DNA of 64,000 nucleotides, taken from NCBI RefSeq assembly GCF_003387075.1, contig NZ_QUMQ01000001.1, positions 6,882,001 to 6,946,000 of the forward strand. Direction: 5' to 3'. The position numbers were made by a program, and so were the translations under genes. Below are positions 1 to 64,000 of the stretch, piece by piece. The DNA comes from Asanoa ferruginea. Lineage in GTDB: Bacteria; Actinomycetota; Actinomycetes; Mycobacteriales; Micromonosporaceae. Each line of letters starts with the position of its first letter. The stretch's first letter is position 1. A model generated the notes under the pieces. It ran no database searches. It had not been told where the DNA came from and saw only the letters and a list, made by a program, of their open reading frames with translations.

Positions 1-394
1 CGGCGTCTCCGGCGCGCAGGTGCAGCCGGAACATGCCGCGCGGCACCGGGCCGAGCACGAACCAGCCGACGTCGTCGACCTGCGCGACCGCCACCACCCC
101 CGAGCGGTCGCGTAGCTCGATCTCGCCGCGCTGGGGCGGCACGACCTGACCGTGCAACGCGTCGTCGGTGACCTCGACCTCGATCGTGAGGTCGCGGGCG
201 GCGAAGGTCAGTGCCCGCACCGCAGCCGGTTCGGCTCGGGCACCGACCGCCGGGTCAGGGGTGAGCGCGGCCAACTCGGCGTCGACCGTGCGCCAGGCGA
301 ACGCCGACCGGCCGATCTCGCGGATCCGCTCGGGCACGTCGGCGGCGGAGTGCCGGGCCGCGGCGAGGGCGGCCAGGATCTCGTCGTCGTTCAT
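1..394 (-). CDS. Hypothetical protein, partial (C-terminus outside window)
   Basis: The gene begins with ATG at 394 and runs off the left edge, so only about 131 N-terminal residues are visible (MNDDEILAALAAARHSAADV...). Its ATG overlaps the TGA of the upstream ECF sigma gene (ATGA), which implies translational coupling. The visible part has an Ala/Arg-rich helical start with an FAWRTVDAELA segment, then a beta-rich stretch ending in GWFVLGPVPRGMFRLHLRAGDA. This resembles small proteins that often follow ECF sigma genes in actinomycetes and sometimes precede CHAT-domain proteins; that comparison is from memory. No catalytic motif or membrane segment is seen and no function is assigned. Confidence 0.6.
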   Translation of the reverse strand, partial: MNDDEILAALAAARHSAADVPERIREIGRSAFAWRTVDAELAALTPDPAVGARAEPAAVRALTFAARDLTIEVEVTDDALHGQVVPPQRGEIELRDRSGVVAVAQVDDVGWFVLGPVPRGMFRLHLRAGDA

Positions 395-960
395 GGCTGC
401 TCCGCTCCGGCGACCGCGGCCAGCACCGGGTCGCTCCGCAGCTTGTCGAGGCAGCGGCGGCGGGTCGGCCCGATGGCGCCGACCGGGGTGCCGGTGCTGC
501 TGCTGATCTCGGCGTAGGGCGCCGGCGGATCGTCGAACAGCAGGGTGAGCAGCCGCCGGCAGTGCTCGGGCAGGTTGTCGAACGCGGCCCGCAGCGCGAT
601 GTGCTGCTCCTGCGTCACCAGCAGTTCCTCGAACGCGGGGTCGTCGACCGTGTCGAGGCCGGACTCGTCGCCGACCAGCACCTGCCGCCGCCGGGAACGC
701 AGCAGGGCCAGGCACTCCCGGCGCACGGTGGTGGCGAGCCAGCCCGGCAGCGCGGCCGGCTCGCGGATCGTGTCGAGGCGCTCGACCAGGCGCAGCCAGA
801 CACAGGCGGCGACGTCTTCGGCATCGGCACCGCCGAGCCCGTAGCGCCGGCAGATCGCCCACACCAGCGGCGCGTAGCGGTCGACCAGGTCGTTCCAGGC
901 CCCGGCGTCGCCGTGCCTGGCCAGCTCGACCAGCCCGACGACGGTGGGATCGTCGCGCAT
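391..960 (-). CDS. ECF-type RNA polymerase sigma factor
   Basis: A 189-residue sigma-70-family factor. Region 2 is seen in DRYAPLVWAICRRYGLG and AEDVAACVWLRLVERLDTI, and region 4 lies near the C-terminus around YAEISSSTGTPVGAIGPTRR with the recognition helix. It would direct RNA polymerase to a dedicated promoter set. I chose ATG 960 (MRDDPTVVGL) because region 2 then starts at the usual distance; an upstream in-frame ATG at 1059 adds non-conserved residues and would run over the divergent exporter start. Its 3' end overlaps the next gene by ATGA. No anti-sigma gene is adjacent in the window, so the signal is unknown. Confidence 0.85.
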   Translation of the reverse strand: MRDDPTVVGLVELARHGDAGAWNDLVDRYAPLVWAICRRYGLGGADAEDVAACVWLRLVERLDTIREPAALPGWLATTVRRECLALLRSRRRQVLVGDESGLDTVDDPAFEELLVTQEQHIALRAAFDNLPEHCRRLLTLLFDDPPAPYAEISSSTGTPVGAIGPTRRRCLDKLRSDPVLAAVAGAEQP

Positions 961-1038
961 GACCCCCTCCTCCCGTGGCCCGAACGTCCGTTGTCGACCC
1001 ACAGACACACTAACGGTCGCGGTTGATACACCCGCGGC

Positions 1039-1044
1039 TATATT
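1039..1044 (+). promoter_or_regulatory. Probable -10 box, leaderless start of lysE-like gene
   Basis: TATATT lies 7 nt before GTG 1052, in an unusually AT-rich patch between the divergent sigma-factor and exporter genes. This fits a leaderless transcript starting at or near the GTG. No good -35 is spaced correctly; a TTGATA at 1023-1028 is too close. Confidence 0.4.
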
Positions 1045-1051
1045 TTCCGAG

Positions 1052-1782
1052 GTGGACACTCACCTCCTGCTCGCGTTCGTCGTCGCGAGCGCGCTGCTCT
1101 CCCTCGCGCCCGGGCCCGACCTGTTGTTCGTCGTCGCCAACGGGGTCGCCGGCGGCCGCCGGGCCGGGGTGCTCGCCGCCCTCGGCATGTCGACCGGGCT
1201 GGCCATCCACACGGCAGCCGCGGCGTTCGGCCTCGGCGCGCTGATCCGCGCGGCACCGCAGGCGCTGACCGTGGTGCGCCTCGCCGGCGCCGTGTTCCTG
1301 CTCTACCTGGCCGTGATGACCTGGCGCAACAGCCGCGCCGCGCTCGAGCCGACCGCGCCGCCGGCCCGCCGGTCGCTGCGCCGCACCTACCTGATGGCGA
1401 CGCTGACCAACCTGGCCAACCCCAAGGTGATCCTGTTCTATCTCGCGTTCGTGCCGCAGTTCGTCGGCACCGGCCCGGCCGCCTGGCCTACCTGATGGCG
1501 ACGCTGACCAACCTGGCCAACCCCAAGGTGATCCTGTTCTATCTCGCGTTCGTGCCGCAGTTCGTCGGCACCGGCCCGGCCGCCTGGCCGGTCACCACCC
1601 AACTCCTGCTGCTCGGTCTGGTCTTCATCGTGGTCGGCCTGTCGGTCGACGGCACCGCCGGCCTGCTCTCCGGCACGCTGGCCGAGAAAGTCGCCGCCCG
1701 ACCCGGCTTCCGCCGCCGGATGGAACGGATCTCCGCCGCGGTCTTCGCCGGCCTCGCCGCCCGCCTGGTGATCGACAACTAG
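1052..1782 (+). pseudogene. LysE/RhtB-family exporter, frameshifted by tandem duplication
   Basis: The N-terminal part (GTG 1052 to TGA 1495) encodes LysE-family helices: LLLAFVVASALLSLAPGPDL with the conserved PGPD, then an ANPKVILFYLAFVPQF segment. A 101-bp tandem duplication (copies at 1386-1488 and 1487-1589) shifts the frame and creates a TGA at 1493-1495. An ATG at 1495 overlaps that stop (TGATG), and the frame from 1495 to 1782 repeats the NPKVILFYLAFVPQF segment and continues to a normal family C-terminus. Removing one copy restores a single exporter of about 209 residues. It could be a broken gene, an assembly artefact, or two coupled half-proteins by reinitiation. Amino-acid or metabolite efflux is the family role. 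Confidence 0.8.
1386..1589 (+). repeat. 101-bp perfect tandem duplication inside lysE-like gene
   Basis: Bases 1386-1488 recur at 1487-1589 with no mismatch that I can see; the period is 101 bp and the copies share CC at the junction. Because 101 is not a multiple of three, the second copy is read in another frame. Perfect identity indicates a recent event or an assembly error. Confidence 0.9.
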
Positions 1783-1842
1783 TCCGCTAGCTACGGGCCC
1801 GGCAGGGGGTAGGCGCCCGAACGGACACCCTGGCCCGCCGGC

Positions 1843-1865
1843 GACACGCCTGGCAGGGGCGTGTC
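1843..1865. terminator. Hairpin between convergent lysE-like and LysR genes
   Basis: GACACGCC and GGCGTGTC form a perfect 8-bp stem with a 7-nt loop, placed between two convergent genes (ends at 1782 and 1931). There is no T-tract, as is usual in actinomycetes. It could serve as a bidirectional terminator. Confidence 0.5.
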
Positions 1866-1930
1866 CTGCCGCGCGGCCAAAGGCAACCCGCGCGGGCCCC
1901 TCCGAACACGGTCGATCGGCCAGCCCCGCG

Positions 1931-2893
1931 TCACCTGCGTGGCGGCGGTGGGTCGTAGACGACGGACCAGGGTTGCGGTGCGGTTGCCGGGCGGGGCGAC
2001 GGCGTGGGACCGGCCAGGATGCTGGCGGCGACCGTGCCGAAGGTCTCGACCGCCGGGTGAGGCGCGCGGTCCGGCCAGATCGCCGACGTTCGGCGGTCGA
2101 GGGCCGGCCCGGCGAGCGGGCGCCAGGCCACCCGCGGCTCACGGCGGGCGGTCGTCTCCGGTTCGAAGGCCACGCACTGGCGGCCCAGCACCAGGCCCAG
2201 CAGGAAGTCCGGGTTGTGGGCGTGCCGGACCCGGCGCGGGGTGAAGCCACCCTGGCGGCAGCGGTCGAGGATCTCGTCATACCAGGCCGGCGCCGTCGCC
2301 CGCGGGAAGATGGCCAGGTCGTGGCCGGTCAGGTCGGCCAGGTCGAGCTCGCGGAGCTGGGCCAGCGCGGCCGTCCGCGGCAGCATCACGCCCAGCCGCA
2401 CCCCAACCACCGGGCCAGCGCGCAGGCCGTCGGACAGGTCGACCGGATGGTGCACCAGCCCGACGTCGAGCCGCGCCTCGGCCAGCAGCCGGAGCTGTTC
2501 GGCGCTGGTCAGCTCGTGCAGGTCGACGTCGAGGCCCGGCGCCCGGTCGGCGAGACCGGCCAGCAGTGCCTGCAACGTGACCGCCAGTAGTTCCGGTGGC
2601 ACGCCCGCGCGCAGGGTGCCGAGCTGGCCGTCGCGGACCTTGCGCATCACCACCCGGACCCGCTCCTCGGCGGCCAGCAGCGCGGCCGCCTCGGCGGTCA
2701 GCAGGCGGCCGGCGACGGTCAGCGTGACCTGCCGGCGGGAGCGGTCGAACAGCGCGACGCCCAACTCGCGTTCGAGGCGTTGGATGGTCTGGCTCAGCGG
2801 CGGCTGGGCGATGCCGAGCCGTTCCGCCGCGCGCCCGAAGTGCAGCTCCTCGGCGACGACGAGGAACTGCCGCAGGTGCCGGGCCAGGTCCAT
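1931..2893 (-). CDS. LysR-family transcriptional regulator
   Basis: A 320-residue regulator. An N-terminal winged helix (MDLARHLRQFLVVAEELHFGRAAERLGIAQ..., then PPLSQTIQRLERELGVALFDR) is followed by a periplasmic-binding-like effector domain (roughly residues 88-290) and a Pro-rich tail. I chose ATG 2893 because LysR proteins begin right at this helix; ATG 2917 is possible but lies inside the likely operator. The gene is divergent from a serine hydrolase, with only 41 bp between them. An 18-bp site in that gap (2903-2920) is repeated before the downstream MBL-fold operon, suggesting that this protein controls itself, the hydrolase and that operon. Confidence 0.88.
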   Translation of the reverse strand: MDLARHLRQFLVVAEELHFGRAAERLGIAQPPLSQTIQRLERELGVALFDRSRRQVTLTVAGRLLTAEAAALLAAEERVRVVMRKVRDGQLGTLRAGVPPELLAVTLQALLAGLADRAPGLDVDLHELTSAEQLRLLAEARLDVGLVHHPVDLSDGLRAGPVVGVRLGVMLPRTAALAQLRELDLADLTGHDLAIFPRATAPAWYDEILDRCRQGGFTPRRVRHAHNPDFLLGLVLGRQCVAFEPETTARREPRVAWRPLAGPALDRRTSAIWPDRAPHPAVETFGTVAASILAGPTPSPRPATAPQPWSVVYDPPPPRR

Positions 2894-2902
2894 CCGCCCG
2901 AG

Positions 2903-2920
2903 GATAGGTGTTCGCATATC
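2903..2920. promoter_or_regulatory. Putative LysR operator, copy 1 (GATA-N10-TATC)
   Basis: GATAGGTGTTCGCATATC has GATA/TATC ends separated by 10 bases, a LysR-like architecture. It lies between the LysR start (2893) and the serine hydrolase -10 box (2923). The reverse complement of 3821-3838 matches it at 15 of 18 positions. Confidence 0.55.
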
Positions 2921-2922
2921 AG

Positions 2923-2928
2923 TAGCCT
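2923..2928 (+). promoter_or_regulatory. Probable -10 box, leaderless start of serine hydrolase
   Basis: TAGCCT ends 6 nt before GTG 2935. The spacing fits a leaderless mRNA, and the gap has no Shine-Dalgarno sequence. The putative LysR operator ends just upstream, covering the -35 area. Confidence 0.5.
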
Positions 2929-2934
2929 CGACAG

Positions 2935-3822
2935 GTGCCAACGCTGAGCCGGATCGCCGGGATCTTCGACGCTGTCGGGGTCGACGCGCAGCTACACGCC
3001 GTCGACATCGACGGCGGGGCCGAGCTGGCGCTGCGGGCCGACGAGCCGGTGGTGCTGGCCTCGATCTTCAAGATCCTGCTGGTGCTCGAGTTCGCCCGCC
3101 AGGCGGTGGCCGGGCAGCTCGACCCGACCGAGCGGGTCATCGTGCGGGCCGCGGACCGGCTCGGTGGCTGGGGCACCGCGGGCTGCGCCGACGACGCCGA
3201 GCTGTCGCTGCGTGACCTGGCCTACTTCGCGATGGCCTTCACCGACAACACCGCCGCCGACCTGCTGATGCGCCGGGTCGGGCCCGATGTGCTGCCGCTG
3301 CTGGCGGCCGAGCTCGGGCTGACCGGCACGCGGGTCATCGGCGGGCCGCGGGAGCTTCTCGAGTCGATGTACGCCGACGTCGGTGCCGCCGGCGACGCCG
3401 AGTTCGTGAGGATCTTCCCGACCCTGCCGCCGGAACGGATCCGCGCGCTCAGCGTCTTCGACCCGGCCCGGACCACGTCGAGCACGCCGCGTGAGGTCAG
3501 CCGGCTGCTCGGGATGATCTGGCGGGACGAGGCGGGTCCGCCGGCCGCGACCGCGATGGTGCGCGGGCTGATGGCCCGGCAGATCTTCTGGACCCGGATC
3601 CAGTCGGGCTTCCCGCCGGAGGTCCGCGTCTCCGCCAAGACCGGCACGCTGCCGGGGCTGCACATGGAGGCCGGCGTCGTCGAGTATCCGGACGGCGGCC
3701 GCTACGCCCTGTCGGTCTTCGCCCTGGCCCGCCTGGGTGCCGAGGCCCGCCGGATCGACGTCGACCTGGCGATCGGGGAAGCGGCGCGGACGGCCGTCGA
3801 GAGGCTGCGCGACCAGCGCTGA
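2935..3822 (+). CDS. Class A beta-lactamase-like serine hydrolase
   Basis: A 295-residue protein with the three motifs of the penicillin-recognising serine hydrolase fold: SIFK (residues 43-46, SxxK nucleophile), TDN in FTDNTAADLLM (in place of SDN), and KTG in SAKTGTLPG. There is no signal peptide or lipobox, so it is predicted to be cytoplasmic; that is unusual for a resistance beta-lactamase and argues for an esterase, amidase or peptidase role. GTG 2935 follows a TAGCCT box by 6 nt. It is divergent from the LysR gene and probably under its control. The substrate is unknown. Confidence 0.82.
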   Translation: MPTLSRIAGIFDAVGVDAQLHAVDIDGGAELALRADEPVVLASIFKILLVLEFARQAVAGQLDPTERVIVRAADRLGGWGTAGCADDAELSLRDLAYFAMAFTDNTAADLLMRRVGPDVLPLLAAELGLTGTRVIGGPRELLESMYADVGAAGDAEFVRIFPTLPPERIRALSVFDPARTTSSTPREVSRLLGMIWRDEAGPPAATAMVRGLMARQIFWTRIQSGFPPEVRVSAKTGTLPGLHMEAGVVEYPDGGRYALSVFALARLGAEARRIDVDLAIGEAARTAVERLRDQR

Positions 3823-3838
3823 TATGCGTACCCGTATC
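3821..3838. promoter_or_regulatory. Putative LysR operator, copy 2
   Basis: GATATGCGTACCCGTATC overlaps the stop of the serine hydrolase gene and lies 58 bp upstream of the MBL-fold gene. In reverse complement it matches copy 1 (2903-2920) at 15 of 18 positions, including the whole CGCATATC half. Confidence 0.5.
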
Positions 3839-3896
3839 GAATGGTAAAGATCTTGGTCTTGGACGTGGGTGGCCTGTTGATGATGGGCTGCTGCGC

Positions 3897-4877
3897 ATGA
3901 CAGACACCCGAATGCACCGCCGAGGCCTACTGCGCACCGCCGCCGCCGCGACCGGGCTGGCCGCCGCGGGGGCGACCGGACTGGCCAGCGCCAACGCCGC
4001 CGAAGCCAACCCCGCCGACGCCGCACCGCGCCGCTGGAAGGCCGGCGCCGCCACGTTCCGCTGGTTCGGCACGGCCGGCTGGCGGATCGACATCGGCGCC
4101 CGCACGGTGCTGGTCGACCCCTACCTGAGCCGATACAGGACCGGGCTCTTCGACGGCGGGATGAACCCGGCGACGCCGCTGACCGTCGACACCGCCACCG
4201 TCGACGCGCACACCGGCCGTCCGGAGACCGTTCTCGTCACGCACTCGCACTGGGACCACTTCAACGACGTGCCGCACATCGCGACCAACACGGGCGCGCG
4301 GGTGCTGGGCACCATGACCACCTACCAACTCGGGCTCGCGTCAGGCATCCCAGCGGCCCAACTCGGCCCGCTCAAGGGCGGCGAGGTGCTCGACTTCGGT
4401 GACTACACCGTCGAGGCGGTCGGGTCGCTGCACAGCCGCAACGCCGGTTACTCGATCGGCATCCCGGGCGTGCGGCTCAGCCCGCCGCCGCGGCCGGCGA
4501 CGGTCTCCGATCTTCCGGAGGGCGACACGCTCGCCTACCTGCTCACGGTTCGCGACGGGCCGGCGGTGTTCTTCATGGGCGCCAGCGACTTCGTCGCCCG
4601 CAACGTCGAGGGGATGCGGCCGGACATCGCGATGGTGGCGATGGCCTCGAGCACGGCGACCCACGACTACGTGCCGCGGCTGCTCGAAGCGCTGGGCCGG
4701 CCGGCCGTCGTCGTCCCGGTGCACTGGGACAACTTCGAGACGCCGCTGACCAACCCGCCGGCGGTGGCGCCGGCCGACCGCGAGCGGCTGGCTGCGATGA
4801 TCACGCAGATCCGGCGGGTCGCGCCGCGGACCCGGATCGTCGTCCCCGACTACCTGACTGGGCACACCTTCGCATGA
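3897..4877 (+). CDS. Tat-exported MBL-fold metallo-hydrolase
   Basis: A 326-residue protein. The N-terminus (HRRGLLRTAAAATGLAAAGA...) is a twin-arginine signal peptide with a likely Ala-x-Ala cleavage site near residue 35. The mature part is a metallo-beta-lactamase-like hydrolase with the metal motif THSHWDHF (HxHxDH) and a later His in VVVPVHWDNF. This subgroup includes UlaG/RomA-like hydrolases; the substrate is unknown. It heads a three-gene operon with ATGA overlap into the lipoprotein and GTGA overlap into a LysE-family exporter. A putative LysR site lies upstream. No strong Shine-Dalgarno is seen. Confidence 0.87.
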   Translation: MTDTRMHRRGLLRTAAAATGLAAAGATGLASANAAEANPADAAPRRWKAGAATFRWFGTAGWRIDIGARTVLVDPYLSRYRTGLFDGGMNPATPLTVDTATVDAHTGRPETVLVTHSHWDHFNDVPHIATNTGARVLGTMTTYQLGLASGIPAAQLGPLKGGEVLDFGDYTVEAVGSLHSRNAGYSIGIPGVRLSPPPRPATVSDLPEGDTLAYLLTVRDGPAVFFMGASDFVARNVEGMRPDIAMVAMASSTATHDYVPRLLEALGRPAVVVPVHWDNFETPLTNPPAVAPADRERLAAMITQIRRVAPRTRIVVPDYLTGHTFA

Positions 4878-5428
4878 CCGCTCGCACCACCCGCGTCGCG
4901 TCGCTCGCCGCCGGCCTCCTGCTGCTGGCGGCCTGCGACGTGCCGCCACCGCCGCCGCCCGTGCGGCCGCCGCCATCCGCGCCGGGACCGACGGCCGCCA
5001 CCTGCCCCGACGGCTTCGAGATCAGTGGCGACCAGGTCGAGGCCGCGTCGGGTCTGCGGGCCTTCGGCATCACGCTGCGCAACTGTGGCGACCGGCCGTA
5101 CCACGTCGACGGCTTTCCGGTCATCACCATGCTCGACGAATACGGCCGGCCGATCGGGATCACCGTCGGCACCGGCTCGGAGCCGGTCAGCTCGCCGGAT
5201 GTCTGGGACCGCCCACCCGAGCCGATCGATGTCGCGCCCGGCGAGACGGTCCGGGCGCGGGTGTTGTGGCGCAACACGGTGACCGACGGTGAGTCGATCA
5301 CCGGAGCACACCTGACGGTCGCGCCGGCGAAGGGCGCGGCGGCGCAGCTGGTCACCCCCAACGGCGGCATCGACGTGGGTACGACGCATCGCCTGGCCGT
5401 CAACGCCTGGACTAAGGTCGACCGGTGA
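4874..5428 (+). CDS. DUF4232-like lipoprotein
   Basis: A 184-residue protein with a lipoprotein signal peptide (ASLAAGLLLLAACD, lipobox LAAC), a proline-rich linker (PPPPPPVRPPPSAPGP), and a beta-rich domain. The domain contains LRAFGITLRNCGDRPYHVDG and a late VAPGETVRARVLW strand, features of the DUF4232 Ig-like fold found in actinobacterial lipoproteins. It is predicted to be anchored on the outer face of the membrane. It overlaps the MBL-fold gene (ATGA) and the next gene (GTGA). The exact function of the domain is not known. Confidence 0.75.
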   Translation: MTARTTRVASLAAGLLLLAACDVPPPPPPVRPPPSAPGPTAATCPDGFEISGDQVEAASGLRAFGITLRNCGDRPYHVDGFPVITMLDEYGRPIGITVGTGSEPVSSPDVWDRPPEPIDVAPGETVRARVLWRNTVTDGESITGAHLTVAPAKGAAAQLVTPNGGIDVGTTHRLAVNAWTKVDR

Positions 5429-6054
5429 ACTGGGGTTCCTACCTGTCTTTCGTGGTGTTCGCCCTCGTCCTGATCGCCATTCCCGGCGCCGACTTCGCGG
5501 TGACGGTGCGCAGCACCCTCGCCGGCGGCCTGCGGCAGGGCCAATGGAGCGCGGCCGGCATCGCAACGTCCAATGTGGTGCAAGGCCTGCTCGCGGTGGC
5601 CGGCCTCGGGGCGGTCATCGTGCACATCGAGCCGCTCTTCCCGGCGGTCAAGTGGGCCGGCATCGGCTACCTGCTCTACCTGGCGGCCCAGTCGTTCCGC
5701 TCGGCCTGGCGCGGCGAGTACGCGTCGCTGGACGGCACCGCGACCGGTGCGGCCGGCAGCGCCTGGACCGGCTGGCGGCAGGGCTTCCTGTCCAACATCA
5801 CCAACCCGAAGGTGCTGGTCTTCTACCTCGCGGTGCTGCCGCAGTTCCTCGGCCCGGGCACGCCGGTCGTGGTGCTGCTGGCGTTCGCGCTGACCCATGC
5901 CGCGCTCGGCCTGCTCTATTCACTGCTGGTCGTCGCCGGCCTGCACCGGGTGCGCGGGGTGCTGCGCCGCCGCCGGGTGCGGCGGGCGATGGACGCCGCG
6001 ACCGGGGCCGCCCTCACCGCGTTCGGCGCCCGGCTCGCCACCGAGAACCTATAG
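5425..6054 (+). CDS. LysE/RhtB-family exporter
   Basis: A 209-residue membrane protein with about six hydrophobic helices. Family signatures are AIPGADFAVTVRSTLAGG near the N-terminus and NITNPKVLVFYLAVLPQF in the middle. Family members export amino acids or small metabolites. GTG 5425 overlaps the previous stop (GTGA). A TAAGGT box ends 6 nt before the GTG, inside the upstream gene, so an internal leaderless transcript is possible in addition to the operon transcript. The 3' end overlaps the convergent methyltransferase by 6 bp. This is the intact counterpart of the frameshifted paralogue at 1052. Confidence 0.85.
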   Translation: MNWGSYLSFVVFALVLIAIPGADFAVTVRSTLAGGLRQGQWSAAGIATSNVVQGLLAVAGLGAVIVHIEPLFPAVKWAGIGYLLYLAAQSFRSAWRGEYASLDGTATGAAGSAWTGWRQGFLSNITNPKVLVFYLAVLPQFLGPGTPVVVLLAFALTHAALGLLYSLLVVAGLHRVRGVLRRRRVRRAMDAATGAALTAFGARLATENL

Positions 6055-6813
6055 CGTTCCCCAGACGACCGTCGCGGTCGTCGGCAGCGCCAGCGTGCCG
6101 TCGGGGCGTTGGTAGTCGCTCACCAGGGCCTCGACCGCCGTGTCGAACGCGAGCGCCTCCGCTGCCGGCATCAGCTCCCTGGCCAGCGACGATGTTGAAT
6201 GGAACTGCTCGATATAGGCGCCGACGGCCTGGCTGAACTCCGTCGGCGGGGTCTCGTGTCGTCCGATGATTCGCCAGTGACCGCGCCGGGCCAACTCGTC
6301 GACGAGCGAGAAGCCGCGGTCGTAGGACTGGTTGCGGGAGTGCCGGGCGATCACCTCGAGCAACCCGTCGTGCCAGGGCAGCCGGTGGTAGGACTGCTCG
6401 ACGACGGCCAGCACCGCGCCCGGTGCCAGCACCCGTCGTAGCACCGCGAAGGTCTGCGGCCAGTCCATCCAGTGCAGGCTCGCGCCGGCCGTGGCCAACC
6501 CGTATGGGCCCGGCAGTGCCAGCGACTCGACGGCCGTGACGTGCCAGAACAGGTTTGACCGGTCGCCGCCGGGGCGGGCGCGGCCGGCCGCCACCATCGC
6601 GGCGGAGATCTCCACCGCGTCGACCCGGTCCACCCGGGACGCCAGTGGGCGCGCCAGCGCGCCCTCGCCGGCACCGAGATCGAGGACCGTGCGGGGCGAA
6701 CCGGTGACCAGATCGGCGAGCAGATCGAAGACGGCGGCCGGGTAGGGCGGGCGGTGTGCGTAGGCGGCGGCGACGCCGGTGTGCTGGAACGACGCCGCGA
6801 GGGGCGAGCTCAT
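6049..6813 (-). CDS. Class I SAM-dependent methyltransferase
   Basis: A 254-residue protein with the SAM-binding motif VLDLGAGEGALA (residues about 43-54), an acidic end of strand 2 (VDAVEIS), and AGASLHWMDW at the motif II/III area. The layout fits the UbiE/Tam-like methyltransferase_11 group. ATG 6813 gives the usual spacing to motif I. The acceptor substrate cannot be deduced. It is transcribed toward the LysE gene and stands alone. Confidence 0.85.
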   Translation of the reverse strand: MSSPLAASFQHTGVAAAYAHRPPYPAAVFDLLADLVTGSPRTVLDLGAGEGALARPLASRVDRVDAVEISAAMVAAGRARPGGDRSNLFWHVTAVESLALPGPYGLATAGASLHWMDWPQTFAVLRRVLAPGAVLAVVEQSYHRLPWHDGLLEVIARHSRNQSYDRGFSLVDELARRGHWRIIGRHETPPTEFSQAVGAYIEQFHSTSSLARELMPAAEALAFDTAVEALVSDYQRPDGTLALPTTATVVWGTL

Positions 6814-7122
6814 CAGTCCATTGTGCCAGGTTGAAGGTCCGATGAATCGCCCCAGCGGTTGCTAACGATCGGCGGCACCCCGACTTTTGCTGGCGAATAT
6901 GAAAGTCTGCTCTAGACGATCGAAAGATATGGACATGTCGATGATCAGCGATTAGGGTCGGCTCCAGACCCCATTGTTTCATCGATGTGAACGGCGCCGT
7001 GAGCAGTGCACCTCGCCCGCCGTTACAGGCCCGTCCGCCCCCCAATCAGACACCGCCGACCCGTAGCTCGGGTGGGCGAGGTCTGCCTTGCCACGTCCTC
7101 TGTCGGTCGACTTGCGGAAGGT
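6814..7122. other. Intergenic region, no gene recognised
   Basis: This 309-bp stretch separates two divergent genes. It contains a relatively AT-rich part (about 6880-6980) that probably carries promoters for both sides, including a GACATGTC palindrome near 6933. I could not identify a confident -35/-10 pair, riboswitch or RNA gene. Confidence 0.5.
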
Positions 7123-10100
7123 ATGCCGGACATGCCCATTTTTTCCAGGCGCAGTTCCGTGCGAGGTGGCACGCGAACGCGCTGGCTCGCCAGACTCGGC
7201 GAGGGTCGGTTCAGCCGGCCGTCGGCGGCCTTGGCCGCCGTCACCGTCATGCTGGCCAGCGGTGTGCTGGCCGGAGTCTTGTCGGGCACCAGCCCGGCCG
7301 GAGCCGTAGCGCCGGCTCAGCTGCAGGCCCAGGTGCTCACCTGGACGGCCGCCGACAGCTTCCAGGCCTACGCGTCCGTGCCGACCACCGCCGTCGCGGG
7401 CCCCACCACCATCGTCTTCGAGAACAGCGCCGCGACCGGCAACACCACCGGGATGCAGCACACGCTGACCTTCGACACCGGTGACCCCCGCTACAACAAC
7501 GACGTCAACATCAACATCGTGGCCGACCCGTCGGACGGCAGCCAGGGCCGGCACACGGTCGACGTGGTGCTGACCCCGGGCACCTACCACTACTTCTGCT
7601 CGATCCCCGGGCACGGGCAGATGACCGGCCTGCTGGTGGTCACCGGCGGCGGCGGCGACACCACCGCGCCGACCGTGTCGGCGCAGGTCGCGGGGGAGCG
7701 CGACGGCAACGGCAACTACGTCGGCGCGGCGACGGTGACGGTCAACGCCAGCGACGCCGGCTCGGGCGTGGCCCGGGTGGAATACGCGCTCGACGACGGC
7801 CCGTTCGGCACCTACTCGGCGCCGGTCACTGTCAACAGCCCCGGCCAGCACACGGTGCGGTTCCGCGCGACCGACGAGGCCGGCAACACCTCGGAGATCG
7901 GGTCGACGCAGTTCACCGTGGTGCAGCCCAACGAGGACACCACCCCACCGACCGTGACCGCGGCCGTCGACGGTGACCAGGACGAGAACGGCGCCTACGT
8001 GGGCACCGCCACCGTCACGCTGACCGCCACCGACACCGGGTCCGGCGTCGCCACCGTCGAATACTCGCTCGACGGCGGTGCGTTCACGGCCTACACCGCG
8101 CCGGTCACGGTCAGCACCCCGGGCCAGCACACCGTGCAATACCGCGCCACCGACGAGGCCGGCAACACCGCCAGCCCGCAGTCGGTCGCGTTCGCGGTGG
8201 TCGACGCGCCCGACCCGGACAACACCGCGCCCGAGGTGACCGCCACGGTCGCCGGCGAGCGCAACGACGAGGGCGCCTATGTCGGCACCGCGACGGTCAC
8301 CGTCGCCGCCACCGACGCGGGCTCCGGCGTGGCCACGGTCGAATACTCGCTCGACGGCGCGCCCTACGCGGCCTACACCGCGCCGGTCGCGGTCAACCAG
8401 CCGGGTGCGCACACGCTCAGCGCCCGCGCCACCGACGAGGCCGGCAACACCTCCACGCCGGAGACGGTCACCTTCACCGTCGCGGACACCACCGGCGCGG
8501 ACACCACCGCGCCGACCGTCAGCGCCGCGGTCACCGGTGACCAGAACGAGAGCGGCGCCTACGTGGGCAGCGCGACCGTCACCGTCACCGCCACCGACGC
8601 GGAGTCCGGTGTGGACACCGTGGAATACGCGGTCGACGGCGGCGCCTACGCGGCCTACACCGGGCCGGTCACGGTCAACCAGGTCGGGGCACACAGCGTG
8701 AGCTACCGGGCGACCGACCACGCCGGCAACACCTCGACGCCGCAGACGGCCACGTTCACGGTCGTCGACGCGCCCAACCCCGACAACACCCCGCCGGCGG
8801 CGACCGCCACGGTGACCGGCACCCGCAACACCGCCGGCGCCTACGTCGGCGCGGCCACGGTGACGATCGCGGCCACCGACGCGGGCTCCGGTGTGGACAG
8901 TGTCGAATACTCGCTCGACGGCGCTCCCTACGCGGCCTACACCGCGCCGGTCACCGTCAACCAGATCGGCGCCCACAGCGTGAGCTACCGGGCGACCGAC
9001 CGGGCCGGCAACACCTCGACGCCGCAGACGGCGACGTTCACGGTGGTCGCGGTGCCCAACCCGGACACCACCGCGCCGGTCGTCAACGCGGCCCTCGCCG
9101 GTCAGCTCGACGGCAGTTGGTCCTACATCGGCAGCGCGACCGTCACGCTGACCGCCACCGACACCGAGTCCGGCGTGCTGCGGGTCGAATACGCCCTGGA
9201 CGGGCGCGGCTACCTGGTCTACACCGGGCCGGTCACGGTCAACACCCCGGGCGCGCACACCTTCAGCTACCGGGCCACCGACCGGGCCGGCAACGTCTCC
9301 AGCACCGCGTCGACCACGTTCACCGTGGTCGAGAGCGGCCCGCCGGCGCCGACCTGCACGGTCGCCGACAACCGCACCACGGTCTGGATGGGCACCCACA
9401 ACAGCGGCGTCGCCAACCGGGTCGTCGAGCGCGGTTGCAGCATCAACGACCTCGTGCTCGACGAGTCGCCGTGGGCCAGCACCGCGGAGTTCGTCGCGCA
9501 CGTCACCGAGGTCGCCGACCGGCTGCACAGCCGCGGCTTCATCCCGCTCAAGGACCGCAACGGCCTGGTCCGGGGTGCCCGGGAGAGCAACGTCGGCAAG
9601 TCCGAGGCGGTGCAGGGCTACACGCCGCTGCTGGACACCAAGGCCGCGTCGTTCAAGCTCTGGGAGCAGGTCGGCGCCGGCGGTTTCCGCCGCAACGCCG
9701 ACGGCTCGATCTCCAGCAAGCCGGTCGACGGCCTGGGCATGCTCTGGTTCCCGGTCCGCACCTACGGCGACTTCTCGCTCAAGTTGCAGTGGCGCGACGA
9801 CGCACCCGGTGAGGGGCGCGCCAACAGCGGCGTCTTCGTCCGCTTCCCGCAGGTGCACCAGCACCCGCAGGAGCCACGGCCGGAGTGGGTGGCCATCAAA
9901 TACGGCCACGAGCTGCAGATCTTCGACAGCCCGACGGGCGATCAATACAAGAGCGGCTCGGTGTACGGGTTCGACCAGGTCAACCTGGCCGACGCGGGGG
10001 TGACCGCCAAGGGCACCTGGAACGACTACGAGATCCGGGTCGTCGGGCAGCACTACTCGATCTTCCGCAACGGCAAGCTGATCAACCAGTTCACCAACGG

Positions 10101-10248
10101 TCCGGGCCAGCTCTTCAACCCACCACGGGCGGACGACCCGGGCACCGACGGGCGGCAGAACGCCGAGGGCTACATCGGCCTCCAGAACCACAGCGCGGCC
10201 GACGCTGTCAGCTTCCGCAACGTCCGCATCGCACCGCTGACCCCGTAG
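7123..10248 (+). CDS. Secreted cupredoxin / Ig-like repeat / DUF1080 protein
   Basis: A protein of about 1041 residues. The N-terminus has an Arg-rich leader and hydrophobic core (AALAAVTVMLASGVLAGVLS). A plastocyanin-like domain follows (residues ~65-175) with copper ligands visible as His in MQHTL and Cys/His/Met in YFCSIPGHGQM. Six repeats of 93-94 residues (179-~740) each start D(T/N)T(A/P)P and contain SLDG...YTAPVTV and RATDEAGNTS; they resemble Ig-like or OmpL47-type modules. After a Cys-containing linker module comes a DUF1080/3-keto-disaccharide hydrolase domain (~815-1041; WNDYEIRVVGQHYSIFRNGK). ATG 7123 follows GGAAG closely; ATG 7132 is also possible. It heads the secreted cluster. 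Confidence 0.85.
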   Translation: MPDMPIFSRRSSVRGGTRTRWLARLGEGRFSRPSAALAAVTVMLASGVLAGVLSGTSPAGAVAPAQLQAQVLTWTAADSFQAYASVPTTAVAGPTTIVFENSAATGNTTGMQHTLTFDTGDPRYNNDVNINIVADPSDGSQGRHTVDVVLTPGTYHYFCSIPGHGQMTGLLVVTGGGGDTTAPTVSAQVAGERDGNGNYVGAATVTVNASDAGSGVARVEYALDDGPFGTYSAPVTVNSPGQHTVRFRATDEAGNTSEIGSTQFTVVQPNEDTTPPTVTAAVDGDQDENGAYVGTATVTLTATDTGSGVATVEYSLDGGAFTAYTAPVTVSTPGQHTVQYRATDEAGNTASPQSVAFAVVDAPDPDNTAPEVTATVAGERNDEGAYVGTATVTVAATDAGSGVATVEYSLDGAPYAAYTAPVAVNQPGAHTLSARATDEAGNTSTPETVTFTVADTTGADTTAPTVSAAVTGDQNESGAYVGSATVTVTATDAESGVDTVEYAVDGGAYAAYTGPVTVNQVGAHSVSYRATDHAGNTSTPQTATFTVVDAPNPDNTPPAATATVTGTRNTAGAYVGAATVTIAATDAGSGVDSVEYSLDGAPYAAYTAPVTVNQIGAHSVSYRATDRAGNTSTPQTATFTVVAVPNPDTTAPVVNAALAGQLDGSWSYIGSATVTLTATDTESGVLRVEYALDGRGYLVYTGPVTVNTPGAHTFSYRATDRAGNVSSTASTTFTVVESGPPAPTCTVADNRTTVWMGTHNSGVANRVVERGCSINDLVLDESPWASTAEFVAHVTEVADRLHSRGFIPLKDRNGLVRGARESNVGKSEAVQGYTPLLDTKAASFKLWEQVGAGGFRRNADGSISSKPVDGLGMLWFPVRTYGDFSLKLQWRDDAPGEGRANSGVFVRFPQVHQHPQEPRPEWVAIKYGHELQIFDSPTGDQYKSGSVYGFDQVNLADAGVTAKGTWNDYEIRVVGQHYSIFRNGKLINQFTNGPGQLFNPPRADDPGTDGRQNAEGYIGLQNHSAADAVSFRNVRIAPLTP
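7657..9340 (+). repeat. Six in-frame 279-282-bp repeats
   Basis: Repeat units begin at 7657, 7936, 8218, 8500, 8782 and 9064. The spacing is 279 bp once and 282 bp thereafter, so the reading frame is kept. The units are very similar at DNA level and encode the Ig-like spacer between the cupredoxin and the C-terminal module. Confidence 0.9.
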
Positions 10249-10264
10249 GCAAAGGACAAGACCA

Positions 10265-11452
10265 GTGGAGAAGGAAACCTCACGCCTGGGTACGGTCGGC
10301 GGTCCGCGGCTGATGGCCGTCGCGATCCTCGCCGTGACCCTGGTCGGCGCGGGGGTCCTCCGGTTCGGCGGCCTGACGGCCGCCGGGCCGGGGGCGCCCG
10401 CCGCGGTCCCCGCCGTCAACACCCAGCAGCAGGCCGAACTCGCGGCGCTGGCGCCGGGCGACCGCCCCGACGGCTGCATCCAACCCGACCGCCGCATCCA
10501 GCTCTACGCGGTCGAGTTGCCCCGTGACAACAACCAGATCCGGCTCGGCTACGGCCTGACGCCGGAGACCGCCTCGTACCCCGGACCGTTGATCGAGATG
10601 ATCGAGGGTGAGTGCCTGGCGATCACCCTGCACAACGACGTCCCGGCGGCGACCCTGGAAGCGCTCCGCCAGGACCCCAACCACCCGCTCGGGGTGTCGC
10701 TGCACACCCATGGCGTCAAATACACGCCGGCCTCCGACGGCACCATCCACACCGACTCGTGGGTGCCGCCGGGCGGCCAGCGCACCTACATCTGGTTCGC
10801 GAAGCCGCGTGGTGCCGGATCGCAGGGCACGGCCGGCTACTGGTGGTACCACGACCACATGGTCGGTGGTCCACATGGGACCCGCGGCCAGGGCACCGGA
10901 CTGTTCGGCGGGCTCGTCGTGCGCCGGCAGGGCGACATCCGGCCCAACCGCACCTACGTGACCGCGTTCGGTGACCTCCAGTCGATCAACCTGAAGCGCG
11001 GCGCCGCGACCGACACCTGCGACCCGGCCAACCCGGTGCCCGGCCCGACCTGCCTGATCGCCAAGCCCGGCGAGCGGGTCGAGTTCCTGGTCATCGGCAT
11101 GGGCAACGACATGCACACCTTCCACCTGCACGGGCACTCCTGGTCGGACAGCCGCACCGGGATGCTCGACGGCACCAACAAGGCCCTGGCCGACGCGGTG
11201 CCGGTCATCGACAACAAGGCCCTCGGGCCCGGCGACTCGTTCGGTGTGACGGTGGTCGCCGGTGACTCGGTCGGCGCCGGCAACTGGATGCTGCACTGCC
11301 ACATGCAGTTCCACTCCGACCAGGGCATGGCGACGATGCTGCACGTCCTCCAGCCGGACGGCACGCTCGCGCCGCACAGCGCCGACCACGCGCCGGCCGC
11401 GGCCTCCGACGCCACGGCCGCGCACGCCGGGCACGAGGGGGCCCACCAGTGA
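10265..11452 (+). CDS. Two-domain multicopper oxidase, copy 1
   Basis: A 395-residue oxidase with an N-terminal membrane or signal helix (LMAVAILAVTLVGAGVLRF). Copper motifs, in order: HTHG (147-150), YHDH (195-198), TFHLHGHSW (285-293) and HCHMQFHSDQGM (344-355). The type 1 copper Cys is 345, with His350 and Met355, so T1 copper is in the second domain as in small laccases. Family members couple substrate oxidation to reduction of O2. The tail is rich in His and Ala (HAGHEGAHQ). GTG 10265 lies after AAAGGACAAG. It sits 16 bp after the cupredoxin gene and close to the ThuA gene, so one operon is likely. A close paralogue starts at 15577. Confidence 0.9.
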   Translation: MEKETSRLGTVGGPRLMAVAILAVTLVGAGVLRFGGLTAAGPGAPAAVPAVNTQQQAELAALAPGDRPDGCIQPDRRIQLYAVELPRDNNQIRLGYGLTPETASYPGPLIEMIEGECLAITLHNDVPAATLEALRQDPNHPLGVSLHTHGVKYTPASDGTIHTDSWVPPGGQRTYIWFAKPRGAGSQGTAGYWWYHDHMVGGPHGTRGQGTGLFGGLVVRRQGDIRPNRTYVTAFGDLQSINLKRGAATDTCDPANPVPGPTCLIAKPGERVEFLVIGMGNDMHTFHLHGHSWSDSRTGMLDGTNKALADAVPVIDNKALGPGDSFGVTVVAGDSVGAGNWMLHCHMQFHSDQGMATMLHVLQPDGTLAPHSADHAPAAASDATAAHAGHEGAHQ

Positions 11453-11475
11453 CCATCCGATCCCCGCAGCATCCC

Positions 11476-11482
11476 GAAGGAG
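11476..11482 (+). promoter_or_regulatory. Ribosome binding site choosing ATG 11488
   Basis: GAAGGAG ends 5 nt before ATG 11488, close to an ideal spacing. This favours ATG 11488 over the GTG at 11449 that overlaps the stop of the upstream oxidase gene. Confidence 0.65.
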
Positions 11483-11487
11483 CAGGA

Positions 11488-14400
11488 ATGGCCCACCGAA
11501 AGCGGCGCCGGGTCGCCGCAACGGCGCTACGCCGCGCGTTCGCGCTGGTGTCGGCGGCCGTGCTGACGCTCGGCATCTTGTCCGGGCCGGCATCCGCACC
11601 GGCCGCCGCCGCGGTGGCGCCGACCTGGGGTGCCAACGCCGTCAACGTGTTGGTCTTCCACGGCCCGACCGACCAGCAGGACGACCCGGTCGCCAAGGCG
11701 GTCGCCGCGGTGCGCAAGCTCGGCACCGACAACGGCTTCACCGTCAAGGTGTCCAGTGACCCGACCGTGTTCACCGCCGACAACCTCGCCAAATATCGCG
11801 GCGTCGTGTTCCTGTCCGCCAACGGCGTCACGCTCAACGACGCGCAGGAGGCGGCTTTCCAGGCGTACGTCAAGGGTGGCGGCGGTTTCGTCGGCGTCCA
11901 CGACGCGGCCCGCGCGCAGCCCGGCTCCGAGTGGTTCACCGGGCTGATCGGCACCCGGCCGGCACCGAGCCTGCCCAACGCCGAGAAGGTCGTCGAGCGC
12001 GCGGCGAGCGGTGAGAACGCGCCCAACGAGGGCATCGCTCAGCTCTTCGACGGCTCGACCGGCACCAAGTGGCTGGTGCGCACCAACACCGGCTGGGCGC
12101 AGGGCAAGCTGGCCTCCCCGACCGTGGTCAACCGCTACGCGCTCACCTCGGCCAACGACTTCCCCGGCCGCGACCCGAAGAACTGGAAGCTACAGGGCTC
12201 CAACGACGGGCAGAGCTGGACCGACCTGGACACCCGGACCAACGAGGTGTTCCCGCAACGGTTCCAGACCCGGCAGTTCTCGTTCACCAACACCACCGCC
12301 TACCAGTACTACCGGCTGGACATCTCGGCCAACAGCGGTGAGCCGCTGATCCAGCTCGCCGAGCTGTGGCTGATCGGCCCCGACGCCGGGCCGCCGCCGG
12401 AGAGCAACGTGCAGCAGGCGACGGTCAGCGTGACCGACCGCCAGCACCCGGCCAACAAGGGCCTGCCGCTGACCTGGACCCGCTCGGACCAGTGGATCAA
12501 CTGGGACCCGAACCCGACCGGCAACGTGCAGACCATCGCCCAGGTCCAGGAGAACACCTACAACGCCGGGCTCAGCGGCAACGGTGCCTTCCACCCGATC
12601 TCCTGGTGCCGCGACTACGACGGCGGCCGCTCCTTCTACACCGGCATGGGGCGCACCGACGCGAGCTACACCACCGACACCAGGTTCCTCGGCCACCTGC
12701 TCGGCGCGATCCAGTGGACCACCGGCCTGGTGCGCGGTGACTGCCAGGCGACCATCGCGTCCAACTACAAGGTGGAACGGCTGACCGCGGCCAACCAGCC
12801 CGGCCAGCTCGACCAGATCGGCGAGCCGCACGGCCTGACCATCGCGCCGGACGGCACCGTCTTCTACATCGGCAAGGCGGCCTGCCCGACCGGGCCCGTC
12901 GTCGACTGGAACAACCCCAACGTGGGGCTCGGCTGCGGCACGATCCACTCCTGGGATCCGCGTACCAAACAGGTCAAGCTCCTCACCACGCTCAAGGTGA
13001 TGGGCAACCGGGGCAGTGGCAGCGAGTTGGTCAAGAACGAGGAAGGTCTGGTCGGCATCACGCTCGACCCGAACTTCGCCGACAACGGCTGGTTCTACGT
13101 GTTCTGGATGCCGCACGAGTCGATCGACCGGGAGAAGCGGGTCGGCCAGCGGACGGTGTCCCGGTTCACCTACGACAAGGCGACCCAGAGCATCGACCAG
13201 GCCACCCGCAAGGACCTGCTGCACTGGGACACCCAGATCCACAGCTGCTGCCACGCCGGCGGCGGCATGACCTTCGACGAGTCCGGCAACCTGTTCATCG
13301 GTTCCGGTGACAACAACTCGTCCGGCGGCTCCGACGGCTACTCGGGCAACAACTGGACCGAGGAGTTCGCCGGCCTGTCGTTCCAGGACGCGCGGCGCAC
13401 CGCCGGCAACACCAACAACCTCAACGGCAAGATCCTGCGGATCCACCCGGAGGCCGACGGCACCTACTCGATCCCCGACGGCAACCTGTTCACCGGCCAG
13501 GAGGGCGGTGGCGGCAAGGCCCGCCCGGAGATCTACGTGATGGGCGTGCGCAACATCGCCCGGATCGCCTGGGACAAGGCCAACCACTGGCTGACCGCCG
13601 CGTGGGTCGGCCCCGACGCCGGCGCACCGAGCCCGGAACTGGGGCCGGCGAAGTACGAGACCGCGACGATCATCACTCAGCCCGGCAACCACGGCTGGCC
13701 CTACTGCATGGGCAACCGGCAGCCCTACCGCGACCGCAGCACGACCGACGCGAGCGTGCTGACCGGCTGGTATGACTGCGACAACCCGAAGAACGAGTCG
13801 CCCCGCAACACCGGTCTGGTCAACCTCCCGCCGGTCCGCGACAACATGATCTGGTATTCGCCGCAGGGCGGTGGCCCGGTCTTCCCGAAGCGGACCGACG
13901 GCAGCGGCCTGCCGACCTACGTGCAGTCGGAGACCACCTACACCCAGCCCTACCTGAGTGGCGGCGGCCAGGCCATCATGGACGGCCCGACCTACCACCG
14001 CTCGCAGGTCGACGTGAACAGCGGCGTCGCCTGGCCGGCCTACTGGGAGAACAAGTGGTTCATCGGTGACGAGTCCAACGGCAACAACCGGGTCGCCATC
14101 CAGGTGAACCCCGACACCGCCACCTCGGCCGGCGCGCCCGCGTTCGCCGAGGACCTGCGCCGGATCATCCCGCCGGGCAGCAACGGCACCACCCAGCTCC
14201 AGTCGTGGATGGACGCCAAGTTCGGCCCGGACGGCGCGCTCTACATGCTCGACTATGGCGGCGGCTTCTTCACCCTGCACGGCAACCAGAAGCTGATCCG
14301 GATCACCTACCAGGGTGGCCAGGCGACCCCGAACCCCGCCTCGGCCACGGCGATCTCGGCGACCCCGAGCACGCCCCGGACCATCGCCTTCTCCAGCAAC

Positions 14401-15474
14401 CGGGTCGGCGGCGTCGCCTGGGAGTGGGACTTCGGCGACGGCACCAAGGGCTCCACCGCACCGCACCCCAACCACACCTACAAGCGCTACGGCACCTTCC
14501 AGGCCAAGCTGAAGGTGACCTACGCCGACGGTGAGGTCGTCACGGCGACGATCCCGGTCACCGCGGGCTGCGTCGCACCCGACGCCCGGCCGACGGTCTA
14601 CATGCTGGAGACCGACACCGAGGTGGCCAACCGGCAGGTCGGCGGCGGCTGCACGATCAACGACCTGATCGACGACGAGACGACCTGGCCCAACCGGGGC
14701 GCGTTCGCCGACCACCTCGAGACGGTCATCGCCGAGTTGACGGCGTCGCACGTCGTCGACACCAAGGAGGCCAACACGCTCCGGCGGGTCGGCACCCAGT
14801 CGCCGATCGGCGCCACCAACGGCTACCAGACCCTGTTCAACGGCACGGCTTACTCGTTGGCCGGCTGGCGGCAGGCGCCCAGCGGTGGGTTCGGCCTGCG
14901 ACCGGACGGCTCGATCCGCAGCACCGGCGGGCTCGGCATGCTGTGGTACGCGGACCAGCAGTTCGCGGACTACTCCATCCGGCTCCAGTTCAAGGACATC
15001 GCGCCGGAGGGCTTCCGGGCCAACGGCGGTGTGTTCGTCAGGTTCCCGGACCCGCGTACCCCGCTGGAGCAGCGGCCGCCGGGAAGCTGCGGCACGGTCG
15101 GGTCGGCACGGTCGTCGCAGGCCTGGGTAGCGATCTACTGTGGACACGAGATCCAGATCTATGACGGTGAGACGGGCGAGCCGCAGAAGACCGGCTCGGT
15201 CTACAACTTCGACCCGAACACGCTGGCCCAGGCCGGCGCGACGCCGAAGAACGTGTGGAACGACTACGAGATCCGCGTGGTCGGCCAGCATTTCACGATG
15301 ATCCGCAACGGCGTGGTGATCAACGAGTTCGACAACACGCCGGGCAAGGCGTCGTCTCGCGCGGGTGACCCGCCGACCGACCTGCGCCAGTTCATCAGCG
15401 GTTACATCGGTCTACAGAACCACAGCAACAACGACCTGATCGAAATTCGCAACGTGCGGGTGCGCACCTACTGA
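11488..15474 (+). CDS. Giant secreted ThuA / discoidin / GSDH / PKD / DUF1080 protein
   Basis: A protein of about 1328 residues. Domains, approximate: signal peptide (1-45); ThuA-like domain, first half (~50-155; VNVLVFHGPTD, GGGGFVGVHDAA); an inserted F5/8-type C (discoidin) domain (~165-305; LFDGSTGTKWLV, WKLQGSNDGQSW, YYRLDIS, AELWLIG); ThuA second half (~310-420; PISWCRDYDGGRSFYTGMG); a glucose/sorbosone-dehydrogenase-like propeller (~430-950; GEPHGLTIAPDG, GEEGLVGI-like EEGLVGITLDPNF, CCHAGGGMTFD); PKD (~955-1030; WEWDFGDGT); a Cys-containing linker; and DUF1080 (~1115-1328). I chose ATG 11488 because GAAGGAG precedes it by 5 nt; GTG 11449 is possible. The likely role is oxidative attack on extracellular glycosides. 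Confidence 0.85.
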   Translation: MAHRKRRRVAATALRRAFALVSAAVLTLGILSGPASAPAAAAVAPTWGANAVNVLVFHGPTDQQDDPVAKAVAAVRKLGTDNGFTVKVSSDPTVFTADNLAKYRGVVFLSANGVTLNDAQEAAFQAYVKGGGGFVGVHDAARAQPGSEWFTGLIGTRPAPSLPNAEKVVERAASGENAPNEGIAQLFDGSTGTKWLVRTNTGWAQGKLASPTVVNRYALTSANDFPGRDPKNWKLQGSNDGQSWTDLDTRTNEVFPQRFQTRQFSFTNTTAYQYYRLDISANSGEPLIQLAELWLIGPDAGPPPESNVQQATVSVTDRQHPANKGLPLTWTRSDQWINWDPNPTGNVQTIAQVQENTYNAGLSGNGAFHPISWCRDYDGGRSFYTGMGRTDASYTTDTRFLGHLLGAIQWTTGLVRGDCQATIASNYKVERLTAANQPGQLDQIGEPHGLTIAPDGTVFYIGKAACPTGPVVDWNNPNVGLGCGTIHSWDPRTKQVKLLTTLKVMGNRGSGSELVKNEEGLVGITLDPNFADNGWFYVFWMPHESIDREKRVGQRTVSRFTYDKATQSIDQATRKDLLHWDTQIHSCCHAGGGMTFDESGNLFIGSGDNNSSGGSDGYSGNNWTEEFAGLSFQDARRTAGNTNNLNGKILRIHPEADGTYSIPDGNLFTGQEGGGGKARPEIYVMGVRNIARIAWDKANHWLTAAWVGPDAGAPSPELGPAKYETATIITQPGNHGWPYCMGNRQPYRDRSTTDASVLTGWYDCDNPKNESPRNTGLVNLPPVRDNMIWYSPQGGGPVFPKRTDGSGLPTYVQSETTYTQPYLSGGGQAIMDGPTYHRSQVDVNSGVAWPAYWENKWFIGDESNGNNRVAIQVNPDTATSAGAPAFAEDLRRIIPPGSNGTTQLQSWMDAKFGPDGALYMLDYGGGFFTLHGNQKLIRITYQGGQATPNPASATAISATPSTPRTIAFSSNRVGGVAWEWDFGDGTKGSTAPHPNHTYKRYGTFQAKLKVTYADGEVVTATIPVTAGCVAPDARPTVYMLETDTEVANRQVGGGCTINDLIDDETTWPNRGAFADHLETVIAELTASHVVDTKEANTLRRVGTQSPIGATNGYQTLFNGTAYSLAGWRQAPSGGFGLRPDGSIRSTGGLGMLWYADQQFADYSIRLQFKDIAPEGFRANGGVFVRFPDPRTPLEQRPPGSCGTVGSARSSQAWVAIYCGHEIQIYDGETGEPQKTGSVYNFDPNTLAQAGATPKNVWNDYEIRVVGQHFTMIRNGVVINEFDNTPGKASSRAGDPPTDLRQFISGYIGLQNHSNNDLIEIRNVRVRTY

Positions 15475-15486
15475 TCCAACCTTGGT

Positions 15487-15518
15487 GACCGGGTACGGGT
15501 ATCCACCCGTACCCGGTC
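15487..15518. terminator. Perfect 14-bp hairpin after the ThuA/GSDH gene
   Basis: GACCGGGTACGGGT pairs exactly with ACCCGTACCCGGTC around a 4-nt ATCC loop, 12 bp past the stop codon at 15474. There is no T-tract. The position suggests a terminator that ends the operon before the second oxidase, which has its own promoter-like sequence. Confidence 0.7.
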
Positions 15519-15543
15519 ATTGTGGGTTATCGGCGCGGCTCCG

Positions 15544-15571
15544 TTGCTGGTCCTTGCCGCCGTCGTAGGCT
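15544..15571 (+). promoter_or_regulatory. Candidate promoter for second multicopper oxidase
   Basis: TTGCTG (15544-15549), a 16-bp spacer and TAGGCT (15566-15571) lie 5 nt before GTG 15577. This layout fits a sigma-70-type promoter giving a leaderless mRNA. It follows the hairpin at 15487-15518, so the gene may be transcribed on its own. Confidence 0.5.
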
Positions 15572-15576
15572 CGGAC

Positions 15577-16719
15577 GTGCAACGTGCGAAAAAGGAAATC
15601 TCACGTCTGAGCTGGGCGAGCGCACCCCGGGTGATGGCCGTCGCGGTGTTCGCCGTGACGCTGTTCGGTGCCGGGCTCCTGCGCTTCGGTGCGCAGCCGG
15701 CCGCTGCTCCGATCGCTGGTCCAGCCGCCGCGGTGCCGGCACGACACGCGGTCGCGGCGGCGCCCGCCGCCCAGCCCGACGGCTGCGCCAAGCCCAACCG
15801 GACGATCCAGCTCTACGCGGTCGAGCTGGCCAAGGACCCGGTGACCAAGCAGGTCCGGCTGGGCTACGGCCTGGCGGCGAAGTCAGCCTCCTACCCGGGC
15901 CCGACGATCGAGATGACCGAGGGCGAGTGCCTCGCCATCACCCTGCACAACAACGTGTCGTCGGCGACCCTGCAATCACTGCGCGGCAACAGCGCCCACC
16001 CGCTCGCGGTGTCGCTGCACGCCCACGGCGTCAAATACACCGCGTCGTCGGACGGCACCATGGAGAACAAGTCCTACGTCGCGCCCGGCGGCCAGCGCAC
16101 CTACTTCTGGTATGCCAAGCCCCGCGACCCGACCACCGGCGCGCAGGGCACCGCCGGCTACTGGTGGTATCACGACCACATGGTCGGCGGTCCGCACGGC
16201 ACGGCCGGCATGAGCTCGGGCCTGTTCGGCGCGCTGATCGTGCGCCGCCAGGGCGACGTGAAGCCGGCCCGCACCTACGTGACCGCGTTCGGCGACCGCC
16301 AGTCCATCAATCTGCGGCGCGGTGCCGCGACCGACACGTGCGCCGCGACCAAACCGGTGGCCGGCCCGACCTGCCTGATCGCCAAGCCCGGCGAGCGCAT
16401 CGAGTTCGTGGTCATCGGGATCGGCAACGACGTGCACACGTTCCACCTGCACGGGCACTCGTGGGCCGACACCCGCACCGGAACGCTCGACGGCACCGAC
16501 AAGTCACTGGTCAACTCGGTAGCGGTGATCGACAACAAGACGCTCGGCCCGGGCGACTCGTTCGGCTTGCAGATCATCGCCGGCGACTCGGTCGGCCCTG
16601 GCAACTGGATGCTGCACTGTCACATGCAGTTCCACTCGGACCAGGGCATGTCGACGATGCTGCACGTGCTCAACGCCGACGGCACGGTGGCGCCGCACAG
16701 CGCCGACCACGCACCCTGA
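15577..16719 (+). CDS. Two-domain multicopper oxidase, copy 2
   Basis: About 380 residues and very similar to the oxidase at 10265 along its whole length, including the N-terminal membrane helix (MAVAVFAVTLFGAGLLRFG). Copper motifs are HAHGVKY, WWYHDHMVG, TFHLHGHSW and HCHMQFHSDQGM. It lacks the His/Ala-rich tail of copy 1. I chose GTG 15577 (VQRAKKEISRL) because it aligns with the start of copy 1 and follows a promoter-like TAGGCT; GTG 15520 in the same frame is the alternative but lies next to the terminator hairpin. It converges on anmK with 3 bp between the stop codons. Confidence 0.88.
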   Translation: MQRAKKEISRLSWASAPRVMAVAVFAVTLFGAGLLRFGAQPAAAPIAGPAAAVPARHAVAAAPAAQPDGCAKPNRTIQLYAVELAKDPVTKQVRLGYGLAAKSASYPGPTIEMTEGECLAITLHNNVSSATLQSLRGNSAHPLAVSLHAHGVKYTASSDGTMENKSYVAPGGQRTYFWYAKPRDPTTGAQGTAGYWWYHDHMVGGPHGTAGMSSGLFGALIVRRQGDVKPARTYVTAFGDRQSINLRRGAATDTCAATKPVAGPTCLIAKPGERIEFVVIGIGNDVHTFHLHGHSWADTRTGTLDGTDKSLVNSVAVIDNKTLGPGDSFGLQIIAGDSVGPGNWMLHCHMQFHSDQGMSTMLHVLNADGTVAPHSADHAP

Positions 16720-16722
16720 CGA

Positions 16723-17856
16723 CTATTCCAGCTCCAGCCGCCGGGGGAGGGTGGTCAGCGGAGCCGGCAGCCGCAGCGGCGCGGCGCCGGGGGTGACGGC
16801 GCCGAGCAGCCGCCCGCCGTTGGCGCCGGTGGCGGACGGCACCGCACCCGGCAGTCCGTGCCAGGTGAGCCAGCCGATCAGCGCGAAGAGCACCGCCTCC
16901 TTCGCGTCGGCGGGCAGCCCGAACTCGTCGGAGGGCACGAACGTCACGCCGGGCGCGCGGGCGGCGAGCCGCTTCAGCAGTGTCCGGTTGCGTACGCCGC
17001 CGCCGGAGACCAGCACGTGGTCGAGCCGGTGCCGGCGGAGCTCGGCGCCGACCGTGGCCGCGGTCAGCTCGGTGAGGGTGGCGAGCAGGTCGGCGGGCTG
17101 GTAGCCGCCGGCACCGTCGAGATAGGCCGCGGAGAACAGCTCCTTGCCCGTCGACTTCGGCGGGTTGCGCGCGTAGTAGGGCTCGACGAGAAGCCGGTCG
17201 AGCAGCTCGGTGCGGACCGTGCCGCTGGCGGCCAGCGCACCGCCGCGGTCGTAGGGCTCACCGGTCACGGCGAGCGCGGCGGCGTCGATCAACGCGTTGC
17301 CGGGACCGGTGTCGTAGGCGCAGGTCTCGTCCGGGACCGCGACGGTGAGGTTGGCGATGCCGCCGAGGTTGACCGCACCCCATCGGCCTTCCCGCCCGGC
17401 CAGCAACATGAGGTCGAGCACCGGCACCAGCGGCGCGCCCTGGCCGCCCGCGGCGACGTCGCGCACCCGCACGTCGGCGACCACCGGCAGGCCGGTCCGC
17501 TCGGCGATCCAGGCGGGCTGACCAAGCTGGAGGGTGCCGTCGGTGGCGGCGTGGAACAGCGTCTGCCCGTGCGAGCAGACCAGCTCGGCCGGGCCGGCCG
17601 CGTCGAGCGCCGAGGTGGCCGCCCTGGCGAAGGCGTGGCCGAGCCGGGTGTCGAGCGCGCAGACGTCACCGAGGCCGACCTTGTGCGGCGGCAGCGCGGC
17701 CAGGATCGCGGCCCGCAGCGCCGGCTCGTAGGGCGTGGTCGCGTGGTGCAGCAGCCGGGCCCGAAGCGTGTCGCCGCCCGGCGGCAGGGAGAAGTCGACC
17801 AGCGCCGCGTCGATGCCGTCGTGCGAGGTGCCGGAGCTCAGGCCCAGTACGCGCAT
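16723..17856 (-). CDS. anmK: Anhydro-N-acetylmuramic acid kinase
   Basis: A 377-residue kinase of the AnmK family, which cleaves and phosphorylates 1,6-anhydro-MurNAc to MurNAc-6-phosphate in cell-wall recycling. The start [22 protein letters not shown] matches the family signature (GLMSGTSxDGID), with Ser in place of the usual Met. Further family blocks are [26 protein letters not shown] and [14 protein letters not shown] 17856 lies just before this signature with GGTGGG upstream; an earlier ATG at 17892 adds non-conserved residues. The action is cytoplasmic. It is divergent from a nucleoside hydrolase. Confidence 0.93.
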
Positions 17857-17939
17857 CGACCCACCCTGTTCCCCCACGGTGGTGTGCGTCAATCCGCTGC
17901 GGGCGCATTGTTGCCTCTGCGCACCGTCGGACGGGCCGA

Positions 17940-17945
17940 TAAGCT
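17940..17945 (+). promoter_or_regulatory. Probable -10 box, leaderless start of nucleoside hydrolase
   Basis: TAAGCT ends 6 nt before GTG 17952. No Shine-Dalgarno sequence is present in the gap, which fits leaderless initiation. Confidence 0.45.
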
Positions 17946-17951
17946 CGCCTG

Positions 17952-18917
17952 GTGAGAGCGTCCGCCGCTCGTCCGGTGATCATCGATTGCGATCCGGGAC
18001 ACGACGACGCCCTCGCTCTGCTGCTCGGCGCGGGCGACCCCCGGTTGCGGCTGCTCGGCGTCACGACCGTCGCGGGCAACCAGACGCTGGAGAAGACGAC
18101 ACACAACGCGCTGAAGGTGCTCGCCCTGGCCGGCGTCACCGGCATCCCGGTCGCGGCCGGCTGCGACCGGCCGTTGGTCGGCGAGCTCGTGGTGGCCGCC
18201 AACATCCACGGTGTGACCGGGCTCGACGGGCCCGACGTGGACGTGCCGGTCGCCGAGGTCGCGGCCGTCCACGCGGTCGAGCTGATGCGCCGGCTGCTCG
18301 CCGATGCCGCCGAGCCGGTCACCCTGATCGCCACCGGGCCGCTGACCAACGTCGCGCTGCTGCTGCGTCGCCATCCGGAGGTGATGCCGCGGATCCGCCG
18401 GGTCGTCTTCATGGGCGGCTCGACGGAGCGCGGCAACACGACGCCCTACGGCGAGTTCAACATCGTCACCGATCCCGAAGCGGCCGACATCGTGCTGCGG
18501 TCGGGGCTGCCGACCACGATGATCGGGCTCAACGTCACGCACCAGGCCCGCGCGACCCCGGAGATCATCGCGGAGTTCCGCAGGATGGGCAGCCGCCTGG
18601 GCGCGGTCTGCGCCGACCTGATGACGTTCTTCGCCGGCACCTATCTCCGGGAGTTCGGGTTCCCGGATCCACCGGTGCACGATCCGGTCGCGGTCGCGGC
18701 CGTCATCGACGCGTCGGTCGTCCGGACCGTCGCGGCCCCGGTCGCCGTCGAGCTCACCGGGACGCACACCCGCGGCGCCACCGTCGTCGACCTGCACCAC
18801 CGCACCGGACGTGTCGCCAACGCCGTCGGGGTCGGGCTGCGGGTGGATTCCTTCTGGCGCCTGCTGATGGCTGCCGTAAGACAATTGGGAGGGACGTCAT
18901 CGCACACATCGATCTAG
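17952..18917 (+). CDS. Inosine/uridine-preferring nucleoside hydrolase
   Basis: A 321-residue hydrolase that cleaves the N-glycosidic bond of ribonucleosides. The calcium-binding signature [14 protein letters not shown] is at residues ~12-25; the TGPLTNVA and FMGGS strands and the C-terminal [11 protein letters not shown] segment with the last metal-coordinating Asp are also present. This fits the RihA/IunH family; base preference cannot be read from sequence. The 3' end overlaps the next gene by 19 bp, so the two are probably coupled. It is divergent from anmK, another salvage enzyme. Confidence 0.92.
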
Positions 18918-19447
18918 GGTTCGACGAGAAGGAAGCGCCCGGGATCACCGGGCTCATGCGGTTCCGGCCGCAGACCGCCGGGCCGCTCAACGCGCTCGCC
19001 GACGCGTTGCTCCGGGCGCCCAACTCGCTGTCGCGGGGTGAGCGGGAGCTGATCGCCGCGCAGGTGTCGGCGCTCAACGAGTGCGACTTCTGCCGCGACT
19101 CGCACTCCGCGTTCGCCGCGGCGCAGCTCGCGCCGGGCATGGCGCTGGTCGAGCAGGTGCGGGCCGACCCCGACACCGCGCCGATCTCGGCCAAGCTGCG
19201 GATGCTGCTGCGGATCGCGGCCGCGGTGCGCGACGACGGCCGCGCGGTGACACCGGCGCTGGTCGCGGCCGCGCGCGACGCCGGTGCGACCGACGTCGAG
19301 ATCCACGACACCGTGCTGATCGCGGCCGCGTTCTGCATGTTCAACCGCTACGTCGACGGTCTGGGCACGTTCGCGCCAGACGATCCCGGCGCCTACGCGG
19401 CGTCGGCGCAGCGGATCGTCGAGTTCGGCTACGTGCCGCCTTCCTGA
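18899..19447 (+). CDS. CMD/AhpD-like peroxidase-related protein, apparent AUC start
   Basis: A protein of about 182 residues of the carboxymuconolactone decarboxylase/AhpD-like fold, with the redox motif ECDFCRDSH (CxxC plus His) and the family tail VLIAAAFCMFNRYVDGLGTFAPDD. It probably acts as a thiol peroxidase or related oxidoreductase. Conserved sequence begins at [17 protein letters not shown], but no ATG, GTG or TTG lies at that point in frame. The strong GGGAGGGA (18887-18894) sits 4-6 nt before ATC 18899 (then GCA CAC ATC), so an AUC start is the best reading. A sequencing error is possible. It overlaps the nucleoside hydrolase 3' end. Confidence 0.8.
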   Translation: MAHIDLGFDEKEAPGITGLMRFRPQTAGPLNALADALLRAPNSLSRGERELIAAQVSALNECDFCRDSHSAFAAAQLAPGMALVEQVRADPDTAPISAKLRMLLRIAAAVRDDGRAVTPALVAAARDAGATDVEIHDTVLIAAAFCMFNRYVDGLGTFAPDDPGAYAASAQRIVEFGYVPPS

Positions 19448-19515
19448 GACGCACGCGTATGCGGGCGAGCGTCTGAGCCATTCAGGCGCGCGCCCGCCCG
19501 GGTTGTACTCGACCC

Positions 19516-20349
19516 ATGACATTTTTGGTTATCGGTGGCACCGGCAAGACCGGCCGACGGGTCGCGGATCGGCTCACGTCGCGCGGCCTCCCGGTCCGCA
19601 TCGGTTCGCGTAAGGGCACGCGGCGCTTCGACTGGGCCGACCGGTCGACCTGGGCACCCGCGTTCGACGGCGTCCGGGCCGCCTACGTCACCTTCTATCC
19701 GGACCTCGCCGTGCCGGGCAGCCCGGCAATGATCGGCGACCTGGCCCGGGTGGCGGTCGACGCCGGGGTCGCGCACCTCGTGCTGCTGTCGGGGCGCGGT
19801 GAGGAAGAGGCGCAGGCCAGCGAGGCGGCGCTCGCGGCGGCGGTGGCCGGCACCGGCACGACCTGGACGGTGGTCCGGGCAAGTTGGTTCATGCAGAACT
19901 TCAGCGAGGCGTTCATGGCCGACGGGGTGCGCGACGGGACGCTGGTCCTGCCGGCCAGCGAGGTGCCGGAGCCGTTCGTCGACTGCGACGACATCGCCGA
20001 CGTGGTGGTGGCCGCGCTGACCGGGTCCGCGCCGTCCGGCCGGGTCTACGAGGTGACCGGGCCGCGAGCTCTGACCTTTGCGGAGGCGGCCCGGGAACTC
20101 GCCAAGGCCAGTGGCCGGGAGGTGACGTTCGTGCCGGTGCCGCTGGACGCTTATGCGGGTGAGTTGCGCGGCTACGGCGTACCCGAAGAAGAGATCGGTT
20201 TGATCGTTTATCTCTTCGGCGAGGTCCTCGACGGCCGCAACGTCGAACCGACCGCTGGTGTCCGGGAAGCGCTGGGCCGCGATCCCCGCGAGTTCGCCGA
20301 CTATGCCCGCGACACCGCGGCCACCGGTGCGTGGGAACAAGCCGCCTAG
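19516..20349 (+). CDS. NmrA-like NAD(P)-binding oxidoreductase
   Basis: A 277-residue Rossmann-fold protein. The N-terminal dinucleotide motif is LVIGGTGKTGRRVADRL (GxxGxxG); later blocks are VVRASWFMQNF and FVDCDDIADVVVAAL, typical of atypical SDR/NmrA-like quinone oxidoreductases or redox sensors. It lacks the YxxxK catalytic pair of classical SDRs. ATG 19516 lies directly before the first beta strand. It is not tightly linked to neighbours. The substrate is unknown. Confidence 0.82.
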   Translation: MTFLVIGGTGKTGRRVADRLTSRGLPVRIGSRKGTRRFDWADRSTWAPAFDGVRAAYVTFYPDLAVPGSPAMIGDLARVAVDAGVAHLVLLSGRGEEEAQASEAALAAAVAGTGTTWTVVRASWFMQNFSEAFMADGVRDGTLVLPASEVPEPFVDCDDIADVVVAALTGSAPSGRVYEVTGPRALTFAEAARELAKASGREVTFVPVPLDAYAGELRGYGVPEEEIGLIVYLFGEVLDGRNVEPTAGVREALGRDPREFADYARDTAATGAWEQAA

Positions 20350-20397
20350 AAGGCTTCCGAACGGGTGCAACGAAACCCGGTCCTCGGAGGACTATGT

Positions 20398-20880
20398 GTG
20401 GTGGTGGTGGAGACGGGCGCGCGGGCCGATGTGTTCGATGTGGTCTATGCGGCGAACTATGCCTCGTTGATCCGGCTCGCCTACGTGACCATCGGCAGCA
20501 TGCCGGCCGCCGAAGACGTCGTGCAGGACGTCTTCGTCGAGTGGTATCGCCGCATCGACCAGGTTGACTCGCCCGCCGCCTACCTGCGCAAGTCGGTGGT
20601 GTTCCGGTGCTCGTCCTGGATCCGGCGCCGGATCCTCGAGCGCCGGCATGCCGGCACGTTCGACCAGCCGCCGGCGGTGCCGCCCGATCCACGGACCGTC
20701 GCCGTCCGCGTCGCGCTCTCGCGGCTGACGCCGCGTTACCGGATGGCGCTGTTCCTGCGTTACTACCTCGATCTCTCGGTGGCGGAGGTCGCCGAGACGC
20801 TCGACTGCCCGGTCGGCACGGCCAAGTCGCTCCTGCACCGCGGCCTGGCACACATGCAGGAACACCTGGAGGACCGATGA
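20398..20880 (+). CDS. ECF RNA polymerase sigma factor (SigE-like)
   Basis: A 160-residue sigma factor. Region 2: YASLIRLAYVTIGSMPAAEDVVQDVFVEWYRRI. Region 4: LTPRYRMALFLRYYLDLSVAEVAETLDCPVGTAKSLLHRGL. The start is set by GGAGGA (20386-20391), 6 nt before GTG 20398; four GTG codons in a row follow (20398, 20401, 20404, 20407), so the exact one is uncertain. It overlaps the next gene by ATGA, as in sigma/anti-sigma or sigma/membrane-sensor pairs. Confidence 0.88.
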   Translation: MVVVETGARADVFDVVYAANYASLIRLAYVTIGSMPAAEDVVQDVFVEWYRRIDQVDSPAAYLRKSVVFRCSSWIRRRILERRHAGTFDQPPAVPPDPRTVAVRVALSRLTPRYRMALFLRYYLDLSVAEVAETLDCPVGTAKSLLHRGLAHMQEHLEDR

Positions 20881-22199
20881 TCTCCGAACAGCACGTCGCG
20901 GAGAGCATCCGGGCCGCCGTCGACGCGATCCCGGTGGAGCCACCGCCGTCCGGTGCCGTCCGGGCCCGCGCCCGCGTGCGGCGCCGCAACCGGCGCCGGG
21001 TGGCCCGGATGTGGCCGGCGGCGATCGCGACCATGGCCGTCTTCGCGATCGTCATGGGTGCGACGGTGGCCCTGACCGTTCCGCGCCCGACCCCGGGCGG
21101 AACGGAGTTCACGCCATACCGGCTGCCTACCTACGTGGCCGGTGCGTCGGAGAGCGCCACGGTGTCGAAGGACCCTCCAGGCCGGGCGATCGCGCTGTTC
21201 ACCCGGAACGGCCGGAAGGTCGTGCTCGCGACCGACGGGGTCAGCTATCGCGATCTTGACCCCGCCGACCAGACGGACGCCGCGCTGCTGTCACCCGACG
21301 GCCTCGCGGTGGTGTTGAGCGATCCGACGGCCGTGACGGGCGTGGTCGACGTGGTCGACCTGCGCACGGGCCGGGTCGAGCACTACCCCGTCGACCCGAC
21401 GGCGGCGCTCCGTCCGCTGGCCTGGTCACCCGACAGCCGCCGAGTGGCGTTCGCGACGCAGGCCACACCCACCGACAACGGCGCGGGCCCGGCCGGCGTG
21501 AGCGTGCTCGACCTGGAGACCCGCGACTTCGTCCGGGTCGCCGATTCCCGGCCGGACACCGGCCGCGGCCGCGTCCTGGCGGCGTTCACGACGTGGGGCG
21601 CGAGCGTGCTCGTATCCGCCGGGGCCGAGCCGGGCTGCACGCTGCGGCTCTACCGGCTGGAGCAGCCGGCGCCGGCCGATCCGGTCGCGGTCGACGGCCC
21701 GGTCGCCCGGTGCAGCGAGGTCGCGACCTTGGGACTGCGCCCGTCGCCGGAACCCGATCGCCCAGCCGTCGCGGGCGTCCCGCCGATGCTGCTCGTGGTG
21801 GGGGAATACCTGGGAAACATCCGCCGACTGAGTTTCCGTGGCGGGTCGCTCGGCGTGCGGTCGGCGGAGCCCGCGACGATCGCGTTCGGCCCCGACGACA
21901 AGGTGCTCGGCTGGGACGGCAGCGACGCGCTCTACGTGGCCTCCACAAGCGAGGTGACCAGGAGGTCCGTCGATGGCCGCAGCCTGACCACGATGGTCCG
22001 CTTCCCGTCCGGCGCGGTCGGTGGTTTCCAGCTCGCGGCCGACCTGGTGCCGCGGAGCACGCCGCTCGACGTCGACGCGGCTCTCTTGCCGCTGTCGCCG
22101 CTGCGGACGGCGGCGGTCATTCTCCTGGTGCTGGGAGTGGCGGCGTTGGTGGTTCTCGTGGTGCTGCTGCGGCGACGGCGGCGCGCGGCTGATCGCTGA
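20877..22199 (+). CDS. Sigma-coupled membrane protein with extracytoplasmic propeller
   Basis: A 440-residue protein translated from an ATG overlapping the sigma gene stop. Residues 1-45 are cytoplasmic and Arg-rich, followed by a membrane helix (WPAAIATMAVFAIVMGATVALTV), a ~330-residue extracytoplasmic region with WD40/TolB-like strands (LAWSPDSRRVAFATQ, VLGWDGSDALYVAS), and a C-terminal helix (AVILLVLGVAALVVLVVLLRRRR). Position and topology suggest a regulator or sensor for the sigma factor, but no zinc anti-sigma motif (HxxxCxxC) is visible. Its ligand is unknown. Confidence 0.75.
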   Translation: MISEQHVAESIRAAVDAIPVEPPPSGAVRARARVRRRNRRRVARMWPAAIATMAVFAIVMGATVALTVPRPTPGGTEFTPYRLPTYVAGASESATVSKDPPGRAIALFTRNGRKVVLATDGVSYRDLDPADQTDAALLSPDGLAVVLSDPTAVTGVVDVVDLRTGRVEHYPVDPTAALRPLAWSPDSRRVAFATQATPTDNGAGPAGVSVLDLETRDFVRVADSRPDTGRGRVLAAFTTWGASVLVSAGAEPGCTLRLYRLEQPAPADPVAVDGPVARCSEVATLGLRPSPEPDRPAVAGVPPMLLVVGEYLGNIRRLSFRGGSLGVRSAEPATIAFGPDDKVLGWDGSDALYVASTSEVTRRSVDGRSLTTMVRFPSGAVGGFQLAADLVPRSTPLDVDAALLPLSPLRTAAVILLVLGVAALVVLVVLLRRRRRAADR

Positions 22200-22200
22200 C

Positions 22201-22560
22201 TCAGCTCGCGTCGACGATCGCGGCGAGGAGTTCGGCGCTCGACCGCATCCGGGCCGCCGCGTCGATCTGGCCGAGGCGTTCATACTGGGCGGCCGCCGCC
22301 ATCCGGTCCGCCGCCTCGGAGCGGACGATCCGCACCATCTCCTCCGCGTCGAGCTCGCGCCGGCGCACCTCGGTGGCGCCCAGGCCCACCGCACCGAGGG
22401 GCCGGGTCGACCTCCCGAGCGCCGGCACCGCCTCGGCGTTGTCGATCGCGGCGATCGCCGAGCGGAGCGCGCCCGCAGCCACGGCATCGCGGGCCCGCAG
22501 GGCGTCGCGGAGGGTGCGGCGCAGCCGCTCGCGCAGCGCGCCCGGTTCGGTGGGGGGCAC
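22201..22560 (-). CDS. GatB/YqeY-like protein
   Basis: A 119-residue protein with the helical YqeY pattern: LRERLRRTLRDALRARDAVAAGALRSAIAAIDNAEAV near the start and a later segment RMAAAAQYERLGQIDAAARMRSSAEL. YqeY-like proteins resemble the tail domain of GatB in Glu-tRNA amidotransferase; their role in the cell is poorly defined. GTG 22560 is preceded by TAGCGT at 7 nt (complement of 22568-22573), which fits a leaderless start. Its stop is 1 bp from the stop of the propeller gene. Confidence 0.85.
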   Translation of the reverse strand: MPPTEPGALRERLRRTLRDALRARDAVAAGALRSAIAAIDNAEAVPALGRSTRPLGAVGLGATEVRRRELDAEEMVRIVRSEAADRMAAAAQYERLGQIDAAARMRSSAELLAAIVDAS

Positions 22561-22677
22561 GGCCGTAACGCTAAGCCACTTCGGTGCGCGGGGCTATGGC
22601 GGTCCGGTGATCGCGTTCAGCCAACGGACAGGTTCTCCCCGGTTTCCGGTCAGCCGGGCACGGCAGGGTGTATTCCG

Positions 22678-24207
22678 ATGACCGACAACGCATTCCCGCT
22701 GGTGACCCGGCGCCGCCTGCTCGTGGGCGGCGGCGGCCTGGTCGCGGCCGGAGCGCTCGGCGGCGGCGGCTTCGCGCTGGGCCGCGCCGGCCGCACCGCG
22801 CCCGCCCAATCGCCCGCACCGACCGCCGCGCTCAGCGCGTTCCGTACCCGTCCCGACCTCGCCATTCCGGTTGTTGATCTGCGGACCAAAGGGTCGACGG
22901 CCAGCGGGCTGGTCTTCCTCACCCCGGCGGCCGGCCTGGGTGGTCGTGGCCCGCTGCTCGTGGATGGCGCCGGCCAGCCGGTCTGGTTCAAGCAGGTCAC
23001 CGGGCCCGGGGTGATCGCGATCGACGCGCGGGTGCAGCGGCTCGCCGGCGAACCGGTGATCACCTGGTGGGAAGGGACGATCGATCCGAAGTACGGGATC
23101 GGGGCCGGCGAGTTCGTCATCGTCGACCGGAGCTACCAGGAGATCCGCCGGCTCCGGGCGCCCGGGCCGACGCCGGCCGACCAGCATGACCTGGTGATCA
23201 CGCCGCAGGGCAGTGCGATCTTCTTCTGCTACGAGCCGGTCGCGGCCGATCTGTCCCCGGTTGGCGGGCCGGCACAGGCCTCGCTGGTCGACGGGGTGAT
23301 CTACGAGATCGACATCGCGACCGGCAGGATCCTGTTCCGCTGGCGTGGTCGCGACCACATCGGGCTCGACGAGTCCTACGCGCCGCCACCGGCCGGGGCG
23401 ACCGCCCGGATTCCCTATGACTACCTGCACGCCAACTCGCTGACCGTCGACGACGACGGCACGCTGCTGATGTCGGCCCGGCACACCTGGACGATTTACA
23501 AGATCGACCGTGGGTCGGGCGCCATCCGTTGGCGTCTGGGCGGCAAGAAGAGCGACTTCAAGATGGGCGCCGACACGGCGTTCGCATGGCAGCACGACGC
23601 CCGGCGCCGCTCGGACGGCACCCTCGGCCTCTTCGACAACGAAGCCGGCATCACCACCCGCTCCTCCGCGTCGCGCGGCCTGATCCTCCGGGTCGACGAG
23701 ACCGCGCGCACCGCCACGCTGGTCCGCGCGCTGGCTTATCCGGGCGGGCTGCTGGCGCCGAGCCAGGGTTCGGTGCAGGAACTGCCCGGCGGCGGCTCGT
23801 TGGTCGGCTGGGGACAGCAACCGCATTTCACGGAGTACGCCGCCGACGGCACCCTCGTCGCCACCGGCGCGCTGCCGGCGGACAACGGCTCCTATCGGGC
23901 GTACAAGTTCGACTGGTCCGGCACGCCCACCGACCAGCCGATGGTGGCGGCGGTCCGCAACGCCGGCGAGGCGGTCACCGCCTACGCGAGTTGGAACGGC
24001 GCGACCGAGGTCAAACGCTGGCGGATCCGTGCCGGCCTGCGACCTGATCAACTCGCCGCCGCGGCCACGGTCGACCGCGCCGGCTTCGAGACCGCGGCCC
24101 CGTTCCCGGGCCCGGCCGTCTTCGTCGTGGCCGACGCGCTCGACGCCGCCGGGAAGACGCTGGGCACGTCGCCGATGACCACGATCCCGCCGGCGGGGAC
24201 TCCATGA
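22678..24207 (+). CDS. Tat-exported arylsulfotransferase-like protein
   Basis: A 509-residue protein with a twin-arginine signal peptide (TRRRLLVGGGGLVAAGALGGGG). The rest fits the actinobacterial arylsulfotransferase (ASST-type) beta-propeller family: GPLLVDGAGQPVWF, WWEGTIDPKYGIGAGEFVIVD, DYLHANSLTVDDDGTLLMSARHTWTIYKID, WRLGGKKSDF and AFAWQHDARR. The conserved His residues in those blocks are the ones expected near the active site. I chose ATG 22678 because it directly precedes the Tat motif. It overlaps the following Tat-exported serine hydrolase by ATGA. The donor and acceptor are unknown. Confidence 0.85.
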   Translation: MTDNAFPLVTRRRLLVGGGGLVAAGALGGGGFALGRAGRTAPAQSPAPTAALSAFRTRPDLAIPVVDLRTKGSTASGLVFLTPAAGLGGRGPLLVDGAGQPVWFKQVTGPGVIAIDARVQRLAGEPVITWWEGTIDPKYGIGAGEFVIVDRSYQEIRRLRAPGPTPADQHDLVITPQGSAIFFCYEPVAADLSPVGGPAQASLVDGVIYEIDIATGRILFRWRGRDHIGLDESYAPPPAGATARIPYDYLHANSLTVDDDGTLLMSARHTWTIYKIDRGSGAIRWRLGGKKSDFKMGADTAFAWQHDARRRSDGTLGLFDNEAGITTRSSASRGLILRVDETARTATLVRALAYPGGLLAPSQGSVQELPGGGSLVGWGQQPHFTEYAADGTLVATGALPADNGSYRAYKFDWSGTPTDQPMVAAVRNAGEAVTAYASWNGATEVKRWRIRAGLRPDQLAAAATVDRAGFETAAPFPGPAVFVVADALDAAGKTLGTSPMTTIPPAGTP

Positions 24208-25049
24208 ACGAGCGCGGGCTGTCCCGGCGCGGACTGCTGGCCGCGGCCGTGCTGGCGGTCGCGGGAGGCGGTGTGGCCGGGGCGGGCGCCATTCGTCACG
24301 CGGGCGCCGAGGCCGCGGGTCGCGTGTCCACGCCCGACCAGCTGGCGGCGGCCCGCACCAAGGTCGCGGCGTATGTGGCGGACGTCGGGAACCTCTCGGT
24401 GGCCGTGCGGGACCGCACGTCGGGGGTCGCGCTGACCGTCGGGACCGGGCGCTTCCAGACCGCGAGCATCGTCAAGGTCGACATCCTGGCCGCCCTGCTG
24501 CTCTATGCGCAGCAACGGATTCTGACGATCACCGACGCCGACCGGAGCGCCGCCAAGAAGATGATCACCGCGAGCGACAATGTCGCCGCGACCGCGTTGT
24601 ATCGCCGGATCGGAGGTAAAGCCGGCCTGACCGCGGCGAACAAGGTGTTCGGCATGACGGAGACGTTGCCTCAAGCGGGATGGGGGGTCACCACCACGAC
24701 GGCGGCCGACCAGATCCGGTTGCTCACCTCGCTCACGGACGAGCAGGGTCCGTTGGACGACGACAGCCGGACCTACCTCTTCGACCTGATGAGCCAGGTC
24801 GAAGCGGACCAGGCCTGGGGTGTCTCCGCGGCTGGCCTGCCGACCACGCGGGTCTACCTCAAGAACGGCTGGGACACCTACAACGCCGACTGGCAGGTCA
24901 ACACGATCGGCCGCCTCGTCGAGCCGGGGCATGACTGGCTCGTGGCGGTGCTGTCCAACCACGACAAGACCCAGGCCGACGGCGTGAAGAAGGTCGAGGC
25001 CGTGGCCAGGTATGCCGTCGACGAGTTGCGCAAGGTCCCTAGACCGTAA
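24204..25049 (+). CDS. Tat-exported class A beta-lactamase-like serine hydrolase
   Basis: A 281-residue protein with a Tat signal (SRRGLLAAAVLAVAGGGVAGAG). Motifs: SIVK in TASIVKVDILAALLL (SxxK), SDN in TASDNVAAT, and KNG in YLKNGWD where classical enzymes have KTG or KSG. The altered third motif and the missing clear omega-loop ExxLN suggest a peptidase or esterase-like role rather than antibiotic resistance. It overlaps the arylsulfotransferase-like gene by ATGA, so both exported proteins are co-translated. The 3' end overlaps the convergent TetR gene by 11 bp. Confidence 0.83.
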   Translation: MNERGLSRRGLLAAAVLAVAGGGVAGAGAIRHAGAEAAGRVSTPDQLAAARTKVAAYVADVGNLSVAVRDRTSGVALTVGTGRFQTASIVKVDILAALLLYAQQRILTITDADRSAAKKMITASDNVAATALYRRIGGKAGLTAANKVFGMTETLPQAGWGVTTTTAADQIRLLTSLTDEQGPLDDDSRTYLFDLMSQVEADQAWGVSAAGLPTTRVYLKNGWDTYNADWQVNTIGRLVEPGHDWLVAVLSNHDKTQADGVKKVEAVARYAVDELRKVPRP

Positions 25050-25644
25050 GTGCCTCCCAGGCGCCCATCGCGCAGGTGACGACCGCTTCCAACTCGGCGC
25101 GGCTGGCGCCGTCGCGGGCCTGCAGGGACAGGCCCTGCACCACCGTCGTGTAGTAGCGGGCGACAGCGTCGATGCCAGCGGCGGGCGCGTTCAGGTCGCC
25201 GTCGGTGACGCCACGGGCCAGTCGGTCTCTGATGGTGGCGAACATGTCGCGCCGGAGGTCGGCCAGGAACTCGCGGACCGGATGGTTTTCCACGGCGCCG
25301 GTGGGGGCGGCGAGGATGAGCATGCAGTAGTGCGGCGTGTCCGTGCCGGTGACCTGATCGGCGGTGGCGCGCAGCATCTCGTGGATGGCGGCGCGCGCCG
25401 TCGGCTGGTCGCGCAGCGCTTGCCGCGGTGGAGCGCCCGAGGTCGTGCCGTAGAGCAACATGACCTTGCGGAACAGGTCTTCCTTGCTGCCGAAGCAGGC
25501 GTAGATGCTCGCCGAGGCGATGCCCATGGCCTCGGCGAGGTCGTTGATCGAGGTGCCCTCGTAGCCGCGCTCCCAGAACACGTCCAGCGCCTGGCGCAGC
25601 GCGATGTCCGGGTCGAAGGTGCGCGGCCTGCCGCGACTGGCCAT
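25039..25644 (-). CDS. TetR-family transcriptional regulator
   Basis: A 201-residue repressor. The N-terminal helix-turn-helix is ALRQALDVFWERGYEGTSINDLAEAMGIASASIYACFGSKEDLF; the C-terminal ligand domain includes YCMLILAAPTGAVENHPVREF, similar to the TetR_C_16-like/AcrR group. ATG 25644 gives MASRGRPRTFDPD, the usual beginning; an earlier ATG at 25692 is unlikely because it would run over the shared operator. It is divergent from a quinone oxidoreductase gene, which it probably represses. Confidence 0.88.
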   Translation of the reverse strand: MASRGRPRTFDPDIALRQALDVFWERGYEGTSINDLAEAMGIASASIYACFGSKEDLFRKVMLLYGTTSGAPPRQALRDQPTARAAIHEMLRATADQVTGTDTPHYCMLILAAPTGAVENHPVREFLADLRRDMFATIRDRLARGVTDGDLNAPAAGIDAVARYYTTVVQGLSLQARDGASRAELEAVVTCAMGAWEALTV

Positions 25645-25656
25645 CCGTCTCCCTAC

Positions 25657-25726
25657 TTTGTTTGGCGTTCGACCCAGTTTACCTTGACGCACCCCGTAGG
25701 GTTTATTTATCGTTCGAAAAACAAAT
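25657..25726. promoter_or_regulatory. Divergent promoter with inverted TTTGTTT arms
   Basis: TTTGTTTGGCGTTCGA (25657-25672) and the reverse complement of 25711-25726 agree at 12 of 16 positions, so the region has two inverted arms. A promoter TTGACG (25685-25690), 18-bp spacer and TATCGT (25709-25714) for the quinone oxidoreductase lies between and within them, and AGGAG at 25728-25732 precedes ATG 25741. A TetR bound to the right arm would block this promoter. Confidence 0.5.
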
Positions 25727-25740
25727 AGGAGCCGAGTCTG

Positions 25741-26733
25741 ATGAGCGTTCCCGAGACCATGCGCGCCTTGCAGCAGACGTCACTGAACGGCCCGACCGAC
25801 CTGCGCCTGATCACCGACGCCCCGGTCCCGACCCCGGGTGTGGGGGAGGTGCTGATCCGGGTCACCGCCGCGGGCGTCAACTTCGTCGACATCTCGCAGT
25901 CCCGCGGCACGTTCGCGGGTGGCCCGCAGCCGCCTTATCTGGCGGGCATCGAGGGCGCGGGCGAGGTCGTCGCGGTGGGCGCCGGCGTGACCGGCCTGGC
26001 GCCCGGCGCCCACGTGATCGGCGTCGGCGTCCGCGGCGGCGCGTTCGCCGAATACCTGGTGCTGCCCGCGGCCGGCGCGGTCCCGGTGCCGGCGGGTTGG
26101 ACCGACGAGCAGGCGCTGGGCCTGGTGGTCAACTGGCCGACGGCGCTGGCGGCTCTCAGACCGTTGGGCGGCGTCACGGCGGGCCAGACGGTGCTGATCC
26201 ACGCGGCCGCAGGCGGCACCGGGCAAGCGGCCGTGCGGATGGCCAAACACTACGGCGCAACGGTGATCGCGGCGGCGTCGCCGGGCAAGCACGACCTCGT
26301 GCGCGCGCTGGGCGCCGACCACGTCGTCGACTCCCGCCGCGGCGACCTGGCCGCCGAGGTCATGCGGCTGACCGGGGGCGTCGACCTGGTGCTCGAGTCG
26401 GTCGGTGGCGCCACCCTGGACGCCAGCCTGGCGGTGGCGAAGCGGGTCACCGGCCGGGTCGTCGTCTACGGCCTGCCCGGCGGGGAGACGGCGCTGACCA
26501 ACTGGGACCTAGTCTACAAGCACCAGATCCATGTGATCGGCCTCAACATCGGCATGCTGATCCAGGCCGCACCCCAGCTCTTCGGTGAGGTGATGGGCGA
26601 GTTGTTCGGCCTCCTCGCCGCGGGGGTGCTCGGCCCGGGCCAGCCGACCATCTACGAACTGGCCGACGGCCCGAAGGCGCTAGCGGAACTCGAAGCCCGC
26701 GCCACCGTGGGCAAGCTGGCACTGCGACCGTGA
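25741..26733 (+). CDS. Quinone oxidoreductase-like MDR dehydrogenase
   Basis: A 330-residue member of the medium-chain dehydrogenase/reductase superfamily, quinone oxidoreductase (QOR/zeta-crystallin) branch. Blocks: GVNFVDISQSRG, PPYLAGIEGAGEVVAVGAGV, and the nucleotide site VLIHAAAGGTGQAAVRMAKHYGATVIA. It has no zinc-binding Cys/His set, as expected for NADPH-dependent QOR. AGGAG 8 nt before ATG 25741 fixes the start. It is controlled by the divergent TetR protein, as is common for detoxifying reductases. Confidence 0.9.
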   Translation: MSVPETMRALQQTSLNGPTDLRLITDAPVPTPGVGEVLIRVTAAGVNFVDISQSRGTFAGGPQPPYLAGIEGAGEVVAVGAGVTGLAPGAHVIGVGVRGGAFAEYLVLPAAGAVPVPAGWTDEQALGLVVNWPTALAALRPLGGVTAGQTVLIHAAAGGTGQAAVRMAKHYGATVIAAASPGKHDLVRALGADHVVDSRRGDLAAEVMRLTGGVDLVLESVGGATLDASLAVAKRVTGRVVVYGLPGGETALTNWDLVYKHQIHVIGLNIGMLIQAAPQLFGEVMGELFGLLAAGVLGPGQPTIYELADGPKALAELEARATVGKLALRP

Positions 26734-26869
26734 GCTGATCGGTGGCGGGTGCGCCGGCAGATCCGCAGCGGGCATGGGTCCGAAGTAGCCGAGACGGAGG
26801 CCGTTGCACCGCGACCGTCCGCTGCACGGGCCGCCGTGCCGGACCGGCAGCCGCGGCGCGGCCGCTTGG

Positions 26870-27480
26870 CCGAGCGCCAAGGCGGACGAGGGCCCACCCT
26901 GCGCTCCGCCTGCGCGCCGGAAAGGCGCCGCGGGTGGACGGGTGGCTTAAGGCCAAGCATGGCGGGCGCCTACCTGGGTTCGCCTGCGCGCCGAACGGCG
27001 CCGCGGGGTGGACGGGTGGCTCAAGGCCGAGCACGGCGGGCGCCTGCCTGCGTTTGCCTGCGCGCCGAACGGGCGCCGCGTGGCGGACGCCTGGCTCAAG
27101 GCCGAGCGCGGCGAGGGGCCCGCGCAGTGCTCGCCCGTAGTGGTTGCCGCAGGGCGGACCTTGGTCCAGGGCGAAGATGGCGAGGGCTCGCCCGCGCTAG
27201 TGGGCCGCGCCGAATGGGCACTGCGGTGTGGGCGCTTGGCCCAGGGCCAAGCACCGCGAGGCCCGCGCTCGCCGGGACCGGTTGCCGCAGGGCGGACCTT
27301 GGTCCAGGGCGAAGACGGCGAGGGCTCGCCCCCGCTTGTCGGCCGCGCCGCCTGGGCGCTGCGGTGTGGGCGCTTGGGGCACGGCCAAGATGGCGGCTCG
27401 CCCTGCGCTCGGCCGCCGCGCCGAATGGGCCGCCGCGCGACATTTAGCCCAAGGCGAAGACGGCGAGTGCCCGGCCCCAA
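26870..27480. repeat. Degenerate GC-rich tandem-repeat array, no gene
   Basis: The stretch between genes (26734-27511) holds no credible gene. From ~26870 it carries two repeat families. The first has units of about 74-76 bp recurring at ~26870, 26946, 27020 and 27095 (CTCAAGGCCGAG...CGCCTGCGCGCCG). The second has a 138-bp period: GGTTGCCGCAGGGCGGACC starts at 27142 and about 27280, and GCGGTGTGGGCGCTTGG at 27223 and 27361. Small palindromes GGCGAGGGCTCGCC occur within. Several frames stay open only because of the extreme GC content. I see no spacer regularity of CRISPR type. Confidence 0.75.
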
Positions 27481-27511
27481 GGTCGTGAGGGCCGGGCGCT
27501 CGCTGTGCGTG

Positions 27512-29353
27512 CTAGCCGACTGGCGTCAGCTCGACGAAGGCGATCGACGGGTTTGGCAGGTCGATCGTCAACTCCACCACGCCACCCTCGGGCTCCACGA
27601 TCGACATCTCGGTCGCCTCCGGTAGGTGGTCGGCCGCCGTCAGTTCGGCCCACTGCTCCTCGGTGGGCCAGTCGCCGCCGCCCATCGACTGCCACCGCGC
27701 GGCCACGTTGCCGTGCTCGGCGTCGACCCGCCACTGCCGCACTTCGAAGCGGCCTTCAGACAGGCCGTCGAAGCGCAGCGTGACAGAGCGGTCCAGGACT
27801 TCCGAACCATCCCGCTTCGAGTGGTCCAGCGTGCCGTTCCAGATCAGCGCGCCGACCCTCCCGTCGTGACCGCGGGCCGTCCACGATTCGACCAGGCTGT
27901 CGGCACCGTCGCCCGACATCGACGCCGGCACCGCGGTGTCGCCCAGCTTCTGGGCCAGCCACAGCGCCCAGAATTTGGGCTTTGCCAGATTTCCTACCGT
28001 CAGCAGGCCGAAACCGCCGTGTAGGAAGCGGGGCGGGCGGCCCAGCTCCTCGAAGTGGTCCGAGGCCACCCACGGCGCCAGGGATTCGATGCGGCCGGCT
28101 GCTGAGCGCATCCCGCGGAGCAGGAACGTCGCCGCGAAGACCATGTCGTTGACCTCGTTGCCGTGTGTCGCCGTCACGCCCCACTCGGTCCACCACAACG
28201 GCAGGTCCGCGTTGATTCCGCGCAGGTCCAACGGCGGGCTGCCGTAGATGTGGGTGGAGAGGAAATCGACCGGGGCATCCACCTCGAGTTGCTCCGACAC
28301 CCAGCCGACCGCGGCCGTCGCCGGGCCGCCGACCCGCAAGCCCGGGTCAACGGACTTGACCGCGCGGGCCGCGACCTCGTAGAGCCGCCAGTATTCGGCC
28401 GGCGTGCCCGACCAGAACACCGACAGGTTGGCCTCGTTCCACACCTCGAACGCCCAACCGTCGCGGACCGCCTCCAGGCCGTAGCGGGAAACCAGGTGCG
28501 AGACCAGGGCCTGGACCAGATCGCCCCAGGCGGACCAGTCTTTCGGTGGCGAAATAATGCCGCCGTAGGTGAACACCGTGCGGGACGGGTCGCTCGCCAG
28601 ATCGCGAGGCATGAAGCCCAGCTCGACGATCGGGCGCATGCCCAAGGCCAGCACCGTGTCATAAACCTGGTCGATCCCGGTCCAGTCGTAGACAGCCGAG
28701 CCGTCGGCGGCCAGAGAGTAGACCCCGAGATCGTCACACAGGATCCCGTGCGCCCGCACGGTCTCGACGCCCAACGCGGAGTGCGTGCGGGCCAACGCCT
28801 CCCGCAGCTCAGCGCCGATCTCCCGCCCGCCGGTGCGATCCGTGGACAGCAGATGCGAGAGGTGCTCCGACCCGACCATGAAACGCCACGGCCGGGCCAA
28901 CGCACCCGCGTCGCCCCCGGCGGACACCGAGAGGAGCAGCGGCGCGACGGAGGAAGAAGGGCCTACCGCGGCACCGGGCACCGGCATACACAGTGGACCC
29001 ATCGCCGTCACGGTGGCCAGCGGGGCCACCGCATACCAGTATTCGCGTTCCGGCTCCACCGTCGTGTCCGCATACGGCCCATGAGGCACCGCCAGCACAT
29101 CACCGCCGCCGTGGTCGACGACCGTGAACGGGCCGGTGGGGCTGGTGGCGCGGTGCACGGCGTACCCGATGGCGCCCTCGACCGGGTCCCAGTGCAGCGT
29201 GACCTGGCCGCGGCCGGTGAGCGCGACGAGCCCCGTCGGCGCGGGCAGGTCGGCCGCGTCGGGCTCGCCTGGCGCGCGGTCCTGCGCACCGCCGCTGCCC
29301 ATCAACGCTACCCACTGTGCCCGCGCCTGCGTGGCGATGTCGCCGACCGTCAT
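27512..29353 (-). CDS. GH39-like glycoside hydrolase with FN3 domain
   Basis: A 613-residue protein. The N-terminal region has a fibronectin III-like domain (~38-115; PAPTGLVALTGRGQVTLHWDPVEGAIGYAVHR). The catalytic domain resembles GH39 beta-xylosidase/iduronidase enzymes: the acid/base Asn-Glu is in WAFEVWNEANLSVFW and the likely nucleophile Glu in PLWWTEWGV. The C-terminus forms a beta sandwich. No signal peptide is seen, so it probably acts in the cytoplasm on oligosaccharides imported by the ABC transporter of this operon. It overlaps the upstream glucoamylase-like gene (4 bp) and is the last gene of the operon. Confidence 0.85.
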   Translation of the reverse strand: MTVGDIATQARAQWVALMGSGGAQDRAPGEPDAADLPAPTGLVALTGRGQVTLHWDPVEGAIGYAVHRATSPTGPFTVVDHGGGDVLAVPHGPYADTTVEPEREYWYAVAPLATVTAMGPLCMPVPGAAVGPSSSVAPLLLSVSAGGDAGALARPWRFMVGSEHLSHLLSTDRTGGREIGAELREALARTHSALGVETVRAHGILCDDLGVYSLAADGSAVYDWTGIDQVYDTVLALGMRPIVELGFMPRDLASDPSRTVFTYGGIISPPKDWSAWGDLVQALVSHLVSRYGLEAVRDGWAFEVWNEANLSVFWSGTPAEYWRLYEVAARAVKSVDPGLRVGGPATAAVGWVSEQLEVDAPVDFLSTHIYGSPPLDLRGINADLPLWWTEWGVTATHGNEVNDMVFAATFLLRGMRSAAGRIESLAPWVASDHFEELGRPPRFLHGGFGLLTVGNLAKPKFWALWLAQKLGDTAVPASMSGDGADSLVESWTARGHDGRVGALIWNGTLDHSKRDGSEVLDRSVTLRFDGLSEGRFEVRQWRVDAEHGNVAARWQSMGGGDWPTEEQWAELTAADHLPEATEMSIVEPEGGVVELTIDLPNPSIAFVELTPVG

Positions 29354-30885
29354 GCGCCCGCCCCACGCAGCTGGGGCAGGGGTTGGTTGGCCGGGATGTT
29401 GAACGTCTCCTGACCGATCAGCGGCCGGATCTTCTGCTCGAAGCGCTTGTCGACGAACGAGCGGCGGATCAGGTCGTTGGAGAGCTCGTTGCCGAGCGCA
29501 CCCATGATCATGGCCTGGTCGAGCGACAGGTAGCGCTTGGCCACGGTGCCGCTGCCGACCGCGATCGCGTCATAGAACCCACCCGGACCGTAAGAGTCGA
29601 AGTTGGTCTTCAGCGCGGCCAGGTTGGAGACCACCGGGCCCTTGGCATAGGGGAGAGCGAGGAACGCCGCGTGCGGCGTCACCACCCCGTCGCCGTAGGA
29701 CGGTGCGGGACCGGCCGGGCGGCATTCGCCGAAGCCGGCGTCGTACTTCGAGAATTCCATGTCGGACGGGTAGCCGTCGGTGTCCATGCCCATCGCGTCG
29801 ACGCCCCACGCCGTGTAGCCGCCCTTGGGGTTGCTGGCGGGGGAGAAGCCCCAGTAGCCGTAGCCGGCGTCGTTGAGCCCGTGCTCGATCTGGCCCGCCA
29901 CGGTCGCGCGGTGGTTGCGGCCCCAGCTATTCGGTGCCCAGGCGGATTCGGGCACGAACAGGTCGGGCATGAGGGCCTCGAACATGTCGCCGCCCCAGCT
30001 CGGCACGAACTGGATGCCGCGATATTGGTAAGCGCCCTCGAAGACCCGGACACCCTGGTAGGTGGTGTCGAAGCCGACCGGCTTCATCTCGGGCCAGCTC
30101 CAGTCACAGGTGTCCGGCAGCGTGCGCATGGTGTGGAAGTAGGCCGCCGCTGGGATCTGGCCCGCCCCGATGCCGAGGTAGGTGGCGATCCGCGGCTCGG
30201 TCACCGTGATGTCGTAGTGGTTGCAGGTGAACCAGACCCCGTCGCGCGGCAACGAGCAGCCGGGCGGCGCCGCGTCCCAGAACCCGCCGGCGATCAAACC
30301 GCTGGCACCGAACGGCGTCGACGCCGCCGGGTTGTAGTAGAAGCCGAAGTTCATCTTCGACAGGATCGCGTCGGCCTTGCCGCGCAGCTCCGGCACCGCA
30401 CCCTTGACCACCCGCAGCGACGCCGCCAGCCAGCCATTGTCCACGCTGGACAGGAACGGGTAGATGGTGCTGCCGTCGTCGGGCCAGACGTGCACGACCG
30501 AGCCGTCGCGCGGGTCATACCAGTTGTAGAACATGCCCGACGCGTCGTGGTGGTCGAGCCGGCCGAGCGTGTCGAGCGTCTTGCTGATCCGGTCGCGGGC
30601 CTCCTTGCGGGAGATGAACCCGAGCTCCCGGGCCACCACCGCCGACCACATGTAACCGCCGATGTTGGTCGGCGAGGTGTAGGTCGACGGGGTGCGCAGG
30701 TCTCCGGTGATGTTGTCGGCGACCAGCCCGGTGCGCGGGTCGGTCATCGCGACCATCGACCGCCAGGTGTCCTTGGCATAGGCGGTCAGCGTGCGGTCGG
30801 CTCCGCGCGCGTCAGAGGCCACCGCGGCTGAGCCGCCGGCCAACACCAACGCGAGCGCGACGAGTGGAGCGAGGATGCGTCGCAT
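29350..30885 (-). CDS. Secreted glucoamylase-family (GH144-like/DUF3131-type) protein
   Basis: A 511-residue protein with a Sec signal peptide (RRILAPLVALALVLAGGSAAVASDA). The mature part resembles the bacterial glucoamylase/(alpha/alpha)6-barrel family, including 1,2-beta-glucan hydrolases: SPTNIGGYMWSAVVARELGFIS, GMFYNWYDPRDGSVV, SSVDNGWLAASLRVV, YGYWGFSPASNPKGGYTAWGVDAMGMD and SLDQAMIMGALGNEL. The start ATG 30885 immediately precedes the signal peptide. It follows the permease by 8 bp and is probably the extracellular enzyme that feeds the transporter. The exact linkage is unknown. Confidence 0.83.
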   Translation of the reverse strand: MRRILAPLVALALVLAGGSAAVASDARGADRTLTAYAKDTWRSMVAMTDPRTGLVADNITGDLRTPSTYTSPTNIGGYMWSAVVARELGFISRKEARDRISKTLDTLGRLDHHDASGMFYNWYDPRDGSVVHVWPDDGSTIYPFLSSVDNGWLAASLRVVKGAVPELRGKADAILSKMNFGFYYNPAASTPFGASGLIAGGFWDAAPPGCSLPRDGVWFTCNHYDITVTEPRIATYLGIGAGQIPAAAYFHTMRTLPDTCDWSWPEMKPVGFDTTYQGVRVFEGAYQYRGIQFVPSWGGDMFEALMPDLFVPESAWAPNSWGRNHRATVAGQIEHGLNDAGYGYWGFSPASNPKGGYTAWGVDAMGMDTDGYPSDMEFSKYDAGFGECRPAGPAPSYGDGVVTPHAAFLALPYAKGPVVSNLAALKTNFDSYGPGGFYDAIAVGSGTVAKRYLSLDQAMIMGALGNELSNDLIRRSFVDKRFEQKIRPLIGQETFNIPANQPLPQLRGAGA

Positions 30886-30893
30886 GAGTCTCC

Positions 30894-31745
30894 TTACTTG
30901 AGTCCGGTGGTCGCGATGCCGCGCATGAAGTGCCGCTGGAGGACGATGAACACGATCAGCACCGGCAGCACGACCACGACGGCGCCGGCCAGGAGCAGGC
31001 CGAAGTCGGTGCGGTTCTGCCCGATGCTGTAGAGCGCCAGGGCGACCGGCAGCGTGTATTTGTCCTCCGTGCTGGCGACCACGAGGGGCCAGAGGAAGTT
31101 GTTCCAGGACGCGAGGAACGTGAGGATCCCGAGCGTGGCCAGCGCCGGCCGGCACAGTGGCAGCACCACCCGCCAGAAGATCCGCATTTCGCCGGCCCCG
31201 TCGACCCGGGCGGCCTCGATCAGGTCGTCGGGGATCGACTGGAGGAACTGGCGCATCAGGAACACGCCGAACGGACCGACCAGGAAGGGCAGGATCAAGC
31301 CGGCGTACGAGTTGGTCAGGCCCATGTTGCTGACCAGCACGAACTGCGGAACGAAGGTCACCATGCCGGGCACCATCAGCATGCCGAGCACGGCCAGGAA
31401 CAGCAGCCGCTTGCCGGGGTAGTGCAACTTGGCCAGGGCGTAGCCGACCAGCGAGCAGAAGAGCAGGTTGCCCGCCGTCACCGCGAGGGCGACGAAGGCC
31501 GAGTTGAAGAAGTAGAGCGGGAAGTCGAGCCGGGAGAACAGGTCGCGGAAGTTGTCGAGCGTCCAGGTCTGCGGCAGCCAGGTCGGCGGCACCGAGCGGA
31601 TCTCGCCCTCGGGCTTGAGCGAGGAGAGTGCCATCCACACGAACGGGCCGACCACGACCAGCAGCCCGACCGACAGGATCGCGTAGAGGACTGCCTTGGC
31701 GACGCGGTCGCGGCCGCGTACCCCAGCTCTGTCTATTGTGGTCAT
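30894..31745 (-). CDS. Sugar ABC transporter permease (MalG type)
   Basis: A 283-residue inner-membrane permease with six predicted helices and the EAA loop EAARVDGAGEMRIFWRVVLPLCRPALAT, which contacts the ATPase. It belongs to the carbohydrate uptake transporter-1 family. ATG 31745 overlaps the stop of the first permease (ATGA). No ATPase gene is in this operon, so a shared MsiK-like ATPase encoded elsewhere is expected, as is common in actinomycetes. Confidence 0.92.
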   Translation of the reverse strand: MTTIDRAGVRGRDRVAKAVLYAILSVGLLVVVGPFVWMALSSLKPEGEIRSVPPTWLPQTWTLDNFRDLFSRLDFPLYFFNSAFVALAVTAGNLLFCSLVGYALAKLHYPGKRLLFLAVLGMLMVPGMVTFVPQFVLVSNMGLTNSYAGLILPFLVGPFGVFLMRQFLQSIPDDLIEAARVDGAGEMRIFWRVVLPLCRPALATLGILTFLASWNNFLWPLVVASTEDKYTLPVALALYSIGQNRTDFGLLLAGAVVVVLPVLIVFIVLQRHFMRGIATTGLK

Positions 31746-32701
31746 TTGCGCTCCCCCAGGAAGCGGAACTGGATGACCGACAGCGCGACGATCGCGACGA
31801 AGAGCACGTAGCTGCCGGCGGCCGCGTAGCCGTAGTTGCCGAAGCCGAACTGGTTGTAGATGTGGTAGGACACCGACAGCGTCGACGAGAGCGGGCCGCC
31901 CTGGGTCATCACGAACGGCTCCTCGAAGAACTGGAGATAGCCGATGCCGGTCACCACGCCGCCGAAGAGCAGCGTCGGCCGCAGCATCGGCAGCGTCACG
32001 TTGCGGAACTGCTGCCACCGGTTGGCGCCGTCGAGCGTCGCCGCCTCGTAGAGGTCGGCCGGCACCGCCTGGAGTCCGGCCAGGAAGACCACCATGAGGA
32101 AGCCGAAGTTGCGCCAGGCCGCCATCACGATCAGCGACGGCAGGGCCAGCTTGGTGTCGAAGAGCCAGTTGGGCCCGTCGACGCCGACCACCCGGAGCAG
32201 GTTGTTGACCAGGCCGACCTCGGGGTCCAGCAGGAACCGCCAGACCACCGCGACCGCCACGATGCTGGTCACCACCGGCAGGTAGAAGCCGACCCGGAAC
32301 AGCCCCCGGAAGCGCAGCAGGCCCGAGTTGAGGGCGGTCGCGGCGGCCAGCGCGAGCACGATGGTCAGCGGCACGCCGATCACGACGAACACCAGCGTGT
32401 TGAGCGACGAGCGCAGGAACAGGTCGTCGGAGAACAGCCTGGTGTAGTTGTCGAGGCCGACGAAGTTGACCGCGAACGGGTTGCGCAGGTCGGTGGAACG
32501 CAGGTCGGTGAAGCTCATCACGAGCGAGATCACCACCGGCACGGCCATGAAGACCAGGAACAGGATGGTGTACGGCGCGGAGAAGGCCCAGCCGGTCAGC
32601 GCCCGCCGCAGGCGCTGCCGCCGCCGGATCGACCCGGCCGGCCGGTCGGGAGTGGTCCCGACCGGCCGCACCGGAGCCGGCGCCACGGGGGCGCTGGTCA
32701 C
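31742..32701 (-). CDS. Sugar ABC transporter permease (MalF/UgpA type)
   Basis: A 319-residue permease with six predicted helices and the EAA motif EAATLDGANRWQQFRNVTLPMLRPTLLF. I chose GTG 32701 (VTSAPVAPAPV) because it lies 1 bp after the stop of the binding-protein gene; an earlier ATG at 32770 would lie inside that gene. It pairs with the MalG-type permease to form the membrane channel of the transporter. Confidence 0.9.
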   Translation of the reverse strand: MTSAPVAPAPVRPVGTTPDRPAGSIRRRQRLRRALTGWAFSAPYTILFLVFMAVPVVISLVMSFTDLRSTDLRNPFAVNFVGLDNYTRLFSDDLFLRSSLNTLVFVVIGVPLTIVLALAAATALNSGLLRFRGLFRVGFYLPVVTSIVAVAVVWRFLLDPEVGLVNNLLRVVGVDGPNWLFDTKLALPSLIVMAAWRNFGFLMVVFLAGLQAVPADLYEAATLDGANRWQQFRNVTLPMLRPTLLFGGVVTGIGYLQFFEEPFVMTQGGPLSSTLSVSYHIYNQFGFGNYGYAAAGSYVLFVAIVALSVIQFRFLGERK

Positions 32702-32702
32702 G

Positions 32703-33968
32703 TCAGCTCCCGGTTCCGATGGCGGTGGCCTTCTGCTGGATCGTCTTCGCCGTGGTCGCGGCGTCCACATTCGACTTGCAGAGCTTCTCGACCTCGAGGT
32801 CGAACGAGGCCGCGATCTGCTCCCAGGTCGGGATCGCCGGCGGCGCCTTGGCGTCCTCCAACTGCTTGCCGAACACCTTGAGGAACGGGTCGCCGGACAG
32901 CGTGCTGTCGTCCCACGCCGACTGCACGGCCGGCAGGTCCTTGACCGCCTGATACCACTTGACCTGCACGTCGGGCTTGCTCAGCCACTGCACGAACTTC
33001 CAGCCGGCGTCGCGGTTCTTGGCGTCCTTGAAGACGGCCAGGTTGCTGCCGCCGATGAACGAGGTGCCGGTCTTCTTGGTCGGCATCGGCGCGACCGCGA
33101 ACTTCTGGTCGAAGCCGGCGCCGCCCTTCTCCTCGAGCAGGCCGATGTGCCACGGCCCGGAGATGAACGCGCCGATCTTGCCGCTGACGAAGTCGGGCTC
33201 CAGCGCACCGTCGGGCAGGTCCTTCGCGGACAGCCCGCTCTTGAAGAACGACTGGTAGTAGGCCAGTGCCTCGGTCATTTCCGGGCTGTCGAACGACAGC
33301 TTGTCGGCGGTCACGCCCTCGGCGCCGTTGGACCACGCGAACGGCATCACCGACTGCCAGCTACCGGTCTTGCCGGGCTGGAGGTGGAAGCCCTCCCGCA
33401 CGCCGTTGGCCTTCATCTTCGTGGCCATCGCGGTCAGGTCGTCCCAGGTCTTCGGGCCGTCCGGGAAGCCGGCCGCGGTGGCCAGGTCCTTGCGGTAGAA
33501 GATGCCGCGGGTCTCGACGTACCACGGCACGCCGTAGGAGGTGTCGTCGACGATCGTGGTGTCCCAGGCACCGGGGAAGAAGTCGTCCTTTTTGATCAGG
33601 TCCGGCGGCGTCGGGTCGAGCGCCCCGGTCTTGGCGAACTCGCCCTGCCAGGTGGTGCCGATCATCGACACGTCGGGCGTCTGCTTCGCCGCGATGGCGC
33701 TGGCGATCTTCTGGTGCGCGGCGTCCCACGGCACCGGGGTCACGTTGACCTTGGCGTCGGGGTTCTCGACCGAGAACTCCTTGGCGAACTCGGCGAGCTT
33801 CTCGCCTTCGGTGCCCATCGCCCAGACGGTGATCTCGCCGCTGGCCTTGCCTTCGGCAACCGTCTTGGCCTCGTCCTGCCCGCCGCCCGAGTCGCGACCG
33901 CAACCGGCCAGGGCGAGCGAGGCCGTCAAAGCGACCGCCGCCACGGCCGCGAACCTGCTCCTTCTCAT
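32703..33968 (-). CDS. Sugar ABC transporter substrate-binding lipoprotein
   Basis: A 421-residue extracytoplasmic binding protein with a lipoprotein signal (VAAVALTASLALAGCG; lipidated Cys 23). It has the family-1 solute-binding fold: ITVWAMGTEGEKLAEFAKEF at the start, and a later FISGPWHIGLLEE block. It delivers an oligosaccharide to the two permeases. GGAGGT precedes ATG 33968, 27 bp after the LacI gene, so the regulator and transporter are probably co-transcribed. Confidence 0.92.
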   Translation of the reverse strand: MRRSRFAAVAAVALTASLALAGCGRDSGGGQDEAKTVAEGKASGEITVWAMGTEGEKLAEFAKEFSVENPDAKVNVTPVPWDAAHQKIASAIAAKQTPDVSMIGTTWQGEFAKTGALDPTPPDLIKKDDFFPGAWDTTIVDDTSYGVPWYVETRGIFYRKDLATAAGFPDGPKTWDDLTAMATKMKANGVREGFHLQPGKTGSWQSVMPFAWSNGAEGVTADKLSFDSPEMTEALAYYQSFFKSGLSAKDLPDGALEPDFVSGKIGAFISGPWHIGLLEEKGGAGFDQKFAVAPMPTKKTGTSFIGGSNLAVFKDAKNRDAGWKFVQWLSKPDVQVKWYQAVKDLPAVQSAWDDSTLSGDPFLKVFGKQLEDAKAPPAIPTWEQIAASFDLEVEKLCKSNVDAATTAKTIQQKATAIGTGS

Positions 33969-33995
33969 GCCGTACCTCCGAGGGGATGGAGTTTC

Positions 33996-35012
33996 CTACA
34001 AGGGGTGTGCACCGCAGCTGCGTCGCACGACGAGCTGCGTGGGAAGGACCCGGCGCCGGGGCGCGGCGCGATCCGGGCCCGCGTTCCGTTCGCCGATGCG
34101 TCCGTCGAGCCAGCGCGCCGCGGTGGCGCCCAGGTCGCGCATCGGCTGGGAGACTGTGGTGAGGCCGGCGAACCGGGCGGCGAGCACGTCGTCCCACCCG
34201 GTCACGGCCACGTCGTCGGGCACCCGGCGGCCGGCCGCCTCGGCGGCCAGGTGCACGCCGAGGGCGACCTCGTCGTTGGCGCAGACGACCGCGTCCGGCA
34301 GGTCGGCCATCAGCTCGGCGCCGACCCGCTCGCCGGCCTCGACGTCGTAGTCGCAGACGCGCAGTTCGGGCTTCGGCAGGCCGTGCGCGCGCAGCGCCTT
34401 CGCCAGGCCGGCAAAACGGCCGGCCGCGTCGGGGGAGGCCGCCGGGTCACCGACGAAGACCATCCGCCGGTGGCCGTGTGCGATCAGATGCTCGGCGAGG
34501 TCGGCGGCGGTGCGCTCGTTGCGGGTGCGGATCGTGTCGACGCCCTCGACCGGCGGGCGGGCCAGCAGCACCAGCGGGGTGCCGGTGGCGGCGATCGCCC
34601 GCACGGTGTCGTCGCCGACGGTGTTGCCCATGACGGCCAGGCCGTCGACCCGGCCGGCGAGGTCGAGCACCGCGGCCTCGGCGTCGCGCCGGCCGTGCGT
34701 GGTCAGGATCAGCACGCTGCGGCCCAGCTCGGAGGCGGCCTCCTCGTAGCCGAGCACGACCTCGGCGTAGTAGGGGCCGGTGAGGTCGGGGAAGACGATC
34801 CCGTTGGCGGCGTGCCGCCCTTCGGCCAGCGAGCGGCCGAGCTGGTTGGGGGTGTAGTTGAGCGCCTCGACAGCGGCGCGCACTCTCGCCCGGGTCGCCT
34901 CGGTGACCAGAGAGGAGTCGCGCAGGGCCCGGGAGACGGTGGCGATCGACACGCCGGCGTGCTCGGCGACCTCGTAGATGGTCGCCGCCTTCGACTTTGA
35001 AAGCGCTTTCAT
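33996..35012 (-). CDS. LacI-family transcriptional regulator
   Basis: A 338-residue regulator. The HTH is at residues ~10-30 (ATIYEVAEHAGVSIATVSRALRDSSLV), followed by the hinge NYTPNQLGRSLAEGR and a sugar-binding domain ending with the VTGWDDVLAARFAGLTTVSQP block. ATG 35012 (MKALSKSK) is preferred; a second ATG is 6 bp upstream. The first codons themselves form the palindrome TGAAAGCGCTTTCA, a typical LacI-family operator. This implies direct autorepression of this regulator-first operon. Confidence 0.92.
   Translation of the reverse strand: MKALSKSKAATIYEVAEHAGVSIATVSRALRDSSLVTEATRARVRAAVEALNYTPNQLGRSLAEGRHAANGIVFPDLTGPYYAEVVLGYEEAASELGRSVLILTTHGRRDAEAAVLDLAGRVDGLAVMGNTVGDDTVRAIAATGTPLVLLARPPVEGVDTIRTRNERTAADLAEHLIAHGHRRMVFVGDPAASPDAAGRFAGLAKALRAHGLPKPELRVCDYDVEAGERVGAELMADLPDAVVCANDEVALGVHLAAEAAGRRVPDDVAVTGWDDVLAARFAGLTTVSQPMRDLGATAARWLDGRIGERNAGPDRAAPRRRVLPTQLVVRRSCGAHPL
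34998..35011. promoter_or_regulatory. Palindromic LacI-family operator over the lacI start codon
   Basis: TGAAAGCGCTTTCA is a perfect 14-bp palindrome with the central CG typical of LacI/CcpA/CytR-like operators. It begins within the ATG of the LacI gene, so bound repressor would block the operon at its first codons. No second copy was seen before the binding-protein gene. Confidence 0.75.
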
Positions 35013-35129
35013 CGCCACGGCGCCGAAGCTACCCGTTCGTCATGATCCCGAAACTTTGAGTTCACGATGTGTGCCTCGCGACAAATCGGTCAAGGCCCGA
35101 TCTCGCCAGGTTCCACCATGGACGGTCGC

Positions 35130-36050
35130 TCAGCCGAAGTGAAAGCCGGCCACCACGGCCCGATGATCTGTCGCGGGCGTGCGCACCACAGTGGACGTCG
35201 TCGCGGTCAGGCCGCGGTAGAAGATCTGGTCGGGCCGGATCACCGGCAGCGTCGCGGGCCAGGTCGCACCCGGGCCGCGCCCGGCGTCGCCCTGCGCGTC
35301 GCGGACGTGTTCGCGCAGCGGGGCGATCACCCGGTCGGTGATCGCCGTGTTGAAGTCGCCGGCCACCACCAGCCGCTCCGCGGGGTCGCCGGCCACCGCG
35401 TCGGCCAGCGCCCGCAGCGAGCGGTCGCGGGTCGCGGTCACCCCGGGCCGGGCCGATCCCAGGTGTACGGCGTAGACGGCGACCTCGCCCTCGGGCGCCT
35501 CGACGACCGCGCGCAACGCCCGCTCCCAGCCCAGCGCCGTGTCGACGGGCGCGTAGTCGCGGATCGGGAATCGGCTCCACAGCTCCACCGTGGAGACGCG
35601 CACGTGGTAGTCGTAGTGCTCGCTCATCGTCTCGGCGACCGTCTCCTGCAGCCCGTCGGCGACCTCGACCAGCGCGACCACATCAGCGTCCTGCGCCACC
35701 ACCGCGCCGGCGGTCGCGGTCGGGTCGGGGTTGGCGGCGTTGACGTTTTGGCTGGCCACCCGCAGTTGCGTGGCGCCCGGGTCGCCCTTGGGCAGCCAGG
35801 CGCGGCCGAACAGGAATCCCCACAGCAGCAACGGCACCACCGCCGCCACGACGGCCAGCTTGGTGCGGGCCAGCACCGCGCCCAGGATCAGCACCGGCAC
35901 GGCGAGCAGCAGCAGCGGCGCGGCGGTGTCGAGCACGCTGCCGAACCCGGCCACGTTGGGCACGGAGCGGTGGAACGCGAGGGCGACGGTCACGACGAGC
36001 GCAACGAACACCACAACTGCGGTGACGAGTCGCCGTGGTGTGGGAAGCAC
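35130..36050 (-). CDS. Membrane-anchored EEP-family hydrolase
   Basis: A 306-residue protein. Three N-terminal hydrophobic segments (LVTAVVVFVALVVTVALAF, LLLLAVPVLILGAVLA, LAVVAAVVPLLLWGFLF) precede an endonuclease/exonuclease/phosphatase domain with VASQNVNAAN, VVALVEV (metal Glu), AVHLGSARPG, LVVAGDFNTA and TDHRAVVAGF. Family members include nucleases and sphingomyelinase-like phosphodiesterases; the catalytic domain is predicted to be outside the cell. GTG 36050 lies 6 nt after a TAGCGT box, suggesting a leaderless mRNA. Confidence 0.88.
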   Translation of the reverse strand: MLPTPRRLVTAVVVFVALVVTVALAFHRSVPNVAGFGSVLDTAAPLLLLAVPVLILGAVLARTKLAVVAAVVPLLLWGFLFGRAWLPKGDPGATQLRVASQNVNAANPDPTATAGAVVAQDADVVALVEVADGLQETVAETMSEHYDYHVRVSTVELWSRFPIRDYAPVDTALGWERALRAVVEAPEGEVAVYAVHLGSARPGVTATRDRSLRALADAVAGDPAERLVVAGDFNTAITDRVIAPLREHVRDAQGDAGRGPGATWPATLPVIRPDQIFYRGLTATTSTVVRTPATDHRAVVAGFHFG

Positions 36051-36133
36051 TGTCTGACGCTACACGGGCCTGTCACGCGGATCGGGGCGATCCGCCCGTG
36101 TCGGCACGCGCAGTGTCCACGCCAGAGGTTAGG

Positions 36134-36163
36134 TTGACCTTCTTGAAGATTAGGCTAACCTAA
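36134..36163 (+). promoter_or_regulatory. Iron-box promoter (DtxR/IdeR-type) of siderophore operon
   Basis: Bases 36145-36163 match the IdeR/DtxR consensus TTAGGTTAGGCTAACCTAA at 16 of 19 positions (TTAGGCTAACCTAA is exact at 36150-36163). TTGACC (36134-36139), a 16-bp spacer and TAACCT (36156-36161) form a promoter whose -10 lies inside the box, 7 nt before ATG 36169. Fe2+-bound repressor would therefore block transcription directly. Confidence 0.85.
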
Positions 36164-36168
36164 CCCGC

Positions 36169-36987
36169 ATGTCCCAGGAGTTGCGCGGGGTCGATCTCGA
36201 CCTCGCCTATCACGGCACGCCGGTCGTGCATGGCGCGTCGATCACCCTGCGTCCCGGCCGGGTCACCGCGCTGGTCGGCCCCAACGGCAGCGGCAAGTCG
36301 ACCCTGCTGCGCGCGCTCGCGCGGCTGCACAAGCCGGACGCCGGCGACGTGAAGGTCGACGACGAGTCGGCCCTGACACTCTCCCCGCGCGACTTCGCCC
36401 GCCGGGTCACGCTGCTGGCCCAGAGCCGTCCGGTCCCGAGCGGCGTCAGCGTCCGCGACGTGGTCGGCTACGGCCGCCACCCCTACCGGGGTCGCTGGCG
36501 CGCCGACGACCCCGACGGCCCGCGCGCGATCGCCTGGGCACTCGACGTGACCGGGGTGGCCGGGATGGCCGACCGCGCGGTCGACGAGCTCTCCGGCGGC
36601 GAGCGGCAGCGCGTCTGGCTGGCCACCTGCCTCGCCCAGGACACCGGCGTGCTGCTGCTCGACGAGCCAACCACCTTCCTCGACCTGCGCTATCAGGTGG
36701 AGATCCTCGACCTGACCCGCGACCTCGCCGACGACCACGGCGTCGCCGTCGGCGTGGTGCTGCACGACCTCGACCAGGCCGCCGCGGTGGCAGACGAGGT
36801 CGTGCTGCTCGACGGCGGGCGGGTGCGGGCCGCCGGCGCACCGCGCGACGTGCTCACCGAGCCGGCCCTGACGCAGACCTACGGCATCCCGGTCGAGGTG
36901 CTCGTCGACCCGGAGACCGGCCACCTCACCACCCGACCCGTCGGCCGGCACCATCGCCGGTCGCGTACCGAAAGAGAATCCGTATGA
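36169..36987 (+). CDS. Siderophore ABC transporter ATP-binding protein
   Basis: A 272-residue ATPase of the FecE/FhuC type. Walker A GPNGSGKST is at ~38-46, the signature LSGGERQRVWLA at ~142-153, Walker B LLLDEPTTFLDL, and the switch His in VVLHDLDQAA. It powers import of ferric siderophores through the fused permease encoded two genes downstream. It is the first gene under the iron box, with a probable leaderless ATG, and overlaps the binding-protein gene by ATGA. Confidence 0.94.
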   Translation: MSQELRGVDLDLAYHGTPVVHGASITLRPGRVTALVGPNGSGKSTLLRALARLHKPDAGDVKVDDESALTLSPRDFARRVTLLAQSRPVPSGVSVRDVVGYGRHPYRGRWRADDPDGPRAIAWALDVTGVAGMADRAVDELSGGERQRVWLATCLAQDTGVLLLDEPTTFLDLRYQVEILDLTRDLADDHGVAVGVVLHDLDQAAAVADEVVLLDGGRVRAAGAPRDVLTEPALTQTYGIPVEVLVDPETGHLTTRPVGRHHRRSRTERESV

Positions 36988-37961
36988 AGCGCTTGACCCT
37001 GTTCGCCGCGGCCGCCGTCGCGGTCATGGCGGTCGGTGCCTGCGGCACCACCGAGGAGGCCGCCGCACCGGCGCCCACGTCATCCTCGGACGCGGCCACC
37101 GGCCCGGTCACCGTCAAGGACGGCCGGGGCAAGGAGATCACCCTGCCGAAGCCGGCGACCCGGGTGGTCAGCCTCGAGTGGGGCGAGACCGAGATGCTGG
37201 TCAGCCTCGGTGTGATGCCGGTCGGCAGCGCCGACACCAAGGGCTACGCCGTCTGGGACACCGCGGCCAAGCTCGACCCCTCGGTCAAGGACGTCGGCAC
37301 CCGCGGCGAGCCCAGCGTCGACTCGGTCGTCGCCTTGCAGCCCGACCTCGTCGTGATGGAGGCCGAGCGCGGCGCCCCGATCGTCGCGCAGCTCGAGAAA
37401 TACGTGCCGGTGCTGGTCACCATCGGCAGCGACGCCACGCGCAACCTCGACCGGCTGCGCGACGACGTCACGATGATCTCGACGGCGGTCGGTAAGAAGG
37501 CCGAGGGGGAGAAGCTGCTCTCCGACCTCGACGCCCGGATCGCCTCGGCGAAGACCGAGCTCGGCGCGGCCAGCAAGCCGTTCGCCATGGCCGACGGCTG
37601 GAAGGAAGGCAGCACCGTCTCGATCCGGATGTTCGGCAAGGGCTCGCTGGTCTCCGACCTCGGCACCGCGATCGGCCTGGAGAACGCCTGGACCAAGGCC
37701 GGCGATCCACAGTGGGGGCTCGGCCAGACCGACGTCGAGGGCGTGAAGACGCTCGACGGCAAGGGCGTGCGGTTCTTCTACAACGCCTCCGACGGCGTCG
37801 ACGTCTTCACCGACGGCCTGAAGGGCAACGCGATCTGGGACGCGCTCGACTTCGTCAAGGCCGGCAACGCGCAGAAGCTGCCCCCGGGCATCTGGACGTT
37901 CGGTGGACCGAAGTCGTGCATCCAATGGATCGACGCGGTCGTCGCGGCGTACCGGGCCTGA
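36984..37961 (+). CDS. Siderophore-binding lipoprotein
   Basis: A 325-residue binding protein with lipobox VGACG (Cys ~20) and the class III periplasmic-binding fold of ferric-siderophore receptors: KPATRVVSLEWGETEMLVSLGVMPVGSAD near the start, VVALQPDLVVMEA, and a long connecting helix. It hands ferric siderophore to the permease. It lies between the ATPase and permease genes, overlapping both (ATGA, TGATG). Confidence 0.92.
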   Translation: MKRLTLFAAAAVAVMAVGACGTTEEAAAPAPTSSSDAATGPVTVKDGRGKEITLPKPATRVVSLEWGETEMLVSLGVMPVGSADTKGYAVWDTAAKLDPSVKDVGTRGEPSVDSVVALQPDLVVMEAERGAPIVAQLEKYVPVLVTIGSDATRNLDRLRDDVTMISTAVGKKAEGEKLLSDLDARIASAKTELGAASKPFAMADGWKEGSTVSIRMFGKGSLVSDLGTAIGLENAWTKAGDPQWGLGQTDVEGVKTLDGKGVRFFYNASDGVDVFTDGLKGNAIWDALDFVKAGNAQKLPPGIWTFGGPKSCIQWIDAVVAAYRA

Positions 37962-40063
37962 TGAGCCTGGACACGATGGAGGCGGCGGCCGAGGCACCGG
38001 CCGCCGCCGGCCGCCCGGCGCCGAAGCGGGTCCGGGTGGCGGCGGCGTTCGCCGTCGCCCTCGCCCTGACCGTGGTCCTCGCCGCGGTCCACCTCACCCA
38101 GGGCACCTCCTCGGTAGGCGCGGCCGACCTGCTGAAGCTGCTCTTCGGCGGCGACGACGCGGGTGCCGCCCAGGTGCTGGTCGCGTCGCGGCTGCCCCGG
38201 TTGCTGGCCGCCCTGGTGGTCGGCGCGGCGCTCGGCGTCGCCGGCGCGGGCCTCCAGTCGCTGGCCCGCAACGCGCTCGCGTCGCCGGACACCATCGCCG
38301 TCAACGCCGGCGCCTACCTCGCGGTGGTCGCCGCGTCGGCCTTCGGCGTCAGCCTCGGCGTGCTGCCCTCCGGCGCGCTCGCGTTCCTCGGCGGCCTCGC
38401 CGCCGCCGGTCTGGTGCTCGCCCTCTCCTCCGGCGGGCGGGCCGGCCCGACCCGGCTGATCCTCGCCGGCACCGCGGTCGCGCTGGCCCTAGGCTCCCTC
38501 ACCACGGTGCTCCTCCTGCTCTTCGAGCAGAACACCATCGGCCTGTACGCGTGGGGCAACGGCTCCCTGGTGCAGAGCGACCTGGCCGCGGTCACCCGGC
38601 TCTCCCCGGTCGTCGCGTTCGGCGTGGCCGGCCTGCTGCTGGCCGCCCGGCGGCTGGACATCCTGGCCCTCGGCGACGACCCGGCCACCGTGCTCGGCGT
38701 GGACGTGCGGCGTACCCGCCTGATCGTGGTGGTGTTCACGGTCCTGCTCGCCGCGGCCGCCGTGACGCTGTGCGGCCCGGTCGGCTTCGTCGGCCTGTGC
38801 GCGCCGGTCATCGTCCGGCTGCTCGCCCGCGTCGTGCCCGGCGTCCAGCGGCACGCCGTGCTGCTGCCGCTGTCGGGCATCGTCGGCGTGCTCGTCGTGG
38901 TCGGCTCCGACGTGCTGCTGCGGGCCGCGATCGGCGCCCAGGCCGGCGTCGAGGTGCCGACCGGCGTGGTCACCTCGCTGTTCGGCGCCGCGCTGCTGAT
39001 CTGGCTGGCCCGCCGGCACCGGGACGCCGGCAACACCCCGCAGTCGACCTCCGGCCGGCTGCGCTCCCGGGGTGCGTTCGTGCTCGTCCTCGGGATCAGC
39101 GCGGCGCTGACGGTCGCCGCGCTGGTCGTCGGCATGCTCGCCGGCGACACCTGGGTGCTGCTCGGCGACGTGGTCAACTGGCTCCGCGACCAGACCGGGC
39201 CGGCCTACACGTTCGTGCTCGACCAGCGCTACCCGCGGGTGTTCGCGGCCCTGCTGGCGGGGGCGGCGCTCGCGGTGGCCGGCACGACCGTGCAGGCGGT
39301 CTGCCGCAACCCGCTGGCCGAGCCGGGCCTGCTCGGCATCTCGGCCGGTGCCGGCGTCGGCGCGGTCATCCTCATCTCGGTGGCGCCGCTGGCCTCAGTC
39401 TGGTTGATGTCCGGTGTGGCCGGTGCCGGCGCGCTGGTCGCCTTCGCGATCGTCTACGGCCTGGCCTGGCGCGGCGGGCTCAGCTCCGACCGGCTGGTGC
39501 TGGTCGGCATCGGCATGCAGACCGGGCTGTTCGCGGTGATCTCGATGATCATCATCGCCACCGACCCGTGGAACACCGGCAAGGCGCTGACCTGGCTGTC
39601 CGGCTCGACCTACGGCCGCACGGCCGGCCAGGTGGTGCCGGTGCTGGTGGCCCTCGCGATCGCGGTGCCGCTGCTCGCGTACGCCCGGCGTGATCTCGAT
39701 CTGCTGGCCCTCGACGAGGACACGCCGCGAGTGCTGGGCGTGCGGCTCGAACGCACCCGGATGGTCGCTCTCGTCTCGGCCGCGCTGCTCACCTCGACGG
39801 CGGTGTCGGCGGTCGGCGTGGTCGGCTTCGTCGGCCTGGTCGCGCCGCACGCCGCCCGGGCCCTGGTCGGTGGCCGGCACGCCCGGGTGCTGCCGGTGGC
39901 CGCCCTGCTCGGCGCGCTGATGGTCAGCGCCGCCGACACGGTCGGCCGCACAGTCATCGCGCCGGCCCAGATCCCGGCCGGTCTGGTGACCGCGCTGATC
40001 GGCACTCCCTATTTCGTCTGGCTCCTATGGCGGTCGCGGACCGCGTCCGGAGGTGTGTCATGA
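37961..40063 (+). CDS. Fused dual FecCD-type siderophore permease
   Basis: A 700-residue membrane protein made of two FecCD domains in tandem, like FhuB. The first half (~25-345) carries ARNALASPDTIAVNAGAYLAV and GPVGFVGLCAPVIVRLL; the second (~375-695) carries CRNPLAEPGLLGISAGAGVGA and GVVGFVGLVAPHAARAL. Around 20 helices are predicted. One polypeptide thus supplies both halves of the channel. ATG 37961 overlaps the binding-protein stop, and the 3' end overlaps the siderophore-interacting protein gene. Confidence 0.93.
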   Translation: MSLDTMEAAAEAPAAAGRPAPKRVRVAAAFAVALALTVVLAAVHLTQGTSSVGAADLLKLLFGGDDAGAAQVLVASRLPRLLAALVVGAALGVAGAGLQSLARNALASPDTIAVNAGAYLAVVAASAFGVSLGVLPSGALAFLGGLAAAGLVLALSSGGRAGPTRLILAGTAVALALGSLTTVLLLLFEQNTIGLYAWGNGSLVQSDLAAVTRLSPVVAFGVAGLLLAARRLDILALGDDPATVLGVDVRRTRLIVVVFTVLLAAAAVTLCGPVGFVGLCAPVIVRLLARVVPGVQRHAVLLPLSGIVGVLVVVGSDVLLRAAIGAQAGVEVPTGVVTSLFGAALLIWLARRHRDAGNTPQSTSGRLRSRGAFVLVLGISAALTVAALVVGMLAGDTWVLLGDVVNWLRDQTGPAYTFVLDQRYPRVFAALLAGAALAVAGTTVQAVCRNPLAEPGLLGISAGAGVGAVILISVAPLASVWLMSGVAGAGALVAFAIVYGLAWRGGLSSDRLVLVGIGMQTGLFAVISMIIIATDPWNTGKALTWLSGSTYGRTAGQVVPVLVALAIAVPLLAYARRDLDLLALDEDTPRVLGVRLERTRMVALVSAALLTSTAVSAVGVVGFVGLVAPHAARALVGGRHARVLPVAALLGALMVSAADTVGRTVIAPAQIPAGLVTALIGTPYFVWLLWRSRTASGGVS

Positions 40064-40944
40064 CCCCCTCGTGGCGGTTCTTCCCCGTGACCGTCGGCGC
40101 GGTGCGGCGGGTCAGCCCGTCGTTCGTCCGGGTCACGTTCATCGGCGACTGCCTCAAGGCGTTCGCAGACAACGGCTACGACCAGCGGATCAAGCTGTGC
40201 CTCCCGGTGCCGGCACACGGCTTCGACCACCTGCCGACCGACGAGGACTGGTGGTCGCGCTGGCGCGCGCTGCCGGACGACCGGCGGAACCCGATCCGCA
40301 CCTACACGGCGGCGGAGGTGCGGGCCGACGCCGGCGAGGTCGACGTCGACATGGTGGTGCACGGCGACGGCGGGCCGGCGTCCCGCTGGGTGCTGACCGC
40401 CGCCGCCGGCGACCCGCTGGTGCTGATCGGCCCCAACGCCGAGCACGACGGTGACCACGGCGGTCTGGAGTTCCGCCCGCCGGCCGGGGTGCGCCGGCTG
40501 CTGATCGCGGGCGACGAGACCGCGGTGCCGGCGGTGGCCGCGATCCTGGCCCGGCTGCCCGGCGACGCCCGCGGCGAGGTGGTGCTGGAGGTCCCGACGC
40601 CCGAAGACGTCCTGCCGCTGGCCGCACCGAGCGGCGTGCGGGTGACCTGGGTGTCCCGCGACGGCGCCCACGACTACGGCGCGCCGCTGGTGGCCGCGGT
40701 CCGGCACGTGGTGGCCGGCCAGCCGGTCCCGGCCGGGGTCCGCGCGGTGGTCGACGAGCTCGACCCCGACGGCGACATCTGGGAGGTGCCGGAGGAGGGC
40801 GCGGTCGGCGAGCGCTACGCCTGGCTGGCCGGCGAGTCGGCCGCGATCACCACCCTGCGCCGGCACCTGGTCAAGGAGCTGGGCTGGGACCGAAAGTCGG
40901 TGGCATTCATGGGCTACTGGCGCCACGGCCGCGCGGAGTCGTGA
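40060..40944 (+). CDS. Siderophore-interacting protein (ferric reductase)
   Basis: A 294-residue FAD-containing protein of the ViuB/SIP family that reduces ferric siderophores in the cytoplasm to release iron. Visible blocks are PSFVRVTFIGDCLKAF, the FAD site PIRTYTAAEVR (RxYT), LLIAGDETAVPAVAAILARLP and the C-terminal YAWLAGESAAITTLRRHLVKELGWDRKSVAFMGYWRHG. GGAGGTG precedes ATG 40060, which overlaps the permease stop. It completes the uptake-and-release operon. Confidence 0.94.
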   Translation: MTPSWRFFPVTVGAVRRVSPSFVRVTFIGDCLKAFADNGYDQRIKLCLPVPAHGFDHLPTDEDWWSRWRALPDDRRNPIRTYTAAEVRADAGEVDVDMVVHGDGGPASRWVLTAAAGDPLVLIGPNAEHDGDHGGLEFRPPAGVRRLLIAGDETAVPAVAAILARLPGDARGEVVLEVPTPEDVLPLAAPSGVRVTWVSRDGAHDYGAPLVAAVRHVVAGQPVPAGVRAVVDELDPDGDIWEVPEEGAVGERYAWLAGESAAITTLRRHLVKELGWDRKSVAFMGYWRHGRAES

Positions 40945-40974
40945 GCCAATCCGGCGGCGCGGCCGGCGGTCAGC

Positions 40975-40980
40975 TAGGTT
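40975..40980 (+). promoter_or_regulatory. Probable -10 box of PAP2 gene
   Basis: TAGGTT lies 7 nt before ATG 40988 and no Shine-Dalgarno is present. This fits leaderless initiation and separates the gene from the iron-regulated operon. Confidence 0.4.
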
Positions 40981-40987
40981 TCTCGGC

Positions 40988-41902
40988 ATGCGTAGGTGGC
41001 CGATCGGGCTGGCCCTGTGGTTCGTGGTGCTGGCGGCCGTCGAGGTCGCCGGCTTCGTGGCGGTCGCGCGGTTCTTCGTGCGGTCCTCGCACGGGCAACT
41101 GCTCGACACCGTCGCGCTGGCCGGCAACTGGATCGGGCAGGCCCGCATCGAGGGCGCCGTCGACTCCGTGCTCAACACCGTGTCGGTGGTGTCGCTGCTC
41201 GCCGCCACGGCGGCGATCGGCTTTCTCGCGCTGATCCGCGGCCGGGTCGCGCTGGCGTTCGGCACGATCCTGCTGATCGTCGGCGCCAACCTGACCACCC
41301 AGGTGCTCAAACGGCTGATCGACCGGCCCGAACTCGGCGTCGACATGGAGCGGGCGGCGGCCGGCAACAGCCTGCCGAGCGGGCACAGCACGATCGCCGC
41401 CTCCGTCGTGATCGCGCTGCTGCTGGTGCTGCCGGCGCGGCTGCGCGGTGCCGTCGCCATGCTCGGCGCGGCGGCGGCCGCGATCGTCGGCATCGCGACC
41501 TTGTCGGCCGGCTGGCACCGGCCCAGCGACGTGGTCGCGGCCTTCCTGGTCGTCGGCGTCTGGGCCAACATCGCCGGGCTGTTCATCCTGGTGGCGCAGC
41601 GCCGGCACGGCGACGTCGACTACGGCCCGGCCAACCGGTTCGCCACGGTGACCCTCGCGCTGGTCGGGCTCGGGTTGCTGGCCGGCGCCGCGCTCGCGCT
41701 GGGCCTGACCAACCAGGTGCTCTCGACGCCGGTCGACGAGCTGAGCCGGCACCGGCTGCTGGCCGCCTACGGCGGCGGGGCGATGGGCATCGCCGGCTCG
41801 GCCAGCCTCCTGGTCGCCTCGGTGCTGGCGACCGCGCACCGGGTGGTGCCACAGGCCGTCGCGGCGCGGGCACAGGATCTGCACATCGCCGCCGCCGGCT
41901 GA
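40988..41902 (+). CDS. PAP2-family membrane phosphatase
   Basis: A 304-residue membrane protein with about seven hydrophobic segments. The three PAP2 motifs are present: KRLIDRPELG (KxxxxxxRP), PSGHS, and SAGWHRPSDVVAA (SRxxxxxHxxxD type, Ala-Gly replacing Arg). Such enzymes dephosphorylate lipid phosphates such as phosphatidic acid or undecaprenyl pyrophosphate on the outer face of the membrane. Its substrate is not evident from the neighbours. Confidence 0.87.
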   Translation: MRRWPIGLALWFVVLAAVEVAGFVAVARFFVRSSHGQLLDTVALAGNWIGQARIEGAVDSVLNTVSVVSLLAATAAIGFLALIRGRVALAFGTILLIVGANLTTQVLKRLIDRPELGVDMERAAAGNSLPSGHSTIAASVVIALLLVLPARLRGAVAMLGAAAAAIVGIATLSAGWHRPSDVVAAFLVVGVWANIAGLFILVAQRRHGDVDYGPANRFATVTLALVGLGLLAGAALALGLTNQVLSTPVDELSRHRLLAAYGGGAMGIAGSASLLVASVLATAHRVVPQAVAARAQDLHIAAAG

Positions 41903-41916
41903 GCACATCGGATCCG

Positions 41917-41922
41917 TAGCGT
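41917..41922 (+). promoter_or_regulatory. Probable -10 box of radical SAM gene
   Basis: TAGCGT lies 6 nt before ATG 41929, supporting that ATG over the internal ATG at 41941 and a leaderless mRNA. Confidence 0.4.
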
Positions 41923-41928
41923 CGGATC

Positions 41929-43464
41929 ATGCGGGTAACCATGATCCTTCCGGCGTTGACCGAGGCCACCGGCCCGTTGTTCCGGCCGGTGAAGTACGCG
42001 TTGTTCCCGCCGCTCGGGCTCGCCACGCTGGCCGGCTATCTGCGCCCCGACGACGAGGTGCGGATCTGGGACGAGCACGTCGAGCGCCTCCGGGTCGACG
42101 ACGACCGGCCGGACCTGGTGGTCATCCAGCCCTACATCACCTCGGCGCGGCGCTCCTACGAGTTGGCCGACGGCTACCGCGCCCGCGGCGTACACGTGGC
42201 AATGGGTGGTCTGCATGTCACGTCGCTGCCCGAGGAGGCCGCCGCGCACGCCGACACCGTCTTCGTCGGCCCGGGGGAGGACACCTGGCCGGTGTTCCTC
42301 GACGAGTTCCGCCGGGGCGAGGCCCGCAAGCGCTATGACTCGACGACCCGCACGCTGACCGGGCTGCCGCCGGTGCGCCGTGACCTGATCCAACGCCACC
42401 GCTATCTCGTGCCGAACTCCATCGTGGTCTCGCGCGGCTGCCCGCACCACTGCGACTTCTGCTACAAGGACGCGTTCTTCGAGGGCGGCAAGTCGTTCTA
42501 CACCCAGACCGTCGACGCGGCGCTGGCCGAGATCGACCGGCTGCCGGGCCGCCACGTCTACTTCCTCGACGACCACCTGCTCGGCAACCGCCGCTTCGCC
42601 GAGGCACTGTTCGCCGGCATGGAAGGCACCGGACGGGTCTGGCAGGCGGCCGGCACCGTCGACTCGGTGCTCGCGCCCGGGCTGCTGGAGAAGGCCGTCG
42701 CCGCCGGCCTGCGCAGCCTGTTCGTCGGCTTCGAGACCATCAACAGCGACAACCTGCGGACCCAGAAGAAGCGGCAGAACATCGGCCGTGACTACGCGGC
42801 CGTGGTGCGCCGGCTGCGCGACCAGGGCGTGATGGTCAACGCCAGCTTCGTCTTCGGGATGGACGGCGACACGCCCGACGTCTTCGACCGCACCGTCGAG
42901 TGGGCCGTCCAGCAAGGCATCGAGACCGCGACGTTCCACATCATGACCCCTTATCCGGGTACGGGGCTCTACCGGCGAATGGCGGCGGCCGACCGGATCG
43001 TGCATGCCGACTGGGACCTCTACGACACCCGGCACGTCGTCTACCGGCCGGTCGGGATGACGCCGCGGCAGCTCGAAGACGGCTACTGGCGGGCCTACCG
43101 CGAGTTCTACCGCTGGGGCGCGATCTGGCGTGGCGCGTCCACAAAGGAGCAACGCCGGGATCGCTGGCGGCACCTGGCCTACGCCGGCGGCTGGAAGAAG
43201 TTCGAGCCGGTGTGGGACATGCTGATCCGGACCGGCGGCGTCACCCGGGCGTTGCCGTTGCTCGAGTCGGCGTTAGCCAGCTTCGGCGGTCGGCGCTCCA
43301 TAACGGCGGACCGCTCGGCGGGCGAGCGATCGGCGGTGCACTTCGGACGGCCCGTCGTAGATGCGGAACGGCCTGATCTCGCGGGCGATCCGGGCGACCG
43401 GCAGGTCGGCGGAGACGCCGGCGCCGCCGCACAGCTGCATCGCGCGGTCGGCGACCCGGTGTAG
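41929..43464 (+). CDS. B12-binding-domain radical SAM protein
   Basis: A 511-residue protein. The N-terminal Rossmann-like cobalamin-binding domain (~1-130; ALFPPLGLATLAGYL, RIWDEHVE, VAMGGLHVTSLPEEAAAHADTVFVGPGE) precedes a radical SAM core with the [4Fe-4S] motif CPHHCDFC (~167-174) and FLDDHLLGNRR, GFETINSDNL and NASFVFGMDGDT. It belongs to the large B12-binding radical SAM class, often methyltransferases; the substrate is unknown. Its last ~64 codons run antisense through the end of the acyl-CoA dehydrogenase gene, and this tail looks unlike a conserved domain. Confidence 0.87.
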   Translation: MRVTMILPALTEATGPLFRPVKYALFPPLGLATLAGYLRPDDEVRIWDEHVERLRVDDDRPDLVVIQPYITSARRSYELADGYRARGVHVAMGGLHVTSLPEEAAAHADTVFVGPGEDTWPVFLDEFRRGEARKRYDSTTRTLTGLPPVRRDLIQRHRYLVPNSIVVSRGCPHHCDFCYKDAFFEGGKSFYTQTVDAALAEIDRLPGRHVYFLDDHLLGNRRFAEALFAGMEGTGRVWQAAGTVDSVLAPGLLEKAVAAGLRSLFVGFETINSDNLRTQKKRQNIGRDYAAVVRRLRDQGVMVNASFVFGMDGDTPDVFDRTVEWAVQQGIETATFHIMTPYPGTGLYRRMAAADRIVHADWDLYDTRHVVYRPVGMTPRQLEDGYWRAYREFYRWGAIWRGASTKEQRRDRWRHLAYAGGWKKFEPVWDMLIRTGGVTRALPLLESALASFGGRRSITADRSAGERSAVHFGRPVVDAERPDLAGDPGDRQVGGDAGAAAQLHRAVGDPV

Positions 43465-44445
43465 CGCTTCCGCGCCGAACACCTTCGCCAGCGAGGTCTC
43501 CTCGCGCCCGGCCCCGCCGGCGTCGAGCACCCGGCACGCGGTCAGCAGCAGCGACCGGGTGGCGGCCAGGTCGATCTCGTTGTCGGCGATCATCAACTCG
43601 ACCATGCCCTGCCGGGCCAGCGGGCCGCCGAAGGCACTGCGACCGCTGACGTAGGCGACCGCCGTCTCGTGAGCCCGCTGTGCCGCGCCGAGCCAGCGCA
43701 TCACGTGGGTCAGCCGGGCCGGGCCGAGCCGCACCTGGGCGTAATGGAACCCCTCGTCGACCGCACCGAGCACATCGTCGGACGAGACCCGAACGTCGGT
43801 CAGCGTCAGCTCGCAGTGCCCGCCGATCATCGATCGGTCCATTGTGGGCACATGCCGGGTGAGCTCGATCCCGGGGCGGTCGGCGGGCACCAGGAACATC
43901 GTCGCGCCGCCGTCGGTCCTGGCCATCACGATGAAGAAGCCGGCACCGTCGGCACCGGTGATGAACTTCTTGCGCCCGGTCAGCGACCAGCCGTTGTCGG
44001 TGGCTCTTGCCGTCGTTCGCAACGCGCTCGGGTCCGATCCGGCACCCGGCGGTGGCTCGGTCATCGCGAACGCCGAGCGCTGTTCGCCCCTGGCCAGCGG
44101 TGCCAGGTAGCGTTCCCGCTGCGCGCCGACCGCGACCCGTTCCAACAGGTGCAGGTTGCCCTCGTCGGGTGCGTTGATGTTGAGGGCCATCGGGCCGAAC
44201 AGCGACCGCCCGGCCGCCTCGAAGACCGGCGCCCGGTCGACCATCCCCAGGCCGAGCCCGCCGAACTCGCGGGGCGCGTGCGGTGCGAAGACGCCGGCCT
44301 CCCGGGCCAGCTTCTGGAGGTCGGCCCGGAGTGCGTCACCACCCGCGGCGGTGACGTCGCCGTCGTTGGCGTCTTCGACCGGTAGCACGTGCGCGTCGAC
44401 GAACGCCCTGGTCCGGGCGACGAGGTCATCGGGATGGCTGGTCAT
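43273..44445 (-). CDS. ACAD10/11-like acyl-CoA dehydrogenase
   Basis: A 390-residue flavoprotein of the acyl-CoA dehydrogenase family. FAD/substrate blocks are SAFAMTEPPPGAGSDP, LTGRKKFITGADGAGFFIVMAR and CGGAGVSADLPVARIAREIRPFRIYDGPSEVHR. The segment YAQVRLGPARLTHVMRWLGAAQRAHE resembles ACAD10/11 proteins, which eliminate phosphate from 4-phosphoryloxyacyl-CoA after a linked kinase domain. ATG 44445 has a GAGGTG upstream. It is divergent from the flavin monooxygenase, with palindromes between them. Confidence 0.86.
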   Translation of the reverse strand: MTSHPDDLVARTRAFVDAHVLPVEDANDGDVTAAGGDALRADLQKLAREAGVFAPHAPREFGGLGLGMVDRAPVFEAAGRSLFGPMALNINAPDEGNLHLLERVAVGAQRERYLAPLARGEQRSAFAMTEPPPGAGSDPSALRTTARATDNGWSLTGRKKFITGADGAGFFIVMARTDGGATMFLVPADRPGIELTRHVPTMDRSMIGGHCELTLTDVRVSSDDVLGAVDEGFHYAQVRLGPARLTHVMRWLGAAQRAHETAVAYVSGRSAFGGPLARQGMVELMIADNEIDLAATRSLLLTACRVLDAGGAGREETSLAKVFGAEALHRVADRAMQLCGGAGVSADLPVARIAREIRPFRIYDGPSEVHRRSLARRAVRRYGAPTAEAG

Positions 44446-44526
44446 GGGGCACCTCGCGGTCAGATTCCAAAAATGTTTCACGCAGGTGTTGCTCGTCACA
44501 CGGTGCAAGGTCCAGACTGCTCGCTA

Positions 44527-44561
44527 CCGAGCGAGCGCTCGGACTGTATCAAGACTGATAC
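44527..44561. promoter_or_regulatory. Operator-like palindromes in divergent promoter
   Basis: CCGAGCGAGCGCTCGG (44527-44542) is an inverted repeat of two perfect 7-bp arms around AG. Close by, GTATC and GATAC (44546-44550 and 44557-44561) flank a 6-bp spacer. Both lie between the divergent dehydrogenase and monooxygenase starts and could bind the TetR protein encoded at 51484. Confidence 0.5.
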
Positions 44562-44579
44562 GGACGGAAGGGCGCGTCA

Positions 44580-46328
44580 ATGGCGACGGAAACACCCAAC
44601 GCGGCCGCGGCCACGTTCGCCGCGTGGCTGGACCGATTCACCGCGGCCCTGCAAGGCGCCGATGCCGCGGGCACCTCCGCGCTGCTCGCCCGCGACTGCT
44701 GGTGGCGCGACCTGCTGGCCCTCACCTGGGACCTGGGCACCTACCAGGGCCGCGCGGGCGTGGCGGCGATGCTGGGCCAGCACCTCAAGCCGGGCTCGGT
44801 CACGAACCTGGAGATGACCACCGAGTTCGGTCCCCGCGGCGGCGGTGGCGACCCCGTCGAAGGCTTCATCACCTTCGAGACCCCGCTCGGCTTCGGCCGC
44901 GGCGCCGTCCGGCTGGTGGAGGAAGACGGCGAGTGGGTCGCCTGGACCGTGCTCACCGAACTCGACGACCTTCGCGGCCACGAGCGGGCGATCGGCCCGC
45001 ACCGGTCGCGCGGTCCGCGGCACAACCCGGGCACCGACGGCCGCAACTGGCTCCAGCAGCGGCAGGACCACGTGAAATTCGCCGACTCCGAGCCCGACGT
45101 CGTCGTCATCGGCGCTGGCCAGGGTGGCCTGACGGTCGCCGCCAACCTCGGCCTGATGGGCGTCGACACGCTGGTGCTGGAGAAGAGCGAGCGGGTCGGC
45201 GACGGGTGGCGCAAGCGCTACCACTCGCTGGTCCTGCACGACCCGGTGTGGGCCGACGCCCTGCCCTACATGCCCTATCCCGCCTCGTGGCCGGTCTACT
45301 GCCCCAAGGACAAGATCGCGGACTGGTTCGAGTCGTACGCCTCGGCGATGGAGCTCAACGTCTGGACGTCGGCGGCTCTTACGGAAAGCGACTTCGACGA
45401 GGCCAGCGGCCGATGGACGTTGCGAGTCAGCACGCCGGACGGCGAGCGCGTCGTTCGTCCCCGTGACGTCATCCTGGCGACCGGCGCCGCCGGCGAGCCC
45501 AACGTGCCCGCCGTGCCGGGCCGCGAGACCTTCGCGGGCACCAGCTACCACTCGAGCCAGCACAGCTCGGCCGGAAGCTGGGCCGGGAAGAAGGCGGTCG
45601 TCGTCGGCGCCTGCAACAGCGGCCACGACATCGCGCAGGACCTCTACGAGGCCGGCGCCGACGTCACGCTCGTGCAGCGCTCGTCGACCCACATCATCAG
45701 CCAGGAGCACGGCATCCCGGCCATCTTCGGCAGCAACTTCGTCGAGGGCGGCCCGCCCACGGCGTACGCAGACCTGCTCGCCGCCGGCACCCCATGGCCG
45801 CTCGTGCTGGAACTGGCCAAGGACGGCGTCAAAGAGACCGCCAAGAAGGACGCGGACCTGCTCGCGGCCCTCGACGCGGTCGGCTTCAAGCGCAACGACG
45901 GTCCCGACGGCACCGGCCTGATGGGCTATGCGCTGGCGTACGGCGGCGGCTACTACATCGACGTGGGTGCTTCCGGGCTGATCGCCGACGGCAAGATCAA
46001 GCTCGCGCAGGGCTCCGGCCTCGCCGAGTTCACCGCCGACGGCATCCGCCTCGAAGACGGCCGCACGCTCGACGCCGACCTGGTGGTCCTGGCCACCGGC
46101 TACAAGAACATGCGCGAGACCGCCCGCCGGCTGTTCGGCGACGCGGTCGCCGACCGGCTGCCCCTCGTCCTGGGCATCGGCGACGACGGCGAGATCGGCG
46201 GTCTCTACCGGCGGACCGGTCATCCGGCCTTCTGGTATATGGGTGGGCCGCTCGCCTGGGTCCGCATCTATTCGAAACACCTGGCCCTACAGATCACCGC
46301 GAAGCACGCGGGACTCCCTACGCCCTAA
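44580..46328 (+). CDS. Flavin-dependent monooxygenase with SnoaL-like N-terminus
   Basis: A 582-residue protein. Residues ~8-140 form a SnoaL/NTF2-like domain (FAAWLDRFTAALQGADAAGTSALLARDCWWRD). The rest is an FMO-type oxygenase with FAD motif VVVIGAGQGGLTVAANL (~174-190) and NAD(P)H motif VVVGACNSGHDIAQDL, then LATGYKNMRET. The fusion is known in actinobacterial and fungal FMO-like proteins. It would insert oxygen into a small substrate, possibly a ketone (Baeyer-Villiger type); this is not proven, since the classic BVMO fingerprint is not evident. GGAAGG precedes ATG 44580. Confidence 0.85.
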   Translation: MATETPNAAAATFAAWLDRFTAALQGADAAGTSALLARDCWWRDLLALTWDLGTYQGRAGVAAMLGQHLKPGSVTNLEMTTEFGPRGGGGDPVEGFITFETPLGFGRGAVRLVEEDGEWVAWTVLTELDDLRGHERAIGPHRSRGPRHNPGTDGRNWLQQRQDHVKFADSEPDVVVIGAGQGGLTVAANLGLMGVDTLVLEKSERVGDGWRKRYHSLVLHDPVWADALPYMPYPASWPVYCPKDKIADWFESYASAMELNVWTSAALTESDFDEASGRWTLRVSTPDGERVVRPRDVILATGAAGEPNVPAVPGRETFAGTSYHSSQHSSAGSWAGKKAVVVGACNSGHDIAQDLYEAGADVTLVQRSSTHIISQEHGIPAIFGSNFVEGGPPTAYADLLAAGTPWPLVLELAKDGVKETAKKDADLLAALDAVGFKRNDGPDGTGLMGYALAYGGGYYIDVGASGLIADGKIKLAQGSGLAEFTADGIRLEDGRTLDADLVVLATGYKNMRETARRLFGDAVADRLPLVLGIGDDGEIGGLYRRTGHPAFWYMGGPLAWVRIYSKHLALQITAKHAGLPTP

Positions 46329-46342
46329 GCGTTTCCGGCTCC

Positions 46343-46379
46343 GGCATCGGACGGCCCTGTTGAGGGCCGTCCCGATGCC
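46343..46379. terminator. Strong hairpin between monooxygenase and ABC transporter genes
   Basis: GGCATCGGACGGCCCT (46343-46358) pairs with AGGGCCGTCCCGATGCC (46363-46379) around a GTTG loop, with one bulged base. There is no T-tract. It follows the monooxygenase stop by 14 bp and precedes the transporter, so it may terminate or attenuate transcription between them. Confidence 0.7.
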
Positions 46380-46435
46380 GCGCGCCCTCGACCGCCCCGG
46401 GCCCGACCCCATCCCGAAGCCCAAAGGAGTTCTCA

Positions 46436-47584
46436 GTGAAGCGTTCCCGTGGCGCCATCCGCCGGGCGGTCATCGCCGGAGCGGCCTGCGCCAGCATTCT
46501 TCTCACCGCCGCCGCCTGCGGCAGCAACGACGATGGTGCCGGCAGCAGCGGTTCCGGCTCCAAGAAGCTCGTCTACTTCATGGCACCGAACACCACGCCG
46601 ACCCGCTACATCCAGCAGGACGGCCCGGCGTTCGAGAAGGCGATCAAGGCGCTGGACCCTACCGTCGAGGTCAAGTTCGTCAACGCCGGCGGCGACTCCA
46701 ACCAGCAACTCGCGCAGGCCAACGCGGCGATCGCCGCCGGCGCGAAGGCGCTGGTCGTCGTCGCCGCCGACCCGAACACCAGCGCGGGCCTCCTCCAGGC
46801 CGCCGAGCAGGCCAAGGTGCCGGTGATCGGCTACGAGAACCCGCCGGTCAAGGGCACCCTCTACAGCCAGGTGATCTTCGACCCGGAGAAGGTCGGCGCG
46901 CAGCAGGCCACCTACTTCGCGTCGCAGGTCAGCAGCGGCAAGCTCGGCGCCAAGCCGGTCAAGATCTCCCGGCAGTTCGGCAACAAGGGTGACGTCTACA
47001 CCACCCAGATGCTGGCCGGGCAGAACAAGGTGCTCGACCCGCTGATCGCCAGCGGCGACATCCAGGTGGTCTGCGAGGACTACATCAAGGACTGGGCGCC
47101 GGACAACGCGACCAAGGCAACCGAGCAGTGCCTGACCAAGACGCAGAACGGCGTCGGTGCCTTCTTCGGCTTCTACGACGGCATCACGGCCGGCATCATC
47201 GCCGCGCTCAAGGGCAAGAACCTCAAGATCCCGGTGTACGGCGGCCAGAACCCCGAGTTGACCGGCCTCCAGTACATGCTCACCGGTGACCAGCAGGACA
47301 ACGTGCTCAAGGCGTTCAAGGTCGAGGCCGAGGCGGCCGCGAAGATCGCGATCGCGGCGATCGGTGGCCAGCAGCCGCCGGCCGACCTGGTCAAGGACAC
47401 CATCGACAACGGTGCGATGGCGGTCCCGACGGCCAAGCTCGACGCGACGCTGATCCACCTCGAAGACGGCAAGGACCCCGGTGACGCCGTGCAGCAGGCG
47501 GTCGACCTCGGGATGTTCACCTGGGCCCAGATCTGCACCGGCCCGGCCGCCGACACCCAGACCTGCAAGACGAGGAACAAGTGA
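46436..47584 (+). CDS. ABC transporter binding lipoprotein (ribose/fructose type)
   Basis: A 382-residue binding protein with a lipoprotein signal (AGAACASILLTAAACG). It has the peripla_BP_4 fold of ribose/xylose-type receptors: KKLVYFMAPNTTPTRYIQQDGPAF, QANAAIAAGAKALVVVAADP and VKISRQFGNKGDVYTTQMLAGQN. AAAGGAG precedes GTG 46436. It is the first gene of a chain of overlapping genes that continues to 53902, so its ligand is probably the substrate of the following ligase, SDR and kinase, or a related compound. Confidence 0.9.
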   Translation: MKRSRGAIRRAVIAGAACASILLTAAACGSNDDGAGSSGSGSKKLVYFMAPNTTPTRYIQQDGPAFEKAIKALDPTVEVKFVNAGGDSNQQLAQANAAIAAGAKALVVVAADPNTSAGLLQAAEQAKVPVIGYENPPVKGTLYSQVIFDPEKVGAQQATYFASQVSSGKLGAKPVKISRQFGNKGDVYTTQMLAGQNKVLDPLIASGDIQVVCEDYIKDWAPDNATKATEQCLTKTQNGVGAFFGFYDGITAGIIAALKGKNLKIPVYGGQNPELTGLQYMLTGDQQDNVLKAFKVEAEAAAKIAIAAIGGQQPPADLVKDTIDNGAMAVPTAKLDATLIHLEDGKDPGDAVQQAVDLGMFTWAQICTGPAADTQTCKTRNK

Positions 47585-48348
47585 CGTCGTTATTGGAGCT
47601 GACCAAGCTCTCCAAGCATTTCGGCGGCGTGCGCGCACTGCACGAGGTCGACATGTCGGTGGACGAGGGCGAGGTCGTGGCGCTCGTCGGCGACAACGGC
47701 GCGGGCAAGTCCACCCTGGTGAAGATCGTGTCCGGTGTGGAGTCACCCGACGGCGGCGAGATCCGGGTCCGCGGCGAGGCCAGGCGGCTGGAGTCGCCGC
47801 GGGCCGCCGCGGACGCGGGGATCCGCACGGTCTTCCAGGACCTCTCGTTGTGCGACAACCTCGACGCCGTGCAGAACCTCTTCCTCGGCCAGGAGCGCTA
47901 CGGCGCTCTCTGGTCGGGGAGGCGGGTCCGCCGGCACGTGATGGAGGAGCAGGCACAGCGGGTGCTCGAGTCGCTGTCGGTCAAGCTGCGCGCGCTCAAC
48001 ACCCCGGTCGTCGCGCTGTCCGGCGGGCAGCGCCAGGGCATCGCGATCGGCCGCGCGCTGATCAGCGACCCCGCCGTGGTGCTGCTCGACGAGCCGACCG
48101 CCGCGCTGGGCGTGTCCCAGCGCGGCGAGGTCCTCGACCTGATCCACCGCCTGCGCGACCAGGGCCGCGGTGTCGTGGTGATCTCCCACGACATGAAGGA
48201 CGTGCGGCAGGTCGCCGACCGCATCGTGGTCCTGCGGCTCGGCGCGAAGGTCGCCGAGTTCCGCCGCGGCGAATACACACCGGCCGACCTGGTCGGCGCG
48301 ATCACCGGGGCCCATGAGTCCACCGACGACGAGGCTGGAGAGCCGTGA
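47581..48348 (+). CDS. ABC transporter ATP-binding protein (single ABC domain)
   Basis: A 255-residue ATPase with Walker A GDNGAGKST, signature LSGGQRQGIAIG, Walker B VVLLDEPTAALG and the switch His in VVVISHDMKDV. Unlike RbsA, it has one ABC domain, as in FrcA-type systems, and would act as a homodimer. It overlaps both neighbours by 4 bp. Confidence 0.92.
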   Translation: MTSLLELTKLSKHFGGVRALHEVDMSVDEGEVVALVGDNGAGKSTLVKIVSGVESPDGGEIRVRGEARRLESPRAAADAGIRTVFQDLSLCDNLDAVQNLFLGQERYGALWSGRRVRRHVMEEQAQRVLESLSVKLRALNTPVVALSGGQRQGIAIGRALISDPAVVLLDEPTAALGVSQRGEVLDLIHRLRDQGRGVVVISHDMKDVRQVADRIVVLRLGAKVAEFRRGEYTPADLVGAITGAHESTDDEAGEP

Positions 48349-49553
48349 GCGTCTCGACATCCACCGCGCCCGAGACACCGGCTCGGGCCGGCCGGGCCCG
48401 GGTTGGCCGGCTTTTCGAGGGGGCGGCCCGCGCGAATCGCAGCATCCCGGTGCTGGTCGTCCTCGCGATCATCTGGGCCGTCTTCTACAGCCAGAGCTCG
48501 GCCTACCTGAGCTTCCAGAACATCACCAACCTGACGCTGCAGATCGTGACCACCGCGATCCTCGCCCTCGGCGTCGTCTTCGTGCTGCTGGTCGGCGAGA
48601 TCGACCTGTCGTCGGCGGTGCTGTCGGGCGTCTGCGCCGCCGTTGCCGCCGGGCTGGTCGTCAACCACGGCCAGCCGCTGGCGGTCGGCATCGCGGCGGG
48701 CGTGGCGACCGGCATGGTCGTCACGTTCATCGAGGCACAGATCATCATGTTCGGCGTGCCGTCGCTGATCGTGACGCTCGGCGGCATGGTCATCCTCCAG
48801 GGCCTCATCCTGGTCGTGCTGCCGCCCGAGTTCACTGTCAGCGTGGCCGGCACCCCGTTCGCGAAGATCGCGAGCACGGCCGTCCCGGCGGGCGCGAGCT
48901 ATGGGCTGGCGGTGGCGGGCACCCTCGCGTACACCGGATATCGGCTCTTCCAACGCCGTGAGCGGCTGTCCACCGGCTCGCTCAGCTCGCTGGCCGCCGT
49001 CGTCGTGCCGTCGGTGGTCGTCGCGGCAGTGCTCTTCGGCGGCGTCTACACACTCACCCAGCAGCGCGGGCTGCCGTTGCCGCTGCTGATCCTCGCGGTC
49101 ATGCTGCTGATCGCCTGGTATGCCACGACACAGACCCGTTACGGCATCCACCTGTACGCCGTCGGCGGCGACCGCGAGGCCGCACAGCGCGCCGGCATTC
49201 CGGTGCGCCGGATGGTGCTCTACTCGTTCCTCGTCCTCGGTGTCTGCGCCGCCATCGCCGGCATGGTCGACTCGTCGCGCCAACTCGGCGTCTCGGTCAC
49301 CTCCGGCGCCGGGCCGCTGATGCTCAACGCGATCGCCGCGGCGGTGGTCGGCGGCACCAGCCTCTTCGGCGGGCGGGGCTCGATCTGGGCGGCGCTGCTC
49401 GGTGCGCTGGTGATCGGGTCGATCAGCAACGGCGTACAACTGCTGGGTCTGTCGACCGAAGTTCAGTATTTCGCGACGGGCTCGGTGCTGATCGTGGCCG
49501 TCGCCGTCGACGTGGTGCTCACCCGCGGCTCGCTGTTGTCCGGGCGGCGTTGA
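48345..49553 (+). CDS. ABC transporter permease (RbsC/XylH type)
   Basis: A 402-residue membrane protein of the branched-chain-amino-acid/ribose permease family with about ten helices. Family blocks are FVLLVGEIDLSSAVLSGVCAA, GVPSLIVTLGGMVILQGL, YAVGGDREAAQRAGIPVRRM and VVGGTSLFGGRGSIWAALLGALVIGSISNGVQLLG. It forms the channel for the receptor and ATPase encoded upstream. It overlaps the next gene start (TGATG). Confidence 0.92.
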   Translation: MSVSTSTAPETPARAGRARVGRLFEGAARANRSIPVLVVLAIIWAVFYSQSSAYLSFQNITNLTLQIVTTAILALGVVFVLLVGEIDLSSAVLSGVCAAVAAGLVVNHGQPLAVGIAAGVATGMVVTFIEAQIIMFGVPSLIVTLGGMVILQGLILVVLPPEFTVSVAGTPFAKIASTAVPAGASYGLAVAGTLAYTGYRLFQRRERLSTGSLSSLAAVVVPSVVVAAVLFGGVYTLTQQRGLPLPLLILAVMLLIAWYATTQTRYGIHLYAVGGDREAAQRAGIPVRRMVLYSFLVLGVCAAIAGMVDSSRQLGVSVTSGAGPLMLNAIAAAVVGGTSLFGGRGSIWAALLGALVIGSISNGVQLLGLSTEVQYFATGSVLIVAVAVDVVLTRGSLLSGRR

Positions 49554-51487
49554 TGACCGGGGTGTGGCTGCCGGATCCGGCGAGCGTCCAGGCGAGCCGG
49601 ATCGTGCGGTTCGCGACCTGGCTCTCGGTTTCGGGGCGCGCGTCGTTGCCCGACGTGACCGACTACCGCGCGCTGCACGCATGGTCGGTGGCCGATCCCG
49701 GTGCGTTCTGGGCCGCGGTCGCCGAGTTCTTCGACGTCGAATGGTCGGCGCCGCCCCGTGAGGCGCTCGCCGCACGCCAGATGCCGGGCGCGGTCTGGTT
49801 TCCGGGCGGTGAGCTCAACTTCGGCGAGCACCTCCTGCGGGCCGGGGATTCCGCCCAGGCCGCCGTGGTCCTGGTGGGCGAGGACGGGTCGCGGTCGTCG
49901 CTCAGCTACGCCTCGCTGCGGTCGCAGGCCGCCGCGGTTGCCGGGCACCTGCGTTCCCTCGGGGTCGGGCCCGGCGACCGGGTTGTTGCCTACCTGCCCA
50001 ACTGCGTCGAGGGGGTCGTCGCGTTCGCGGCGTGCGCGCTTCTCGGCGCGGTGTGGGCGCAGACCGGGCTCGACTACGCGGCGCACTCGGCGGCGGAGCG
50101 GATGGCTCAGCTCTCGCCCACGGTGCTGATCGCGGGCTCGGGCTACCGGTTCGGCGGCCAGCTGCACGACCGCCGCGATGCGGTTGACGAGCTTCGGTCG
50201 CTGCTGCCGGGGCTGCGGCACACGATCACGGTGTCGACCGGTGGGCTGCCGCACCCGTCGTCACACACCTGGGAGTCCGCGCTGGCGGCTTCGCCCGTCC
50301 CGGGCGGCGTTTCCTTGCCGTTCGACCACCCGCTGTGGGTGCTGTTCACCTCGGGCACGACCGGCAAGCCCAAGGGAATCGTGCACGGGCACGGCGGCGT
50401 ACTCCTGGAGCAGTTGGTTTCGCCCGGTCTGCACCTGGACCTGCGCGACGACGATGTCTTCTTCTGGTTCACCACGCCCAACTGGATGATGTGGAACGCC
50501 CAGGTCTGCGGCCTGCTGCACGGCGCGACGATCGTGCTCTACGACGGCCGGCCCACACCCTCGTTGTGGTCACTGGTCGCCGATCTCGGCGTGACCGTGT
50601 TCGGGACGAGTCCAGGCTTTCTAGAGGCATCCCAACGCGCGGGCCTGTCGCCGGGTGCGTCGGCCTTGCGGTTGGTCGGTGTCACCGGATCGGTGCTGCC
50701 CGCCTCCGCCAACGCCTGGTTCCGGGAGAACGTCAGCGCGAGCGTCCAACTAGGATCGATGAGTGGTGGTACGGACATCGTCGGGATCTTCGTCGCGAGC
50801 GCGCCCAACACCCCGGTCTACGACGGCGAGATCAGTGCCCCGGCGCTGGGTGCGGCCGTCGAGGTCTGGAGCGCTGCCGGCCACCCGGTCCCGCCCGGCA
50901 CGCCGGGGGAGCTGGTGATCACCGAGCCGATGCCGTCGATGCCGCTGCGCTTCTGGGACGACCCCACCGGCCAGAAACTGCACGACACCTATTTCGCCAC
51001 GTTCCCGGGCGTCTGGCGGCACGGTGACCTGACCATGATCACCCCGCGGGGCACGGTCGTGATCCTCGGCCGCTCCGACGCGACGATCAACCGCCACGGC
51101 GTGCGGCTGGGTTCGGCGGAGATCTACGACGCGCTGGCCGCTCTGCCGTTGGTGTCCGATGCCCTGGTGGTCGGCGTGGAGGAGCCCGACGGCGGCTACT
51201 GGCTGCCGCTGTTCGTGGTGCCGACCGCCTGGCCGCCGCCCGACGACCTGGCGTCGTCGATCCGCCGCCTGATCGCGGAGCGGGCGTCCCCCCGACACGT
51301 GCCCGACGACGTGATCATCGTGCCGGAGCTTCCGCACACCAGAACCGGCAAGCGCCTGGAGGTCCCGGTCAAACGCATCCTGCAGGGCGCCGACCCCGAC
51401 AGCGTCATCAACCGCGGCGCGGTCGACAATGCGGAGGCGCTCGACACGCTCATCAGCGCGGCACGCGCGAGGCGGGGTTCGCGATGA
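49553..51487 (+). CDS. Acetoacetyl-CoA-synthetase-like acyl-CoA ligase
   Basis: A 644-residue member of the ANL (AMP-binding) superfamily, closest in layout to acetoacetate-CoA ligases: N-terminal AACS-like segment (YRALHAWSVADPGAFWAAVAEFF), P-loop LFTSGTTGKPKGIVHGHGG, FWFTTPNWMMWNAQVCGLLHGATIVLYDG, LGSMSGGTDIVG, GDLTMITPRGTVVILGRSDATINRHGVRLGSAEIY, and catalytic Lys in TRTGKRLEVPVKR. It would activate a short keto or hydroxy acid as its CoA thioester. I chose ATG 49553, which overlaps the permease stop. Confidence 0.9.
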   Translation: MTGVWLPDPASVQASRIVRFATWLSVSGRASLPDVTDYRALHAWSVADPGAFWAAVAEFFDVEWSAPPREALAARQMPGAVWFPGGELNFGEHLLRAGDSAQAAVVLVGEDGSRSSLSYASLRSQAAAVAGHLRSLGVGPGDRVVAYLPNCVEGVVAFAACALLGAVWAQTGLDYAAHSAAERMAQLSPTVLIAGSGYRFGGQLHDRRDAVDELRSLLPGLRHTITVSTGGLPHPSSHTWESALAASPVPGGVSLPFDHPLWVLFTSGTTGKPKGIVHGHGGVLLEQLVSPGLHLDLRDDDVFFWFTTPNWMMWNAQVCGLLHGATIVLYDGRPTPSLWSLVADLGVTVFGTSPGFLEASQRAGLSPGASALRLVGVTGSVLPASANAWFRENVSASVQLGSMSGGTDIVGIFVASAPNTPVYDGEISAPALGAAVEVWSAAGHPVPPGTPGELVITEPMPSMPLRFWDDPTGQKLHDTYFATFPGVWRHGDLTMITPRGTVVILGRSDATINRHGVRLGSAEIYDALAALPLVSDALVVGVEEPDGGYWLPLFVVPTAWPPPDDLASSIRRLIAERASPRHVPDDVIIVPELPHTRTGKRLEVPVKRILQGADPDSVINRGAVDNAEALDTLISAARARRGSR

Positions 51488-52113
51488 GCCACAGTGAGGT
51501 GACGATGTCCGACTGGCGCGACTACGGGCCGCTGGAGTTCCCGCGCATCCTCGACGCCGCCCTGGAGGCGTTCTACGAGCACGGTTACCACGGCACGACC
51601 ACGCGTGACCTGGCCCGCCGCTCCGGCCTGTCGGTGCCCGGCGTCTACCACTACTACCCGTCGAAGCAGGACATCCTCGTCGAGCTGATGATGGTGATCA
51701 TCGACGAACTGCTGACCCGCAGCCGCTCGGCCCTTTCCGCGGCGCAGCCGGATCCGCGCTCCCAGTTCGACGCGCTGGTCGAGTCGCTGTTGCTCTTCCA
51801 CATGTATCGGCGTACCGGTGCGATCGTCTCGACCGGCGAGCTGCGCAGCCTCGAAGCGGGCAACCGGGAGCGGTATGTCGCCAAGCGGGATGAACAGCAG
51901 CGGATGCTCGACGAGGTGATCCTGGCCGGAGTGCGCGACGGTTCGTTCTCGACGCCGTACCCGAAGGACGCCAGCCGGGCCATCGCGTCTCTCTGTGTGG
52001 GGGTCGCGTCCTGGTATCGGCCGGACGGATCGCTCCCCGTCTCCGCGCTCCTTGATCGCTACCTGACCATCGCGCGCTCGATCGTGGGCATCGCCGGCGC
52101 GGCGGACCGATGA
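51484..52113 (+). CDS. TetR-family transcriptional regulator
   Basis: A 209-residue regulator. The HTH is RILDAALEAFYEHGYHGTTTRDLARRSGLSVPGVYHYYPSKQDIL, followed by a helical ligand domain resembling those of TetR proteins that sense acyl-CoAs (KstR2/FadR-like). It lies inside the catabolic operon (ATGA overlap on both sides) and probably controls it, perhaps through the palindrome at 44527. Confidence 0.87.
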   Translation: MSHSEVTMSDWRDYGPLEFPRILDAALEAFYEHGYHGTTTRDLARRSGLSVPGVYHYYPSKQDILVELMMVIIDELLTRSRSALSAAQPDPRSQFDALVESLLLFHMYRRTGAIVSTGELRSLEAGNRERYVAKRDEQQRMLDEVILAGVRDGSFSTPYPKDASRAIASLCVGVASWYRPDGSLPVSALLDRYLTIARSIVGIAGAADR

Positions 52114-52883
52114 CCGCCCCGACCACCCCCTCGGCCGCGCGGTCGGGGGCGGGCGACGCTGGGCCGGTGCGGTCCGCGGTGATCACCGGGGCGTCCCGGG
52201 GGATCGGGCGGGGGATCGCGCTCGCCCTGGCCCAGGAGGGCTGGGACCTGACGCTGGTGGCCCGCTCATCGGCGGGGCTGGCGGAGGTAGCGGCCGCGAC
52301 CGGGGCTTCGTCTGTCAACCTGGACCTCTCGGATCCGTCCGCGCCGGCTGCCGTGGTGGAGGCGCACCTGCGTCGGCACTCGTCTCTCGACGCGCTGGTG
52401 CTCGCGGCCGGCGTCGGCTCGGCCGCGTCGCTCGACGGGTATCCGGTGTCGCGCTACGAGAAGCAGTTCGCCCTGAACACCCGGGCGCCGTTCCTGTTGA
52501 TGCGGTCGGCGCTGCCACTGCTGCGGGCGGCTGCCTCGCGTCGCCCTTCGCGCGGCGCGAAGATCATCGCCCTGGCGTCGATCGGCGGGGTCTACGCGGA
52601 GCCGTCGCTCTCTGTCTACGGCGCCACGAAGGCGGCGTTGCTGGCTCTGTGCCGCGGCTTCAACGCGGAGGAGTCGGGCACCGGAGTGACCGCGACGGCG
52701 ATCGCGCCGGGCTACGTCGACACGGACATGAGCGCGTGGGTGCACGACACGGTCCCGCCGTCGTCGATGATCCCGGTCGCCGACGTCGTTGCGACGGTTG
52801 GCTTTCTGCTCTCCCTGTCGGCCCGCAGCGTGGTCAACGAACTCGTGGTCTCGCGCGCCGGAACCAGCGGGTATGCCGCATGA
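52110..52883 (+). CDS. SDR-family oxidoreductase
   Basis: A 257-residue short-chain dehydrogenase/reductase with NAD(P) motif TGASRGIGRGIALAL (TGxxxGIG), the LDLSDP acidic region, LASIGGVY (catalytic Ser) and YGATKAALLAL (YxxxK). It would interconvert a keto and a hydroxy group on the pathway intermediate. It overlaps the TetR and kinase genes by 4 bp. Confidence 0.9.
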   Translation: MTAPTTPSAARSGAGDAGPVRSAVITGASRGIGRGIALALAQEGWDLTLVARSSAGLAEVAAATGASSVNLDLSDPSAPAAVVEAHLRRHSSLDALVLAAGVGSAASLDGYPVSRYEKQFALNTRAPFLLMRSALPLLRAAASRRPSRGAKIIALASIGGVYAEPSLSVYGATKAALLALCRGFNAEESGTGVTATAIAPGYVDTDMSAWVHDTVPPSSMIPVADVVATVGFLLSLSARSVVNELVVSRAGTSGYAA

Positions 52884-53902
52884 GCGCGGCCGCCCTGGAC
52901 CTGCCCGGCGTGCGTCACTTCCTGGAGACGTCGGGCGTCCCGGTCGCCGCCCCACTGACCGCTTCGCTGGTGAGCGGCGGCCGATCGAACCTGACCTACG
53001 TGGTCACGGACGGCGTCCATCGCTGGGTGGTCCGGCGCCCGCCGCTGTCCGGCCTGACCCAGTCGGCCCACGACGTGGCGCGCGAGTGGCGAGTCACCCA
53101 GGCGCTGCAATACAGCGCGGTGCCGGTGCCGCCGGCGGTCGCCCTGTGCGAGGACGTGTCCGTCATCGGTGCACCCTTTGCGGTCACCGGTTTCGTGGCT
53201 GGCCAGGTGGTGCGCACGCGAGCGCAACTCGACGCGTACCCGTCGGAGGAGCTCGAGTCCTGCGTGACCGAACTGGTCCGGGTCTTGGCCGACCTCCACT
53301 CGGTCGACGTGGCTTCGGTCGGCCTGGCCGGCCTGGGCCGCCCGGACGGCTTCCTGGACCGCCAGGTCAGGCTGTGGTGGCGCCAGTGGAACGAGGTCAA
53401 AACCCACGACCTAACCGACGCGACGCGCCTGCACTCCCAGTTGGTCGCCGCATTGCCGGCGCGCTCAGGCCACATCGGCGTGGTCCACGGCGACTACCGG
53501 ATCGACAACACCCTCCTGGACGCGACCGACATCAGCAAGGTGCTGGCGGTGGTCGACTGGGAACTGGCAACGGTCGGCGACGTGCAGACCGACGTGGCGC
53601 TGATGTGCGTTTACCGCCAGCCGCAGCTCGACCCGATCCTTGGCCTGGACGCCGCGTGGGCCAGCGACCGCCTTCCCTCCGCGGACGCGATCGCCGAGGC
53701 GTATGCCCGGCGACGGGGCGTCGACCTCGACCACTGGCCGTTCTATCTGGCGCTGGCCAACTTCAAGCTGGCGGTGATCGCCCAGGGGATCAGCTACCGG
53801 GCCCGCCAGGGCGCCGCCGCCGACGCCACGTCGGCCCAGGCGGAGGAGGCCGTCCCCGCCCTGATGGCGGCCGGCCTCCACGAACTACGCCTCAGGTCGT
53901 GA
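52880..53902 (+). CDS. Aminoglycoside-phosphotransferase-like kinase (ACAD10/11 kinase type)
   Basis: A 340-residue kinase-fold protein. Nucleotide-binding strands GGRSNLTYVV and HRWVVRRPPLSGL and the catalytic motif HGDYRIDNTLL (HGDxxxxN), then VVDWELATVGDVQTDVALM (metal Asp), match the APH family found as the N-terminal domain of ACAD10/11 and as LvaA. These phosphorylate the hydroxy group of 4-hydroxyacyl-CoA. The DRQVRLWWRQW segment is typical of that subgroup. ATG 52880 overlaps the SDR stop. The IS30 element inserted 35 bp downstream. Confidence 0.88.
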   Translation: MSAAALDLPGVRHFLETSGVPVAAPLTASLVSGGRSNLTYVVTDGVHRWVVRRPPLSGLTQSAHDVAREWRVTQALQYSAVPVPPAVALCEDVSVIGAPFAVTGFVAGQVVRTRAQLDAYPSEELESCVTELVRVLADLHSVDVASVGLAGLGRPDGFLDRQVRLWWRQWNEVKTHDLTDATRLHSQLVAALPARSGHIGVVHGDYRIDNTLLDATDISKVLAVVDWELATVGDVQTDVALMCVYRQPQLDPILGLDAAWASDRLPSADAIAEAYARRRGVDLDHWPFYLALANFKLAVIAQGISYRARQGAAADATSAQAEEAVPALMAAGLHELRLRS

Positions 53903-53942
53903 GCGGCGCGCCGCGAAAGACACGCCGGGCGCCAGCAGATCT

Positions 53943-53991
53943 AGGAAAAAACAGGTAGCCATAGGCGTAGTCAATTGCTGGTTGCAACACC
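53943..53991. repeat. Left terminal inverted repeat of IS30-like element
   Basis: It begins AGGAAAAAACAGGTAGCC and ends GGTTGCAACACC. Roughly 80% of its bases match the reverse complement of the right end, with one single-base gap. Confidence 0.8.
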
Positions 53992-54018
53992 ACCTCGTTG
54001 TTGTGTGTGGAGGTGGGT

Positions 54019-55044
54019 ATGGCATCACGGTTGTCTATGGCGGAGCGGGAAGAGATCGGGTTGGGTCGGGCCGGGGGTGAGTCGATTCGGTCGATCGCCC
54101 GGCGTCTTGGCAGGCAGCCTTCGACGGTGTCGCGTGAGGTGGGCCGGTTCGAGCGGTACGGGGAGCCGTATAAGCCGCGGGCGGCGGATTGGGCGGCGTG
54201 GCTGCGCCATCGCCGGCCGCGGCGGCCTGCCAAGCTGGTCATCAACGCTGAGCTGCGGTCGGTGGTGGTGGCGGGGTTGCGGCGGCGGTACTCGCCGCGG
54301 CAGCTGGCCGCCCGGCTGCGGATCGATCATCCCGACCGGTCGGAGATGTGGGTGTCGCACGAGACGATCTATCAGGCGATCTATCTGCAGGCCCGCGGGA
54401 ACCTACGCGCGGACCTGTCCCGGCAGGTCGCGCTGCGGTCCGGTCGAGCCGCCCGCCGACCCCGGGCGGTCGCGGGTGGGGCGGTGCGGTCGAGTCGGGC
54501 CTGGCTGGGGTTGAACATTGCGGCCCGCCCCGCGGAGGTCGCGGATCGGGCGGTGCCCGGGCATTGGGAGGGTGACCTTTTGGAGGGGACCCGCCGCCGC
54601 GGGTCGGGTGGCTCGGCGATCGCGACCCTGGTGGAGCGGCATACCCGGTTCGTGATCCTGGTCGCCCTGCCCGACGGGAAGGTCTCCGAGCATGTCGTGG
54701 CCCGCCTGGCGACCGCGATGGCCTGGCTCCCGGAGCGGCTGCGCGCGTCGCTGACCTGGGACCAGGGCAGCGAAATGGCGCTACACGCCCGGTTCAGCAT
54801 CGCGACGGGCTGCCCGGTCTACTTCTGCGACCCACACAGCCCCTGGCAACGCGGCAGCAACGAGAACACCAACGGCCTGCTCCGCCAGTACTTCCCGAAA
54901 GGGATCTTCGACTTCACCACCATCGACCAGACCGGCCTGGACGCCGTCGCCGACGAACTCAACGACCGACCCCGCATGACCCTGGGCTGGGCCAAGCCGA
55001 GTGAGAAGATGGCCCAACTACTCGGTGTTGCAACCACCAGTTGA
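54019..55044 (+). CDS. IS30-family transposase
   Basis: A 341-residue DDE transposase. The N-terminal HTH region is RLSMAEREEIGLGRAGGESIRSIARRLGRQPSTVSREV. Catalytic residues are visible in GHWEGDLLEG (Asp), LTWDQGSEMA (Asp) and PWQRGSNENTNGLLRQYFPKG (Glu). I chose ATG 54019, which follows GGAGGTGGG; a GTG 21 bp upstream is less likely. No frameshift or stop is seen, so the element may be active. The stop codon lies inside the right inverted repeat. Confidence 0.93.
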   Translation: MASRLSMAEREEIGLGRAGGESIRSIARRLGRQPSTVSREVGRFERYGEPYKPRAADWAAWLRHRRPRRPAKLVINAELRSVVVAGLRRRYSPRQLAARLRIDHPDRSEMWVSHETIYQAIYLQARGNLRADLSRQVALRSGRAARRPRAVAGGAVRSSRAWLGLNIAARPAEVADRAVPGHWEGDLLEGTRRRGSGGSAIATLVERHTRFVILVALPDGKVSEHVVARLATAMAWLPERLRASLTWDQGSEMALHARFSIATGCPVYFCDPHSPWQRGSNENTNGLLRQYFPKGIFDFTTIDQTGLDAVADELNDRPRMTLGWAKPSEKMAQLLGVATTS

Positions 55045-55071
55045 CCCCGCCATAGCTACCAGAATTTTCCT
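55024..55071. repeat. Right terminal inverted repeat of IS30-like element
   Basis: It begins GGTGTTGCAACC and ends TTTTCCT, the inverse of the left end, and contains the transposase stop codon. Confidence 0.8.
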
Positions 55072-55591
55072 AGATCTCGGGTGAGACCGAGCCGTCGCGG
55101 CGGATCGGACGGCCGAGAAGATCGTGCAGGGCTGCCTCGGTCGAGCGGAGCAGTTCGGTGCCGAACACGCACAGCGAATGCTCCCAGGGGTGGCCGAACG
55201 TGCCGAACCGGAAGTCTTCGGCCAGGTAGATGTAGTAGTCGCCGTCCGGGTAGGGCGACAGCGGCCATCCCGGACTGCCCGGTGGGTCGACGGTGTCGGG
55301 CCCGATGCGGCCCGGCCAGACCTCGTAACAGGTGTGCTGCCAGTCGAGAGCCAGGATCGGCCCGTTAGCGGACGCCATCGTGAGGCCGGCGTGGACGACG
55401 TCGGTCAGGTGATCGAGCCGGCCGTAGCCGGGATCATCGTCCAGGGCGGCCAGGGACCAGGTGACGGATGGCGCCGGCTCCTTGATCGCGGGAAACCTCG
55501 TCATGCTGGGCCGGAAGTCGAACTGCGCGTAAAAGCGGTCCCAAACGGCGGCCCGGTCGTCGCCCAGTTCGCGGTAAGCCTTCGGAGCCAC
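55070..55591 (-). CDS. DUF2716-like protein, 3' end at IS junction
   Basis: About 173 residues. RAAVWDRFYAQFDFRPSMTRFPAIKEPAPSVTWSLAAL is the recognisable DUF2716 segment, followed by YYIYLAEDFRFGTFGHPWEHSLCVFGTELL. The function of the family is unknown. The start is uncertain: GTG 55591 (VAPKAYRELGDD) fits the domain and lies just downstream of the regulator stop, while more upstream GTG codons overlap the regulator. The TAG stop (55070-55072) falls at the junction with the insertion sequence, so the last few residues may have been changed by the insertion. Confidence 0.72.
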   Translation of the reverse strand: MAPKAYRELGDDRAAVWDRFYAQFDFRPSMTRFPAIKEPAPSVTWSLAALDDDPGYGRLDHLTDVVHAGLTMASANGPILALDWQHTCYEVWPGRIGPDTVDPPGSPGWPLSPYPDGDYYIYLAEDFRFGTFGHPWEHSLCVFGTELLRSTEAALHDLLGRPIRRDGSVSPEI

Positions 55592-55614
55592 CGGGGGACA
55601 GTAGCCGACCGCGG

Positions 55615-57414
55615 TCAGTTCGCGGGTGTGACGATGCCGTACTCGTGGATCTTGCGATAGATCGTCGCGCGAGACATGCCGAGGGAGCCTGCGGCCTTGA
55701 TTTTGTTGCCGTCCCAGTCGATCAAACTGCGGACGATCGCGTCGCGTTCCATGGCCTCCAACGGGCTCAGCAGTCGCCGACTCACCGTCCGGCATTCTGG
55801 TGGCAGGTCCGCGGGCAGGATCGCTCCGCTTCGGCGGTGTTGCACTATCCGACGCAGGACCGCGAACAGCTGCTCCGTATTACCCGGCCAGCTCGACCGC
55901 ACCAGCAACTGCATCGCCTCGGGCGAGCACACCAGACTCCCGCCCGTGACCAGCCGCGACAGGAAGAAAGGCACCAGGGCCTGCACGTCTTCGACGTGAT
56001 GGCGCAGCGGTGGCAGCTCCACAGTGCTCGGGAAGAAGCGCAACAACCCCGCCATCTCGCCGCCGTCGTGGCGTTGGCTCAGGGTCACCGCGACCCAAGG
56101 CTGCGGCACAGCGGCGCGCGCCTCCTCCAACAACCGCGACAACGTGCGCAACCGCCCCCGGCTCAGCTTGTCGACGTGTTGGATCACCAACGTCCCGCCG
56201 GCGTCGAGGAGCTCCCGCCGAGCCTCCGCCAGCCACCCATGCCGCCCGGCCGCCGCCGCGTCCAGCACCGCGAAGTGCACCCCCGGCCGCCGCTGCTGGT
56301 GTACCGCCCGGATCACTGCCAGCTTGCCGACCCCCGGCTCGCCCTCGACCGCGAGCCACTCGCCCGCGTCATAGACCGCCTGCACCTGATGGCAGCCGCG
56401 CAACCACAGCGCACCAGACCCGACCAGGCCCGGCATGAACATCCGCGGCGCCGACGCGATCTCCGTCCGCGGGCGCGACGGCGACGACAGCTTGACGTGC
56501 ACGACACCCCCGGCCAGCCGGCCCTCGCCGCGCACCGGGCGGCAATACATCCGGGCCTTCACCCCGCTCGGCAGCTCGACCACTACCGACGCCGTCGGGG
56601 TCCGGCTGGCCAGCGTCTCGGCCGCCTGGGCCAGCAGCACCGACTGCTCCGCCGGATCGAGCACCTGGCGCGCGTTGTCGTTCATCATCACGACGTCGTT
56701 GTTGAGGGCGAACACGATTCCCGCGGTACGCCGGCACGTGCGCAGATACTCCTGCAGCAGCTCCAGCTCGCGGATGCCGCTGTCAGTGAGGAGAGCCTGC
56801 TGGATCTGGCCGGCCGTGGTCTTGGCCAGGATCAACAGCAGCGGATCGGCGTCCTTGCGCCAGCAGGTCAGGTCGACCGCCCCGACGGTCTTGCCCGAGA
56901 TCGGGTGGTGGATCGGCACGCCGGCGCAGGCGAGATCCTCCAGATGCTCGGCGTAGTGCTCGTGGCCGAACACCTGCATCGGGCGGCCACCCTCCAGCGC
57001 GGTGCCGATGCCGTTCGTTCCGACAAATTCCTCGGCGTAGCTGAAGCCCGGTGACAGATTCACCCGATCGAGGTGCGTGTCGAGGTCGCGGCCCGCGTCC
57101 ATCCGGGTCAGGACCAGGCCGGCCGGGTCGGTCAGGATGATGCTGATCGGCTGGCCGTCGAGGTGTTCGCGCAAATGGCGCAACACGGGCAGCGCGCTGC
57201 GGGACAGCGGCGTGTCGAGGTCGGGGTCGCGCAGGTAGGTCAGGTCGATCCGGTCGGCGGCCACGTTCCAGCGCCTCGACCGCCACCACGATGCCAGGAT
57301 CGCGTCGCGGACCTGGTTGGGGTCTACGGCCTCGGCGGTCAGGAACTGTTCACGCGTCTTCGCCAACTGCTCGGTGTCGCTGATCTCGTCTGGAAACGTC
57401 GAACCCGGTGGCAT
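55615..57414 (-). CDS. AcoR/MimR-type Fis-family regulator
   Basis: A 599-residue activator. GAF-like sensor domain (~70-230; GFSYAEEFVGTNGIGTALEGGRPMQVFGHEHY), a PAS-like region, a degenerate AAA+ domain (Walker A VEGEPGVGK, ~355-363; VELPPLRHH) and a C-terminal Fis HTH (KIKAAGSLGMSRATIYRKIHEYGI). The sigma-54 contact motif GAFTGA is absent, so it likely works with sigma-70-type polymerase, like other actinobacterial members such as MimR. I chose ATG 57414 (MPPGSTFPDE); earlier starts add non-conserved residues. It is divergent from the monooxygenase operon, which it very probably activates. Confidence 0.87.
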   Translation of the reverse strand: MPPGSTFPDEISDTEQLAKTREQFLTAEAVDPNQVRDAILASWWRSRRWNVAADRIDLTYLRDPDLDTPLSRSALPVLRHLREHLDGQPISIILTDPAGLVLTRMDAGRDLDTHLDRVNLSPGFSYAEEFVGTNGIGTALEGGRPMQVFGHEHYAEHLEDLACAGVPIHHPISGKTVGAVDLTCWRKDADPLLLILAKTTAGQIQQALLTDSGIRELELLQEYLRTCRRTAGIVFALNNDVVMMNDNARQVLDPAEQSVLLAQAAETLASRTPTASVVVELPSGVKARMYCRPVRGEGRLAGGVVHVKLSSPSRPRTEIASAPRMFMPGLVGSGALWLRGCHQVQAVYDAGEWLAVEGEPGVGKLAVIRAVHQQRRPGVHFAVLDAAAAGRHGWLAEARRELLDAGGTLVIQHVDKLSRGRLRTLSRLLEEARAAVPQPWVAVTLSQRHDGGEMAGLLRFFPSTVELPPLRHHVEDVQALVPFFLSRLVTGGSLVCSPEAMQLLVRSSWPGNTEQLFAVLRRIVQHRRSGAILPADLPPECRTVSRRLLSPLEAMERDAIVRSLIDWDGNKIKAAGSLGMSRATIYRKIHEYGIVTPAN

Positions 57415-57515
57415 GGACGGCCCCCTGCCCGGTCGAGCGCACGCCGGCGGGGGATGGCCGGGGCACGCTCTGGTTACGTCCTGGTTACACGTTACGCTCC
57501 GCGCCGATTCGGGCC

Positions 57516-57530
57516 GTCTCATGTTGAGAC
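57516..57530. promoter_or_regulatory. Putative regulator site 1 (GTCTCA-N3-TGAGAC)
   Basis: GTCTCATGTTGAGAC is a perfect inverted repeat with a 3-bp spacer, in the divergent region 102-116 bp from the regulator start and 34-48 bp before the small ORF. A near-identical copy is at 57802. Three GTTAC elements (57473, 57484, 57491) lie just upstream and might also be sites. Confidence 0.6.
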
Positions 57531-57563
57531 CCCACCGCCGGCTGGCGGGTGTGGACTCGGCCA

Positions 57564-57803
57564 ATGGAGTCGACGCGCGAGTCGTTCAACCCATGGAGCG
57601 TCGTCAACGTGGTCTTTCACCACCTCGCGGCGCAGGGGCTGCATCCGATCCTGGGCGGCGCGGATCCGGGTGGGCCGGCCGCGGATCTTCTGCGCGCCAT
57701 GGGGATCGAGCCGGCGCCCGAGGGCGACCGGCAGGTCGGCGAGAACGTCAAACGTCACCTCGCCGAGATCCGCGCCGCGATGTTCGAGGAACAGGACTCC
57801 TGA
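57564..57803 (+). CDS. Small hypothetical protein upstream of prmA
   Basis: A 79-residue acidic protein (MESTRESFNPWSVVNVVFHH..., ...LLRAMGIEPAPEGD..., ...EIRAAMFEEQDS). It looks fully helical, with no membrane segment. It lies between the two regulator-site copies and on the same strand as prmA, so it may be part of the operon. A GTG at 57549 is an alternative start. I do not recognise the family. Confidence 0.6.
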   Translation: MESTRESFNPWSVVNVVFHHLAAQGLHPILGGADPGGPAADLLRAMGIEPAPEGDRQVGENVKRHLAEIRAAMFEEQDS

Positions 57804-57816
57804 CTCAATGTGAGAC
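57802..57816. promoter_or_regulatory. Putative regulator site 2 before prmA
   Basis: GACTCAATGTGAGAC matches site 1 in both arms with one mismatch (GACTCA for GTCTCA) and has the same 3-bp spacer. It starts inside the stop codon of the small ORF and is 66 bp from ATG 57883, a good place for activation of prmA. Confidence 0.55.
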
Positions 57817-57882
57817 CGCACCCCGAGCCGACGTGCGGTCTGATCCGTCGCATGACGCACAGCCAACGGTGAGGAGACACCT

Positions 57883-59535
57883 ATGAGTCGGCAGAGCGTG
57901 GCCAAGGCTCATCAGAAGATCCAGGAGTTGTCCTGGGAACCGGCCTACCACCAGCCGGTATCCCACTACGGCACCGACTACACCTTCCGGAAGGCGCAGA
58001 AGAAAGACCCGCTCAAGCAGGTGCTGCGGTCCTACTTCCCGATGCAGGAAGAGAAGGACCACCGGGTGTACGGGGCGTCCGACGGCGCGATCCGCGGCAA
58101 CATGTTCCGCCAGGTGCAGGAGCGCTGGCTGGAGTGGCAGAAGCTGTTCCTGTCGATCATCCCGTTGCCGGAGATCTCGGCCGCCCGCGCGATGCCGCTG
58201 CTGTTCCGCACGGTGCCCAACCCGGAACTGCACAACGGCCAGGCGATCCAGATGATCGACGAGGTTCGGCACTCGACGATCCAGCAGAACCTCAAGCGCT
58301 TGTACATGAACAACTACATCGACCCGGCGGGCTTCAACAGCAGCCTGCGCAACTTCCAGAACGACTACTGCGGCACCATCGGCCGCCAGTTCGCCGAGGG
58401 GTTCATCACCGGTGACGCGATCACCGCGGCGAGCATCTACCTGACGATCGTCGCCGAGACGGCGTTCACCAACACGTTGTTCGTCGCGATGCCGGCCGAG
58501 GCCGCCGCGAACGGCGACTATCTGCTGCCGACGGTGTTCCACTCGGTGCAGTCCGACGAGTCGCGGCACATCAGCAACGGCTACGCGACGCTGCTCATGG
58601 CGCTCGCCGACGAGGGCAACCACCAGCTTCTCGAGCGCGACCTGCGCTATGCCTGGTGGAACAACCACCGCGTGGTCGACGCCGCGATCGGCACCTTCAT
58701 CGAGTATGGAACGAAGGACCGGCGCAAGGAGCGCGAGTCCTACGCCGAGATGTGGCGCCGCTGGATCTACGACGACTACTACCGCTCCTACCTGGTCCCC
58801 CTGGAAAAGTACGGCCTGGTCATTCCGCACGACCTCATCGAGGAAGCCTGGAACCAGATCTGGAACAAGGGGTACGTGCACGAGGTCGCCCAGTTCTTCG
58901 CGACCGGCTGGCTGGCCAACTACTGGCGGATCGACCCGATGACCGACAAGGACTTCGAGTGGTTCGAATACAAGTACCCGGGCTGGTATGACAGGTACGG
59001 CAAGTGGTGGGAGCAGTACAACCGCCTGTCGACGCCCAACGGGCACCACCCGATCGTCGCCGAGGACGTCGACTACCAGTACCCGCACCGCTGCTGGGTC
59101 TGCATGGTCCCGTGCCTGGTCCGCGAGGACATGGTGATGGCCGAGGTCAACGGCCAGTGGCGCACCTACTGCCACGAGGCCTGCCGGTGGACCGACGTCG
59201 AGGCGTTCCGCCCGACCTACCAGGGCCGCGAGACGCCCAACATGGGTCAGCTCATCGGCGCCCGCGAGTGGGAGACGCTCTACCACGGCTGGAACTGGGC
59301 CGACGTGGTCTCCGACATGGGCTTCGTCCGCGACGACGGCAAGACGCTGGTCGCGCAGCCGCACCTCAACCTCGACCCGTCGAAGATGTGGACGCTCGAC
59401 CACCTGCGCCGGATGGACCCGTTGCTCAGCCCCAACGTGCTGCTCAACGAGATGACCGACGAAGAGCGCAACGCGTTCCACGCCGCCTACATCCAGGGCG
59501 GGCCGGCCGGCCGCCCCGCCCGCACCGACAAGTAA
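57883..59535 (+). CDS. prmA: Propane/acetone monooxygenase hydroxylase large subunit
   Basis: A 550-residue alpha subunit of a soluble diiron monooxygenase (propane 2-monooxygenase PrmA/MimA type). Diiron ligands by position: Glu97, Glu127 and His130 in DEVRH, Glu192, Glu226 and His229 in SDESRH; the spacings (30, 3, 62, 34, 3) equal those of the methane monooxygenase ligands, and Thr196 matches the gating Thr. A C-terminal Cys cluster ([14 protein letters not shown]) follows. It hydroxylates small alkanes or ketones in the cytoplasm. GAGGAG precedes the ATG. It is the first structural gene of the operon. Confidence 0.95.
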
Positions 59536-59544
59536 CCGCCGAAC

Positions 59545-60588
59545 ATGGGCGAGAAGCACCGGGTCCGGTTCGAGCCCGTCGGCATCGAGATCGAGGTCGA
59601 CGAGGAGCAGACCGTGCTGCGTTCCGCGTCCGAGCAGGGGCTGATGCTCATGCACGGGTGCAAGGAAGGGCAGTGCGCGGCCTGCAAGTCGTTCGTGCTC
59701 GACGGCGACGACATCGAGCTCGACCGGTATTCGACCTTCGCCCTGCCCGACTACGAGAAGGAGGAGGGCTTCACGCTCCTCTGCCGGGCCCACGTCTACG
59801 AGGACGTGACGATCGAGCTGCTCAACTTCGACGAGGAGATCCTCCGGTCCGGGCTACCCATCCAGAACGCCGTGGCGGAGGTCGTGTCGATCGACCCGGT
59901 GACGCACGACCTCCGGCACCTGGTGCTCCGGCTGATCGAGCCGGCGGACCTGACGTTCTTCCCCGGCCAGTACGTGGACATCGCGGTGCCCGGCACCGAC
60001 GCCACGCGCTCGTTCTCGATGGCGAACACCTCCAGCCGCGAGGGCGGGCGGCTGGAGTTCGTCATCAAGGTCTACCCCGACGGGCTCTTCTCGTCGTTCC
60101 TCGACGAGAGGCTGGCCGTCGGTGACCGGCTCGACCTGACCGGGCCCTTCGGCGTCTTCACCCTCCGCGAGGCGCAGGGCGAGGACATCATCTTCGTCGG
60201 CGGCGGCGCCGGGCTCGCGCCGATCCTGGCGTTGCTGCGCTCGATGGCGGAGCGCGGGATCGACCGCCGGGCGGTCTTCTACTACGGGGCCCGGCGGCGG
60301 CGCGATCTCTGCTTCGAGGGCGAGCTCAAGGCGCTCGAGGAGAAGCTGCCCAACTTCCGGTTCGTGCCGGCGCTGTCCGAACCCGAGGACGGCGACGGCT
60401 GGGACGGCGAGGTTGGCCTGATCACCGACGTGGTCAAGCGGCACGAGCAGAACCTGAAGCGCGCACACGCATACCTCTGCGGGCCGCCGCCGATGGTCGA
60501 GGCGGCCATGCCGTTGCTCGGCCAGCTCGGCGTGCCCGACAAGCACATCTACTACGACAAGTTCACGACGACAGGTGGGGAGGACTGA
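59545..60588 (+). CDS. prmB: Monooxygenase NADH reductase component
   Basis: A 347-residue electron-transfer protein. The N-terminal plant-type [2Fe-2S] domain has Cys39, Cys44, Cys47 and Cys80 (HGCKEGQCAACKS, LLCRA). An FAD domain (RSFSMANTS, residues ~150) and an NAD domain (FVGGGAGLAPILALLRSM) follow. It passes electrons from NADH to the diiron hydroxylase. It lies 9 bp after prmA and overlaps prmC by 1 bp (TGATG). Confidence 0.95.
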   Translation: MGEKHRVRFEPVGIEIEVDEEQTVLRSASEQGLMLMHGCKEGQCAACKSFVLDGDDIELDRYSTFALPDYEKEEGFTLLCRAHVYEDVTIELLNFDEEILRSGLPIQNAVAEVVSIDPVTHDLRHLVLRLIEPADLTFFPGQYVDIAVPGTDATRSFSMANTSSREGGRLEFVIKVYPDGLFSSFLDERLAVGDRLDLTGPFGVFTLREAQGEDIIFVGGGAGLAPILALLRSMAERGIDRRAVFYYGARRRRDLCFEGELKALEEKLPNFRFVPALSEPEDGDGWDGEVGLITDVVKRHEQNLKRAHAYLCGPPPMVEAAMPLLGQLGVPDKHIYYDKFTTTGGED

Positions 60589-61757
60589 TGACGACCGCGA
60601 CGGAACGTAGCGTTCCCAAGCCCGTCTTCACCGACGCCGAGGCCGGCGCGAAGGAGTTCCCGGACTCGACCGCGCGCCGGTTCAACTACTACGTCCCGCA
60701 GAAGCGCAAGCAGACCCATTACGAGGACGTGACCGTCGAGGTCCAGCCCGACCCGCGGCACTATCTCGCCCAGGGCTGGCTCTACGGGTTCTCCGACGGT
60801 CGCGGCGGCTACCCGCTGGACTGGACCGCGCTGAAGGCGTGGGGCTCGGACCGGCCGGAGCCGACCCGCGGGCCGGGTTCGGGCGGCAAGGGTTACGACT
60901 GGCCGGCGCACGGCTGGCACGAGTTCCGTGACCCCAACGAGGAATGGGAGCTCTCGCTCTACCGCTACAACGCCAACGTCGTACGCCAGGTTGGTCAGAA
61001 TGTCGAAGCCGCCCGCCGCTCGAAGGCCTTCGAGCAGTGGAACCCCAACTGGGTGCGGTTCGTCGAGCGGCACGTCGGCGCGTGGATGCACGTCGACCAC
61101 GGCCTCGGCCTCTACCTGTTCGCCAACGCCAACCGGCGGGCCCCCACCAACATGCACAACAACGCGATCTCGGTGAACAGCATGCACCGGATCCGGGCCG
61201 CGCAGGACCTCGCGCTCTACGGCCTGACGCTGAGCGAGGAGATCGAAGGCTTCGACGGCTCGGCGCACCTCGACGCCTGGAACAACGACCCCGCGTGGCA
61301 GGGCGTACGCGAGGTCGCGGAGCGGCTGACCGCGATCGACGACTGGTGCGAAGCCATCTTCGCGGCCAACGTGGTCTTCGAACCCCTCGTCGGTGAGCTG
61401 TTCCGCAGCCACCTGGTGCAGCACGCCGCACCGCGCAACGGCGACTTTGTCACCCCGACGATCGTCGGTGCCGAGGAGTACGACTTCTCCGAGCGCGACC
61501 TGCGCTACACGAAGGCGATGTTCGAGCTGCTCACGGCCGACCGCGAGTTCGCCGAGCACAACACCCGGATCCTGCACTCGTGGCTGGCCGACTGGGTACC
61601 GGTCTCGATCGCCGCCGCCCGGGCGCTCCAGCCGCTGTGGTCGCAGCCCGACTCCAAGCCGCCGCGCTTCGAGGACGCGCTCGACAGCGCCAAGAACCGT
61701 TTCAACGGCATCGTGACCGACCTCGGCCTCGAGACACCGAAGGAGCTGGCCCAGTGA
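60588..61757 (+). CDS. prmC: Monooxygenase hydroxylase small subunit
   Basis: A 389-residue beta subunit of the hydroxylase. It has the ferritin-like fold of the large subunit without the diiron ligands; recognisable segments are [36 protein letters not shown] and [16 protein letters not shown]. It forms the (alpha-beta)2 hydroxylase core with PrmA. It overlaps prmB (TGATG) and prmD (GTGA), in the order known from rhodococcal prm and mycobacterial mim clusters. Confidence 0.94.
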
Positions 61758-62128
61758 CGCAGTTCAAGGTTGCCGAGAGCCCGTTCAAGTCCGACAACTC
61801 GGCGTCGAACATGTGCGGCTTCACGCTGATGAACAACCAGGTCGGCGTCGTGGTCGCGGAGGTCATGAAGACCAAGGACAACGTACGCGTGACGCCGTTG
61901 CCCTCGATGATCCGCGTCGACGCCCTCAACCGGATGGACGTCGTCTACGACGAGATCTCCGAGGCGCTCGGCGAGGAGCCCGGCTACTTCGACGCGGCCG
62001 AGTTCGAGGAGAGCATGTCGACCCACTACGGCCGCATGATCCACGAAGACGACCGGACCATCATGTTCGCCAACCCCGAGGACGCCGCCGAATACATCGG
62101 CTTCGACCTCACGGCCGGTGGGAGGTAA
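61754..62128 (+). CDS. prmD: Monooxygenase coupling (effector) protein
   Basis: A 124-residue MmoB/DmpM-type coupling protein that lacks cofactors and tunes the hydroxylase for O2 activation. Typical features are [21 protein letters not shown] near the start and a C-terminal [20 protein letters not shown] strand-helix. GTG 61754 overlaps the prmC stop. Confidence 0.93.
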
Positions 62129-62133
62129 CCGCC

Positions 62134-63183
62134 TTGTACGAGAAGGACGGGGAGAAGTACTTCATCGTCGACAGCCACATGCACTACTGGCAGGCGGGCC
62201 CGGAAACCTGGGTGCCCGGTGCCGAGAACTACGCCAAGGGCTGGATCGAGTGCTTCCACGCCTACCAGGGCCTCGGCCCGCCGGCGACGCACTGGTCGAT
62301 CGAGAAGTTCATGTCCTACACCGAAGACGACCTGATGAAGGACGTCTTCCAGGACGGCTACGTCGACGTCGCGGTGTTCCAGCCGACCTACCTGACCGAG
62401 TGGTACAAGGACGGCTTCAACACCACCGAGCGCAACGCGGCCCTGGGTGAGAAGCACCCGGGCAAGTTCATCGCCAACACGCGGTGGGACCCGCGCGAGG
62501 GTGAAGACGGCCTGAAGAAGCTCGCCGAGAACGTCGAGCGCTACGGCTCCAAGGGCGTCAAGCTCTACACCGCCGAGTGGCGCGAGGGATCGCGCGGCTG
62601 GACGCTGAAGGACCCGGCGGCTTACAAATATCTGGAGGCCTGCCAGGAGCTCGGCATCAAGAACATCCACGTCCACAAGGGACCGACGATCTGGCCGCTC
62701 GACAAGGACGCGTTCGACGTGTCCGACATCGACCACGCCGCGACCGACTTCCCCGAGCTCAACTTCATCGTCGAGCACGTGGGCCTGCCGCGGATCGAAG
62801 ACTTCTGCTTCATGGCGACCCAGGAGCCCAACGTGTACGCGGGCCTGTCGGTCGTCATCGGCGGGCTGATGCACGCCCGGCCGAAGTTCTTCGCGAAGGT
62901 GATGGGCGAGCTGCTGTTCTGGGTCGGCGAAGACAAGATGACGTTCGGCAGCGACTACGGCATCTGGGAACCCAAGTGGCAGATCGAGGGGTTCGTCGAC
63001 TGGGACTACCCGAGCGACGAGTTCTCCGACTACCCGCGGGTCACCACCGCCACCAAGAAGAAGATCCTCGGGCTCAACGCGGCCAAGCTCTACGGCATCG
63101 ACGTGCCCGCGGAATATCAACTTCCGGCCGCGGCCGGAACCCCTGCGGCCCGGGAGGATGCCGCACTGGTCGAGTCGCAATGA
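62134..63183 (+). CDS. Amidohydrolase-family protein of prm operon
   Basis: A 349-residue TIM-barrel metal-dependent hydrolase: metal His in FIVDSHMHYW, His in HVHKGPTIW, EHVGLPRIEDF, and the late Asp in FGSDYGIWEPKWQ. The start is TTG 62134, the only plausible initiation codon after GGGAGGT (62120-62126). Homologues sit at the same place in mim/prm clusters. Its substrate is unknown; a role in hydroxylase maturation or in metabolism of the oxidation product is possible. Confidence 0.85.
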   Translation: MYEKDGEKYFIVDSHMHYWQAGPETWVPGAENYAKGWIECFHAYQGLGPPATHWSIEKFMSYTEDDLMKDVFQDGYVDVAVFQPTYLTEWYKDGFNTTERNAALGEKHPGKFIANTRWDPREGEDGLKKLAENVERYGSKGVKLYTAEWREGSRGWTLKDPAAYKYLEACQELGIKNIHVHKGPTIWPLDKDAFDVSDIDHAATDFPELNFIVEHVGLPRIEDFCFMATQEPNVYAGLSVVIGGLMHARPKFFAKVMGELLFWVGEDKMTFGSDYGIWEPKWQIEGFVDWDYPSDEFSDYPRVTTATKKKILGLNAAKLYGIDVPAEYQLPAAAGTPAAREDAALVESQ

Positions 63184-63860
63184 GCACGCGCACCCTGCTC
63201 GACGCCCTCGGCGAGGTGCGTGATCCCGAGCTCGACGAGCCGATCACCGTGCTCGGGTTCGTCGCGTCCGCGTCGCTGTCTCCGGACGGCGACGCGGCCG
63301 TGCACCTGCGCCTGCCGACCTACTTCTGCGCGCCGAACTTCGCCTACCTGATGGTGGCCGACGCCTACGACGCCGTGTCCACCGTGGACGGTGTGCGCCG
63401 GGCGGAGGTGGTGCTCGACGACCACTTCGCGGCCGACGCGATCAACGAGGGGGTGGCGGCGCGTGCGGGCTTCGTCGCCTCCTTCGAGGGGGAGGCGGTC
63501 GACGAGCTCGACAACCTCCGGGTCAACTTCCTCCGCAAAGCGGTCCTGGCCGGCACCGATCTGGTGTGCCGGCCACTTGTCGAGGCGGGGAAGTCGCCGG
63601 CCGACCTCGCGGCCCTGACGCTGGGCGAGGTGCCATGGTCGCCGGCCCTCGACCGGCTGCGCCGGCGGCGCACCGAGCTCGGCCTGCCCGCCGGCGACGC
63701 GGCACCGCTGCTCGTCGACCCCGCCTCCGGAGCGGCGGTCGGCGACGCGGCGGTGCCGCTGCACCTGCGCAAGGCCCGGCTGACCCGCACCAGCCTCGAC
63801 GCCAACACCGGCATCTGCCGCGGGATGCTGCGGCACCGCTACGGAGTGGAGGACCAATGA
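63180..63860 (+). CDS. MIP18/DUF59-domain protein (iron-sulfur assembly-like)
   Basis: A 226-residue protein. The N-terminal MIP18/DUF59-like domain is visible in LLDALGEVRDPELDEPITVLGFVASASLSPDG and the Cys-containing LPTYFCAPNFAYLMV. The C-terminal ~120 residues lack a known motif. DUF59 proteins aid Fe-S or diiron cofactor assembly and oxygenase maturation (as PaaD), so a role in maturation of PrmA or PrmB is a reasonable inference. It overlaps both neighbours by ATGA. Confidence 0.82.
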   Translation: MSTRTLLDALGEVRDPELDEPITVLGFVASASLSPDGDAAVHLRLPTYFCAPNFAYLMVADAYDAVSTVDGVRRAEVVLDDHFAADAINEGVAARAGFVASFEGEAVDELDNLRVNFLRKAVLAGTDLVCRPLVEAGKSPADLAALTLGEVPWSPALDRLRRRRTELGLPAGDAAPLLVDPASGAAVGDAAVPLHLRKARLTRTSLDANTGICRGMLRHRYGVEDQ

Positions 63861-64000
63861 AAGCCGTACGGCTGCACGCGTACCACCAGTTGCCGGTGGT
63901 CGAGGAGGTGCCGGAACCGACCGTGAAGGGCCCGTTCGACGTGCTCGTGCGGATCGGCGGCGCCGGCGTCTGCCGGACCGACCTGCACATCATCGAGGAG
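63857..64000 (+). CDS. Zinc alcohol dehydrogenase, partial (N-terminus)
   Basis: The 48 visible residues (MKAVRLHAYHQLPVVEEVPEP..., ...GAGVCRTDLHIIEE) are the N-terminal GroES-like domain of a zinc-dependent medium-chain alcohol dehydrogenase, with catalytic zinc Cys in GVCRTD. It would oxidise the secondary or primary alcohol made by the monooxygenase. The gene runs past the window end. ATG 63857 overlaps the previous stop. Confidence 0.88.
   Translation, partial: MKAVRLHAYHQLPVVEEVPEPTVKGPFDVLVRIGGAGVCRTDLHIIEE

Follow-up and report, generated by a model that had tools for sequence, protein, structure and literature searches.

Four adjacent genes of Asanoa ferruginea, in a stretch of 64,000 nucleotides that was analysed as a whole (the window), place two multicopper oxidases (MCOs) beside a cupredoxin, a glucose/sorbosone dehydrogenase (GSDH)-like propeller, ThuA and two DUF1080 domains. 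The original prediction read them as a self-contained extracellular chain in which sugars are oxidised and the electrons pass through the cupredoxin to the oxidases. Do these genes form one unit, and would that unit carry electrons from a carbohydrate to O2?

Genes and domains of the locus

Genes A, B, C and D, four genes on the plus strand at positions 7123-16719, are listed with their features in Table 1. The domain content proposed for them was borne out by profile search: the MCOs, GSDH, ThuA and both DUF1080 domains gave profile matches, and the cupredoxin match was weak with its ligands kept. The tight spacing was also seen, with 16 nt between A and B and a C frame that is open from GTG 11449, up to the B stop codon. 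ATG 11488, which lies behind an AAGGAG, is the likelier start of C than GTG 11449, and GTG 15577 the likelier start of D than TTG 15520. The region around the hairpin (15475-15530) has a folding energy of -38.3 kcal/mol (z -6.09), and the hairpin has no clear T run. Export of the four proteins was read by eye from signal-like stretches at the N-termini.

Table 1. Features of the locus, in positions of the window
Feature	Position	Strand	Content or evidence
Gene A	7123..10248	+	cupredoxin, six OmpL47-type repeats, unnamed domain, DUF1080; signal-like N-terminus
Cupredoxin domain of A	7288..7647	+	type-1 Cu ligands H, C, H, M; weak PF00127 match, PDB neighbours, ligands
Unnamed domain of about 80 aa, copy in A	9340..9609	+	pattern C..DxRxTV...C[ST]IN[DE]L-like
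DUF1080 / PF06439 domain of A	9607..10245	+	profile match
Gene B	10265..11452	+	two-domain multicopper oxidase
Gene C	11488..15474	+	ThuA (with F5/8C insert), GSDH propeller, PKD, unnamed domain, DUF1080
GSDH-like propeller of C	12763..14322	+	PF07995; AF2; Foldseek
Unnamed domain, second copy, in C	14566..14823	+	similarity to the A copy
DUF1080 / PF06439 domain of C	14818..15471	+	profile match
Strong hairpin 3' of C, separating A-B-C from D	15484..15521	+	folding energy
Gene D	15520..16719	+	second two-domain multicopper oxidase; start 15520 (TTG) or 15577 (GTG)

The cupredoxin domain of A matched PF00127 (copper-bind) at an E value of 0.0012 and 19.7 bits, below the cut-off of 21.2. Its PDB neighbours were auracyanin, rusticyanin, azurin and plastocyanin (E 0.0014-0.069), and the type-1 copper ligands H/C/H/M were kept in all 14 aligned cupredoxin rows. 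The PF06439 matches of A and C scored 111.4 and 110.7 bits, respectively, against a curated cut-off of 26.8. B and D each consist of PF07731 and PF07732, two cupredoxin domains, and the four copper motifs (HxHG, HDH, HTxHxHxH and HCHxQxHxDxGM) were found in 80/80 MCOs, namely B, D and 78 homologues.

In C, the ThuA domain is interrupted by an F5/8-type-C insert and followed by GSDH (PF07995), PKD and PF06439. The best Foldseek match of the AF2 model of the GSDH (pLDDT 82.5) was sGDH, with an E value of 3.2e-18, and TTHA0570 gave a TMt of 0.80-0.81; HHIP, a non-enzymatic relative, was also among the fold matches. Equivalents of sGDH His144, Arg228 and Asn229 are present along with the propeller fold. 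The positions corresponding to the His, Arg-Asn and Gly-Pro that are catalytic in such dehydrogenases were invariant in 30/30 GSDH rows.

The F5/8C insert, the PKD domain, the OmpL47 repeats and the unnamed domain of about 80 residues in A and C were absent from the earlier domain list. The two copies of the unnamed domain are 35% identical. The best fold match of its AF2 model (pLDDT 84.7) in the PDB had an E value of 0.39, none reaching E ≤ 0.001, and the domain had no Pfam match in a search up to an E value of 10.

Recurrence of the locus in actinobacteria

When the gene neighbourhood was sought in other genomes, co-occurrence was found in four actinobacterial families (Micromonosporaceae, Streptomycetaceae, Pseudonocardiaceae and Streptosporangiaceae) and in most laccase-bearing Streptomyces sampled. 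Of 14 loci retrieved from the genus and family, 13 had homologues of the MCO, A and C together. Among 80 named loci, which are the best 80 of 504 C relatives and therefore favour close kin (some of their organisms are also among the 14), 77 had both an MCO and a cupredoxin within about 10 kb, and five gene orders were seen; of the three others, two were at contig ends. Each of the 80 named loci had ThuA and one or more DUF1080 matches, GSDH being present by construction, and the position of DUF1080 shifts between A and C among loci. Domain presence was scored by tblastn with the domains of the window, so divergent copies could be missed.

Exceptions were also observed. In Micromonospora sp. 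ATA32 (L074), C is present but neither an MCO nor a cupredoxin was matched in the stretch searched, 5 kb of which is upstream, and G002 has a lone MCO (L034). No flanking gene cluster recurred between unit loci of different genera; flanking clusters recur within a genus only.

In a sample of 150 Streptomyces genomes, 91 had both a SLAC-type laccase and a C-type GSDH, 4 the laccase only, 1 the GSDH only and 54 neither (Fisher p ~9e-35, phylogeny ignored). The locus is retained in 91 of the 95 laccase-bearing genomes; all 91 pairs are on the same contig with 1002-1631 bp between the matches, and 90 are on opposite strands. Eighteen Streptomyces regions were fetched, 13 of them ordinary and 5 chosen as exceptions or second copies, and laccase, ThuA-GSDH and cupredoxin-DUF1080 were together in 13/13 of the ordinary ones. 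A LacI-type regulator adjoins the MCO in S. fungicidicus (L148) and has close homologues in 4 of the 18 fetched loci, one being the lone laccase L137. Gene order suggests that SCO6710 of S. coelicolor is the A homologue, and SCO6711 is probably that of C. The open-licence literature, with subscription papers mostly outside its scope, yielded no paper joining small laccase, Streptomyces and sorbosone dehydrogenase, none on laccase, sugar dehydrogenase, Streptomyces and cupredoxin, and no mention of SCO6711; the link may be published.

In the MCO tree (midpoint rooted; one row, L034, was left out for a stop within the coordinates used), B and D belong to a separate 31-row clade on a branch of 2.21. 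The other 60 rows are SLAC-like, and B and D fall outside this clade and the SLAC subfamily proper. The two clades, a long branch apart, fill the same slot of the unit. The unit-locus laccase of S. carpinensis is identical to the crystallised PDB 8aip across its 293 residues, and it is matched at E ≤ 1e-100 by 50 small-laccase chains of distinct sequence in the PDB. Since Streptomyces unit loci carry SLAC-type laccases, one of them this crystallised protein, the locus in the window is, judged by sequence, a divergent form of the one in which small laccases are also found. Both of the paired MCOs originally proposed are genuine, but the conserved unit has a single MCO, and of the genomes examined only this one has two side by side; D arose by duplication on the Asanoa side and does not belong to the conserved unit.

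A proposed electron chain and its alternatives

On balance, we lean towards a redox unit, conserved in actinobacteria, that turns over carbohydrates outside the cell. In it, the C propeller would oxidise an extracellular sugar or glycoside, its electrons would pass to the cupredoxin of A, and a two-domain MCO (SLAC-type in Streptomyces, the divergent sister type in the window) would take them and reduce O2 to water, with ThuA and DUF1080 processing the oxidised glycoside, perhaps a 3-keto-glycoside. Gene linkage, domain content, conserved copper ligands, the shifting DUF1080 and the carrier fusions of distant relatives were observed, whereas the electron flow and its direction, the substrate, the cofactor and the 3-keto chemistry are inferred. 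In favour of this explanation, three GSDH genes located next to further DUF1080 loci of the A. ferruginea genome (L043, L044) lacked any MCO or cupredoxin match (E ≤ 1e-4) across 18-19 kb. The laccases without GSDH, in four Streptomyces genomes and one second copy, count against it, as do the lone MCO of L034 and the C gene of L074.

Fusions in distant GSDH relatives, to cytochrome c or to cupredoxin, support electron transfer from GSDH to a carrier. Runella has a GSDH-PKD-cytochrome c fusion, and in two of three haloarchaea, Halocatena and Haladaptatus, GSDH is fused to copper-bind domains. Natronococcus has a DUF1080-GSDH gene 5 kb from an MCO that carries a copper-bind domain. On the other side, the Runella and Halocatena stretches examined had no annotated MCO. 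Of 12 plasmid records with a GSDH relative, six regions were examined, the Paenibacillus one being without annotation.

While this part of the predicted sugar-oxidising chain gained support, the self-contained character of the chain was not supported. In a distant alignment, the Arg-x-Arg of E. coli YliI was kept in 0/9 subfamily rows, and the Lys was absent from the aligned column, some rows having a Lys a few residues on; these residues anchor PQQ in PQQ-dependent enzymes of this type. The genome had no PqqC match, and its PqqE-like matches were only far under the cut-off. PqqC was over the cut-off in 33 of the 150 Streptomyces genomes (19/92 GSDH-positive and 14/58 GSDH-negative), that is, independently of GSDH.

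In soil actinobacteria, many Streptomyces among them, the neighbouring genes for a copper electron carrier and a secreted GSDH-like protein suggest that small laccase may be the O2-using end of a carbohydrate-oxidising chain. A fuller version, which we put forward tentatively and hold at somewhat under even chances, makes actinobacterial small laccases the natural terminal oxidases of a secreted glycoside-oxidising chain, in which a GSDH-like propeller with a re-anchored or non-PQQ cofactor would feed a cupredoxin and then the laccase, and ThuA and DUF1080 would cleave the oxidised glycosides. The DUF1080 domains of A and C may hydrolyse 3-keto-glycosides, as their family suggests. In the accessible part of PMC9007349, DUF1080 action following glycoside 3-oxidation is proposed for lactose use in Caulobacter, and one DUF1080-domain enzyme is an endo-xanthanase/lichenase, so the domain is not always a 3-keto enzyme.

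The loss of the PQQ-anchoring Arg, the match to HHIP and the LacI-type regulator and its homologues would also suit a role in phenolic glycosides or lignin-carbohydrate, with the MCO a true laccase, DUF1080 and ThuA removing or altering sugars, and GSDH a propeller that binds sugars or has a structural task, with no part in redox chemistry. The accessible part of PMC3918160 agrees with this, giving phenols as the substrates of SLAC and naming no partner protein. However, cytochrome c or cupredoxin fusions would be needless for a binding module, and the catalytic equivalents are invariant in all 30 rows; we regard this role as unlikely. Phenols would serve differently if the MCO turned them into quinones or phenoxyl radicals that GSDH reduces again. 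Cellobiose dehydrogenase-laccase cycling is the model for such reverse use, and GSDH-type enzymes accept quinone acceptors. The phenol oxidation by SLAC (PMC3918160, accessible part) fits as well, but the conserved cupredoxin (77/80) is left without a role, making this cycle improbable in our view.

Less probable again is copper handling, in which the cupredoxin and the MCO would serve to buffer copper outside the cell or to oxidise it, the carbohydrate domains doing no more than anchoring the proteins to glycans. It leaves unexplained the ThuA and DUF1080 domains of 80/80 loci and the cytochrome c fusion, and a crude pattern search found no CsoR-like repeat at the window locus or the scanned Streptomyces loci; its two matches, in L037 and L042, were both away from the unit. 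Lone MCO copies (L034, L137, L140, L141 and L147) would fit chance neighbours with unrelated functions, but this was rejected as extremely improbable by the 77/80 loci, the 91/91 adjacent Streptomyces pairs with their Fisher value and the five gene orders.

For the preferred redox unit, the conserved locus makes the physiological role of small laccases directly testable via two partner genes. Many of these laccases are in the PDB, with phenols named as substrates in the accessible parts of the sources, and the locus also draws attention to an unnamed domain and to a subfamily of GSDH whose cofactor site is unusual.

Comparison with known systems

Counting against the redox unit, the known substrates of SLAC are phenols (PMC3918160, accessible part), and one study, by its title, reportedly ties a Streptomyces phenol oxidase to morphogenesis. 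Streptomyces small laccases (SLAC = SCO6712; PDB 3cg8, 4m3h, 8aip) have the domain layout and copper motifs of B and D, and their genes sit in the same kind of locus, whereas B and D form the separate long-branch clade and carry insertions. The propeller fold and catalytic residues of C are common to the soluble PQQ glucose and aldose sugar dehydrogenases (1c9u, 2ism, E. coli YliI), but C has long insertions and lacks the Arg-x-Arg of the PQQ site. C also matches ThuA (trehalose utilisation, PF06283) at an E value of 3.9e-58; unlike the ordinary ThuA, this copy has an F5/8C domain inserted in it and shares its protein with GSDH. For the DUF1080 3-keto-glycoside hydrolases (BT2157 and the proposed CCNA_01705; PMC9007349, accessible part), PF06439 adjoins an oxidoreductase-like gene as it does here. 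The Caulobacter partner is the LacABC 3-dehydrogenase, whereas the partners in the window are a GSDH-like propeller and copper proteins.

Organization of the four-gene locus

The original prediction proposed a self-contained sugar-oxidation electron chain from four adjacent genes, and domain searches bore out the domains it named, all encoded by same-strand genes between 7123 and 16719.

Features of the locus, in window coordinates
Feature	Position	Description
Gene A	7123-10248	Cupredoxin, six OmpL47-type repeats, unnamed domain (~80 aa), DUF1080; N-terminus signal-like (judged by eye)
Unnamed domain in A	9340-9609	
Gene B	10265-11452	Two-domain multicopper oxidase (MCO)
Gene C	11488-15474	ThuA split by an F5/8-type-C domain, glucose/sorbosone-dehydrogenase-like (GSDH) propeller, PKD, second copy of the unnamed domain, DUF1080
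Unnamed domain in C	14566-14823	
Hairpin	15484-15521	3' of C; strong, perfect, 17 bp, without a clear T run
Gene D	15520 or 15577-16719	Two-domain MCO

The gap between A and B is 16 nt. The GTG opening the C frame overlaps the B stop codon, and the ATG at 11488, with AAGGAG upstream, is the likelier start of C. The TTG called mechanically for D lies inside the hairpin, and the GTG at 15577 is a likelier start of that gene. The Pfam match of the A cupredoxin was weak (E 0.0012, under the curated cut-off); its H, C, H and M ligands were present in 14 of 14 aligned rows. All four MCO copper motifs were retained in the 80 sequences compared, B and D among them. The unnamed domain of A and C has two Cys residues invariant in 19 aligned rows, and gave no Pfam match and, at E≤0.001, no PDB fold match. 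A in loci L040-L042 has no DUF1080 and still ends with this domain.

A midpoint-rooted tree of 91 MCO rows separated an A-B-C type (31 rows, B and D included) from 60 rows resembling SLAC, the small laccase of Streptomyces, by a branch of 2.21, and the same partner genes are kept with both types. D clusters with B proteins of Asanoa (7 rows, support 100/99) on a branch of 0.48, which suggests that it arose by duplication on the Asanoa side. Each of the five other Asanoa loci retrieved has a single MCO, and D is outside the conserved unit.

Recurrence of the unit in other genomes

Co-occurrence elsewhere, which the original prediction had named as a check, was found, and linkage of the unit (an MCO, an A-type cupredoxin gene and a C-type ThuA-GSDH gene) is established. 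Strong B relatives (E≤1e-50) occurred in 14 of 61 genomes, the window's own counted, including 5/5 other Asanoa genomes and 8/31 others of the family. Homologues of A, the MCO and C stood together in 13 of the 14 loci fetched around them, the exception (L034) being an MCO on its own, a second copy in genome G002. Genes flanking the unit recur within the genus only.

A scan of named genomes that used the GSDH domain as query found 504 relatives. The top 80 were carried forward, the nearest of them from Asanoa species. Among these best 80 of 504, an MCO match was found in 78 loci, a cupredoxin match in 77 and both in 77. Contig ends cut L058, which begins within the A repeats, and L059, which begins just 5' of ThuA; L074 had neither match in the stretch examined, 5 kb upstream included. 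Gene orders in the same 80 were A+B+C+ (26), B+C+A+ (30), A-B+C+ (13), B-C+A+ (5) and C+A+B+ (3), with L058 counted apart since its A is cut; the unit has therefore been retained while being rearranged. Every one of the 80 matched ThuA, PKD and DUF1080, and GSDH is present by construction; DUF1080 occurred twice in the 26 A-B-C loci and L058 and once in the others. Micromonospora globbae carries A-B-C and B-C-A versions in one genome (L066, L104).

As controls, two loci of the window's own genome holding three GSDH genes (L043, L044) were scanned at E≤1e-4 over 18-19 kb and matched neither MCO nor cupredoxin; three further DUF1080 loci there gave the same result over the same span. These GSDH genes adjoin ThuA and DUF1080, and two that were scanned carry PKD, CBM6 and lectin domains.

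In Streptomyces carpinensis the unit's MCO is identical to PDB 8aip across all 293 residues of the 8aip chain, and is the sole match in that genome at E≤1e-40. A sample of 150 Streptomyces genomes spread evenly over the genus was searched for both genes (laccase E≤1e-60, GSDH E≤1e-150). A laccase of this family was found in 95 and GSDH in 92: both in 91, laccase only in 4, GSDH only in 1, where a contig ends at the locus, and neither in 54 (Fisher p ~9e-35, counting genomes as independent despite shared ancestry). The two shared a contig in all 91 double-positive genomes, with 1002-1631 bp between matches, and lay on opposite strands in 90. Of 18 regions fetched, the 13 ordinary ones all held laccase, ThuA-GSDH and cupredoxin-OmpL47-DUF1080 together; the other five, chosen as exceptions or second copies, comprised one without laccase at a contig end (L139) and four with laccase alone (L137, L140, L141, L147). 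Where GSDH was present among the fetched Streptomyces regions (14 loci), DUF1080 lay in A and never in C. According to PMC3918160, SCO6712 is SLAC of S. coelicolor; we infer, with gene order as the only basis, that SCO6710 is the A homologue.

By eye, the divergent laccase/GSDH promoter regions of L130, L134 and L145 share similar sequence, TTTATCCACAC or a close variant followed by CAGGACAAAGTT, possibly a regulator site. The lone laccase of L137, the second in its genome (G212), adjoins a close homologue of the LacI-type regulator seen beside laccase in complete loci.

Possible redox character of the propeller

The predicted structure of the C propeller (pLDDT 82.5) had soluble glucose dehydrogenase (sGDH) as its best fold match and also matched TTHA0570 (TMt 0.80-0.81). 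HHIP, which is not known to be an enzyme, was also among the matches. The residues equivalent to the catalytic His, Arg-Asn and Gly-Pro were invariant in 30 sequences. At the catalytic His, domain residues 160-164 read His-x-Cys-Cys-His (alignments A1 and A2); Cys-Cys-His is invariant in 30 of 30 rows and is not found in Runella.

In sGDH a C-terminal Arg-x-Arg holds PQQ. This motif was retained in none of nine subfamily rows aligned to E. coli YliI, and Lys was absent from the YliI-aligned column, some rows carrying one a few residues further. The window's genome gave no PqqC match at E≤0.001 and only PqqE-like matches far under the cut-off; the same PqqC search exceeded its cut-off in 33 of the 150 Streptomyces genomes (19/92 GSDH-positive vs 14/58 GSDH-negative), and is therefore able to detect the gene. 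Since E. coli uses PQQ without making it, missing synthesis genes do not disprove PQQ use. Together with the missing Arg-x-Arg, these results therefore suggest either scavenged PQQ with different anchors, another cofactor or none.

The proposed chain and its parallels

In the best-supported reading, which we consider somewhat favored, electrons would pass from GSDH through the cupredoxin and the MCO to O2, and ThuA and DUF1080 would act on the oxidized glycoside. A 3-keto-glycoside hydrolase role for DUF1080 is suggested by other systems; one characterized DUF1080 protein is instead an endo-xanthanase/lichenase, according to PMC9007349. A tentative and rather doubtful extension would make small laccases the terminal oxidases of this chain. 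No paper joining the parts of the chain was found among the open-licence papers searched, outside which most subscription journals lie.

The best support for GSDH-to-cupredoxin transfer comes from carrier fusions and neighbors in distant plasmid-borne GSDH relatives (26-36% identity, except one Streptomyces at 60%). Single chains join GSDH, PKD, cytochrome c and CBM6 in Runella, and copper-bind and GSDH domains in Halocatena, with no MCO annotated in either stretch examined. In Haladaptatus, copper-bind domains occur in two GSDH proteins, one of which also contains ThuA, and an MCO is annotated ~3.4 kb from the first; Natronococcus has a DUF1080-GSDH protein without a fused carrier, and an MCO with a copper-bind domain ~5 kb off. 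On haloarchaeal plasmids (L151, L152), MCOs and copper-bind domains lie close to GSDH and to ThuA or DUF1080, an apparent archaeal parallel to the unit.
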